In this document: positions 1-64,000 of the stretch, piece after piece
How positions within the stretch are numbered: position 1 is the first letter of the stretch
Layout of the letters: each line of letters begins with the position of its first letter
Origin: Zingiber officinale
Taxonomy: Eukaryota > Streptophyta > Magnoliopsida > Zingiberales > Zingiberaceae
DNA: 64,000 bases
NCBI RefSeq assembly: GCF_018446385.1
Contig: NC_056000.1
Location: 48,888,722-48,952,721, forward strand
Reading direction: 5' to 3'
Notes under the pieces: generated by a model
Told to the model about the DNA's origin: nothing
The model's database searches: none
The model's input: only the letters and a program-made list of their open reading frames with translations
Made by a program: the position numbers and the translations under genes

Positions 1-305
1 TTAAGGTAAGTTTGGGGAAGCGTGTACGCATCGAGAAGCGTGTACGCATCGGGAAGCTTGCCCGCATTTCCCCGGGGTCCTATATAAGGACCCCCAGACG
101 TCGACGAAGGTATGCACACATCTTTACTATAGCCTCGTTACGTTGCCTCTCTCATTGCCTGACTTGAGCGTCGGAGGGTCGTCGCCGGGAAACCCCTCCC
201 GGCTCGGCTTCTTTGCAGGATCGTCGGAGAGCTACACCACCAGTCGGAGATAGCGGAGCGTGCCACGTCCCCCGCGTCCGTCGACTCAGCGCTCGGACAG
301 GATCA
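1..305 (+). repeat. 5' LTR of element A (3' part only)
   Basis: Matches 7707-7991 of the 3' LTR with scattered substitutions and one extra direct duplication of about 20 bp (the tacgcatcg/gaagcgtg block near 25-55). It ends in GGATCA just before the PBS. It contains a TATA box (TATATAAG, 81-88) and a short GC stem-loop (184-203). Confidence 0.93.
81..88 (+). promoter_or_regulatory. LTR TATA box (element A)
   Basis: TATATAAG about 220 bp before the LTR end, repeated at 7768-7775 in the 3' LTR. Position and sequence fit the core promoter of the LTR. Transcription itself cannot be judged from sequence. Confidence 0.6.
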
Positions 306-308
306 AAT

Positions 309-326
309 TGGCGCCGTCTGTGGGAA
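309..326 (+). other. Primer-binding site of element A
   Basis: TGGCGCCGT follows the LTR end by a few bases. These nine bases are complementary to the 3' end of plant tRNA-Asp (ending in GGCGCCA); the bases after them do not extend the match well. The same motif follows the 5' LTR of element B. Confidence 0.7.
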
Positions 327-328
327 AT

Positions 329-3170
329 GTGATCATCCGGGCGGAGGTTGAGAAGCTTCTAGAGGCCGACCACATAAGGAAAGTACAATTCCCAAGTTTG
401 CTTGCAAATGTGGTCCTGGTTTCCAAGCCAGGCAACAAGTGGAGAGTCTGCATCGACTTCCGGGACTTGAACAAGGCTTGCCCGAAGGACTTCTACCCCC
501 TTCCCCGGATCGATCAGCTGGTGGACTCCACGGCCGGGTGCGAGCTGATATGCATGCTGGATGCATACCAAGGCTACCATCAAGTGCCGCTCGCCCGAGA
601 AGACCAAGAGAAAGTAAGCTTCATCACGGCGGACGACACCTATTGCTACAATGTAATGCCGTTCGGGCTGAAGAACGCGGGAGCCACCTATCAGCGTCTA
701 ATGAACAAAGTCTTCAGGGGGCAGATCGGACGCAACTTGGAAGTGTACGTGGACGACATACTTATCAAATCCTTCCGGGCGGCCGATCTCTACGCGGACA
801 TGAAGGAGACCTTCCAAACGTTGAGAAGGTATAGAGTCAAACTTAACCCTCAGAAGTGCCTGTTCGGGGCAAAAGGCGAGCGCTTCCTGGGCTACATTGT
901 GACCGAGCGGGGTATAGAGGCAAACCCCAGCAAGATAAAGACATTGCAGGACATGCCGCCTCCCAGAAATCTCTGAGAGGTACAGCGTCTCACCGGTCGG
1001 ATAACAGCACTGTCAAGGTTCATTTCTAAGACGGCCGACCGGAGCTTGCCATTCTTCAAGATCCTCCGTAAAGCCACCAAGTTCCAATGGACGAGGAGTG
1101 CGATCGGGCATTCGAGGAATTGAAGACTTATCTGAATTCCTTACCCGTGTTGGCAAAACCAGCCGAAAGTGAGCCGCTCCGCATTTATTTATCTTCAACT
1201 GAGCATGCTGTGGGCTCAGCATTAGTGAAGCCGAACGGTGAGGAACAGCCAGTGTACTTTTTAAACCATATCTTAAAAGATGCTGAGTCTCGCTACACCG
1301 ATCTTGAGAAGTTGGCCTTCGCCTTGGTACTCGTCGCTCGGAGGTTGCGCCCTTACTTTTTGGCGCACACCATTATTGTGATGACAAATAGCCCGCTCGC
1401 AAGGGTACTCCTGAACCCTGAAGCATCCGGGCGGCTCATCAAGTGGACAACAGAGCTTAGCGAATTCGACATCCAATACCAACCCCGCTCGGCGATCAAA
1501 GCGCAGTCCTTGGCAGATTTCATGACCGAAGTACAAAAGCCCGAGCCCGAAGCTACATGGAAAATATATGTGGACGGGTCGTCCACTCGGCTCGGAAGCG
1601 GAATTGGGATCATGCTACTGTCGCCTCAGGGAGAGCGGATGCATTTATCCGTCCGGCTAGATTATCGGGCAACCAATAATGAGGCGGAATACGAAGCCCT
1701 CATAGCCGGATTGCAAGCCGCACGGCATGTTGGAGCCAGTCGGGTCGTGATCCACTCGGATTCCCAGCTTGCAGCTCAGCAACTCATGGGCGCTTTTGAG
1801 ATAAACAATGCAAGACTCCGATTATACGCGGAGGCCTTTGAGAAACTCAAGGTCGGCTTCACTGAGGTGATGGTCCAGAAGATACCCCGAGCGGAGAACC
1901 AAGCGGCAGATGAATTAGCCAAGCTAGCAAGCTTGATATCACCGGTCGTCATCCAGCAACCAATCGAGCAAGTATCCTTGGTAGCACACATAGACCGGAT
2001 GGAAGGCCTCACGTTCCCGAGTGACTGGAGAACGGCCATCATGGAGTTTCTGCGCTCAGGGGCCACGCCCTCCGATCGGGACGAAGCTCAGCTACTAAGG
2101 AGGAGAGCCGGCCGGTTCACTCTCATCGGAGATCAACCTTACAAAAAGGCTTTCTCCGGCCACGCTAAAATCGTCGGCTCGAAGGCAGTACATTCTCGAG
2201 GAGGTACACGAGGATCTTGCGGAGGTCATCCGGCGGCCGATCTTTGGCTAAGAAGATCCTTGGCCGGATACCGCCAGCTGCGTGAGGCGCCCGCTCGGAC
2301 CGTCAACGTGCCTCTCTGCCGAGTACCATAATTTCTCGCGTAAGCCGGAGGAAATGGCGTCCGTGTCTTGCCGTTCGACCCGGTGGGCGTGGACATCGTA
2401 GGACCACCTACTATGGCGGCCGGACAAAGGAAGTTTCTATTGGTGGCGGTAGATTACTTCTCCAGTAGATGGAGGTGAGCCGTTGGCAAGATAACCAAGC
2501 ACGTGGTCAAAAATTCATCGGCAAAACATCATACGTCGATTCGGCGTTCCGCGTCGGCTCGTGTCGGACAACGGGCGGCTTCGTCGGAAGTCAGCTCGAG
2601 GAATGGTGCGAGGATATGGCATTGAGCAACACTTCACGTTCCCCATCCAACAATGGTCGAGTAGCGACCAACCTCAGAATTCTGAACTCGGCTCGACCAC
2701 GTGGGAGGAAGCTAGGTGGACGAAGGAGTCTTATGGGCCATCCGCACGACCCTAAGGAGGCACCGTTCCATCTGTTGTATGGAGGCGAGGCGGTCGTCCT
2801 AGTTGAAGTCGGCGTAGAGTCCGTCCGGATCCAGAACTACGACGAGGCGAATTCCGAGCGAAGGCAGCTAGAATTGGACCTAATCGATGAGGAGCGAGCC
2901 AAAGCGTCCGTTCGGCTGATGGCCTATAGACAAAGAATGAAGCAGAACTACAACCGCAGCGTGATTCCTTGAGCATTCCAGGTGGGCGACTTAGTATGGA
3001 AGAAAATAAAGCCAGTTGGGGACGTAGGCAAGCTGGAGGCTCCCTGGGCAGGACCCTTCAAAGTCGTCGAGAAGCTCCGATCGGGAGCCTACTACTTGGA
3101 GGATGAAGATGGACAACGACTAGGGAGACCATGGAGCGCAAACCACCTCCAGCCCTATCGGGCCGGATGA
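329..3170 (+). pseudogene. Decayed pol (RT, RNase H, second RNase H, integrase)
   Basis: The first open section (to 976) is reverse transcriptase, with the LDAYQGYHQ region, PFGLKNAGATYQ and an intact YVDD catalytic box. It ends at a TGA near 974. A one-base deletion near 1090 then shifts the frame into RT-linked RNase H and a second RNase H-like domain (YVDGSS, NNEAEYEAL, HSDSQL), open to about 2331. Integrase (2150-2970) survives only in pieces across frames, and the C-terminal part (WKKIKPVGDVGKLEAPWAGP) is open at 2982-3170. Gag and protease are absent. Compared with element B the domains are collinear. The frame continues leftward into the LTR without a stop, which I take as chance. Confidence 0.92.
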
Positions 3171-3415
3171 AAGGTGCGCCGATGTAATGTATTTCATGAA
3201 TATTCCATGCGAATGTATCATGTGGTTGCAGGAATCAAAGCTATCAGAACAAAACAAAGACATGAGTATTGTGCGCCCATCGGATGGTTGTATAAAGACA
3301 TGACGAAGACCCCACGTCGTTCGGCCGGGAGTATATTATCCGGATCAAATGCTCGATGACGAAGACCCAGCGCCGTTCGGCCGAGAGTATATTATCCGAG
3401 CGATAAGCTCATTAT

Positions 3416-3950
3416 TGAAGACCGTCGAGCGGCGACATTAAACTCTAGAGTCGAACCGACGACTATAAACCAACAGGCTTGAAGACCGTCGAGTGGCGAC
3501 GTTAAACTCTAGAGTCGAACCGACGACTATAAACCACCTGGTCGGAAGACCATCGATAAACCACCCGGTCGGAAGACCGTCGAGCGGCGACGTTAAACTC
3601 TAGAGTCGAACCGGCGACTATAAACCCCCCGGCTTGAAGACCGTCGAGCGACGACGTTAAACTCTAGAGTCGGACCGGCGACTATAAACCCCCCGGCTTG
3701 AAGACCGTCGAGTAGCGACGTTAAACTCTAGAGTCGAACCGGCGACTATAAACCCCCCGGCTTGAAGACCGTCGAGCGGCGACGTTAAACTCTAGAGTCG
3801 AACCGGCGACTATAAATCACCCGGTTGGAAGACCGTCGAGCGGCGACGTTAAACTCTAGAGTCGAACCGGCGACTATAAACCACCCGATCGGAAGACCGT
3901 CGAGCGATGACGTTAAACTCTAGAGTCGGACCGGCGATTATAAACTCCCC
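3416..3950 (+). repeat. Tandem repeat, about 64 bp, eight copies
   Basis: Units have the form gaagaccgtcgagcggcgac, then gttaaactctagagtcg, then actataaacc; the central gttaaactctagagtcg is present eight times. Each unit carries a TATA-like CTATAAA. The array lies in the untranslated region after pol, where Tat-type elements are known to carry fast-changing tandem repeats. Element B has a related but longer-period array at the same place. Confidence 0.88.
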
Positions 3951-4293
3951 AGATGAGGCAACGTCGCGTCGAATTACTTCAACGACGCTTTGGCAGAGAG
4001 TCCATGAAAGAATGGAAATTCGTTGACCGATCGATGAGGCAAAGAAAAACACTTAGAGCGAAAAGCTCATAGAAATCTCAGGCAAGATGGATGGGCGTTT
4101 GATGGATCGGTAAAGCAAAGAGGTTAAGAAATTTCATGCGGGTAAAAGGTCTAGTAACTGGTCGGCATAATAAAAAAGAACACGAAATAAGAGGATAACA
4201 CAACAAGAGTGGGCATTCATTTAATATTAGCAGTTAAGGGTTACAGATGCCACATGGTAGGTACGCCGATCGGAATCACTCCTGAAAACACAT

Positions 4294-6500
4294 TCACTCA
4301 AAATAATTAAAGATATGCTTGGGAATGGTTGTAAGAAGCGCCGCATGTTCCCGGGCGGGAATTTCCGCTGAAATTGGGAGGAGACCCTTGGCCTTCAAGT
4401 AATCTGGCGTGACAGTGATCGTCAGTTCAAAGGCCTCAGCCATCCGGTTGCAAACCTTCTCAGCGAACTCGTCTGAGCGGATGTAGTTTTACCTAAGCAC
4501 GATGAACCGGCTCAGCTCAGTCTCCTGGTACTCGCTGAAGGTGGCTTGGGAAGCTTCAAGAGCCTCCTGCAGTTTCTTCAGTTCGTCCTTATGTTTGAGC
4601 GCTTCACCCGAGCGGCTCGCCTTCTCGCCGTCCAGCTGCTCCATCAGATCTTTGACTCATTGTTCCAGGCCCCGCGCTTCCACGTTCTTCTTTTCTAGAT
4701 CGGCGATGGCGGTGTTCTTCTGAGTGGTGGCCAGCTCAATCTTGCGGTCGTAGGATTTGACCTTCTTGTCTAGCTGGTCCAACATATAAGCCTGGTGGGT
4801 CGTCTTCTTCTGCTCGGCCTCCAACAGATCTTTGGTTTTGTCGAGCTCCTTCTGCAGCTCGGCATAAGAAGGGCCTCGAGAAGATGACGGCCCGCCCTGA
4901 CTCTTCAACCTCTTCAACTCGTCCTCCACCATCGCCAAGCGGTTGGAGACAACGATCTCTTCCACCCATCGCTGATCGGGAAAACTACATTAAAAAGAAG
5001 TAAACCTTACCCCGGTGGCCTGCTGCATGTGACTATCAGCCAGCTTGTCGAGTGGTATCATGGCCACACGGGCTCGAGCGTTCGCCCACATTTCAGCGAG
5101 AGGCCCCTTCATAGTGATCATGTGCTCGGGGGTCGTAGGCCGATCGGACTCAGTCATGAAAGCCTCAGTAGGGAGATGCAGAATTGCCCTAACTGTGCGT
5201 CGCTGGCCGGAGTCGTCTGAGCGAATGCCACAGGATCGGAGGCCGGGCTAGAGAAAGTGGACAAAATGCTCGAGCGGAGGGCTCGGCATGGTGCAGGAGG
5301 AAGGGAGGCAACTGGAGCCGCTTCGATGGGAGCCGCAGGCATCTCCAACTGCGAGGGAGTCCGGTCAGAAGATAGAGCCTCGACAGATGGTGCTTGGCCA
5401 CGTGGGGAGGCGGTGCCCGTCCGCTCGGACGGTTGCACGGCGGAAGTTACCGAACGGAAGGGCTTCTCAACTCTCCGTCTTTTCCTATTGAGTGGAAGCT
5501 CGTCCTCCGGATCGGAACTTTCCTCCCGAACGGTCGGTTCTTTGACAGAAGTTGCACCAGCGGCTGCATCCATGGGCGAAGCCTGAGCGGCCGACTCGCC
5601 CGCTTGCTCTTCGCTCTCGTCCTCATGAGAGCCGACCGGAGCAATGCCCCGTTGCTCCATTTCCTTGGCCGCTGCCGCTTCGAGCACGGCCGCTTTCTTC
5701 TTCAAAATGCCGAACAACACCGACTCCATTACGATATTCGCTGCAAAGAAAAGAAAAGGAAATCAGTTAGAACTCAAGGCAAAGGTCTAAGTAAAGTTCT
5801 TACCGAAGCTGCTCGGGAGGGGGGTCCGGCTCGGACTCAGACCAAATATGTACATCACTCCTTCAGGCAGGAGCTTATTGATGTCGAGCTTCAGACCGGC
5901 TAGTAGATTTGCTGCTTGAAGATAGTCCGGTTGGGTCTTGTATTTCTTCAGCTCGGGAGAGATGGGCGGTCCGACCTGCCATTTCGTACGGAAGGGGAGC
6001 CGCCCGGGAACACGAAGATAGAAAAAATTCTCCTTCCAGTGTTTATTGGAAGAAGACAACTTATCAAAAAAGACTAAGTCGGGCCGAGCTTGAAACAAAT
6101 AAGTATCCGGCTCAGATTGTTTGGGGTAATAAAAATAGTAGAAGATCTCCGGGCGGAGGGGAATGTTGTGGATCTTAAATAAGACCACAACCCCGCACAG
6201 GAGGCGAAAGGTATTGGGGACCAGTTGGGCGAGTCGAATGCCAAAAAAGTTACAAACTTCGACAATGAAGGGGTGGAGGGGAAACCGCAAACTGGCTACG
6301 AATTGGTCGCGGAAGAGACAAAAGGCGTCGCTCGGTGGTCTGTGTGGCCGAGCGGAGGGTGAAGGTAATATTAACTCGAAGTCGGAAGGGATATCATAGG
6401 CGTTAAACAGGCTCTCAGCATCGCGCCGATCGAATCGCGACTCCATGGTGGTATACCATGGGCCGAGAGCCGGGTCCGTAGGCCGGGAGGAGCTTGCCAT
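4294..6500 (-). pseudogene. Antisense spliced gene of element A (PF04195-type N-terminus, coiled-coil C-part)
   Basis: Reads opposite to pol between the repeat array and the 3' LTR. Exon 1 (5804-6500, 697 nt) begins MASSSRPTDP and resembles the 'putative gypsy type transposon' domain PF04195 (KIHNIPLRPEIFYYFYYPKQ). Its donor is TTCG|GTAAGA; the acceptor is TTTGCAG at 5741-5743, and the joined frame stays open into exon 2 (KKKAAVLEAAAAKEME, then an acidic, serine-rich stretch with an LNRKRRR basic patch). A frameshift near 5160 leads out of frame. The coiled-coil part follows (about 4657-4971; LQKELDKTKDLLEAEQKK). The gap between donor (5010) and acceptor (4972) there is only 39 bp, too short for a normal plant intron. 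Stops near 4665 and 4490 break the tail. Its function is unknown. Antisense ORFs of this kind are known in Tat-lineage elements. Confidence 0.8.
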
Positions 6501-7139
6501 AGCCAGAGGAATGGAAGAGGCAGAAATCGAAAGGGAAAGCAAATGCGCAAGCAAAGAACGGAGCAAAACAGAAACCAAAGGAACACGGCCGAGAACGCGA
6601 AGAAAACACAAGGATGAAAGGAAGAAAGGAGGAGGGGCCTTACAAAGGAGTTGAGGATCGAAGAAATATGGCGGAGGATCGTCGGAGAAGAGAACTGAAG
6701 TTGCCGGAACGCTGAAGCACCGAGGAGGAATACGGGACACGCGAAGGCAAGGGTGCGGCGGAGGGAGAAGATGAAGGCTTTATAAGGTCGAGCCCGATCG
6801 GCCTCGACCGTTGGATGCAGGTCATAGGAACCGAGGCTCGCATTGAGCCGAACATTTCAAACCGCCGATGTCCCATCAAACACATCGCCGACCCGTACGA
6901 TGACGCCAGCGAAGGCGCCACATGGCATCCTCCCATAGGGGCGCATTTAATGAGCACCATTACGACACGCAGCCCACGTGCTCGGTCTTAATGGAGGGGA
7001 TTTGCACGAATCCCGAGGAGATCCGAAGGGCGTCAGTGTTGACCGTCAACGCGGAAGTGAACCCAGCGCTCGGAAGGAGCCGAGCGGCAGGGGAGGAACA
7101 TTCCAGAGTGGCAGGGCGGTTTCATTCACGCCGACCATG
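6501..7139. other. Non-coding 3' region of element A
   Basis: Between the antisense gene start and the 3' LTR. On the minus strand it would be the promoter and 5' leader of the antisense gene. A purine-rich run (ggcaggggaggaaca, about 7087-7100) may be the decayed polypurine tract, although it lies some 40 bp before the LTR start. I see no other gene. Confidence 0.5.
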
Positions 7140-7991
7140 TGATCCGGTGATAAGGACGGGGGACCCTCGTTGGCGGAAGGTCAACGGCACGTGGAGGTCA
7201 AAGGTAAGGAGAGTCAACACGGAGATAGGCCGACCGGAGGAAGCAAGCCTACCGAGTCGGACATCGCATGCCGACCGGCCGTGAATCCCCCGAACCGAAT
7301 GAAAGACAACCCGACTAAAGGTCGGGTTTCTGATGCTCAAGGCAAAAAGGTTTCAAGGCCGAACGGAATGTCCGTTCGGCCGAGCACCAGGCAACAGAGG
7401 TAGGGCAATATCATCTAAGCATATGGCCAGGAGGTATCCCGGTCAGACCGATGACTATTACCGGCGACAGGAGTAATATGTCTGCCGAGCGGCCTACCCG
7501 CTCGGCCCTGGAACAGACAAGGGACGCAAGAGGACAAAGGAGACAGGGGATAACATCATCCTCGAGACACCTGCCGCCGACAAACAGCAGAGTTGGCGGC
7601 CGAGCCGTACACAGGATCATACGGTGGAAGCTTCCACCGTCACATCCGGGATATGCTCGGACGATTGCGGAATAGCGCCAGAGATACTTTTCTGACACAA
7701 GCTCGTTAAGGTAAGTTTGGGGAAGCGTGTACGCATCGAGAAGCGTGCCCGCGTTTCCCCGGGGCCCTATATAAGGACCCCAGACGTCGACGAAGGTATG
7801 CACACATCTCTACTATAGCCTCGTTACGCTGCCTCTCTCGTTGCTTGACTTGAGCGTCGGAGGGCCGTCGCCGGGAAACCCCTCCCGGCTCGGCTTCTTT
7901 GCAGGGTCGTCGGAGAGCTACACCACCAGTCGAAGACAGCGGAGCGTGCCACGTCCCCAGCATCCGTCGACTCAGCGCTCGGACAGGATCA
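7140..7991 (+). repeat. 3' LTR of element A
   Basis: Starts TGATCCGGTGATAAG and ends GGATCA, giving TG...CA ends. The start aligns with the LTR start of element B (TGATCCGGCAGTAAG), so A and B are related families. It has TATATAAG at 7768-7775 and a GC stem-loop at 7870-7889. The last 285 bp match the partial 5' LTR at the window start. Confidence 0.88.
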
Positions 7992-9433
7992 ATAATCATT
8001 TAATAACTCTAGAAATAACATTTGATATATTGCATGCATAGTCACAAACAAAGTGGATAAACAATCAAAAGTTTACAATCACAAGTAAACAAGTGTTAAT
8101 TAATAAGCAAACATGTAATAACAAGAAAATACAACTTATTTCATTACAAAAGTAGATAAAAATATAATGCAACAAAGGAGGGATATGGTGAGAATGGGTG
8201 ATTAAAGTCTTATTCATATGAACAAATTAGACAAATAAATTATTTTTTAATAAACTCATCCACCCGGGTTGCAAAAGCAAGTCAAATTGACAAGGTAGGC
8301 CACTGGACCACCTATATAGGCCATCTAGAGTGGCTAGACGGCCTAGGCAAACTACTTAGCCACTATGAGAAGTGGTAATTTTTCATTTCTACTTAGGTGG
8401 CCACCTATACTTCTTTTTTAGAACTATGTTGTTGACAACCCCCCAAGAGTTGAATTCTCTACAACAGGGGAGAATAATGCAATATTTTAGAAAAAACCCA
8501 AATCATTAAGTTTTCTATTAAAAACTTTTTTACTTTTTTTGGATTTTAGAAGTTATAAGGTTTTATTTTGGTTGACTTTAGAAAACTAGGTAAATCTAAC
8601 TATTGTCTAGGGAATAAGTTATTCTTAGTTTTCTATTACTTAAGTTGTTTAGGAATAGGTTAAATTTTTTATTATTCTTTAAGTAGAGGGCCATGGTTAG
8701 GGTTTTTAAAAGAGACATCAGTCCCTCCCTCTTGTTATATCATCTTTAATCTAATAAAATTTACTCTCTTTGTGAGTTTTAGTTTTCCTTATTGTGAGTT
8801 TTGTTCATCTCAGTGTTGCATGATCATGTCAAAATTAGGGATAGGATATTGCATTGATGTTAGTGTTGTTAAAATGAGAAATATTACATTATAGGACACC
8901 TTATAATTAAATATTCAATGCGGGACTAAAAATATTGAAGCTGTAATTATAATGCTATTAATAATTCTAACAATATGAAATATTTTAGAATTGAATTAAA
9001 TCAAATAGCCTGTGATAAAAACTAGCCTCATAACCACATATTAATTCCACTAAGGTAAAAGGTACAAAGTGGTTTACCAGCTGCTGTAAGGACAGAAATT
9101 ATGGGATATATCAAAAGAACAAACATATGACTGTGTCAGTAAAAATCTATCCTAGCACAACTGCTATTATGAATGTCATATTCTAATTGGCAATTTCAAA
9201 CAAGGTTTAAGGTGTGCTCTTTCCTCATTGCTGCCACTTACTGTTTATCCTCACAACTCGTATAGCCATCTCTAGCAATTCCTGGATACAATGATTATTT
9301 TTTCCTTTTTAGTTTCACAGAAAAGATGGTATGATCACACTTAGCTAAGGGAAATATTTATGTGTTTATTGGTAAAGTGACTGAACTTTTGAAATTCCAG
9401 AAATACAGAAAAGAGAAATTAAAGTTGACAAAC
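7992..9433. other. AT-rich stretch, probably SCAI intron
   Basis: No open frame of note and no further SCAI exon that I can find. It lies downstream of the last visible SCAI exon and upstream of element A. If the rest of SCAI lies to the left of the window, this and element A are part of one large intron. Confidence 0.5.
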
Positions 9434-12400
9434 CTGCCTTGAATGCTTGACTCCTGTCACTGTCGATCACCAGAAAAATTGGTTTTCTTGTAAATGGAAT
9501 CAAATCGCAAGGGTAAATAGAACTTGAACCTGAAAAGAAAAGACAAGATGTTGATGCCAAGTACAGTAGTAGGCTTTATAAAAAAAAATAACATAATACA
9601 ATTTTAAGAAGCTTCAATTGTAAGCTGTAACTGCATAACATTCATGTGCTTTATGCTAACGACCATAAATTCCTACATGCAACTCTAATTATTACTAATG
9701 ATCACACAAGCATCTGGACAGCACATGCAGGCAAAAAAAATACCTCCAGTTCCACGAGAACCTAACCATAAAGAGGCTTGTTCATCAATACCAATTTCGC
9801 TAGCATCCTTATTTTCAACACATGGACGAGTTGGTCTACACTGTTGAGATACCAGTGGTGAGCATATTTCAAGATTACTAAAATTTCCTGCGATCTTCTC
9901 AGCAGTATCCAAGGAAATTTCAGAAGTTAATGGTACTGGATTACTTAATCCAGATCCTCCTGCAAAATCTTACGATGAAACAAATTCCATGTATTCCAGA
10001 GACCAAACAATCTTAAGATAAAAGACATGATTAACCTGCAGCTGAAAGATATATCAGCATGATCCCGTCAGGAGGAAGTTCCTCACAGATTGTGGCCAGG
10101 ACCTGCAATACAAAAGCACTGTAAACAAGATAAAAATGGAGTGGTGTTTTTGATTGCCACCACTAGAGAAGCTCAAGTCTAACTTCCATGTTCAGTAGCT
10201 TCTTTATAGAGGTGAAAATTGGAAGATTTGAACAAGGAGAATAGACAGAATGTCACAAGAAGATTTGCAACTATCTGGCATTTTTTTTGAGTGTCCATCT
10301 CTAACTTTGGTAAGATGCTCATGAAAGGGAACAATAAACAGAGATAAAAAAAACACAAGTTATTTTCCTAGGCGCACTTAGAAACATAATAATAGTAGAA
10401 ACGGACATAATTTTGCAATTCAGCTCTTTAGTATATATCCTCTCCATGAGCTTTTTGTATTAGACAAAGGCTCCTATCGTATTAGATAAATGATGGAAAA
10501 GAAGAAGATCCAATACAAGGATTATTAATATCTTGTTAGATTAAAAGATTCAAATATCTTATAATAATATTATAAGATTCAAATATAAAATGACACAAAC
10601 TCTTATGATAGATTATAAGATTCAAATATAAAATGGCAAACATCATAAATATGAACTAGAGTATAAAAGTACTGAGACAATTTGATTCAACTCAATATGA
10701 TTTCATATGAATTTTATCTTACAAGATCCTGAAGAGAAAAAAAAGTTCTACCAACTAATAAAAGCAAACTTAATTTATTAAATTAAACAGAATGAGTCAA
10801 AAAAAAATAAACCTAAAGTAGAAAATAAAAAATAAAGGATGAATCTTTTGTTACAAGATACAAAAGGTAGGAGAGGTGGAATTTCAAAGTTGACAATGTA
10901 GAAGAAAATTCTTGTCACATGGAAATGCAAAGTCAACCACAGCTAAGATGGAATCTATGCCGAATAGTGACTGAAAGAACAAATCTTGTCTATTTTGTCT
11001 TCCATCTTCAACAATATTGATGCCAACAAGACTCATATCATGCTGAATTTTGTATTTTGTTAGACGTGGAGGTAGTGAAATATCTTCTTGCCTATTCCAC
11101 TTCAATTCCTATAAAAATGAAATAAACAATATCTGGAATTTTTTTATGAATGTGAAATACGAAGCTATATATTTTCCATCTGAAACCTATGTTAATGCTG
11201 TGAATTACATGTAATATTAACATCTAGCTATCATCATCTACAACCAACTAATGATTTGAAATAGAGAAGAAAATTTGAAGCAGCAAGGGCATCTAATCCA
11301 GGGAACCCAAGTAGATAGGCAGCCTGGAGGGCCAACGGCAATATTTTGAATGGAGATATGAAGCATCAATTTATCAAGCATTAAGACTATTATGCAAATA
11401 TTAGCTTATCAATACATCACCAGAGAAATTCTAATCGGAAACATCTTAATGGGAGCAAAGGCATTGATAAACTCACCAAAAGGAAATGAGTAATTGAAGG
11501 GCGGTACAAAATTAACTTCCGTGGATTAGGTGGCAATGTCTGGTCCCTAATATCTTGGAATAGATTGACTCGATTAATGCCAGTCCCAAAGTGACCACTA
11601 TCAGTTCCATTCCTCGTTGAGAATGAACCAGAGGGCTCCCACTCCAGGCATTGAAGCATTCTGAAGGTATCTAGAGTCAGCTCTGTAAACTTGACCTGAT
11701 GAGACAAGGTCAATTAGTTATTTCCCTTATTTTAAGCATTTGAAGATATTAGCATGATGCTAAGAGGAGATATATCAGGTCCAAAAGAAAATGTAATCAA
11801 CCTCATTGTGATGATAACTGCACAAAATTGCATCGCGTACTACCAAACCCCTCCTAGCGAAGCTAGAAGATATAACAGGAAGAGAGTCAGGATGTGAGTC
11901 AAAGAGAAAACTATATCTTAAAGGCCTCATGTTCATAAAAGTTGTATCAGCTTTAAGAAATCTGATTATTTCTTGGACCACATGCTTCCACTCTCTGAAC
12001 TCTGCTTCCTGCACATAATAACCAAAGAATTAGGTTGAGGTCACCACCTGCAACATATCCACTATTTCCTCCCTCTGCACTATAGACAAACTATAATTTC
12101 TCTAGGACTTTGAAAAATGCTTCCCCATCACGGGGCTTAAAGAAACTTCATCAGAGAGCTTAAGATATTCAACATATTCCTCGGGTAACAGTAGTGAATT
12201 TTCATGAAAAACAAAATGAATGTTCCACTTAAGAAGGTCCAGATTGCCTTATATCTTATCTATCAATTTTCCATCAAACTTGAAGTTTATGGAGATTTTT
12301 ATTTAGAATATTCAAGTTAATTCAGCAGTGAAACACAATTAAAAATGAAGAAACGATTTCCATTATTCTCAATCGCGACAGACCTGGAAGCTCTTCTTGC

Positions 12401-12983
12401 ACTCATCCACCATCGCCTTGAGCGAACCGACCAACTTGAAGACCATCTCCCGCCGGCCGAGCACAAGGCAGACGATCAGGAATCGGGCGAGAAACCTGAG
12501 CTGCTTGTTTGCCAGCGCCGTATCCTGCGCCTGAGCCCCTCCGCCACCACCATCCCTGAAGTACTCCCGGCTGAAGATGGCCTCGTAGAAGATGTAGGCT
12601 TCGGAAAGGTAAGAAGAATCGCCGGTCCGCTGGTATTGCCCGTAGTATAACTGAGCGATCCGGGCAGCAATCTCCCCCACCTCCCATCGTCGAAGCCCGG
12701 CTTCCACCAGCTTCTGCCGATGCTCCTGCTGCAGCTTCCACAGCTGGGTGTAGATCTTGAACGCCTTGTGGAAATCCGCGTCGTTGCTGCACGGAACCGA
12801 GAGTGATTAGGGAGGAGGAGGAAAAAAAGGGGCCAAAAAGGAGCGGAAAATTTGGGGGTAGTACCGATTGCGACCGAAGTTGGGGAGATCGCGAACCCTA
12901 GAGAATTTGCGATCGGCTTTGTCGAGGAGAGACCAGAAGAGCTCGGTGATGGGGATGCTACTCTTATTGCTGGTCTGCGCCAT
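9434..12983 (-). CDS. SCAI-homologue protein, 5' seven exons (3' part missing)
   Basis: The reading is assembled from seven exons with GT-AG borders: 12865-12983, 12384-12786, 11802-12008, 11477-11695, 10036-10102, 9744-9959 and 9434-9529. Phases match throughout (1,327 nt, about 442 codons). The start is MAQTSNKSS. Landmarks fit the plant homologue of SCAI (PF12070): WEVGEIAARIAQLYYGQYQR, YIFYEAIFSREYF, TLDTFRMLQCLEWEPSGSF, LPPNPRKLILYRPSITHFL, ICEELPPDGIMLIYLSAAG and LIPFTRKPIFLVIDSD. In animals SCAI is a nuclear cofactor that represses MRTF/SRF transcription and acts in DNA repair; the plant protein's role is not established. The last exon stops at a CAG|GTTTGT donor after AFKA. The roughly 180 further residues expected for the family are not found between here and position 1. 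Confidence 0.88.
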
Positions 12984-13855
12984 TTCCCAAGGTTGAACGA
13001 GATCGAAGGGTTTCGGATTCGAAGGCGGAGGAGGTTTTTAGCTCTAGACTTTGACCAAACTACGAGTACAAAATTCCGATTTTAAAATTCGGGAGATATT
13101 TTTTTTCAAAACAAAAAAGAAAATAGAAACAAACTAGCATTTTCATTTTTCATATAAAATAATTTTATTTGAATTTTTGTGATTTCGCTGATAAAAATGG
13201 CAAAAAATAAAAATAAAAATAAAACGTCCCAAATTAAGAGAACTATTTCCTTAAAAAAAAAATGGGGACCTCTCTTGTTATTTTTATTTTAAAATTCCTT
13301 TGGTCCAATATTAATGTTGAAGTTATTAGATATTTAATATCTTACTATTTTAATAAAAATTTCCTTCCTTTATTAACTAACTTTGATAAAGCTAAAATGA
13401 ATTTATATTACTGTCTTTTTTTCTATTCACACTAAAAATAATTCCAAGATTTATTAATAATTCCACAAGCGAAACAATCAGTGATCTAGAGTTCGAGACT
13501 CAGCTACGACGTATTATTATGAATTTTTCTTATCATTAATTTTCTTTGGTTGTTTTATATAAAAAAAAATAAAGTTCTATTTAGTCTCACATCTTAGAAT
13601 TGATAACACTATGATCAAAGAAACTTCTATAAATATTTTAAGCCGACGATGTTAAAAAATATATTTTTCTTAGTTTCTTTTACTAAGAGAAGTATAATAT
13701 TAAATTAAAATAATTTTTTTCATAGGAAGCCCATTACAGTAGTTTATTGCTGGGGCTCAAATAATTTATATATTATTATATTACACATGCAACGCGTGTG
13801 CACGATCACACTAGTAATTTATAGAAATTATTGAGTAAATGTTATAATGTATTTA
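12984..13855. other. SCAI upstream region, AT-rich spacer
   Basis: The first 100 bp or so is probably the SCAI 5' leader and core promoter (minus strand). The rest is AT-rich with no gene seen. A tRNA B-box-like word (GAGTTCGAGACTC, about 13490) could be a SINE scrap but has no partner box or target duplication. Confidence 0.45.
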
Positions 13856-14413
13856 GGCTGCGTTTGGTAGGGTGTAATCTGTCTTGTAATGTAATCCAGA
13901 TTATATTACAATGTTGATTATTTTGTTTGGTTTCATTTTTAACTTGTAATGTAATCTGGATCACAAAAGGTAATGAAGTTTTGTAATCTGGATTACAAAA
14001 CAAACATATTATAATCCGATTACATTACGAGATCACCTTTTAACAAAAATTTGAATGTCAAATATACCCCTACTCTGTCGCCGCCCATCTTCGCCCGCCG
14101 CCACTGCCAGCGACCGGTCGGCGGTGGTCGGCGGTCGTCGGTTGCCGGTGGTCGGCGGCCGTCGGCCGGTCCAACAGAGATGTAGCGTCCGTCGGTAGAA
14201 GTTGTAGGATATTTTTGTCATTTTATAATACTACAAATTACATTCCTTATAAAAATAATGGACACCAAACAAAAGAATGTAATCACCTTTGTAATCAAAC
14301 ATTATATACATTTCATTACCAAACGTAGTAATGTAATCAAGATTATATTACATTACATTACAAATTTGATTACATTACAAGCTCAATTACATTACGCCCA
14401 ACCAAACGTAGCC
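13856..14413. mobile_element. Tourist-like (PIF/Harbinger) MITE
   Basis: 558 bp with terminal inverted repeats: ggctgcgtttggtagggtgt at the left, and the complement of ggctacgtttggttgggcgt at the right. It is flanked by TTA on both sides (13853-13855 and 14414-14416), the 3-bp duplication of PIF/Harbinger elements. Inside are several gtaatctggattac-type inverted motifs and a GC-rich patch at 14080-14180. No transposase is present. Confidence 0.88.
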
Positions 14414-14800
14414 TTAGGAGATAGTTGATATAATTTATAGAAACTATTGAGTAAATGTTATAATGTTTTAAGATGAATTTATGTATGATTTAAGATTTTT
14501 ACCTATAGAAGTTATAATGTGTAGAAATTATTTGATATTTGTTATAGTGTAAAAGCTATTCAATAGTTGTTATAACATGATTAGTGTGAATTTAAGGTTT
14601 AAGATTTAGGATATCTAAATATATCAAAAAAAATTATTTATTAATTAGGTTAACATGTATTTAAATTAAAAATAAAACTTTAAGTATAAGTTATTTTGAT
14701 ATAATAGTGTTTATATATCTTAATTTTTAAATCATAAGTTCATATTAAACATGTTAGAGTAGCTACTAGGTAACTTATATATGTTATCGTAGCTATTGAG
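14414..14800. repeat. AT-rich degenerate repeat around the MITE
   Basis: A sequence of the form tatagaaactattgagtaaa is present both left (about 13820) and right (about 14435) of the MITE. Degenerate relatives (gtagaaattatttgatattt) continue to 14800. Similar sequence in inverted orientation lies at 36760-36960 beyond the nest. No gene is seen. Confidence 0.45.
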
Positions 14801-14911
14801 TGTTGGAGCAATTGTTGTTACCCTAGGTTTTGATATTTGGGCAAAGGTATAAGTTAGATTATTATTGTATTTGATATGTACTTGTGAGTGTATATGATGC
14901 AGAAAACAAGG

Positions 14912-15042
14912 TAAAGTCCAAGTGTGATCTTGATAAAGTAAAGTCTAAGTGTGATCTTGACAAAGGAAAGTCTAAGTGTGATATTGGCAAAGGCAAAGTC
15001 CAAGTGTGAAGATTTGGCAACGTAAGTCCAAGTGTGTAGTTT
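14912..15042 (+). repeat. Short tandem repeat in solo LTR (aagtctaagtgtgat...)
   Basis: About five degenerate copies of roughly 26-30 bp with the core aaagtccaagtgtgatcttg. They lie just before the insertion point of the minus-strand gag-only element. Confidence 0.65.
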
Positions 15043-15659
15043 TGTCTGTTAGGATCTTCGGATGCGGCTAGAGAGGGGGTGTGAATAGCCGACCTCAAAT
15101 TCTCGTTTCTTCCTACAATTTGAGTTAGCGCAGCGGAAATAAAAGATAGAAACGAAACGGGAGAATATCAAACCTCAAACGCGACGATATAACGAGGTTT
15201 GGAGATGATACTCCTACTCCTCGGCGTGTCCGTAAGGTGGACGAATCCTATCAATCCGTCAGTGGATGAGACCCCGGAAAACCGGCTAATAAAAACTCCT
15301 TCTGGGTGGAGAAACCTCGCCACAATTTCTCTTGCAACAGCAAGATCAGAGTACAAGAAATACAGCAAGAAGCCAAGAACAATATGAATGTAAAAACACT
15401 AGTTTGCTTGCCTTCTCGTCGACTGTTGATGAAGCAGCAACTTCACGGATGCCAACCACAGCAACAACTGTTGTTGGAGACCTAACCGAGGGAAGCTCAC
15501 ACGAAGCTTCAGCAGTAGAGAGCTTAACAAAGCTCAGATCGCAAGGAGGAAGAAGAAGAAGAAAACCAGCATCTATAGAGGCCCTCCAAATCTTGATTTA
15601 TATGAACCTGCGAAGGAGAAGACAGAGACCTAAATCTAGCCGTTGTGACTCAACGGCTA

Positions 15660-16035
15660 GACCTGGACCGATCAGGCTCCACCCTGATCGGTCCAGGGAG
15701 GATCTGATCGGTCAGGGGACCGATCAGGCCCTAGGCTGATCGGTCCCTAGACCGATCCCAACTCTCACAGAAAGTTGGTTGCCGAGCCCTGATCGGTTTG
15801 TGGACCGATCAGGTCATAGGTGGATCGGTCCACAGACCGATCCCCCTATTGATCCCCTATTATTCTCTTCTTGCTGATCGGTCACCAGACCGATCAGATA
15901 ACCCACAGAGAGCTACTGTGTGGTTACTGATCGGTCACGAGACCGATCAGATAACTAAGGTATCACTGGATCGGTCGACAGACTGATCCAGACAGCCAAA
16001 GTATCATTGGATCGGTCAACAGACCGATCCAATGC
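15660..16035. repeat. Palindrome array GATCGGTC-n4-GACCGATC
   Basis: About eight near-perfect palindromes. The outer pair changes together: TGATCGGTC...GACCGATCA in some units, GGATCGGTC...GACCGATCC in others. Loops are short and variable (cacca, cacag, cgaca, caaca). The same array is at about 20630-20965 in the other LTR, with a further block inside the element at 17228-17350. Confidence 0.88.
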
Positions 16036-16084
16036 CTCTGTTGGTTTTAGAGCTTCCCAGCCCTAAACCCTAACGTCTTCCTGG

Positions 16085-16395
16085 TCCATAGAACGAGCTA
16101 CCGAGCCCTCTCCGACTTCCATGTCCGGTCCAGAGAACGAGCTACCGAGCCCTCTCTGACCTAGTCCGGAGAACGAGCTACCGAGCCCTCCCCGACTTCC
16201 ACGTCCGGTCCAGAGAATGAGCTATCGAGCCCTCTCTGACCTAATCAGGAGAACGAGCTACCGAGCCCTCTCCAACTCCAACCAGTCCAGAGAACGAGCT
16301 ACCGAGCCCTCTCTGACTTAGTCCGGAGAACGAGCTACCGAACCCTCTCCGACTCCATCCAGTCCAGAGAATGAGCTACCGAGCCCTCTCTGACC
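16085..16395. repeat. Tandem hairpin array, core gaacgagctaccgagccc
   Basis: Eight units here and ten in the other LTR (21010-21400), period about 35-45 bp. The arms flanking the core alternate between CAGAGA...TCTCTG and CGGAGA...TCTCCG, so most units keep a 6-bp pairing although the arm bases differ. A few units have one mismatch or wobble. Confidence 0.85.
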
Positions 16396-16397
16396 TC

Positions 16398-16570
16398 CCA
16401 TGCCAAGCTTCCATACTTGGACTTTTCCCGTGCCAAGCTCCCTGCTTGAACTTCTCCGTGCCAAGTCTCCATACTTGGACTTTTCCCATGCCAAGCTCCC
16501 TGCTTGGACTTTTCCGTGCCAAGTCTTCATACTTGGACCTTTCCATGCCAAGTCTCCATACTTGGACTTT
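16398..16570. repeat. Tandem hairpin array, CCAAGT...ACTTGG / CCAAGC...GCTTGG
   Basis: About six units, roughly 26-30 bp each, ending in gacttttcc. The arms covary: CCAAGT pairs with ACTTGG and CCAAGC with GCTTGG. One unit (CCAAGC...ACTTGG) is mixed. The equivalent array is at 21403-21575. Confidence 0.85.
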
Positions 16571-16769
16571 TCCCGTGTCAGGTCAACTCAAGTCGGGTCA
16601 ACTAGGTCAACCTTGACCAAAGGTTGCACCCACAATACCTCAAGTTTCTATTCTTGTCAAACATCAAAATATAACTTCTCCATTCTTGTCAAACATCAAA
16701 ATATACCTCGAGTCATGTCAACTCGAGTCGGGTCACTCAGGTCAACCTTGACCTAAGGTTGCACCAACA

Positions 16770-16787
16770 ATCTCCCCCTTTTTGATG
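16770..16787 (-). other. Polypurine tract (minus-strand element)
   Basis: Read on the minus strand it is CATCAAAAAGGGGGAGAT, directly next to the 3' LTR: the expected place and composition of the plus-strand primer. Confidence 0.8.
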
Positions 16788-18470
16788 TTTGACAAAAACC
16801 ATAATCAAGTTAGATTAACCCGATAACCTAACTTAGGTTTTCCAATAGTTCTCCAATGTTCTTCCTTGAACATTCTCTGAACATTCTCCCCAAACTCCAA
16901 TGTTCTTCCTTGAACATTCTCTGGACATTCTCCCCCTTTTTGACACACATCAAAAAGGAGTGAATCAAGGTCAAGAGTTTCTTCCTAATGACCTTTCATT
17001 GAAACCCTTAATTTCCCCCTTGATACTAAAGTCAACAATCAACTTAGTGATAATTCCATATCACTCATCCTCAGAAATCTTGACGAGTAAAAACTCCCCC
17101 TAAAAGTCAACTCCTCCTTGATCATTGCACCAACAATGTCTTGGAGAGTTTCAACCCTTTAGAAATCTAAAACACCAACTTCCACAGCTGAAATTTCAGA
17201 CAACAGTCGAAAATCAGCATTTTGGCACGCACTGATCGGTCACCAGACCGATCAGGACTTCACTGGATCGGTCACCAGACCGATCCACACTGCCCTGGAT
17301 CGGTCCAGTGACCGATCCAGACTTCCCTGGATCGATCAGGATCTTCTCTGATCGGTCTACAACTCTCTGATAAGGATTTCTGATTTTTCTCCCGGAATTC
17401 AGAAACCCCTAAAAAATTACATAAAACTCCAAAAATTGTAAAATTTTGAGGATACATTCCTCATAACATATATTATCATGGAAAAATAGTTTTCTATGAA
17501 AATAACTCCCATTTTTTAATCTTGATACAAAGTTCGAAATACTTTGAAATAGCTCAAGGTTAATCCATTTTTGTATCAACTTGCTCAATGATGAATGCTA
17601 TCACTAGAAAAGCTTCATCAAGGTTTTTCAAATTAATTTTGAAATGATCTTAAACCATTCAATTTAGGACCACAATCTTAGGGCTAAATGTACATGACTT
17701 GTACACAAGTTTTCCTTATGATCCTCAAATTCGAATTAGGCTCATCTAGGTACAAGAACTATGCACCTTGATCCTAACTCATAATCCTAATATCTCACAC
17801 ACATCTAAGGTGTATCAAACACATCCAGTCAATTTTGATGTGAGATATGGGTTTAGGTCATCTTAAGCTAAGTTCTCATGCATTTTCTAAACAACAATTT
17901 GATCTCCATATCAAATTGTGTTTCTATCATTAAATCACATTAATTGATCATAAATGCAAGAGATGATGACATGACATAAAATAATATCATAAGTGGAAAT
18001 ATGTGTCAATGTCATGATGTCATGGCATAAAGTATGAAACTTAAATAAGGCATGACATATAACTAACCTAAGCATTATCATGACATTTCAAATGATAATA
18101 AAATAAAGATGATGTCATGACATGACATATGACAAACAATGTATGGCAAATAACATACAAAGGTATAGAAAATACCTAATTCTAGCCTTAGTTGCCATTT
18201 TTGATAATTTTGATCATTTTACCATAAATTCTATATTCCTAAGTGTAATAGACCTAAAATCATATACTAAAGATTTTTAGATCACTATGTGCCAATTAGA
18301 TTGACCCTAGAAAACTCCTCAAATGTGGTTGGCACATCCTAATCACCTTAGGAATAATTTTTAATTTCATTTTCAATGCTTGATTACACCTTGAAAATTC
18401 CTAAAATGTCACCTTTTGCCACGAGTAGGTTAACTACCTATCCAATTAAGGTTGGCACACCCTAAACCAT
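16788..18470. other. Non-coding interior of the minus-strand gag-only element
   Basis: Lies between the gag stop and the polypurine tract on the minus strand. It is AT-rich with many atgacatgacata-type words, which recur in the equivalent part of the plus-strand gag-only element. It contains a block of GATCGGT palindromes at 17228-17350. I find no pol remnant. Confidence 0.7.
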
Positions 18471-19946
18471 CTAGCGTGAAGGGATCACGCTCCTAGGAAC
18501 CCAATACCTATTTGAGCTCATTGGGTTCACTAAATATTCACTAGGGATGACTTCCCTAGCAACCCTCCTAATGACCCTCCTAGGCTTTAAAGCCTTGGTC
18601 ATTTGGGACTCATCAAGATCAACTCTAGGGGTGACTCCCCTTGTGACCTTGGTGATGGTCTTCTTAGCCCTAAGTCTTGTTCCATAATCGAATGGAACAT
18701 TATGATAAGTGGGCTTGACCACTTGAGACTTAGGTTTGTGACCCAAACCTCTCATGTCCTTGGGCTTTGATTTTTGACCCTTAGACCCTAGAGTTGACTT
18801 CTCCAAATTCTTAAGAGCATTTTCTAAAGTGTCAAGTCTTGACCTTAAGATTTGATTTTCCTTCTTTAATACCTCAAGCTTTAATTTTCCATTTTTCTTT
18901 GAGGTATTCCTAGGCATATGTCTAGTTGTTTTGGGATTCCTATCTAGGTTTTCCTTAACCTTAGATGAGTTAACTCTAAGGTTGGCATTTCTAGCATTGT
19001 CCTTATCTAGGCTAACATGTTTGGCACCTAAGGACATGTATCGGTTTCTATAGTTATCATGCTTATCATTATTGACAATTGCAATAAAACTACTAGCATG
19101 TGTCTTATTAGAATTGCAAGAATGTGCCTTAAAGGATACCTTAGGGTTTGCCTTAGCTCCTCCTATAGATGTGCTTGGTCTCTTGTCCTTGTGAGGTTGT
19201 CTCCCCCTTGAACATTGACTCCTATAATGTCCCCTTTGCTTGCATTGGAAGCACACCACGTGCTCCTTGCCTTTGCGTATCGAGACTCCGACTTCCTTGA
19301 CTTTTGATGCCGGTGGAGTCTTCCTAATCCTCTTTGGACATTTACTTTTGTAATGCCCATATTCCCTACACTCAAAACACATTATATGTAATTTACTTGA
19401 AATTAAGTTGTTTGAGTTACCTAGGGTTGAGGATGGATATAAGCTCTCTCCTTCATCCCTTCCGGAGGTAGAGGCTTCTTCTTCTTGCTCCAGTCTTGAA
19501 GAAGAACTCTCCTCCTCTTCTTCCTTAGATGTTGAGTAGCCCTCAACTTCTAATTCCACACCTCCATGATGTGAGCTACTTGGCTCACTTGACTCCTCTT
19601 CATGACTTGAATTGGAGCTCTCCTCATGGAACTTAGCCAAGTTGTTCCACAACTCCTTGGCATTGTTGTATCTACCTATCTTACACAAGATATCATTAGG
19701 TAATGAAAATTCAAAGATTTTCGTTACCTCATCATTGATTATGGATTAGTGGATTTGTTCCTTCGTCCACTTCTTCTTCTTGAGAGGTTCTCCTTCTTTA
19801 TCCATCAAAGGAATAAAACCTACTTGTACACAATTCCAATTTACTAGGTTAGTCATAAGAAAATACTTCATTCTTACCTTCCAATACGCGAAGTCGTCGT
19901 GATCGTAGAAGGGTGGAATTGTGACGTCTTCTCCAAGTTGATCCAT
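18471..19946 (-). pseudogene. Gag with two CCHC zinc knuckles, one in-frame stop
   Basis: A 492-codon frame from MDQLGEDVTIPPFYDHDDF is open except for one in-frame TAA (19743-19745, after WTKEQIH). The N-terminus has the Copia/UBN2 gag signature (YWKVRMKYFL). The middle is acidic and serine-rich. Two retroviral-type zinc knuckles follow (CFECREYGHYKSKC and CFQCKQRGHYRSQC), then a lysine-rich coil (LEVLKKENQILRSRLDTLEN) and a tail ending NRYWVPRSVIPSR. Gag forms the particle that packages element RNA. The frame is otherwise intact, so decay is slight. The tail is shared with the plus-strand gag-only element. Confidence 0.88.
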
Positions 19947-19994
19947 TCTCTAGCTCGTGCTCCCCCGGGTGTTAATCCGATGAAGAGCGATCTC

Positions 19995-20006
19995 GCTCTA
20001 ATACCA
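19995..20006 (-). other. Primer-binding site (initiator tRNA-Met type)
   Basis: On the minus strand TGGTATTAGAGC lies two bases from the 5' LTR. It differs from the usual TGGTATCAGAGC at one base. Confidence 0.88.
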
Positions 20007-20008
20007 CT

Positions 20009-21773
20009 TGTTAGGATCTTCGGATACGGCTAGAGAGGGGGGGTGTGAATAGCCGACCCCAAATTCTCGTTTCTTCCTACAATTTGAGTTAGCGCAGCGG
20101 AAATAAAAGATAGAAACGAAACGGGAGAATATCAAACCTCAAACGCGACGATATAACGAGGTTCGGAGATGATACTCCTACTCCTCGGCGTGTCCGTAAG
20201 GTGGACGAATCCTATCAATCCATCGGTGGATGAGACCCCGGAAAATCGGCTAATAAAAACTCTTTCTGGGTGGAGAAACCTCGCCACAATTTCTCTTGCA
20301 ACAGCAAGACCAGAGTACAAGAAATACAGCAAGAAGCCAAGAACAATATGAATGTAAAAACACTAGTTTGCTTGCCTTCTCGTCGACTGTTGATGAAGCA
20401 GCAACTTCACGGATGCCAACCACAGCAACAACTGTTGTTGGAGACCCAGCCGAGGGAAGCTCACACGAAGCTTCAGCAGTAGAGAGCTCAACAAAGCTCA
20501 GATCGCAAGGAGGAAGAAGAAGACGAAAACCAGCATCTATAGAGGCCCTCCAAATCTTGATTTATATGAACCTGCGAAGGAGAAGACAGAGACCTAAATC
20601 TAGCCGTTGTGACTCAACGGCTAGACCTGGACCGATCAGGCTCCACCCTGATCGGTCCAGGGAGGATCTGATCGGTCCCCAGACCGATCCTAACTCTCAC
20701 AGAAAGTTGGTTGTCGACCCCTGATCGGTCTGTGGACCGATCAGGCCATAGGTGGATCGGTCCACAGACCGATCCCCCTATTAATCCCCTATTGTTCTCT
20801 TCTTGCTGATCGGTCACCAGACCGATCAGATAACCCACAGAGAGCTACTGTGTGGTTACTGATCGGTCACGAGACCGATCAGATAACTAAGGTATCACTG
20901 GATCGGTCGACAGACCGATCCAGACAGCCAAAGTATCACTGGATCGGTCAACAGACCGATCCAATGCCTCTGTTGGTTTTAGAGCTTCCCAGCCCTAAAC
21001 CCTAACGTCTTCCTGGTCCATAGAACGAGCTACCGAGCCCTCTCTGACCTAGTCCGGAGAACAAGCTACCGAGCCCTCTCTGACCTAGTCCGGAGAACAA
21101 GCTACCGAGCCCTTTCCGACTTCCACGTCCGGTCCAGAGAACGAGCTACCGACCCCTCTCTGACCTAGTCCGGAGAATGAGCTACCGAGCCCTCTCCGAC
21201 TTCTACGTCCGGTCCAGAGAATGAGCTACCGAGCCCTCTCTGACCTAATCCGGAGAACGAGCTACCGAGTCCTCTCCAACTCCAACCAGTCCAGAGAACG
21301 AGCTACCGAGCCCTCTCTGACCTAGTCCGGAGAACGAGCTACCGAGCCCTCTCCGACTCCATCCAGTCCAGAGAACGAGCTACCGAGCCCTCTCTGACCT
21401 CCCATGCCAAGCTTCCATACTTGGACTTTTCCCGTGCCAAGCTCCCTGCTTGGACTTCTCCGTGCCAAGTCTCCATACTTGAACTTTTCCCGTGCCAAGC
21501 TCCCTGCTTGGACTTTTCCGTGCCAAGTCTCCATACTTGGACCTTTCCATGCCAAGTCTCCATACTTGGACTTTTCCCGTGTCAGGTCAACTCAAGTCGG
21601 GTCAACCAGGTCAACCTTGACCAAAGGTTACACCCACAATACCCCAAGTTCCTATTCTTGTCAAACATCAAAATATAACTTCTCCATTCTTGTCAAACAT
21701 CAAAATATACCTCGAGTCAGGTCAACTCGAGTCGGGTCACCCAGGTCAACCTTGACCTAAGGTTGCGCCAACA
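20009..21773 (-). repeat. 5' LTR of the minus-strand gag-only element
   Basis: 1,765 bp, the same parts as the left LTR. Relative to it, one pair of GATCGGT palindromes is missing near 20670 and the gaacgagctaccgagccc array has more units. Unit gain and loss, not only point change, separates the two copies. Confidence 0.92.
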
Positions 21774-22270
21774 TTGTCAACCTAACTCCAAGTATGACTT
21801 GGCAAGTGTGAAGTCCCATAAGTGAGGAGCCTCATGGTAATGAAAGACCTAATAATAAAGGACAAGAGCAAAGGAAGCTCTTGAAGACAAAGCGTGAAGC
21901 GTGGAGAAGCATCTAAGAGCATCCACAGTGGAAAACATCTAATAGATCTCAGAGCTCCCACTGTGAGCTGACAGCAGGGAAAAACCTCCTTTCCATAGTG
22001 GAGGGAGGTGTTTCCCTTTAATCGAAGAAGCGGCTCCATGGTTACGGAGCCACTTCTTCAACTTTTTATTTTTATTTTATATATTATTTTTTTTAATAAT
22101 CGTAAAAAAATAAAAATAGAACAAAAGCTAATTTTTAGCCTTTGTTCGACGATTATAATTTAATTTTTTAATATATAAAAAATCTATAAATATGAGATCT
22201 ATTTTATTCATTCCATTGCTATCTTTACTTTCAACTCATTTCTTCCTTTCATTCCCTATTTGTATTCGAG

Positions 22271-23468
22271 ATGAATGAAAAACTCAATACTTCCTTTACG
22301 AATCTTTTGAATTATTCAAATACGGAAGGAAATACATCTTCTCAAAATACTTGCATTCCTCCAAATATTCAATATCCTTAAATTTTCTCTCATATATAAT
22401 ATCCTCCAAATTTTCAAAATATTTCATATGTTCCACAATATTCTCCAAATTCCCAAAGTTCTTAATTTTTTTTTTCAGAGGTGGAATCCAAGTAACGCTG
22501 TCGCAGCTCCATTTGGTATGTATCCATCCCAAGATTTGTCAGCAATGGGTAGCCAACTTGGGATGCCTTATCCTTACGTATTTTCTCTTATTCAACCACT
22601 TGTCATACTTTCGAATGAATCAAGAAGGGCAACTATTGATCTATCTATCATCGACAAAGAATCTCTAACACCATCATCTGTTATAGCAACTCAGTTGCCA
22701 CCACACTCATCACAAGGAAAGCGTGAAGTTGAGCTGAAGGAAAATGAATCGAAACGAAGATTTTGGTCTCTCGATGAAGATGCGGTCCTTGCGAAGTCAT
22801 GGGCAACTATAAGCATTGATGCAATCATTGGTAATGACCAGAAGGATCAAGTTTTTTAGAAACGTATAGTTGATTACCACAACAATCATCGCCCCACTGG
22901 ATCTATGACGAGAAGTTATCAGCGTCTGAAATCACATTATTATAAGTTTGCACCAATGGTAAATAAATTTTCTACAACTTATAATAATTTGTATACTCAT
23001 CGGCAAAACGGTTGGAGTAACGAGAATGTGTTGGAGAATGCATTGAATATGTGGAAAGCCAACAACAATAACAAGGATTTTAAATATATCCATGTGTGGA
23101 GGGTTGTCAAAGAACATGAGAAATATACTCCACAATCAGTTGCTCATTATTTTAACAAGAAGGCGAGGACATCCGAATTAGGGGAAAACACTTCAACATC
23201 AAATCCAGATACAAATGTTGATTTAGATGACTCTGAAGTCCGCATTCGTCCGATAGGGTAAAAGGCAGCGAAGAGGAAGGGCAAATCTAAAGCCAGAGAG
23301 GGTGATACAATGAAACATAGCATCGACAAAGAATGACAAGATATTAAAGAATATCAAATACAAAAAATGATTTTACGGGAAGCTAAGATCTTTCATAAGG
23401 ATTATGAAATTCTTATAAAGGATACTAGTGAGATGACACATGACAACTTTATTTACATGAGAAAATGA
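22271..23468 (+). pseudogene. Harbinger-type ORF1 (Myb/SANT, NAM-associated C-terminal-like), broken
   Basis: The frame begins near MNEKLNTSF. Stops fall near 22380, a frameshift precedes 22428, and further stops lie at 22857-22859, 23259-23261 and about 23334. Recognisable parts are RRFWSLDEDAVLAKSW (SANT/Myb-like), SYQRLKSHYYKF, WRVVKEHEKY and a basic RPIG-KAAKRKGKSKA segment followed by a helical tail. Proteins with this pattern accompany Harbinger transposases as DNA-binding partners. No transposase frame is nearby. It is also similar to plant host genes derived from such ORFs, but the inverted repeats around it favour the transposon origin. Confidence 0.7.
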
Positions 23469-23675
23469 TGGAAAAAATTAAACAAGGACATGACCTGGTG
23501 TAGTTATTTTTATATATTATTATAATTTATGTCTTTCTATTTGATGCACTGTAATATTTATGTATTTTTTTAATTATTAATGTTATTTCATGTTGACTGT
23601 TTATAAATTTAAATTTTATAAAAATTAATGGTGTATAATATAAAATATGAAGGATAAATGAGAATTGTATATAAT

Positions 23676-24508
23676 TGATCCGGCAGTAAGAATGGGGGAC
23701 CCCATTTAGCAGAGTCAACGCCCCATGGAGGGCACCGGAGCAGCCGCCCATCCGGGGAGAGTGTGGTCCGACCAGACAGGTGGCCGTAAACGGCCGGTCT
23801 GACCGGACTGCCGGCCGGCCGATGGAATCGAATACTCGGAAGGGTCCGGCCGGCTCGCGCTTATGGTTGGAAGGCACCCTGTCAAATCGGGGTTCCGACG
23901 CTCAGTTTAAAAGGTCATGGACCGAGCTGACCTTTCGATCGACCAAAGTCATAAAGCACCCTTGTTTATTAGTCTCCACAAAGCACAAGTAAACTACTGC
24001 GGGCGTCCGGCCGGATGTTGAGGGAGCTGTCCGCCCGGACAACAAGTTTGGAGCAAGGGAAAAGGACAAGAGACTTCTTTCTCTGACAGCCGGTAGGTTT
24101 CATGTGGGTGCCATGCTCCAAATCTTGTGACAGGGGATTATGCTGTCCCATCAAGGGCATGCTTTGACTGTAGCGATATGGGTCAGGTAAGCTCTCTGAC
24201 AAGTACATGCCGAGGTATGGGTTGCTGACACGTCTGCACTTCGGTAAACGTGCATTAGATCTCTCCTCGCTCTATATATAGAGCCTCTTACTTCGCCGCA
24301 GGTACGCGAAAAATCACTTTTGGAGCCACCTTGTTTATCGTAGTTTAACTGACTTGAGCGTCGGAGGGTCGCCGCCGGGAACCCCCTTCCCGGCCCGACT
24401 TCTGTGCAGGTTAGCCGGAGCATCGCGCCATCCGTTGAAGATCTACATCAGCGAGTCGGAAAGCGCCACGTGCCCAGCGTCTGTTGGCTTCTGGTTCGGA
24501 CAGGATCA
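23676..24508 (+). repeat. 5' LTR of element B
   Basis: Starts TGATCCGGCAGTAAG and ends GGATCA. It has TATATATA at 24273-24280 and a GC stem-loop (GCCGGGAA...TTCCCGGC) at 24374-24394. Confidence 0.96.
24273..24280 (+). promoter_or_regulatory. LTR TATA box (element B)
   Basis: TATATATA followed by GAGCC, repeated at 34863-34870 in the 3' LTR; probable core promoter of the element. Confidence 0.6.
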
Positions 24509-24511
24509 ATT

Positions 24512-24530
24512 TGGCGCCGTCTGTGGGAAC
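24512..24530 (+). other. Primer-binding site of element B
   Basis: TGGCGCCGTCTGTGGGAA follows the LTR by three bases. The first nine bases match the complement of the tRNA-Asp 3' end, as in element A. Confidence 0.72.
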
Positions 24531-24553
24531 GCACCTGCATTCGAACAGGAACA

Positions 24554-25531
24554 ATGGACGAGGCTGGACGACAACACACGGTGACGCTTTCGACGGAAGA
24601 ACTCGACGCTTTGGTCGAGATGAGGGCCGCCAAACTTGTGGAGTTAAAACAAAAAGCATCAGCCGAGCGGCCGGAGCAACAAGCAACATCTGCATCGGGT
24701 GGCCGAGCGGACGCACCTCAAGCCACCGTTGCATTCCATCGGGCCTTATTCCGCACCCCTGAAGCCGGGCCAGCTCGGAGAGATAGAGGATCTTCTTCCG
24801 ACGAAATGCCTAGGCGAGACGCCAGAAAGGGGAAAACTCCTCGAGCGGACTCATCTCCCGAGCGGATCAATCGCCAATTTTCGGAGGCTATTCTACGAGA
24901 CCCTCTGCCTAAACATTACGCGCCCCCCGCGATCGGCGAGTACAATGGAACAACAGACCCGGATGATCATCTGGGTAAGTTCGATAACACAGCTACGCTT
25001 CATCAATATACAGATGGAGTAAAATGCCGAGTCTTTCTTACCACTCTCTCGGGATCGGCTCAACGGTGGTTTCGAAGACTGCCGGACGGATCCATCACTA
25101 GCTTCAAGGACTTCCGAACAGCCTTCCTCCACCACTTCGCCAGCAGTCGGCGTTATCAGAAGACAAGTGTCAGCTTGTTCGCCATCAAGCAAGAGCCGAG
25201 AGAATCGCTTCGAGCTTACATCCAGCGATTCAACCAAGTGGCGATGGATATTCCAACGGCCACATCGGAGACGATGATGAATGCCTTCTCGCAAGGCCTT
25301 GTGGACGGGGACTTCTTCCGGTCACTCATCCGAAAGCCGCCCCAAGATTATGATCATATGCTGCACCGGGCCAATGAATATATCAACGTGGAGGAAGTGC
25401 AGGCAGCCAGGAAGAAAGAAACACCAACCGAACGGGCTCCTCCTGCCGAGCGGAGACCCTTGGCCGCTCATCAACCGCCAAGAGGACCGAGGGCCGATCC
25501 CCCCATGCCAGATCACACGTACAAGAGGTAG
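24554..25531 (+). pseudogene. Gag of element B (retrotransposon gag domain)
   Basis: Starts at the first ATG after the PBS (MDEAGRQHTVTLSTEELD). The gag core (PF03732-type) is clear: FLTTLSGSAQRWFRRLPDGS, FRTAFLHHFASS and ESLRAYIQRFNQVAMD. The frame ends in TAG at 25531. The true continuation, a C/H-rich zinc-binding stretch (CSFHQTDTHNTRDC), lies in another frame from about 25540. A single-base change near 25505-25515 therefore probably broke a continuous gag-pol frame. Confidence 0.88.
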
Positions 25532-28500
25532 CTGCCGCTCGGCCCAAGCCAAAGAAGAGATGGACCCCTATGTTCTGCTCCTTCCACCAGACGGATACGC
25601 ACAACACGAGGGATTGTCGAAGTCTTCCCTTCGTGGCTAATCCCGTTCCCAGGAATGCCGGACGGCGGTCTCCTCCCATCGACAGGAGACAAAGGACCCA
25701 TGAAGCCGACCGGACACGTACCGAGAGGCGACATCAACAGACGCCCGATCGGCATCGGTCTCCGAGACAGGAGAATCGACGGGCGTCCAGAGAACGATCC
25801 CGACCGTCCGCTCGGGAAGAGGAGAATAGAAGCAATATTGCCCGAGGCGAGATCAACATTATTGCTGGTGGGCCGACTGGAGGAGACTCCAACCGAGCCA
25901 GAAAGGCGGGCGTCCGGCAGCTACAGATCCACGCAGTTGGTTGTAGCCAAGAGCGGGCAAGTGGACCGGAAATCACTTTCGGGCCCGGAGACTTAGAAGG
26001 AGTAGAAGTGCCCCACGACGACGCTCTGCTCATCAAAGCGGTAATAGCAAATTACACTATTCATCGCATATTTGTTGACACAGGGAGCTCGATCAACATT
26101 ATATTCAAGAAGGCATTCGATCAGCTGCAAATTGATCGAGCCGAGCTGCTACCCATGATAACGCCGCTCTACGGGTTCACGGGTAACGAAGTGCAGCCAG
26201 TCGGACAAATACGGCTGGCTATCTCACTGGGAGAAGAGCCGCTCAGGAGGACGCGAACAGCAAACTTCGTGGTGGTGGACTCTCCCTCATCATACAACGT
26301 CATTTTGGGACGACCGGCGCTCAGCGAGTTCAGGGCGGTCGTCTCCACCTTCCACCAGAAGATTAAGTTCCCCGTGGAAGACAAAGTAGGAGAAGTACAT
26401 GGAGATCAGCTAGCAGCTCGGCGGTACTATATAGAAATGATCCGAGCAGAAGCCTGTTCCGCTCGGAAGGAGCCCCGGATCGAGGTACACGCCATAACCG
26501 AGAAACCTCCTGCTTTAAGTTATGATGAAAAGGAGGAAGTTCAGATCCATCCGACCCGATCGGAGAACACGACTTTTATCGCCTCTGATCTGGAGGAGGA
26601 GCAGAAGGAGGAGCTGATCCAATGCCTCCAACGAAATCATGATGTCTTCGTCTGGTCGACACATGAGTTGCCCGGAATTTCCCCGAGCATAGCGCAGCAT
26701 GAGTTGCATGTCCGACCGGATGCTCGGCCAGTGAAGCAGAGGAAAAGGGATTTCAGTGCCGAGCAGAATGCCATCATCCGGGCGGAAGTAGAGAAACTTC
26801 TGAAGGCCGGCCATATGTGCGAAATGCAGTTCCCGAGCTGGCTGGCTAATGTAGTATTAGTCTCCAAGCCGGGCGGCAAGTGGAGAGTCTGTATCGACTT
26901 TCGGGACTTAAACAAAGCATGCCCCAAAGATTTTTATCCCCTGCCCCGGATAGATCAGCTGGTGGACTCTACGACCGGCTGCGAATTAATTTGTATGCTC
27001 GGCTCGCCAGGGAAGATCAAGAAAAAGTAAGCTTCGTAACGGCCGACGGCACATATTGCTACAATGTAATGCCGTTCGGATTGAAGAATGCCGGGGCCAC
27101 CTATCAACGCTTGATGAATAAAGTGTTCAAGGAGCAGATCGGGCGGAATCTGGAAGTTTATGTGAATGATATTCTTATCAAGTCCGTCCGAGAGGCCGAT
27201 CTCTTCAAGGACATGGAAGAAACCTTCCGAACGCTTCGTAAATATGGAGTCAAGCTAAATCCCCAAAAGTGCCTGTTCGGAGCAAAAGGAGGGCGTTTCT
27301 TGGGGTACATAGTGACCGAGCGGGGAATTGAAGCCAATCCCAGCAAGGTGAAAGCTCTGCAAGACATGCTTCCTCCCAGAAATACAAGGGAAGTGCAACG
27401 GTTGACCGGTCGGATAACTGCTTTGTCCAGATTCATCTCCAAAACCGCCGACCGGAGCTTGCCATTCTTCAAGATCCTGCGCAAGGCTACCAAGTTCCAG
27501 TGGGATGAAGAATGTGACCGAGCATTTGAAGAGTTGAAAACATATTTAAATTCTCTGCTTGTGCTTGCCAAGCCGATCGGGGGTGAGTCACTTTATATGT
27601 ATCTGTCGTCAACTGAACATGCTGTAGGCTCAGCACTTGTGAGGGCGAGCGGCGAAGAGCAGCCGGTGTATTTTCTAAGCCACATTTTAAAAGATGCTGA
27701 ATCTCGTTACACCGGGCTCGAGAAGTTGGCCTTTGCTTTGGTTCTAGCCGCTCGGCGACTCCGACCCTATTTCTTGGCTCACACCATCATTGTCCGGACG
27801 AACAGTCCACTAGGAAGAGTATTGTTGAATCCAGAAGCGTCCGGACGGCTCATCAAGTGGACGACAGAACTGAGTGAATTTGACATCCAATACCAGCCCC
27901 GCTCGGCGATCAAAGCGCAATCCTTGGCTGATTTTGTGACCGAAGTGCCGGAAGCTCTGTGGAGAATATATGTGGATGGGTCTTCCACTCGGCTCGGAAG
28001 TTGGATTGGAATATTGCTGCTCTCACCTCAAGAAGAAAAGATGCACCTATCCGTTTGGCTGGACTACAAAGCCACCAACAATGAAGCAGAGTATGAGGCC
28101 CTCATAGCCGGATTGCAGGCAGCGCGGCATGTAGGAGCCGGTCGGGTGACACTCTATTCGGATTCACAGTTGGCCGCTCAGCAACTTTCTGGCACCTTTG
28201 AAATCAACAGCGTCCGGCTTAAGCTCTACGCCGAAGCCTTTGAAAAACTCAAAGCTACTTTCCGAGATGTCCTTATTCAAAAGATTCCCCGAACGGAGAA
28301 CCAGGTAGCCGATGACTTAGCCAAACTAGCAAGTTCTATAGTGCCGGTCACCATTCAGCAACCAATTGAAAAAGTACTACTGGTAGCGCACGTCGACCGG
28401 ATGGAAAGCCTCACGTTTCCAAGCGACTGGAGGACACCCATCATAGAGTTCCTCCACTCGGGAGCCACACCGGCCGATCGGGATGAAGCCCAGCTGCTCA

Positions 28501-29654
28501 GGAGGAGGGCCGGTCGGTTCACACTCATCGGTGATCAGCTCTACAAGAAGGCTTTCTCACGTCCGCTGTTGAAATGCGTGAGCTCGGAAGACTCAGCTTA
28601 CATTCTCCAAGAAGTACATCAAGGATCGTGTGGAGGGCATCCGGGCGGACGATCATTAGCTAAGAAGATCCTGCTAGCTGGATATTTTTGGCCGACCTTA
28701 CAAATAGACGTCGCTCGGACAGTATCTACATGTCTTTCATGCCAGAAGTATCATAACTTCTCCCACCGACCTGCAGAGGAGATGAAGGCATCAACCGTCT
28801 CATGTCCGTTCGATCAATGGGGAATGGATATCGTGGGTCCATTTCCAATGGCGACCGGGCAGAGGAAATTCTTGCTGGTGGCGGTCGATTATTTCTCCAA
28901 GTGGGTGGAAGCCGAGCCATTAGCCAGGATCACCGAACAGATGGTCAAAAAATTCATATGGCAACACATCATCTGTAGGTTCGGCATCCCTCGCCGACTA
29001 GTGTCCGACAACGGGCGGCAGTTCACAGGGAAGATGTTAGAGGATTGGTGCAAGAGTTACGGCATTGAGCAACATTTCACGTCAGTAGCCTATCCCCAGA
29101 GCAATGGTCAAGCTGAAGTGGCCAACCGGGAAATTCTTCGTATTCTGCGCGCTCGGCTTGACCACTTGGGAGGAAGTTGGCCGGATGAAGTGCCGGGCGT
29201 TTTATGGGCCATCCGAACAACTCCTAAGGAAGGAACGGGTGTTACACCTTTTCATCTGGTGTACGACGGTGAAGCGGTCATTCCGGTTGAAGTCGGCGTC
29301 GAGTCCGTCCGGGTCCAGTGTTATGATGAAGGCAACGCTGAGCGGAGGAACATGGAGCTGGATTTGGTCGACGAAGAGCGTGCCAAGGCATCCGTTCGGC
29401 TGATGGCGTACCGTCAACGGATGAAGCAAAACTATAACCGGCGCGTCATTCCTCGATCATTCCAGGTCGGCGACCTTGTCTGGAAGAAAGTCAAGCCGGT
29501 CGGCGATGTTGGCAAGCTTGAAGCCCCTTGGGCAGGTCCCTTCAAGGTTATTGAGAAGCTCCGTTCGGGAGCCTATTATTTGGAGGATGAAGACGGACGG
29601 CAGCTGGAGCGACCGTGGAGTGCAAATCACCTCCAGCCTTATCGGGCTGGATAA
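25532..29654 (+). pseudogene. Pol of element B (PR, RT, RNase H, second RNase H, integrase), with RT lesions
   Basis: Protease (FVDTGSSINIIF) is near 26070. RT begins near 26760 (KQRKRDFSAEQNAIIRAEVE). A 28-nt deletion near 27003, seen by comparison with element A, removes the motif-A region with its catalytic aspartate and shifts the frame. The second frame runs to 29654. There the catalytic YVDD box reads YVND (about 27163). RNase H, a second RNase H (YVDGSSTRLGSWIG, YSDSQLAAQQ) and integrase follow. Integrase shows the zinc-binding H/C set (CLSCQK), the D-D-E residues (WGMDIVGP, VSDNGRQF, NGQAEVANREI) and a chromatin-contact-like C-terminus (VGDLVWKKVKPVGD). From RNase H onward the frame is intact over about 800 codons. 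Confidence 0.93.
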
Positions 29655-29977
29655 AAGGTGCACGGATGTAATTTATTCGGTTGTATATGCTAGCTGCCTA
29701 TGTACTTGTGATGCAGGAAGCAAAGAGATGGAAATACATTAAGCATTATCCGCCGAAAGGATTATTGCGTAAGACCCCTTGCCGTTCGGCAGGGGCATTT
29801 AAATTATCCGGGCCAAGCGCTCAGAGAGCAAAGGCCCCCGAGCCGACCGGCCGAGAGGGGTATATATTTAAACTCGTGAGCGAATGACCCGTGTTGTTCG
29901 GCTGGGCATAAAAATAGTTCGAGCACGAGATGAGCTATGAAGGCCAAGGTCGCTCGACTTGGTAAGGAGTTAGCCTT
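29655..29977. other. Spacer after pol in element B
   Basis: Untranslated sequence between the pol stop and the tandem array. No gene is seen. Confidence 0.6.
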
Positions 29978-31140
29978 GAAGGCCGTCTAGCCCAGACGTT
30001 AAACCGTAGAGCCGCGCCGATAAATACCGGCGAGCACCGACGTTAAATATCGAGAGACGAGCCGCCATAAATCCCCGAGCGGAAGATCGACGAGCACCGT
30101 CGTTAAACATCGAGAGCCGCTACCGACCGGCTATAAAACCGTCGAGCACTGACGTTAAATATCGAGAGACGAGCCGGCGTCTATAAATCCCCGAGCGAAA
30201 GATCGAAGAGCACTGTCGTTAAACATCGAGAGTCGCGCCGACCGGCTATAAATAACCGCGCCGTCGAGCACCGACGTTAAATATCGAGAGACGAGCCGGT
30301 GTCTATAAATCCCCGAGCGGAAGATCGACGAGCACCGTCGTTAAACATCGAGAGCCGCGCCGACCGGCTATAAATAACCGCGCCGTTGAGCACCGACGTT
30401 AAATATCGAGAGACGAGCCGACGTCTATAAATCCCCGAGCGGAAGATCGACGAGCACTGTCGTTAAACATCGAGAGCCGCTCCGACCGACTATAAATAAC
30501 CGCGTCGAGCATCGACGTTAAATATCTAGAGACGAGCCGACGCCTATAAATCCTCGAGCGGAAGATCGACGAGCACCGTCGTTAAACATCGAGAGTCGCG
30601 CCGACTATAAATAACCGCGGCGTCGAGCACCGACGTTAAATATCTAGAGACGAGCCGCTATAAATCCCGAGCGGAAGATCGACGAGCACCATCGTTAAAC
30701 ATCGAGAGCCGCCCGACCGGCTATAAATATCCGAGCACCGACGTTAAATATCGAGAGACGAGCCGCCATCCGAGCGGAAGATCGACGAGCACCGTCGTTA
30801 AACATCGAGAGCCGCGCCGACCGGCTATAAATGACCGCGCCGTTGAGCACCGACGTTAAATATCGAGAGACGAGACGGCGTCTATAAATCCCCGAGCGGA
30901 AGATCGACGAGCACCGTCGTTAAACATCGAGAGCCGCGCCGACTGTAACCGCGCCGTCGAGCACCGACGTTAAATATCGAGAGACGAGCCGACGTCTATA
31001 AATCCCCGAGCGGAAGATCGACAAGCACCGTCGTTAAACATCGAGAGCCGCGCCGACCGGCTATAAATAACCGCACCGTCGAGCACCGACGTTAAACATC
31101 TAGAGACGCCTCGGCGTCTATAAATAATCCGAGCGGAATA
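29978..31140 (+). repeat. Tandem repeat, about 125-130 bp, about nine copies
   Basis: Each unit is made of two related halves: a gagcaccgacgttaaatatc half and a gagcaccgtcgttaaacatc half, joined by ctataaatccccgagcggaa and ctataaataaccgcgcc. CTATAAA occurs in nearly every half. The half-unit is about 64 bp, like the unit of element A, so the array probably grew from the same ancestral repeat by doubling. Confidence 0.9.
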
Positions 31141-31485
31141 TCGTCGACATTACAATTATCCGTATTCTCTGCCGATAGTTAGACCGGCGCTAAGTTCCGC
31201 TCAGATTCGAGGTACAAAAGTTCTGATCGGCTTATAACGAGCGATTCTTGGCAACATCGGATGATATTCGGTCGAACGGAAGGGCTAGGGAAAACACTTG
31301 CGAGAAGGCACCTCGAAGGTTAAAGGTGTGATAGTAGACGAGCGGGCAGCACAAGTATTAGCGAGGGGACAGTGCAAAAAGAGGGGGTGCACGAAAGGAA
31401 AGCATTTCATTGAAATTAAAACCTTAGGCCGAGTGGCCTAAGTACAAAAAGATTCATGTTCAGCCGAGCAGCGAAATTACAAGAA
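31141..31485. other. Spacer between array and antisense gene, element B
   Basis: Untranslated sequence after the repeat array. On the minus strand it would be the 3' end of the antisense transcript. No other gene is seen. Confidence 0.5.
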
Positions 31486-33635
31486 CTACTCGATGTAGTC
31501 GTAGAGGTCCCTCGGAATGTTGTTCAGGAGCTCCACCTGATCGCCGGCTGGAATATTGGTGGACTCCGGAAGAAGGCCCTTTGACTTCAGATAAGTCATA
31601 GTGGCTGTAATGGCCAAGTCGAAAGCTGAGTACATCTGCTCGCAAATTTTCTCCGAGAACTCGGTCGATCGGATATGGCTTTGTCATAGAGCGGCAACTC
31701 GGCTCGGCTCGGCATCCTGGTATTCTTTGAAGGTTGCCTGGGAGCTTGTGAGGGCCTCATTCAGATGTTCGATCTTCTTCGCATCTGCCGAGCAGCCTGC
31801 CTTCTCCCGGTCGAGCTGCTCCGTCAGCTCCTTTATCTTCAACTCCAGGCCCCGGGCCTCCACGTTTTTCTTCTCCAGATCGGAGATGGCTGTGTTCTTC
31901 CGAGTGGTGGCCAGAGTTATCTTTGCGTCAAGCGACTTAACTTGTCGCTCGGACTCGGCTAGGGCGTGGGCCTGGTCAGCTGTCTTCTTCTACTCAGCAG
32001 CCAGCAGAGTTTGAGCTTTCTTCAGCTCTTTTTGCAGCTCGGAGTAGGAAGGGCCTTGGGAGCCGCTCGGACCACCTGCCGCCTTTAGTTGCCTTATCTC
32101 CTCGTCCGCCATGGCCAGGCGGTTGGAAACTGCTATCTCTTCCACCCATCTCTGAAGCAACAAGGCGCAGTTGTTAAAAGCCGAGCGAAAATATTATGAC
32201 AAAACTTCAACAAGCTTACCCCCGTAGCCGCTTGCATGTGGCTGTTGGCTAAGTTCCGGAGGGGGATCATTGCTACGCGCGCCCGAGCGTCGGCCCACAT
32301 CTCGGCGAGGGGCCCTTTCAAAGGGTGGGCGTTACATTACCCGTATTGTGCGGCCGTGACCAGGGATCGCCCGGCCGGGATCAGAAGCTGGCGCAGAAAA
32401 CCGCGAATGGATGGTCGAGTGTTGGGCTGAACGGTGAGCAGGGGGGAGAGTGTCGACCGGAGTGGCCTCAACCGGAGCAGTCAGCTCGTCCCAGTCAGAC
32501 GGAGTCCGGTCGGACGAAATGGTCTCGGGCACAGGCGCCTTGCCTTTAGCAGTCACGGCGGCCCGGTCGGAGGGTCGGACCGCGGAGGTAGCCGAGCGCA
32601 GCGGAGTCTCTACCCGGCGCCTCTTTTGCAGTGGCTGTTCTTCCTCCCGAACGGACCCTTCCTCGGGGCCCGTTGGTTCCCTGGAGGAGGTTGCTCCACT
32701 GGCCACCTGCTGTTGAGAGGCCCGAGCGTCCGATTCGGCTTGGGTGCCGCTCTCTCCTTCATGAGAACCAACCGGCTAAATACCCAGCGTCTCCATTTCC
32801 TTGGTCGCCGCGGCCTCCAGCGCCGCTGCTTTTCTCTTCAAGACGCCGGCCATCACCGAGTCCATAACGATGTCAACTGCATGAAAAGAAGAAGAAATCA
32901 GTTAGCAATTAAAGCAAATGCCCAAGCAAAATTCTTACCGAAGCTGGTCGGAAGAGGAGTCCGTATAGGACTCAGCCCAAAAATGTACATCACTCCCTCG
33001 TGAAGAAGTTTGTTGATGTCGAGCCGCAGACCGGCTAGTACATTTGCGGCGTGAAGATAATCCGGTCGGGTCTTGAATTTCTTCAACTCGGGAGTAGGAG
33101 GTAGACTGACCTGCCACTGGGTCGGAAAGTTTGGCTGACTGGGCATGCGGATGTAGAAATAATAGTCCTTCCAATGTTTATTGGAAGTGGGTAGTTTATT
33201 GAAGAAGACCAGACCGGGTCGAGCTTGGAACATAAAGGTGCCCGGCTCGGCTTGCTTAGGGTAATAGAAGTAAAAGAAGACCTCCGGTCGGAGGGGAATG
33301 TTATGAATCTTAAACAAAACGACAACACCGCAGAGGAGACGGAAGATATTTGGTACTAAACTTCCGAGCGGCACGCCAAAATAATTACAAACGTCTACTA
33401 TAAAAGGATGCACGGGGAACCGCAGACCGGCGGTAAATTGGTCGCGGAAGACACAGAAACCGCCGCGCGGCGGTCGGTGTGGCCGAGCGGCGGGACCAGC
33501 TAGGCGAACTTCGAAATCCTCGGGAATTTTGAAATTGTCGGCCAAAATATCAAAATCCCGTTGTTCGAAACGGGACCGCATGGTGGTATACCATGGGCCT
33601 AGGGATTGTTCTTCGGGATGAGAAGAACTGGCCAT
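31486..33635 (-). pseudogene. Antisense spliced gene of element B (PF04195-type N-terminus, coiled-coil C-part)
   Basis: Counterpart of the antisense gene in element A. Exon 1 (32939-33635) is 697 nt, exactly as in A, and starts MASSSHPEEQSLGPWYTTM. The donor is TTCG|GTAAGA, intron 1 is 62 bp (32877-32938) and the acceptor is CATGCAG. Exon 2 reads KRKAAALEAAATKEMETLGI and meets a TAG near 32778. Later parts (acidic stretch, basic QKRRRVE, MKGPLAEMWADARARV) are recognisable. A further donor GGG|GTAAGC (about 32220) and acceptor GCTTCAG (about 32152) give a 68-bp intron. The tail is a coiled coil (LEKKNVEARGLELKIKELTE) with a TGA near 31684, ending DLYDYIE. The role is unknown; retention of the same exon-intron plan in two diverged elements suggests it was once useful to them. 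Confidence 0.8.
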
Positions 33636-34251
33636 GATCCGGACAGAAGAAATCAAAAAGGAAGTTTCAAAGACGAAGAAAAGGAGTTTTAAAGTCTGGA
33701 GCTAGGGGAAGAAATGCGAATTAGATACCGGAAAGGAAGAAGGAAAGATCTAAAAGCTTACTGAGAGAAGAGGGATCGAAGAAAGGCGCCGAAGAGCGTC
33801 AAAGGGCAGAAACAAGATCGTCGGAACTCCGAAGCGCAGAGGGCAACAGTAGAGGTAATGGAGGCAAGTGAAGGTGAGAAGGAAGTGTAAGAATTTATAG
33901 GGTGAGGGTCGGGCGGCCTCCACCGTCGGATCCAGGTTACAGGAATCGAAGCATGCATCTAGCCATTTATTTCGAATTGCTTCGATCACATCAAAATATC
34001 ATGCCACCGCCTCCGTACTCCGATGGCGTTGCTCCACGTGGCAGTCAATCATTCGGAGCATTTAATGAAGGTATGATCAACCTTGATGTCGAAGATTGGC
34101 GCAGAACGCGAGGAGATCCGGTGAAGGCCTTCATCGATTCATTCAAGGATATCTTTACGGCTGACCGGGCGGAAAGTATTAGCATGGATGAGCCGTTCGG
34201 CTAGACTCACAGTCCAGTCAGTCGGACTATTCGCCTCCTTCGACTAGACTT
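33636..34251. other. Leader/promoter side of the antisense gene, element B
   Basis: Lies between the antisense start codon and the polypurine tract. It would contain the antisense promoter if the gene is transcribed on its own. A plus-strand open stretch at 33902-34204 has no recognisable similarity. Confidence 0.45.
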
Positions 34252-34265
34252 GAAGGGGAGGCAAG
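34252..34265 (+). other. Polypurine tract of element B
   Basis: GAAGGGGAGGCAAG directly before the 3' LTR, the expected plus-strand priming site. Confidence 0.85.
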
Positions 34266-35098
34266 TGATCCGGCAGTAAGAATGGGGGACCCCATTTAGC
34301 AGAGTCAACGCCCCATGGAGGGCACCGGAGCAGCCGCCCATCCGGGGAGAGTGTGGTCCGACCAGACGGGTGGCCGTAGACGGCCGGTCTGACCAGACTG
34401 CCGGCCGGCCGATGGAATCGAATACTCGGAAGGGTCCGGCCGGCTCGCGCTTATGGTTGGAAGGCACCCTGTCAAATCGGGGTTCCGACGCTCAGTTTAA
34501 AAGGTCATGGACCGAGCTGACCTTTCGATCGACCAAAGTCATAAAGCACCCCTGTTTATTAGTCTCCACAAAGCACAAGTAAACTACTGCGGGCGTCCGG
34601 CCGGATGTTGAGGGAGCTGTCCGCCCGGACAACAAGTTTGGAGCAAGGGAAAAGGACAAGAGACTTCTTTCTCTGACAGCCGGTAGGTTTCATGTGGGTG
34701 CCATGCTCCAAATCTTGTGACAGGGGATTATGCTGTCCCATCAAGGGCATGCTTTGACTGTAGCGATATGGGTCAGGTAAGCTCTCTGACAAGTACATGC
34801 CGAGGTATGGGTTGCTGACACGTCTGCACTTCGGTAAACGTGCATTAGATCTCTCCTCGCTCTATATATAGAGCCTCTTACTTCGCCGCAGGTACGCGAA
34901 AAATCACTTTTGGAGCCACCTTGTTTATCGTAGTTTAATTGACTTGAGCGTCGGAGGGTCGCCGCCGGGAACCCCCTTCCCGGCCCGACTTCTGTGCAGG
35001 TTAGCCGGAGCATCGCGCCATCCGTTGAAGATCTACATCAGCGAGTCGGAAAGCGCCACGTGCCCAGTGTCTGTTGGCTTCTGGTTCGGACAGGATCA
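34266..35098 (+). repeat. 3' LTR of element B
   Basis: 833 bp, identical to the 5' LTR apart from six transitions that I could count. Confidence 0.96.
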
Positions 35099-35994
35099 AT
35101 AATGAAAAGTGTGAGACCCATGAAGGAGTTGTTGAGAGGTTTTTTTATAGTGAAAAGAGATGTGAGGTTTTAACTTTTGATGTGGCGCAGATGTGGCGAC
35201 GAAGGGGCTCTCAATGGGCTCTAACCACTGTGGATGCTCCAAGGGACATAAGGATGATAGAGGAGACTAGAATGCAAGGTCAAAGTTGTACAGGCAAGGT
35301 CGAGTGCTAAGTGATTGTACTCAGGGTAAAACCTTATGTTTATGGTTTATCAGTAGATTGGTATATGTCACAATCAATTGGTTGTTGAGAACCAGCAAAC
35401 CCGGAGTTAGTTTGTGGTTTTAGGGTTACTAGTCGACTGGTCTAGTCGGCTGAGTAGTCAACTGGTTCAATCGACTAGGAGTAAACAGAATATTTTTGTT
35501 TGCTTAGCCCATATAGATCGGTCAACTGGTATCAAGTTGTTGGACTGTAACAGTCAATTTTTTACAGAGACTAGGCGACTGATGACTTTAGCAGGCGACT
35601 CGTAGCGGAAAAATAACTCAGGTGTTTTCCCCTAAGCTCTATATAATGGAGCTTGAGATAGTTTACTTGGGTTACAAAAATAGAGATGGTTAACCCCTAA
35701 TTAAAGGCTCTAAAACTCTTATAGCAATCCAAGATCTTAATCGAGTTTGTGGCGATGGTTCTTCATCAATAAGGAGAATTGTGCTAGCCAGAGTTTCGGG
35801 GATTGAGGGATCACCCACTTTACAAACACGTCGTGGAGTAGGAGTATCATCTCTTGTTGGACACAAATAATCTAATGTAGGAGATTTATGGGTATTAGTT
35901 AAATTTAAGCTACATTGAATTAAATTCAACTTACAGTCGAAATGACTTGAGCGGATAATCTCAGGCTGCCAACAGGGGTTGATTTTCTACTACA

Positions 35995-36520
35995 TGCCAA
36001 AGAGCGGCTGAGCAGATCTGCAGAGCGGTAGAGTAGGTCTGCAGAGCGACAGACCAGAGCGTCAAAGCAGGTCTGGAGAGCGGCTGACCAGATCTACAGA
36101 GTGGAAGACCAAGTCTGTAGAGCGAAAGACTAGGTCTGCAGAGCGAAGCGACAGGGTTGGTTTGCAGAGCGGAAGACAAGTTCTGCGGGTAGAGCGGAAG
36201 ACCATAGAGGTAGAGCAGGTCTGCAGAGCGCCAGACCAGATCCGCAGAGGGCCAGACCAGATCCGCAGAGCAGAAGACCAGGTCTGCAGAACGAAACGAT
36301 AGGGCTAGTCTGTAGAGCGGAAGACCAGGTTTGCAGAGCGGTGCAATAGGGCTGGTCTGTAGAGCGGAAGACCAGGTTTGCAGAGCGGAGCGACAAGGTT
36401 GGTCTGCAGAGCGGAAGACCAGATTTGCAGAGCGGAAGACCAGGTCTGCAGAGTGGAATGACAGGGTTGATCTGCAGAGTGACAGATCAGAGTAGCAGGG
36501 CAGGTCTGCAGAGCGGCAAG
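35995..36520 (+). repeat. Tandem repeat agagcggaagaccaggtctg
   Basis: More than fifteen degenerate copies of 20-24 bp, in the right part of the solo LTR. Many contain the dyad AGACC-a-GGTCT. It gives rise to spurious low-complexity frames on the minus strand. Confidence 0.85.
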
Positions 36521-36758
36521 TCCCTTTACAATGGAACCTCTTTCCTCTTCTATTTCTTCTCCATTCACTTATTCAACATCTCTGAATTTCATTAAACGAA
36601 CGTGTTAGAGTTTGTTTGTTTTCTTCTTGTATTTATTGTTTCCAGGATTAATTTTCTACTTGTTGCTTTGTATTCCACTGCACTAACAATTGTAGAAAAG
36701 CGAATAAAATGGATGATCATCTAGTAACCCTCTCTAGACAGTGATCAAGGTCCCAACA

Positions 36759-36960
36759 TTAATTAGCTTCTACAATATATAAATCCTAAATTTTACACTC
36801 AAACTAAATACATTGTAGTAACTATTGGATAATTTCTACACGATATAAAATTTAAATCTTAAACTCACCCTAAATATATTGTAATAATTATTGGATAATT
36901 TTTATATATTATAGTAGTTATCTGTTAGCTTCTACGTATTATAATAGTAATAGTACTAGT
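36759..36960. other. AT-rich repeat right of the nest
   Basis: Contains attggataatttctac-type words which, inverted, resemble the repeats at 13816-14800. No gene is seen. Confidence 0.45.
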
Positions 36961-36968
36961 CATAGGAT

Positions 36969-37127
36969 CAGTGGCGGATCCAGATAAAAAAGGAAGAGGA
37001 TGCTCAAATAAGGGAACTGAAGCTTGTCTTCCTTTTTGCTGTCTCTCGGACTGCAACATAGTGGTAGAATTTTCCGGAAGTAAGGGGTACTCAAGTATAC
37101 CCCCACTCCTCCCTAGATCCATCACTG
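36969..37127. mobile_element. hAT-type MITE
   Basis: 159 bp. It starts CAGTGGCGGATCCAG and ends CTAGATCCATCACTG, an imperfect inverted repeat. It is flanked by a perfect 8-bp duplication CATAGGAT (36961-36968 and 37128-37135), the duplication length of hAT elements. No coding capacity. Confidence 0.92.
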
Positions 37128-37370
37128 CATAGGATAATTTTCCATATAAAATAATGCAAGGCATGTTGGATGTCCATTTGATTTTTTTTTAATAATGGAC
37201 GTCATTTATAAAATCTGGGTTTTTTTTAAACTGATGATAAATTATTATTATTATTATATATTTTCTTTATTCTATAAAAGATAGTAGTAGATTTTTTTTT
37301 TCTTTTAAAGCGATACACTTTTCTCTCATCTATATCATCCTTACAACGTCCATATTAATTTTACTAAATA

Positions 37371-37562
37371 GTCCCCTCAGGACAGTGCGATGATTAAAAC
37401 ATAACGTGTTGTTACATAAGGTCTTAGGGTCGAAACTCGACGTGACCAAGTATAACCTCCCCTATGTCTTGGTCATTTGTACTAATGGCTAGTAGCCACC
37501 CATAATTTACCTCCTCCATGTTGGGTTGACGCCCCGGGGACGAGCGAATCACCTTTTTACCA
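37371..37562 (+). mobile_element. tRNA-type SINE
   Basis: About 192 bp between two copies of a 20-bp direct repeat, CATATTAATTTTACTAAATA (37351-37370 and 37563-37582). It has a B-box-like word (GGGTCGAAACTC) and ends in a short T run (cctttttacca). Long perfect duplications are typical of LINE-assisted retroposition. The T-tail recalls Au-type plant SINEs; family identity is inference. Confidence 0.72.
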
Positions 37563-37582
37563 CATATTAATTTTACTAAATA

Positions 37583-38515
37583 AAAGATTTATCTTATATT
37601 TTATATAAAAAAATTATATCAACTACTTTATTTATTTTTAAAATTTAAATTTCATAAATAATACTTATCTAAATATAAGAAATGAAATCTATTTTTTAAA
37701 TATTAAAATATTATTTATTTAAAAAACAGAAAAAATAAAGGGAGTAAATTGGATAATGAAAGTTGATAGAGAGAAAAAATAATAAAATAAAATATAAGAG
37801 CAAAGAAAATAATAATAAAAAATAATATAAATTTTAGAATAGATAATGTAGTGTATAGTAAGAAATAATTATCTAAATTGAATTAAGTAGATGATTTAAT
37901 TAAAATTTTAAAGATATTATAAAGAGACTAATCAATACTCTTATAGCACTTATAAATTATAACTATTATTATAATATGAAGTAGTAAATTTATTTCATAT
38001 TGCATTAGTCATGACTATAGCTAGTAACAATATTATTAAAGTGATTATACCTAAGTTGGAACGATTTAAATTAATTTAGAGTAATTTTATTTTATACTAT
38101 ATCGTGCATAATTACTTAAACAATTTTGAAATAAAATTATTTTTAAAATAAAATTATTTTTGATGAAAGGTGTCCATTGCTCAATATTTTATATTTTTTA
38201 TTATTTTTTAATTTAATTTAATTTTATATTTTAAAAAGGAAACGTTTGAGATCGCGTAATTTAATGGATGCGGAGCAACGAAAGCAGATTACTTTTTCTA
38301 TTGATAACTTACCCATTTGTTACCCTGTTTTCCCTGCCGACACCTGGCCCTTCGGCGGACCTCCTCAGCCTCTCGGTGCAGACAAATGGGTGATGAAAGA
38401 GGGTAATTTAACTTTCTCGGAAGTCGAAAACTCTAACCGCGCTTACTTATCATCGAGACTAATCGAAAAATTTGCGATCCAAATTCCAAGCTTTTATACT
38501 TCCCAATTCACTCCT
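37583..38515. other. AT-rich upstream region
   Basis: Very AT-rich to about 38240. From 38260 it becomes more balanced, with a short open stretch that I do not recognise; this is probably promoter sequence for the next gene. Confidence 0.5.
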
Positions 38516-38523
38516 TATAAATA
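38516..38523 (+). promoter_or_regulatory. TATA box of the chloroplast membrane protein gene
   Basis: TATAAATA, 169 bp upstream of the start codon. It predicts transcription starting near 38550 and a leader of about 135 nt. Confidence 0.55.
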
Positions 38524-38684
38524 CTATAATTACGTCCACACCATGACTGTTAAGAAGCACATATCTTCTTTGTTTTTTATCCGCTTAATGAGTATATGAG
38601 TAATTTACTCAACCACCAGATCACAAGCAAACTCGGTAAAAATTAGGTTGAGGTTGCGAGGGAGCGCTGCGATTAACCTTGCTC

Positions 38685-41600
38685 ATGGCGACGGCGACTT
38701 CCTTTGCGACGCCGTTCTTCACCGGTGAGTTCCGTTTCTTTTTCTAGCGTGAGCTTTGCATACTTGGTCTCTTCTTAGTACATTTAGGATTTGTCGGTCC
38801 TGACCTTCCAATATCCGCGATTTCGCTTAATAATCCTTAGAATTTATCTATTTGTCGATAGCGATAGTGCGAGATCGAGAAGGGTTTTCTTTTGGTGGTA
38901 CTTCGTTTTTGTATACGCCATGAACTTGAATTACGATAACAATATCCATGGGTGCCGACTTTGTTGAAGGATTTTAAGGAAGACTTATGGATTTGAGTTG
39001 ATATTTTAGGTCAATTTAGCAAGTGGTGGTACTAAGAAATTCGGGATGCTTTATAGTTACTAATTGATGGAATTTTTGGTATACCTTTGCTTCTGAGATT
39101 GATTTTTGCAAAGCGTTTGAATAAGGAAGAACAGAGATTAATTTTAAGGCACATTTTTTTGGCTATTTTTTTACACCTGTATCGGATGCTTGAGAATTGG
39201 GCTAACTTGGACAATTTGTATTTAAACTTTAAGATCTAGACTAAGGTATAGTTTTATCCTCAGAAGCAAATATTTAGCTGATGATAATGATGCTACATGG
39301 CTTATAGTGAACTACTATAAACAATGAAGACACTTGTACTTGTACTATCTTTACTAGAATGTGTGAATCATGATTTATGAATCTTTATTTCACAAGAAAC
39401 CTGCTAGTTTGTTTGATTTTAGTGATGGTGCTGTTCTAATAAGAATCCTTATGAGCAATATCATCCAACAGGCTTTAACATATACACGTACCAATCTGTA
39501 AATTGATGAAGGCAGCCATCATTTACAAGTTTAGCATGTTGAAAGAAGTTTTTTTTCCCCAAATATTTGAGGTGGATGGACTATTCATTATATCAAACTT
39601 CACTAAAACCCAACATGATACATGTTTTTTTTTCTCTTGGTTTGACCTTTTGGAATCAAGTAAAATTTCATAAATTTTCTTTGAATAAATAATATGTGAC
39701 AATTTACAATTCATCTTCTTAAGTTCAAAACAACCCTTATGATTGAATTGCCATAGAAAAAATTATTGCATCATAACTTTTTTTTTTTTCCCTGAACTCT
39801 AGCAAGTAGCAACATGAATACTCCTCTGGACTTCACAATCAGGTCCTTCAAACATAATTTAAGTTCTTTAGTGTACATTGAGCTAAAAATAAATAACACA
39901 AATACCCAAGAATTATCTAAGAGTTGGTAAGAATGTTGGATATACTACAAGTTTGTTGCAAGTACATCCAGACTTACACATTTGATGCCTATCAGCTGCG
40001 TGCATTACACAATTGGGAATGTATGAAATTTTCTACCAATGATTTAAAGTTCAGTTGATACTGTGGCATGTACCAATCTGACATGTTGCGAAAACATGAA
40101 CCAACGGTTGATCTGTTTGATAATGCTCCAATTTTCTTATGTCTTCTCATTTCTTTCTCGTATACTATTGCAAAGTGGGTGTTATAAACTCATCCCTTTT
40201 CCCTGATTTGTGTCCATCTATGTCTCTAAAGGTCAGTTTACTTGGATGAAAGATGTAGGGAAAAGAGGGGAAGGTACACAAAATTCCATATGAAACTCTA
40301 TCATTTATGTGCATCTTTTGCCACTTTCTATCCTCTCCCTCCTTTCTTCTATCCAAGTAACCAATTCCTTAGTGAAAGAGAGGATGATGGCGCCGATGAA
40401 GGTGAGGGTATATGCTACCTGCACTCGTCAGCTTTTGTTAGGCTGTCTAGTGGATAAGGGAGGGATACCTATCGAGGGAAATAATTTGATTTTTTTTCAC
40501 TAAATAGTTAATGGGGTGACAATGACATTTTACTATGTCTTCTCTCCATTCCATATCTCTCTTTTTTCTTTGCTCCTTCTTCTTGCCCTATTTTCTGACA
40601 GAGGTGACATTGATCGATGTATTCACTGAAGGTGGATGGGTGTAAATGAAGGCATAGAGCAAGCTACTCCTTTTCCTCTTAGTCAATGTCAAACAATAAC
40701 ATGTAGGTTAGTACCGGTAGTCCGGTACAATACTAGTTTGACTGCTGACTGTTACAGGGCACTGACTGATATCCAACCTTGCTTCTTAAAAGCAAAACCA
40801 TTAAGTAATTATGTACTATTAATGGCTTGACATATTTGTTTTTATATCAATTAGCTTGCTTTGTTTTTTAGCTGTCAGATTGAGTTTGGTTGGAACCATT
40901 CTGAGCCAACCAAACACAGATTTATCAGTTTTTCATTTTTTTAACCTCCAACTTGTTGTATACTCTTTGTTTTTTTTTCCGTTGCCTTCTATTTGTTCTC
41001 TCAACTAAATAATATTTGATAGCCAAGACAAACTATTGAGCTCCTTACTCTCTAAGGCAAGTTTGGATTCTATCCATCTTAATACTACTCTCACATCAAT
41101 CATTTTAATGATCGTTATGATTTTCTTTTTTCCATTTTGACTGGCATTTATTTTTTGTTACTTTGATTTATTTGACTATTCTCTTTGTTCTTATGAATAA
41201 TTAAATTGATTAGCAAAATTAACTTATGATCTTGTTAGTGCTTCCGTAGTCCACGCAACAAGATCTATTCCACTGTCCCACACTGACCTTCATTTTCTCA
41301 GTTTTTGTCATCCAATTGCTTCCAAAAGTATGGTTCCTCTTAACTATTTGATTAAATGCTTTAATTGCTAGCATTGGTGCTTACTGCAATATGTTTCTCT
41401 TTTCTTCGAGTTCCTTAATATTCAGCTTCATTATTCTATAAATGAGATATAGTCTGGTTTTGCTTCCTATGCCAATTTGAACTCTGGTACCTTATAATGG
41501 GCCTCATTGTAAGAGACAACCATGACCAGTTAAAATCATAGTTGTGAAATCTGGATTTGATCATCGACTCGACAAAAAAGGGACCTGGGTTCTAATCTTG

Positions 41601-43517
41601 TCCAGTTCTCCAAATGGATCGTTTGTGCAACCAAACCATCCAAAAATTGGTTGAACCAATAGTTTTTGTCAAATCGAGAGAACTGGTCATTTTGTAGAAA
41701 TTCAACCAATTTTGTTATTCTTCCAACAATTCTCAAAATACCCATTTTGATACGCTAATATTAGATATAAGCAAAGATGTCTTTCTACATTTTGACATGC
41801 CAATAATCAATAATATAAAAAATCCAAAACCCCTAGCTATTCACTTCAGTACTATAGTATCTATAATATTAGATAACTAGAGATGCCTTTTTATCAATAC
41901 TTATTTTGTAGGTTCTAGTAAATTAGATATATTCAGTAAATTTGGGCCAATGTTATTAGTTAGCTTGTTTGAGTGAGTTCTTTGTTTGATATGCAATTTG
42001 ACCAATTGACCAGAGATTTTCAGGTACGCTTTCCACTGTGGTTTTAACAACTATGATTAGAAGTATAGGGTAGTTGAGCTTTGTGTGTATTCTAAGAACC
42101 TTACCTAGAAGAGGATTTGTATCCAGTAAACATCTATAGCTTTACTGAGCATTTTACTTATGGCTAATTCCTTGTATAAATTGCTTTTTCACGATCCTTT
42201 TTTATGTCAAAGTTCTCCATACTCATTGCAACTTGTAACATTCATTTATTCAAATTTGTTTAATTTTGTTCAGATAATCTACAAGGCAGTAGAAATTGTG
42301 AAAACTCATTGATATCTCGGTTAATTAGATAAGTTTCTTCTAGGATATAGACATTTGAGATTCTATATCAGGATTTGTTTTGGTTAGCTGTTAATTGATT
42401 AGGTATGTTCCCCCATTTGGGTTTGACCACTAATCTGGGAGGTTTGGCATGCTAAATATCACTCTTTTCTGTTGTTCTTCTTTAGGTGGTTTACAGAGTA
42501 AGAAGGTCAAATCTTTAATTGCTCATCAAACTCAGTTGGCTCTTCCACAGAAGCCAAAGTTGTTACAATCCTGCCGTAGTATGTCCGTATGTGCTAAGTA
42601 CAGGTAAATCATATTCATTGTTAATGATATATTTTATCATTGGTCTTGGTAGCACCACTAGTCATGGTTTTCTTGGTTGCTAAAGAAAGTGTAGTTATTT
42701 TTTGCTTTTCCAATTATCAATAGCTTACCCTCTTCTGGCATTCTTCTTTCTCATAAACTTTACTTCACTACCAAATAGATTAGATGCTTGGTCTAACTTG
42801 GTTCACAAAATGAATGTTTATTGCTTCTGCTTCCCAAAGATGCATGTTTTGTTATTTTCGCCTTTATGTTAATGTCATCTTATTTCCTTTCTATTCAGCG
42901 ATGATTCTGGAAGTGGAGGCGGTGATTTTATTGCTGGGTTTCTTTTGGGAGGAGCGATCTTTGGAACTCTGGCTTATGTATTTGCTCCACAGGTGATTTA
43001 ACGAACATTGCCTATTAGATATGTGAAAACTAACTAACTAGTGTTCTGCGATATTCTGCATCAAGTTGGCTAGCTGGAATTTCTTGTACATATTTCACGT
43101 AGAACTAAGCAAAATGATTCTGCAAATTGCTGATGTTTATTTGTTTAATGATTTGTCTTCCTTAATCCACAATTCATTCAGTTCACTCTGAATTGTGCCT
43201 GTTTTGACTTTCCAGATAAGGAGGTCACTTCTCAACGAAGATGAGCATGGGTTTCGGAAGGCCAGGCGGCCGATTTATTACGAAGAAGGTTTAGGCTTAG
43301 AGGTGACAACTAACTCCGACTATCTTGTATAGCCTTTTCATTGATATGTAGAAGTAACATAAAGCGTCAAATGCAATACCAGGAAACTCGGCAAACACTG
43401 AACGCGAAGATAAAGCAACTGAACAATGCCATCGACAATGTTGCATCCCGGTTAAGAGGTGGGGGGAAGGTGGCCGAACCTGCGGAAGCCGATTCTGAGT
43501 TTGAAGCTTCGGTGTAA
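38685..43517 (+). CDS. Small chloroplast (probably inner envelope) membrane protein
   Basis: Five exons: 38685-38724, 42486-42603, 42899-42992, 43216-43302 and 43383-43517. All borders are GT-AG and the joined frame is 474 nt (157 aa). The N-terminus (MATATSFATPFF...) is rich in S, T and K with few acids, as in chloroplast transit peptides. Then comes a glycine-rich membrane segment (GDFIAGFLLGGAIFGTLAYVFAP, about residues 60-80), a conserved RRSLLNEDEHGFRK-ARRPIYYEEGL region and a short coiled stretch (ETRQTLNAKIKQLNNAIDNV). From memory it resembles the Arabidopsis At1g42960-type family, reported in the inner envelope, whose function is not known. Intron 1 is 3.8 kb; the others are short. 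Confidence 0.88.
38725..42485. other. Large first intron of the chloroplast membrane protein gene
   Basis: AT-rich, with no exon inside that I can support. A weak inverted pair (tttacttggatgaaag near 40235 and ctatccaagtaacc near 40350) may be a decayed MITE, but no duplication is visible. Confidence 0.7.
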
Positions 43518-45104
43518 GCTTGTTTATCCCTACGCAAAGTCCTATCAACCGAAAAGATGTAGTATCATAAAGCCATTCAGTTTCTCATGGCAATTTGTTT
43601 TCGAATTTACAAATTGCATATTGCGTTTCAGCCAGGGCGTTACTTTTGATGTTTGCTTGCATCGCAATTTGTTTTAAACGTGGAAAACAAACCTGCCTAA
43701 TTGTACGAAGTGAGCATAATTGAGGCAACCATCGAAAGAACATTGATTTTCTTCTATTGAAATTGTTAAAAGAAAGAAATTTTTATATCAGTTACAATTT
43801 TATAACATAGGTTGTTTTTGTTGACATTTTAAATTTGATAGGTATGACAGATAATAAAGTGGAACAGTATCTTTAAGGCAACTGTGGTATGGTGGAGTCG
43901 AGTGGAGTGGATGTTTATATCTATGAAAATCAAGTAATATTGAATTTGAATTTGGGATAACTGATTTGATTTTATAGAAGTTTTTTTTATTGGTTATTAA
44001 GATAAATTGGGAAGTGTTCAAGGTAGGTGGTGGTCTAGAAGTTTGTGGATTGGGATTTTTTGGTCTAACATCTTTTATTTATTTATTGGTTGGATGAGTT
44101 GAATTTTATTTATTAAATAGATAGAATCTAGTCCATTCAATGAGGACTTTTTTCTGATTTAGATTAAAGAGAGAGAAGTTTATGAGAGAAGTTTATTTAT
44201 AGTTAGTTGATGGAAAATTTTTATTTGGTCAAATTAGTTAATTATTTTTATTTATTATAAGAGAAGTTCATTTAATGATTTTTTAAAAAAGTTGTTTTTA
44301 TATATGTTTAATAGGCAAATTTGAATAAATAACTTTGGTGTTTATTGCTTCCATATTTTAAGTTTAGCATAATTACACAACAAAAAAAGTATAAAATAAA
44401 CATCGTTCTAAATTATCAGTAAAGGGATTTCAAAAATTGCTTCCATATAAGGGACCCACCTGGCTATTTGCAAAGCTGTACCCAGAAAAATTTTCTTCTG
44501 CATGTGTAGCTTCTAGTGTTGGGTCCCAGAAGAATTAGATCTTCAGTCAGGTGAGAAACCGGGTACCAAACACCAGTGCCAAAAGACAACCCCGCATCAA
44601 ATCCCGCCCATCCCGCGGATTCTTTGCCGTATATTAACGCTCCAGCCGTCCTCATGCGATTCTAGCAAGCGATCGATCTGCTGCCGCGTGTCTCAATCCC
44701 ATGGAATAAATCTCTGACAACGCAGCTGACAATCTGCAGTTTATTCTGAAATTACTTAAATGCCACGTGAGCATTTTTGTACAGTAGGACAACTACTGTA
44801 ATTTCAGTAAACGTGAGGGGCCTTGTCCGATAGGTATATCCGATCAGCTTCTCGTTGACGCGATCATAAAAAGGGAAAGGTCTTCCTGGTTCGCGTCCCC
44901 TTCCCCGAAAAAAAGCTTACTTGGTGCTTGCTCCCGAAGCCAAAACCCTAGAGCTATTACAGAGGTCGAGGACGCGGATTTTCTACTGTTCTTTCGATCC
45001 CTTGGTTTCCTCTTCATATCTGATAGATTTGACGAGTAAAAGCTCTTAATTTCGTTTGGAAGATTGGTGCTCTTAGCTGATAGCAGGAAAAAGGAGATCG
45101 AGCG
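43518..45104. other. Spacer with the NAC gene promoter and leader
   Basis: AT-rich to about 44400, then more GC-rich sequence leading to the NAC start. A cataaaaag motif near 44862 could be its TATA element. No other gene is seen. Confidence 0.5.
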
Positions 45105-47936
45105 ATGACGGCGATTGCGCTGAAGTCTTTGCCCCTGGGGTTTCGGTTCCACCCCAAGGACGAGGAGCTCGTGAACCACTACCTCAAGAACAAGATGACA
45201 GGCAGGATCAAGTCCGAGGTGGAGGTCATCCCAGAGATTGATGTCTGCAAGTGCGAGCCGTGGGAACTTCCTGGTACTCCAATTTTGTAGTATTCGTGTT
45301 TGGGAGTGCATTTGTTTGATAGAAATGCGATTTGATGTGTTTTTTTGGTTGATTTTGGTGGGTGGCGTAGAAAAATCCTTGATCAAGTCGGAGGATCCTG
45401 AATGGTTCTTCTTTGCGCCGAAGGATCGGAAGTATCCGAGTGGTCACAGGTCCAACCGCGCGACCAAGCACGGATACTGGAAGGCTACTGGGAGGGACCG
45501 AGTGATACGGTCTTCTGGGGGAAAGGGTTCGGTCATCGGCATGAAAAAGACGCTGGTTTTCCACAAAGGACGAGCTCCCAAGGGCGTCCGGACTTACTGG
45601 ATTATGCATGAGTACCGCACCACCGAGCCGGAATTTGAGTCTGGTGATAAGGTATGCTGGTGCTCTGCCATTTTCATTCTTGTCCTTGTTTCTTCCGCTC
45701 CTATTTAAATTGCAGCAAATTATCTGAAGTAATTCTTGTTCTGATATAGTGATATTAGCTATGAAATGGAGGTAAACTTGTTGCAACTTGCAAGTGGTTA
45801 ATCTCCATTTTGACCATGAATATCTGTTCTACGATAGTTGGACTTTCTATTTTGAATTCCTTCAGTTTTTTTTTGTTGCTAACATTGTTTTTTCTCCCTT
45901 CATATGTTAAGTGTATAATGTTCTTTTTGACAGGGTAGTTATGTTCTTTATCGCTTATTTAACAAAAAGCCTGAGGACAAAAGTCCCAGCTCCAACACTG
46001 AAGACATGGAGATCCATGATTTTTCTCCTGATGGAATGCAGAACGGTAAAGATGGTGTAGAGGTAATTGAAATTCATTCAAACCATGAATCTCCATCGTC
46101 TGACTTGCAAGAAGAGCCAATATCAGATCCCGGTTCAGTTCAAAAGCAGCTTGCTGGCATTGAGATGTGGTTGGCTGACAAAGGTGACTGTTCTACTAGG
46201 GCTCCTGTAAGACCAGAGACAGGTCATTATAATATGATTTTGCCTGAGGAAGAGATTAAATTGGGAGGAAAGGTGAGGCTGAATTGCCTATACAAGATTT
46301 TCTCTTTCCTTGTTTTACTTTGTTTGTTTTGATGTGAACACAAATTGCAGGCTGACGCTCTCCAAAATGTTTTCTCCGGACTTTGTGATGGTGTGAATGA
46401 ACAAATAGGTCATGGTTTTTCCAATTTCAGTTCTCCAATGCTGCAATTCTCAGAAAATCCTTCCATCAGTGACATGAACCAGGAATTCCATATAGGATCC
46501 AATCTATTTGATAACGATGACTACCTGGATGCATTCTTGAGCTCAGTACTCGAGTCAGATGATCGTTCTTCTGCTGCATGTATCTTTCCCAAAGACTCAC
46601 ACACTGACTGTTTAGTGAAAGATTCAGCATCTTGCAAGGATAGTGGATCAAACAGTGAAATAGAGATTGAACCATATTTAACTCAGGTAGCATTCATTAT
46701 AGTTCAATCAATTACTAAGAACAAATTGTGTGTGAGCTTTCTCATTTGTTTTTTCCCCCTACAATTTAGGGCGCTACTTCTCAGTGGTTTCATGGGTCAT
46801 CTCTTGGGCCAAATGATGTATTGCCAATGGATGGTTCTTCTGAATATCCTGAATCAACAACTCAGTTGAGCACCCTTTATGAAACTAATCTGCTTCTTTA
46901 TGACACTACTGGACCAGATGTGTATTCAGTTGACACCAGTGCAGAATCCTTGGACGATCTGTTCAATAACATTGAGGACTCCAATAATCTGAGTAAATTA
47001 TCTGGTACTATAGAAGATGTTGAGATGCCTGGAATTAAGATCAGGAGTCGTCTGCCACCTCATCCTGAACCAAACTCGAGCAATTCATCCATAAAGCAGG
47101 GCATAGCAGGAAGAAGGCTCTGTCTGCAAGCTTCCATCAGGAATGCACAACCTACTAGTGTCGATGATGCTGAAAGTAAAATTAGAATTGTTGATGATGA
47201 AGATAAGAAATCAACTCCAAAAGCAACACAAACTTTGTGTGGTAGCATTGACGAATCTTCTTCTGATAAGAGTATAACAGATAAATTTGATGAGAGTTTT
47301 GAGACTGGAATCAAGGTAAGAGCTCGACAAGTTGAACATTCTCCAAACCCAATTCCTCCACCGGATAAGGTTTCAAGATGGAAGTTCGAGCTGCAATCAG
47401 CTTCTGACAGTGAATCACATAGAGATAACAATAAAGAGGAAGTGGAAAATATAGAGGCGAGAAATTTTATTCATTTATCGTTATATTATTTTGAGCTTAT
47501 CATATTGAATGATGTTTTTCCCCCACTTTTTGCAGCAACATGCTGGAGAGCATTTGGTTGATAAAATATCTGAAGCCAAGGAGAATGCTTTGCCTACTTT
47601 TCTCCAGGATCTTTCTATTCACGGTAAAGAATTATCATTCTTTCTGTTAAGTTTGCTTAATCAGTAGGGCATAGGCTCCACTGACTGGCTGTTTTTTTAC
47701 TGGTAGATGCAGATGAAACAGCTAGTTCTTCAAGCAACTACCAACAACCTGAACCTATGCTGAGGTTTAGGAAAAAATCACCAAATGAAGTTGGCAAGTC
47801 AGTAAAGCAGTCTTCAAGCTCAATGCCTTCGACCAGACATTCAGCCGTTGCTCATGCAATTTATCTGGTTCTCTCAGTGGTGGTCTTGCTACTTGGTTTG
47901 CAGATTTATAGGTTAATGAACTTCACTGTTGAGTAG
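45105..47936 (+). CDS. Membrane-tethered NAC transcription factor (NTL type)
   Basis: Seven exons: 45105-45273, 45371-45651, 45934-46272, 46351-46686, 46770-47456, 47536-47623 and 47707-47936; 2,130 nt, 709 aa. The NAC domain covers about residues 8-160 ([71 protein letters not shown]). The middle is acidic and variable, with two GIK(I/V)R(S/A)R motifs. The C-terminus is one hydrophobic segment ([18 protein letters not shown]) a few residues from the end. Proteins of this type are held in a membrane and cut free under stress so that the NAC part enters the nucleus. Intron 5 has a GC donor (GAG|GCGAGA) in my model; a canonical donor (AAG|GTAAGA) at 47315 also keeps the frame and would drop 47 residues. 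Position and length of the tether argue against an ordinary soluble NAC. Confidence 0.93.
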
Positions 47937-48474
47937 CTATTTAGTAGCTCTATGTTATTTTCCCTTTTTTGTTGTGATGATACATGAGGTTTGCAAACTA
48001 GCTTTATTTCTCTCTTTATTGTTCTTTTTATTTTTGTTGGCTAAATCATGTTTACCCTTCAATGGCATGTAATTTTGTATCTTCTATTTTGTAAAATATA
48101 TGTTTTTTATTGTCTCCTCATACTAATGTTCTCATATGTCATTCGGTTTAATATAAAATAATTATATAAGGTAAAAGATTAAATACACTTTAAAAGATTT
48201 AAATTATTTAATATACAAGTTATTAATAGTTTTAATGTAAATTATTTTAATAATTTAAATTAGATAACTCCAAAGTTGTATTGACATAGATCATTCTGCA
48301 AATGAAAATAAAAATTTGTTTTCATGAGGTCATTAAAAGATACAAACTATTTCATCAGAAACTATCTAAAATTCAATTACAGAAACATTGACTATTATAT
48401 AAGATGAGGTTATGGAGATGGCGAATCAACTATTCCACATGAATACTAATACTAATGAGGTTTCCACTAGTGAA
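47937..48474. other. Convergent 3' ends of NAC and FTSH2
   Basis: 538 bp between the two stop codons. It holds the 3' UTRs of both genes; the middle is AT-rich. Confidence 0.7.
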
Positions 48475-51673
<3,199 letters not shown>

Positions 51674-52699
51674 CTAAATTTACTACAAATCTGGTATGCA
51701 ACTACTTTGTTGTGTCAAGATTTCAACTAAGCTAAACATCAATATATATGAATCTTACAGTCAAAATATATACAGATATATTTCATACAATTATATAACT
51801 CTGGTTGATCAATTCTCCAATGCGTATAGACCATATTTTGCGGGATACATATATAATGCTCTAAGATGTATCAAACTCTAAACCTTATTCACCAAGAGTT
51901 TCTCAACTCATCAGGTCTGACTAGTCTAACCAACACACATTCATGGTAACAACATCACATCATAGAAGTTATTATTTCTTAAAAGAATATATTTTGAATA
52001 TCGAAGATACTGATCTTTCAGTTCTGTTTTTGATCAACTATGGCCATGGTTTAGCTAATATGGATTGTAGGGTATACAAAATCACTTTACCTGACTAATC
52101 CAGTCTGGCCTCAAACAGATCTGAAGCACCGCACTAACAGTAAATATGTTAGATGTCTTGGTGTAGTCACTGATCACATTAGTTAAAAAGATACAAGCTT
52201 ACTAAAATACCCAACGGAGAACATAATTCTGCCAAATTGTGAACTTTCCCTTATATTCTGCCTCGAGTTGAACTAAATCCTAAAGTTAGCTAACCCCTAA
52301 CAAATTCTCAACACTAGTCCCACCTTTTCTTTTTCTCCCAACTTAATGTTATTTGCGCAATACGATCAAAGTAGAACTAAATCAGTAAAAGAAAAGGCAT
52401 TAGCCTAAGAAATGCGGGTGATGGTCAACATACATATTTGCAAGGAATTTTTCTTAGTTTTTCAGTGAAGCATCAAATCTCTGTACATTTAAGGCCTATA
52501 TCTATCAAACCTATTTCCCTTTCCTTTCCTAACTACAACATGAAAAAAAAAGAACACACTGTTGGTGCAACATCCCTCAGGTCAAGGTTGACCTGGGTGA
52601 CCAAGCTGAGTCTTGGTTTGAGTTTAGATGTTTGACAATAAGAAATTGATTGAAGAAGAGTCAAGTAGGTCAAGGTTGACCGGATACTTGACAGGGAAG

Positions 52700-53000
52700 T
52701 CCTGGTGAGTGAAGCCAGGCAGAAGGAAAACCCTAGTGAGTGAAGCTAGGTGAAAGTCCTGGTGAGTGAAGCTAGGTGAAAGTCCTGGTGAGTGAAACCA
52801 GGTGAAAACCCTGGTGAGTGAAGCTAGGTGAAAGTCCTGGTGAGTGAAGCCAGGCAGAAGGAAAACCCTAGTGAGTGAAGCTAGGTGAAAGTCCTGGTGA
52901 GTGAAGCCAGGTGAAAGCCCTAGTGAGTGAAGCTAGGCAGATGGAAAACCCTAGTGAGTGAAGCTAGGTGAAAGTCCTGGTGAGTGAAGCCAGGCAAGGG
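52700..53000 (+). repeat. Array of 11 hairpins with a constant tgagtgaag loop
   Basis: Each unit is a 5-bp stem around tgagtgaag (once tgagtgaaa). Stems are CCTAG/CTAGG or CCTGG/CCAGG. Two units are CCTGG/CTAGG, which still pair in plus-strand RNA through one G-U pair. Spacers are gtgaaag or caga-ggaaaa. Degraded copies lie at 58497-58830. Confidence 0.88.
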
Positions 53001-53004
53001 AAAA

Positions 53005-53293
53005 TCCAGATGGATCAAGGATGATCGGACATCTGGTGTTGGGAAGTCCAAGTAGGTCAAAGGATTGACTGGATACTTGGCACGAGGAAATACAGATAGG
53101 TCAAAGGGATTGACCAGACATCTGATGGAAGTCCAAGTAGGTCAAGGGAGTGACCAGATACTTGGCATGAATAGAAAAGTCTAAGTGGGTCAAAGGGATT
53201 GACCAGACACTTGGTGGGAAGTCCTAGCAGGTCAAAGGAGTGACCAGATGCTAGGCATGATGTACCAACAGGTCAAGGTTGACCGGATGTTGG
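53005..53293 (+). repeat. Seven hairpins with GGTCAA...TTGACC-type core and variable arms
   Basis: Arms in order: CCAGAT/ATCTGG, CCAAGT/ACTTGG, CAGAT/ATCTG, CCAAGT/ACTTGG, CTAAGT/ACTTGG (one U-G pair), CCTAGC/GCTAGG and CCAACA/TGTTGG. An eighth unit at 52659-52695 has GTCAAGT/ACTTGAC. The core (aggtcaaaggattgacc and similar) is conserved and partly self-complementary. Confidence 0.88.
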
Positions 53294-53336
53294 TTTGAGA
53301 GGCTTGGAACTTGGTTTTGGGCAAAAACCAAGTGTT

Positions 53337-53615
53337 GGATCGATCAGTGGATCGATCCAGGAGCTGGATCGATCAGTGGATCGATCCAGGCTTCTCCTAA
53401 GCGAACAGAGAGCCTCTGGATCGATCCGTGGATCGATCCAGATGTTCCAATCGATCAGTGGATCGATTGGGACGCGGCTGCTTCGCGCAATAAGCGCTGG
53501 ATCGATCCGTGGATCGATCCAGGCGTTTTTCCAGAGCACAGAGGCGCTCTGGATCGATTCGTGGATCGATCCAAAGCCTCCCCGATCGATTGGGAATATT
53601 CGAATCGATCGAGAT
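53337..53615. repeat. GATCGATC palindrome array
   Basis: Seven or so palindromes such as GGATCGATC-agtg-GATCGATCC and CCAATCGATC-agtg-GATCGATTGG; the outer pairs change together. More are inside the element at 57343-57480 and in the right LTR at about 59150-59400. They give rise to spurious frames of repeated D-R-S and G-S-I residues on both strands. Confidence 0.88.
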
Positions 53616-54144
53616 CCGACCGTTGGCATCGATAAAGGCCGCAGGCGTTCATTTCCTTCGGCATCTCTTCACTGTTTCATCTCAGATCTTCGCCAGCTCC
53701 TCCACAGCACTCTCAAAGCTCGTGATCGCCAGTTCTTGAAGGTTCTTGGAAGCTCTCCGAGTCAAGAGGCGGATCAAAGGCAAGAAGAGAAGCTAGGGTT
53801 AGGGTTTTCTGCATTCATTGTAAGCTTTGTGCTTGTATTTTGTTTCCCTTTCCTTCTTCTTGTACCGAGAGTCTTGTAGGGCTTCTCCGCCCTCGGTAGT
53901 TACCGAAAAGGAGTGTTTCATAGTGGAGGGTGCGTGCGTGGTGTGGATCCTTGGATTAGTCACCTCCTTTGGAGGTGGATACCAAGTAAAATCCTAGTGT
54001 TAGCGTGGGTGTATTTGTTTCTGTATTTTCCGCTGCATATTCTTGAAGAAACAATCAACGCCAAGCAACGCCGAGCAACGCCAAGCACCGAGCGAACGCG
54101 ACGAGCTATTCACCCCCCCTCTAGCTACTTTTGGTCCTAACAAG

Positions 54145-54156
54145 TGGTATCAGAGC
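54145..54156 (+). other. Primer-binding site (initiator tRNA-Met)
   Basis: TGGTATCAGAGC, two bases after the LTR, a perfect match to the complement of the initiator tRNA-Met 3' end. Confidence 0.95.
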
Positions 54157-54274
54157 AAGGCCGCTCTTCACCGGAATCATCGCCGGAAGGGTCAAGCATA
54201 ACAAGAAAAGCTAGAGGGGTGAAGAAGTTGGAGCAAATTCTTCAAGTTCAAGATTTTATCAAGCTCAACTTCAA

Positions 54275-56045
54275 GATGCAATTCCAAGATGGACTTGGAT
54301 TTGACACAAGGGTGGCTCCACCATATTCATCTACAAGCTTCGATTCTTGGAAATCAAGAATCGAAATTTTTTTTATGATGGAGATAGAGCAATGGTTTGC
54401 TCTCATGGAAGGTTTTGAAGCTCCCACAAATTCCAAGGCAAAGTACTCAAAAGAGCAAGTGGAGCGAGACCAAATCAAGATGTGAGGCCAATGACAAGTG
54501 ACCAAGCTTTTGGTCAATTTATTGCCAAGAAATCTTGGAACAAATTGGAGAGTTTGAAGATGCCAAGGAGCTTTGGAGCAAATTGGCAAGAATTCATGAG
54601 ATCCCCTCCACTGTACCAAATCAAGGAGAATCCAAAGAGGGCGACTCATTGGATCAAGACCAAGAGGAGGACTCCGAGGTTGAGAGATGCTCAACCTCCG
54701 AAGAAGAAGTTCAAGAAGAAGCTTCATCTTCAAGGGAATGCAACGAAGGGAACAAGGAGGGAGCATACTCCTTGTTTCATATTCAAGATGATGAAGCCTC
54801 CACCTCTAGGATTGAGGGGGAGCAATCCTTGGTGACACCGGATCAAGAAGAAGGAGAAGCTTCTACATCCGGGTCAAGAGATGAAGAGATTGAAGAAGCT
54901 TCTACCTCCACGAGTCAAGAAAAATCAAATGGAGGAGAATCAAGATCGGATCAAGAGGAAGCTTCTACCTCCGGATCCAAAGGGAAAGATGCCACCCCTA
55001 CAAGCAAAGGTATAAATATTTCAATTAAAAATAAAAATCATATTATATGCTTTGAGTGTAGGGAACATGGGCACTACAAGAGCAAGTGCCCTAAATTGGC
55101 CAAGAAGAAGGGCCAAGTGGCACAAAAGGGCAAGGCGAAGATCATCCCCAACACAAAGAAGAGCAAGGAGCATATTATATGCTTCTCTTGCAATCAAAAG
55201 GGGCATTACCGAAGTCAATGCCCCAAGGGGAAGAAGATGGTCAAGACTCAAGGAGGCATTCGTCAAGGGGGAGCCTCCAAGGTAAAGAAGAAGGTAACAT
55301 TTATTGAGCCTACCCCTTTACATTATGGTAAAAAGCATGATAGTTCTAATTTATATCATTTTAATGCTATTTACCATGAAAATAGAAAGCATGATAGCGT
55401 TAAAGAAAAACATATAGCTTTTCATGCTAAAACCACTACACCTAAGGCTAGGAATGTAGGTAAAAGTCTAGGCAAGAACTCTAAGGATTTTAGATACAAG
55501 CCCAAGAACAAATATGCTCATGAATCAAATGAAAAATCTAAAACTAAGGACTTAGTGATAGAAAATCAAGTCTTGAGGTCAAGGCTTGATAAAATGGAAA
55601 GGACCCTAAAAAGGATGGAAAATATCCTAAAAGGGCAAATGAGCATAGCCTAGGTCTAGGAGCACAAAGGTCATCTAATGGCCATAGAGGTTTGGGATAC
55701 AAACCAAAGGCTAAGAAGGATGTGCCCTCTTACCATAGAGTTCCATATAGTTATGGAACAAACCCTAGGTCTAGTGGTCAAGCCAAGAATACTAGGGAAG
55801 TCATCCCTAAGAGTATTTTTGCAATAAATGTGACTAAGACTTCTAAGAAGTCTAAGAAAGTCACAAAGAAGGTTACAAGGGAAGCTATCCCTAGAGTTGA
55901 CCTAGAAAATGTGACCAAGGCTTCTAAGAAGCCCAACAAGGTCACTAGGAAGGTATGTAGGGAAGTTATCCCTAGTGAGTACCTAGAGCATCCAAGGAGC
56001 ACCAATAGGTGTTGGGTTCCTAGGAGCATCTTCTCTACCCCATAG
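54275..56045 (+). pseudogene. Gag with two CCHC zinc knuckles, frameshifted
   Basis: Starts MQFQDGLGFD and reads to a TGA near 54485. The sequence continues in another frame from about 54535 (EFEDAKELWSKLARIHE) to 55653, then returns to the first frame at 55692-56045. Zinc knuckles are CFECREHGHYKSKC and CFSCNQKGHYRSQC. A long acidic, serine-rich spacer precedes them, and a coil (ENQVLRSRLDKMERTLKRME) and basic region follow. The tail ends NRCWVPRSIFSTP, like the minus-strand element. In autonomous Copia elements the protease would follow about here; nothing of it remains. Confidence 0.87.
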
Positions 56046-58374
56046 ATGGGTTAGAGAGTGTCAACTCCGATTAGAAGGGTAGTTAACCCAACTTTGAGGA
56101 AATTGACACTCAAGGAGCATTTTCAAGGTTTTAGTTAACCTTATTATTGATTACTCCTTGAAAGAGTAAAATGTGTCTAATGGTGAAAAATTGATTTTAT
56201 CTTAAAATGGCACAAATTGGGAAAACCTTGAGAAATACCAAGTTGGGATTTTGGTATTCTCTTGGAAATTTAAGGCAATCCGGGCCTTGATTTATGTAAT
56301 CACTCTTGAGGAAAAATGGAATATGCCAACATTTGAGGACATGTTTATTTTCAATTGGCATACATTAAATCAAGGAAATTAGAAATGCCAATTTAGGCTT
56401 TGGCATTCTCTTGTAGCACTTTCGGGCAATCTAGGTTTAAGGTGTAAGTTTAGCTAAGACTTTAAGGATACTTAGATAGTTAATCTAGGTATATTTTATT
56501 TATGCTAAATCTTGCCATGATTGTTTGCCCATCATATGCCATGACATCATGTCTAGTTTTACATTCATGTTTTATTATGAAAAATCCAAAAATACCATGT
56601 CATGACATTCATACATCATGTAGTAATAGGATATTTTCTTTTGAAAATTATTTTCTTTTGATGTATGCCATAACATAATCATGCATTAAGTTTAATTCCT
56701 TGTAATTAAGGACAAATGGCATTTAACGACACTTATTGACAAGTGACATCCTAGGTGGATGTCTAATATTTCTAAAATGCCTAGATAAATATGCATGATC
56801 CCTAGATTAGGGCAAAACCAAAATCTACATCTCACAAAGACTATAAGGTGACTTGTATGTGTTTTAGTCCATAATAGATACAAGTGAGATGTTAGGATGA
56901 TGAACAAAACTCAACATGTTGATTTAGTGCATTTTTTTGAGTTTTTAGGTTCATCAAAACACATAGTTATGTGTTTTCCCATCATTGGGAAAGCTAATGT
57001 ACAAGTCATGTGCATTATGCCCAAGGAACATGATGGGATATTGGTTTTGAAAATGTTTTTAAAATGTTTTTGGAAAACTTTGGTGAAGGCTATCTTTTGA
57101 TAGTAATCACCATTGAATAGTTAGACACAAACCTGAAGAAAAACACTAACGTTTTTGCAAGTTTTCAAGTTTGTGTCAATCTTTGAAAATATGATGTATT
57201 TTCATAGAAAGCTATTTTTCCATGATTAAGTATGCCCTAAATAATGTCTACACGAAATTTCATGATTTTTTGATTTTTGTAGAATTTTCTAGGGGTTTCT
57301 GAAGTTGACTGAAATGGAATTTCAGCAACTATCAGAGCTCCGATCGATCCATGGATCGATTGGAGTGCCGAATCGATCCGTGGATCGATTCAAAGTCTCC
57401 CGCGAGCAGAAGCTCGCTGGATCGATCAGCCGATCGATCCAGGTAGTCTGAATCGATCAGTGGATCGATTCAGAAAGGTTCAATCGATTGGAACCCAACT
57501 CCAATCGATCCAAGCTGCTGATTTTGGCTGGGAAGGCCTGATTTCAGCTTCTTTGAACCTCTTTGAGTCTAGGTAACCATTCCAAACCCTTAAAATACAT
57601 TTGTATACATACAAAGGGTGTTTTCATGTGAAAACAAGGATGGATTGGTTAAGGAAGGCTTCATTGAAGTTTAGGTTGAGGTTTGTTTCAAATTTTGAGT
57701 ATTTGAACCTCAAAACTTCTAAATTTGGGTTTCCTAAAGGTTTAGGGATTCCAAGTCATTGTTGGTGCAATGACAGAAGTTACCACCATGTCTTTAGGGG
57801 GAGGGACTCTTTAAAGACATGAAAAATTTATTTTTCATGAACCTTGGAAGGTGGTTAACCTTCTTTAAAGAAAATGCTCATGTATGAGCTTTTGAACTTG
57901 AAATGGGGAGTGGATATCCTCATTATTTCAAGTGGGAACTCAAGTGGTTAGAAAATGCTCAAGGTTGGGTATTTGTCTACATTGAGGGAGAAGTTAAGGA
58001 TAAATGAAGGGTATGGGACCTTCATTATCGTGTTGATCACAACGAGCGATGTTGTGAACAACGTTGAGCAACTCTTCAGGGGGAGAATCGTCAACAAATG
58101 GATTTGTTGATGTGTACCCAAAATTGGGGTATGGGTTGATGTGTGCCCAAAGATGAGTTGATGTGTGCCAATAGGGGGAGAATGAAAGGACCTGTGATTG
58201 GGTGTAAGTTAGGCTTTCATTACCTAGAGGGAGTGTGCCCTCTTAGGGGGAGAATGAAGAGCTTAATTTATGTGTTCATTACCTAGTGGCATGAAGATTG
58301 AGGCTATAGGATTAGCCTAACTTACATGTGGTATTGTAAGTGTTATTGTGGTATTGTCGAACATCAAAGGGAGA
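56046..58374. other. Non-coding interior of the plus-strand gag-only element
   Basis: AT-rich, with catgacatcatg-type words shared with the minus-strand element. It contains a GATCGATC palindrome block at 57343-57480 and ends in a purine tract (catcaaagggagat) next to the 3' LTR. No pol remnant is seen. Confidence 0.75.
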
Positions 58375-59939
58375 TTGTTGGTGCACATCCCTCGGTTGAC
58401 CTGGTGACCAAGTCGAGTCTTGGTTTGAGTTTAGATGTTTGACAATAAGAAATTGATTGAAGAAGAGTCAGTAGGTCGAGGTTTAGGCAAAGGAAGTCTG
58501 GTGAGTGAAGCCAGGCTGAAGGAAAACCCTAGTGAGTGAAGCTGGGTGAAAGTCACGTGAGTGAAGCTAGGTGAAAGTCCCGTGAGTGAAACCGGTGAAA
58601 CCCTAGTGGTGAAGCTGGTGAAAGTCACAGTGAGTGAAACCGGTGAAACCCTAGTGAGTGAAGCTGGGTGAAAGTCCCGGTGAGTGCAGGCGGAAGGAAA
58701 ACCCTAGTGAGTGAAGCTAGGTGAAAGTCCAGTGAGTGAAGCCGGTGAAAGCCCTAGTGAGTGAAGCTAGGCGGATGGAAAACCCTAGTGAGTGAAGCTG
58801 GTGAAAGTCCCGTGAGTGAAGCCGGAAAATCCGGATGGATCGAGGATGATCGGACATCCGGTGTTGGGAAGTCCAAGTAGGTCAAAGGATTGATTGGATA
58901 CTTGGCACGAGGAAATCTGATGAAGGTCGAAGGATCAGGACTCCGATGGAAGTCCAAGTAGGTCGAGGGTGACCGGATACTTGGCATGAATAGAAAAGTC
59001 TAAGTGGGTCAAAGGATTGACCGGACACTTGGTGGGAAGTCTAGCAGTCAAGGGTGACGGATGCTAGGCATGATGTACCAGCAGTCGAGGTTGACCGGAT
59101 GTTGGTTCGAGAGGCTTGGAACTTGGTTTTGGGCAAAACCAAGTGTTGGATCGATCGGTGGATCGATCCAGAGCCGGATCGATCGGTGGATCGATCCGAG
59201 CTAGCGAACAGAGAGCCTCCGGATCGATCCGTGGATCGATCCAGATGTTCAATCGATCGGTGGATCGATTGGGACGCTGCCGCTAATAAGCGCCGGATCG
59301 ATCCGTGGATCGATCCGGTGCGTGCACAGAGGCGCTCTGGATCGATCCGTGGATCGATCCAAAGCCTCCCCGATCGATTGGGAATATTCGAATCGATCGG
59401 GATCCGACCGTTGGCGTCGATAAAGGCCGCAGGCATTCATTTCCTTCGGCATCTCTTCTCCGATTCACTCCAGATCTTCGCCAGCTCCTCCACAACACTC
59501 TCAAAGCTCGTGATCGCCAGTTCTTGAAGGTTCTTGGAAGCTCTCCGAGTCAAGAGGCGGATCAAAGGCAAGAAGAGAAGCTAGGGTTAGGGTTTTCTGC
59601 ATTCATTGTAAGCTTTGTGCTTGTATTTTGTTTCCCTTTCCTTCTTCTTGTACCGAGAGTCTTGTAGGGCTTCTCCGCCCTCGGTAGTTACCGAAAAGGA
59701 GTGTTTCATAGTGGAGGGTGCGTGCGTGGTGTGGATCCTTGGATTAGTCACCTCCTTTGGAGGTGGATACCAAGTAAAATCCTAGTGTTAGCGTGGGTGT
59801 ATTTGTTTCTGTATTTTCCGCTGCATATTCTTGAAGAAACAATCAACGCCAAGCAACGCCGAGCAACGCCAAGCACCGAGCGAACGCGACGAGCTATTCC
59901 CCCCCCCCCCCCCCCCTCTAGCTACTTTTGGTCCTAACA
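58375..59939 (+). repeat. 3' LTR of the plus-strand gag-only element
   Basis: Same layout as the 5' LTR. The first 1.07 kb shows many one- to five-base deletions against the 5' LTR, while roughly the last 420 bp are almost identical. An 18-C run (59899-59916) replaces a seven-C run in the 5' LTR. Confidence 0.92.
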
Positions 59940-60338
59940 CACACCGCGAGCATATTGCAGAGGTCCAGAAACCAAACTGAGTTCCAGGCTTTTACTTCGG
60001 TAGGCATAAAAAAACCAACCTGGCATAGCTCTTCAAAACCTAATTACCACGTCATAAAAATATTCCCTTGAATGCAGATGATTTATCCGAAAACTTCACT
60101 CCAGAAAGTATCTATTCCACAACGAACAACAGCTAACTAAACAAGAGGAAAGATCCAAAATTGAACCTCCTGAACCAAGAAATACAAGGCTTATCGTCCA
60201 CTCGCACTGACTCCTTGTGAGAAAGGAGAAAAAAAAATATCAACAGCACAATCCATTCATCATCAGCGATACATCTCTCCCACCCTAAAAAACACATTTT
60301 TTGGGGAGGAAATGACATAAGTGAAAGAAAGATCTTAC

Positions 60339-60420
60339 CGAATTCGACGCGCTGAGAAGGGAAACCTTGGAGCTCCGCTTGGCAAGGAATCAAATCTCCC
60401 GAGTGGGATTTAAGTAGAAG
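60339..60420 (-). other. Probable first (non-coding) exon of FTSH2
   Basis: Minus-strand sequence with a strong donor (AATTCG|GTAAGATC), no ATG, and a promoter-like region upstream. It is the nearest plausible leader exon for FTSH2, whose own upstream sequence has an acceptor just before the ATG. It could instead be the first exon of an unknown minus-strand gene. Confidence 0.45.
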
Positions 60421-60504
60421 GAGAGGAGACTGCGAAAGGGAGATTTTTTTTTCCTTCTCCAGAGCGGAAGGAGGAGAGGGACTTTGCTATCGGCTATCGC
60501 TGTG

Positions 60505-60541
60505 ATTGGTGCTACGTGGCCGCGGCCACGGCCACGATAAG
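60505..60541. promoter_or_regulatory. G-box/CCAAT/I-box cluster with a 14-bp palindrome
   Basis: Within about 40 bp there is a CCAAT box (GATTGGT), a G-box-like TACGTGGC, a perfect palindrome GTGGCCGCGGCCAC (60516-60529) and an I-box GATAAG (60536-60541). These are elements common in promoters of light-regulated plastid-protein genes. The cluster lies about 100 bp upstream of the probable FTSH2 first exon. Confidence 0.5.
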
Positions 60542-60920
60542 ATCGAATTCCACATTTGTTCTCTGTCACATAAAATTAATTTGCGTGTGTATTTATCTTA
60601 GTGTTTTTTTTCTTCAAATATTTCTGAAATAATAAAAAAAAATTGAAAAAAATAAAAAAGGGAAATTAAATTTTATCAAAATAACATTTCATTTATAATT
60701 TAATACCTAATTTATTTATTTATTCTCCATCTTAAAATAAAAGACACTATATTTTTATGAATATCTATATATTTTTAAAATCACTTCTATATAGAAAATA
60801 GAAATTGAATATCTATTTTTTATTTTTTAAATCACTAATATTTTTAAATAAAAATTTACTTTCTTTTAAACTGCATTTATACATTAATATATATATTTTT
60901 TCCATTTATCAAATTGAACC
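60542..60920. other. AT-rich middle of the divergent promoter region
   Basis: Separates the minus-strand promoter cluster from the plus-strand gene. No gene is seen. Confidence 0.5.
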
Positions 60921-60934
60921 GGCTATGCAACGTC

Positions 60935-60968
60935 ACCCATTGGGCCGGCGAAGACCGTTGCGGCCCAA
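60935..60968 (+). promoter_or_regulatory. TGGGCC / GGCCCA site II-like pair
   Basis: TTGGGCC and GCGGCCCAAT lie in inverted orientation about 25 bp apart, just upstream of the plus-strand gene. Site II (TGGGCY) elements bind TCP factors and are common at housekeeping plant genes. Confidence 0.45.
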
Positions 60969-61009
60969 TCAACGCTTTCCCAATTGCCGCGTCGTGGGCG
61001 AGTAAACCC

Positions 61010-64000
61010 AGGCCATCGTCGACACCAGCGAGGAAGAGAGGGAAAGCGTCAAAGCGAAGAACCCTCCTGGCATCGACCGCTTCCCAGGAGAACGTTTCTC
61101 TTTTCTCTCTATCGTTACCGCCAAGGTATCCTTATTTGTTAGGTCGTAAGATTCTCTTATTTGTATGCATTTGGGTTCATTTTTGGACTTTTTGATAGTG
61201 TTACTGTTGATGTGTTTTTACCTGTCGAAATGACGAGAGGCTTTGAAATACGCGGATGAGAAATATAGAAATCTCAGTGCAATTTATCGGCACAAGTATC
61301 AAGATCGTTTTTTTTATCCCCGTCAATCCTCACCTTATAACTTGATGTTTCATTTTTGGGGTGTCTATGAAGGCACGATTATATAATTGTGATATTTGGT
61401 GAAAACTACATCACCTCGTATTAAAGTTTGGTTTGGTGGTTACAATATATGGATGAACTTCTGGCTATATGGATGAGAAAAAAAGTCAGATAGTTTAGAT
61501 CTTTTCTATTCATTGCTATTTTTGTTCAGCGAAAATTTTCGAAAGTTCCTGGCTTTGTCATGTCTTGTTTTCACTTTGTCTACTGGTGACTGAGAAGGTT
61601 TAACTTTTTAGCAGTGCTTCTTTTGCAGATCCCAGAAGCTGCTAAAATGAATTGGAGGTTTCCAATTTTTGGGTGAGCAGTTATCCGTATGACTCAAATC
61701 TGTTATACAATGAAATCATACTCTTAATCTATGCGCAAACTATTTACCGATTTTAGGAACTTGTTCCAACTAATGAATTCAATAGTCTTAGATAGTCAAT
61801 CAAATTTATATGCTTTTGTATGGTCTGGTAAATTTTATATGGTTGCTATTAGTGTTAGAGGGAGAAAACATATCTTTGTAATTACCATCTTTCCACAGAA
61901 TAGTCAATAGACACCCAATCCTATTAGCTTAGACTGCATCAGTAACTTTGTTTGAGATTTGGCTCCAATTTCAGTATGACATTCATAATAAGCCATAGTT
62001 ACTAGTTAACCCATTAGACTTCCTGCTCTTAAACAATTAAATTTGTATTTTCTTTTTGGTACTTGTTTCTTTGTTCTGTTGTGTTTTTTAATCACATATT
62101 TGGATGCACAACATCACAACTAGCAAATTAGTGGTTGTTAATAACACTTAAATATTTTTGTTTCCTTCATTCCCTCATGTTCATTAGTCATTTTTTTCTT
62201 GTACAGCAATAATCTGGCTATTGGGTGGAATGTGCAGTATTGATGTCTCAATTTAATCCTCTTTCGTTGTAGTACTATGTTAAAATAGTGGTTTAAAACA
62301 AAACAGAAGTTTACCTAGAAGCCAAATTATTATTGTCTACTAAATGTTGGAAGCATAAGCATATATAGCAATAATCACTTTTTTCTGCACCCGAATTGGT
62401 GAAATATAGAGCATAGTGAGGAAACTGACTTGTGTAGCTTCTGTATCATGCTGTGAGGATGTTACTGTTAGAGGTACAATCTTAAGGCATTTCATTACAA
62501 AGAAACAATCAAATTATCCTATCTTCATAATTATCTTGGAATATATCTAGTCTTCTAATTTTCTTTTGTTGTTTAATAAATCATCTGTAAACATCTATAT
62601 AAAGAGGAATCTACTTTGTAATTTATTTAATCCAGAAATAAAAATCTTTGCTTTCCATTTAAGATTGTGCTAAAGCTAATCTTTCTTAAGGTTAGGTTCT
62701 CTCGATTAATATCCTTAGGGGAAGGCTGAAAGTTTGATGTGATAGTGGCCTTCCTTGGCCCACTCCGCCATTGCATAACACTAGTTTTTGCTCATCTCTC
62801 TGTCTAAAATTGGAATTTTGTTTACAAACAAAAGTTCTTCAACTTCCTTGTGCCTCCGTTGTTGTATTGCCAACCTATATCACTAACCACCAAACTCTCC
62901 CTTTTGCCTCCATCCAATTTGCTTGTGACTTGCTGCCTGTTGCGCTTCTCATAGCCTACTGCTTAAAATCTTCCATCTATTCTACCTATCATAATTGACT
63001 CTTGCTTCAACTCCAGCTTCTCTTAAATTTGCTGAAAATCTATTGTCTACTCAGTTTTCATAGCTGGCTCTTGATGTGGCTCCTGCTTTCCTTAAATTTG
63101 TCTAAGAATCTCCATGAAATTGGTGGTCTGCTCTGCCTATAAAATCCGGCTCTTGCTCTAGCTCTTGCTTTCTGAAATTTTTCTTGTATTTTTCTTTTTT
63201 TTTTTGCTTTGCCTTCTTCACCTATCATAGCTGTATCCACCATCTGCATTCCTAGTTAACCAATATCTCTCTCTTCTCTTGAGATGTAAGCTTTTTCATC
63301 ATCCTCTAAGCAGAGCTACTCAGTTCCAAAGTCGATATTCCCAGATTGAGTTTGAGGGGATGTAAAGACACAAGTTTCAAGTCAATTCATTAAAAAGAAA
63401 AGATCAATAGTTGTACTTTATCTCTTATGCGTTGCTAGTTCAACTGTATATAATCTGGATGAAATAGTCTTTGACTTCAAACCTTTTGGAAGGGAAAGAA
63501 AACCACCTAGCAACTGTTCGATTTACCCACTCTAATTATTGTCTTATGAGGCAAGCTATTGTCTTAAGGTATTAGAATAGCTCTGTTCAACCATCGTTCT
63601 GAATGATATATAGTTTTTCACTTGAAACCTTTTGGAAGGAAAAGAAAACCACCTAGCAGCTGCTTGATTAAGTCACTCTAAGTTATTGTCTTATAGTTTC
63701 TGTTCAAACTGTAGCAGTTTCTGTATACAATTGTCAACACATAGGTGATTATATGGTTGGTTATTAGTTTTTAGAAGTTCGATGCCAGATTGTTATTTCA
63801 TATTAAGTATTTACTGTATCTAATGTACTCTAATGTGTCTATCATTTTTATTCATTCATAGAAAACATTATTTTAGTATGATGATTTTGTTCTTGAAGTT
63901 TGCTGAATTTGTTTGCAGGGGTCCTTCACAAGCACCTCCTCAGTCAAATTTCCCAGAAATTCCTTGGAATTCTTCACAACCTTCAACTCCAAGCAATTCG
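61010..64000 (+). CDS. Unrecognised plus-strand gene, 5' end only
   Basis: The probable leader exon ends at CCAAG|GTATCC (61125). The next exon is 61629-61672, with the start codon at 61647-61649 (MNWRFPIFG) and donor GG|GTGAGC. After a 2.2-kb intron an exon opens at 63919 (TTTGCAG|GGG) and runs off the window, adding a P, S and Q rich stretch (GPSQAPPQSNFPEIPWNSS). The phases fit. The 36 visible residues are too few to name the protein. Confidence 0.55.
61673..63918. other. Intron of the plus-strand gene
   Basis: T-rich sequence without coding features that I can support. The near repeat cttttggaaggraaagaaaacc occurs twice, near 63480 and 63630. Confidence 0.55.

Follow-up and report, generated by a model that had tools for sequence, protein, structure and literature searches.

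Paired hairpin arrays in the LTRs of a probable Sirevirus-type element of ginger

Palindromic boxes in the long terminal repeats (LTRs) of Sireviruses have been published by Bousios et al. 2010 (PMC2829016). The sections of that paper used here describe high-copy boxes, built on one short motif per family, that lie upstream of the TATA box and within a CpG island, in elements that also have multiple AGGGGGAG tracts, an inverted repeat at the tract and an AT/TG attachment site. In maize Sireviruses, clusters of palindromes with predicted secondary structure occupy the LTR regulatory region, and this palindrome-rich cis region has been linked to secondary structure and small RNAs (PMC10760457 and PMC5311732, in the sections used here). 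The motif there is CACCGGACNNNGTCCGGTG, and small RNAs were mapped, whereas our analysis of ginger uses sequence only. The sections used of PMC10760457 ask why Sireviruses retain palindromes that possibly make them targets of small-RNA silencing. Among the titles and abstract openings listed for the open-licence literature, we found no covariation test of Sirevirus palindromes, and the text of PMC10760457 contains neither "covaria" nor "compensatory".

Here we analyze an LTR element of the ginger genome that shares its high-copy palindromic LTR boxes with these systems. The element lies in what we call the window, the whole 64,000-nucleotide stretch of DNA under study. We regard it as a known kind of structure of uncommon size and composition, in which the palindrome region of Sireviruses is enlarged to three hairpin classes, one of them (class two) bulged, that are shared between families.

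The element and its hairpins

Table 1 Features of the hairpin-LTR element, in positions of the window.
Feature	Position	Strand	Basis or remark
LTR element overall	52560-59939	+	flanked by 5-base target duplication CACAC
Target-site duplication CACAC	5' copy 52555..52559; same five bases 59940-59944	.	read from sequence
5' LTR, TGTTGG...CTAACA, 1583 bp	52560..54142	+	LTR comparison
c2.1 and c2.2, class-two hairpins close to the LTR start, plus small x.1 (52601-52616)	52578..52690	+	
Class-one array, 11 units CCT(A/G)G-TGAGTGAA(G/A)-C(T/C)AGG	52701..52994	+	motif scan, hairpin listing
Class-two array, seven hairpins c2.3-c2.9	53006..53294	+	hairpin listing
Extra hairpin x.2, 10 bp	53309..53333	+	hairpin listing
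Class-three array, GATCGATC-type palindromes x6, interpreted as repeated-motif boxes of Sirevirus kind	53335..53575	+	
TATA-like GATAAA directly past palindrome cluster	53631..53636	+	weak TATA match
gag-like ORF, two CCHC zinc knuckles	54535..55653	+	ORF list and domain scan
GATCGATC-type palindromes, linker region	57341..57471	+	motif scan
AGGGGGAG x4, linker	57796..58252 (57796, 58078, 58173, 58245)	+	motif scan
Terminal polypurine tract, AAAGGGAGAT in this copy	58366..58375	+	read from sequence
3' LTR, U3 a private outlier	58376..59939	+	LTR comparison

The 5' LTR is followed by TGGTATCAGAGC at 54145..54156 (+), which we take to be the primer binding site. The coding part that comes next runs in broken frames, as the piece 54144-54485 before the gag-like ORF is in a different frame. 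A domain scan of two further pieces found no family match, and the ORF list holds no ORF longer than 117 aa and no pol ORF after the gag-like part. The element had been called gag-only, and the ORF list together with the zinc knuckles is consistent with this. Gag-only non-autonomous TR-GAG elements, which by their description likewise have an LTR pair and gag with no long pol ORF, are presumably similar. The terminal polypurine tract of the window copy is altered (AAAGGGAG); in the LTR listing, most 3' or solo copies have GGGGAGAT (GGGGAG) ahead of them.

The hairpin array that the original prediction placed in U3 is real. We defined 28 hairpins in the 5' LTR at 52578-53575 (11 class-one, 9 class-two, 6 class-three and 2 extra), and their 242 pairs comprise 235 Watson-Crick, 6 G-U and 1 A-C pair, with none of any other kind. 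The class-one loop motif has 22 matches in the window with at most one mismatch (mean expected, 0.8), and the class-three motif has 33 with at most three mismatches (0 expected), although the latter count takes both strands of the same palindromes and includes 6 hits in another element. Nine of the 11 class-one units are fully Watson-Crick, and the two mixed units (CCTGG/CTAGG) contain one G-U each, as had been predicted. Class-two hairpins c2.3-c2.9 share a design of a 6-7 bp outer arm, a 3-nt bulge and an inner stem of GGTCA/TGACC type. For eight class-two outer arms entered by hand, 52 of 54 positions are paired between true partners when G-U is counted, compared with a mean of 40.9 for swapped partners; only 2 of 40,320 orders reach this score, and the true order is among these two. 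The predicted pairing of class-two arms is upheld, but we counted nine units where eight had been given, and the tally of arm types varies with the lumping of arms that are nearly alike. Paired differences between units of one LTR, a further part of the prediction, do exist. Lying upstream of the TATA-like box, the arrays enter element RNA only through the U3 of the 3' LTR, again as had been proposed.

Comparison with Sirevirus features

Several published Sirevirus features recur in this element. The four AGGGGGAG polypurine tracts fall within ~0.6 kb of the 3' LTR, and the attachment site reads GGGAGAT then TGTTGG, which gives AT/TG. An inverted repeat at the tract matches at 15 of 17 bases (score 24, versus a maximum of 22 in 300 shuffles); its right arm starts ~55 bp into the LTR, whereas the mean given in the sections used of PMC2829016 is 28. 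CpG observed/expected is 1.38 at 53330-53640 and 0.11 at 52560-53320, so a CpG island precedes the TATA-like box, itself a weak match. By eye, the LTR end is C-rich and the TAACAAGTGGTATCAGAGC junction with the primer binding site is present; the corresponding Sirevirus marks are a poly-C integrase signal and a conserved primer-binding-site junction.

Besides the weak TATA match, two observations count against a Sirevirus assignment. Class-three boxes of the window family have the core CGATC/GATCG and lack a CGG-CCG core; however, the published Sirevirus Tnd-1 likewise lacks it (PMC2829016, in the sections used). Boxes with the published core, CGGTC/GACCG, occur in the relatives L062 and L067 and in the second window element described below. 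The linker also carries palindromes of the repeated-motif type though we saw no env ORF, whereas elements without env have no linker copies of the box in the published set, as the sections used of PMC2829016 present it. These two differences, and modules that are common to families, set the ginger element apart from the published Sireviruses. Taken together, the element carries most of the Sirevirus marks tested, and on these LTR and linker features it is probably of Sirevirus type.

The second, related element occupies 15047-21773 of the window on the minus strand, with an LTR pair at 88%. It carries GGATCGGTC..GACCGATCC palindromes, and the outer arm of one of them has T.G in one LTR and T-A in the other. 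We considered locus L061 as a pol source or partner for the hairpin-LTR element and rejected it, since it holds a reverse-oriented element related to this second one.

Stem variation within and between families

We searched the genome (3,090,333,446 bases in 211 contigs) for copies, scoring 40 of 8,067 candidates in the first search, and extracted 48 LTRs, among them both LTRs of some elements. The family test used 47 LTRs, with the 3' LTR of the window omitted as an outlier and with truncated or overlong cuts retained (such as L012+201, L012+5962, L018, L043, L044 and L047). After filtering on unit length and mismatches, 1,247 of 1,316 unit instances passed and 69 were dropped. The resulting 10,882 pair cells were 10,533 Watson-Crick, 213 G-U, 96 A-C and 40 other.

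The original prediction took paired changes as a mark of RNA-level selection, and this was not borne out in the family. Only ten types of two-sided variant were found, eight of which are switches between the two class-one unit types at pair 4. Five of these eight form runs across neighbouring units within the same LTRs, a pattern resembling array rearrangement; the other three (c1.1, c1.2, c1.3) are isolated. We thus rejected the class-one unit types as covariation, given that both types coexist in the array and that five of eight switches span adjacent units. Only two two-sided types remain beyond the class-one switch, roughly fitting the ~1 two-sided cell expected under independent change (from 209 one-sided cells). 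The covariation and mismatch check that had been proposed could be made, but it had little power. One-sided types numbered 58 G-U, 42 A-C and 37 other, a count that omits three pairs without a Watson-Crick row (two G-U, one A-C); the G-U to A-C difference (p=0.13) lies near the equality at which the prediction held that RNA-level selection would lose support. Singletons are near-even (44 G-U, 35 A-C, 35 other), as neutral decay would give, and shared types number 14, 7 and 2.

Local substitution rates account for the G-U share in stems, which at 67/121 equals the share predicted from non-stem rates (0.567). The per-site ratio of C>T over G>A is 1.68 outside stems and 1.37 within them. Outside stems, the C>T excess is clear at CHH sites (R-U5, 39/78 versus 18/81); at CHG sites, the context of class-one pair 4, there is no clear excess in R-U5 (8/12 versus 5/7) and an excess in other U3 (10/15 versus 9/24). 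Variation inside the family shows no clear signature of RNA-level selection. Young insertions probably undergo mostly neutral decay, so the power of this test is low.

Comparison of diverged families gave a different picture. It covered 69 sequences, namely the 47 LTRs of the family, 10 additional LTRs, 10 C1 loci and both LTRs of the second element; L049 and L050 were left out. The 58 distinct class-two hairpins contain 619 Watson-Crick, 39 G-U, 20 A-C and 18 other cells. Their score for double changes is 3,442, whereas none of 300 shuffles exceeded 1,247; this test ignored relatedness and admitted hairpins in which four or more of the seven outer pairs are Watson-Crick. Grouped by unit, one-sided changes are 22 G-U, 15 A-C and 12 other, and two-sided changes are Watson-Crick in five cases and not in two. 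At pair 2 of c2.7, C-G is found in L064, L069 and L070, T.G in the window family and T-A in L060; c2.8 has C-G or T-A (T-A in L063 and L066); and c2.9 has C-G, T-A (L063) or T.G (L020+6099). Another two-sided case, the c2.2 core of L064, is identical to the core of a neighbouring unit and may be a conversion from it, and the remaining case comes from a single LTR (L013+201). A looser, deeper count of class two (78 units, 936 pairs) gave 29 G-U and 11 A-C, with 21 two-sided pairs, 11 of them Watson-Crick compared with 2.5 to 4.0 expected; this result is weak because the set holds mis-assigned hairpins. That some pairs change together between diverged families supports a long-term keeping of symmetry.

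Genome-wide there are 222,737 occurrences of the class-one 19-mer, counting both unit types and mixed forms, and a 22-base tag from R-U5 of the window subfamily has 712 exact matches; the class-one module is thus probably common to many families. Given controls for descent and strand bias, so many hairpin copies in one genome make RNA and DNA causes separable by counting. At class-one pair 4, 210,108 of the units are matched, 7,846 are G-U and 4,783 are A-C (ratio 1.64). At pairs 1, 2, 3 and 5, 41,002 units are of G-U type (263,739 minus 222,737) and 24,113 of A-C type (246,850 minus 222,737), a ratio of 1.70, and both ratios are near the local non-stem ratio. The sole genome-wide control, an unpaired CHG site in the spacer, has the opposite bias, with 16 C>T versus 238 G>A; these are counts of mutated forms at one site, and a founder variant could dominate them. 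As the spacer bias is reversed, a general C>T excess need not explain the G-U bias of the stems. Class-one cells are 36 G-U and 16 A-C in 57 LTRs (L049 and L050 again left out) and 26 and 12 in 16 other loci.

Hairpin modules probably multiply by tandem duplication and also pass from one family to another. L060 (1-1801) is a chimeric LTR: its hairpin array resembles that of the window family (82% over 441 bp), whereas its U3 start and R-U5 resemble those of the second element. In L034 (1-1651), an LTR is preceded by a polypurine tract and followed by a primer binding site, an arrangement found where tandem elements share one LTR.

Candidate explanations for the symmetry

We consider it reasonably probable that the element is a non-autonomous Ty1/copia LTR element of Sirevirus type, whose hairpins form a palindrome-rich cis-regulatory region with symmetry kept over long times. 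Class three would correspond to the known repeated-motif boxes just upstream of the promoter, with classes one and two as tandem hairpin modules added upstream of it. Symmetry would be maintained over family time scales while sequence drifts, and each copy would decay neutrally after insertion. The array may work mainly as dyad-symmetric DNA in the promoter; when transcribed from the 3' LTR, it could form a foldback RNA that the host converts to small RNAs, by analogy with the published work in maize. However, the matched drift of the arms points to a structural requirement more readily than to a fixed transcription-factor site. We think it unlikely that selection acts at the RNA level, with plus-strand 3'-end hairpins serving in packaging, dimerisation, control of 3' ends or transport. 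The three states at pair 2 of c2.7 follow the path expected through a plus-strand wobble, and the G-U excess in the genome-wide class-one counts, in class-one cells and in the looser class-two count, together with the reversed spacer control, points the same way. All of these counts, however, ignore descent, and inside the family the G-U share is that of the local background and arms vary independently outside the class-one switch. Folding of 52560-53540 compared with 20 shuffles is similarly divided: the plus strand has z -11.4 and a lower absolute energy than the minus strand, but the minus-strand z is more negative (-15.9). Good folding on both strands is consistent with matching of arms at the DNA level, where template switching, arm conversion or module exchange would act without selection. 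The L064 core shared with a neighbouring unit and the class-one switches, which supply eight of the ten two-sided family types and fall partly in runs, also fit this explanation, which we likewise hold to be improbable. One-sided variants are common and remain uncorrected within insertions, and the c2.4 wobble pair persists in 47/47 family LTRs and in some other families, both of which argue against it. We give still less credence to a portable RNA hairpin cassette. In this view, Sirevirus families that differ in R-U5 would swap class-one and class-two modules, whose pairing in plus-strand RNA would be maintained because the modules allow enzyme-less elements to be both recognised and copied by the machinery of others. 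RNA-level selection is neither demonstrated nor excluded, and symmetry may be kept at the RNA or at the DNA level.

The 3' LTR of the window raises the question of assembly errors. R-U5 mostly matches between the two LTRs, and the 3' U3 has many small differences; across 58376-59400 we observed many private small deletions and CpG-making transitions. Among other copies, the top match is at 88% for the 3' LTR and at 97% for the 5' LTR. From the 5' to the 3' LTR, 29 of 66 transitions create a CpG and 1 removes one, taking CpG from 60 to 90, and L049 (22/58) and L050 (19/79) are alike in this respect. Because natural decay removes CpG, our suspicion falls on nanopore errors that escaped polishing at methylated sites, with gene conversion as an alternative origin of this LTR. 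At symmetric palindrome sites, such errors would imitate paired changes. The published ginger assembly, probably the one analyzed here, used nanopore reads for assembly and Illumina reads for polishing according to the sections used of PMC8342452, which fits an artefact of nanopore errors and short-read polishing that makes the apparent covariation partly false. We nonetheless consider such an artefact a very unlikely explanation for the variants: the hairpins stand in the other 47 LTRs, and in the 11 of these that we compared, CpG-making is weaker or absent, with at most 10 made versus 2 removed (L016-6047). The 3' LTR has 28 A>G changes, an excess that none of the 47 comes near.

Elsewhere in the window, outside the hairpin-LTR element, the stretch 29978-31147 has many self matches of 82-87%. 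By eye, 49860-51540 (minus strand) resembles exons of a putative gene for a chloroplast FtsH-type protease.
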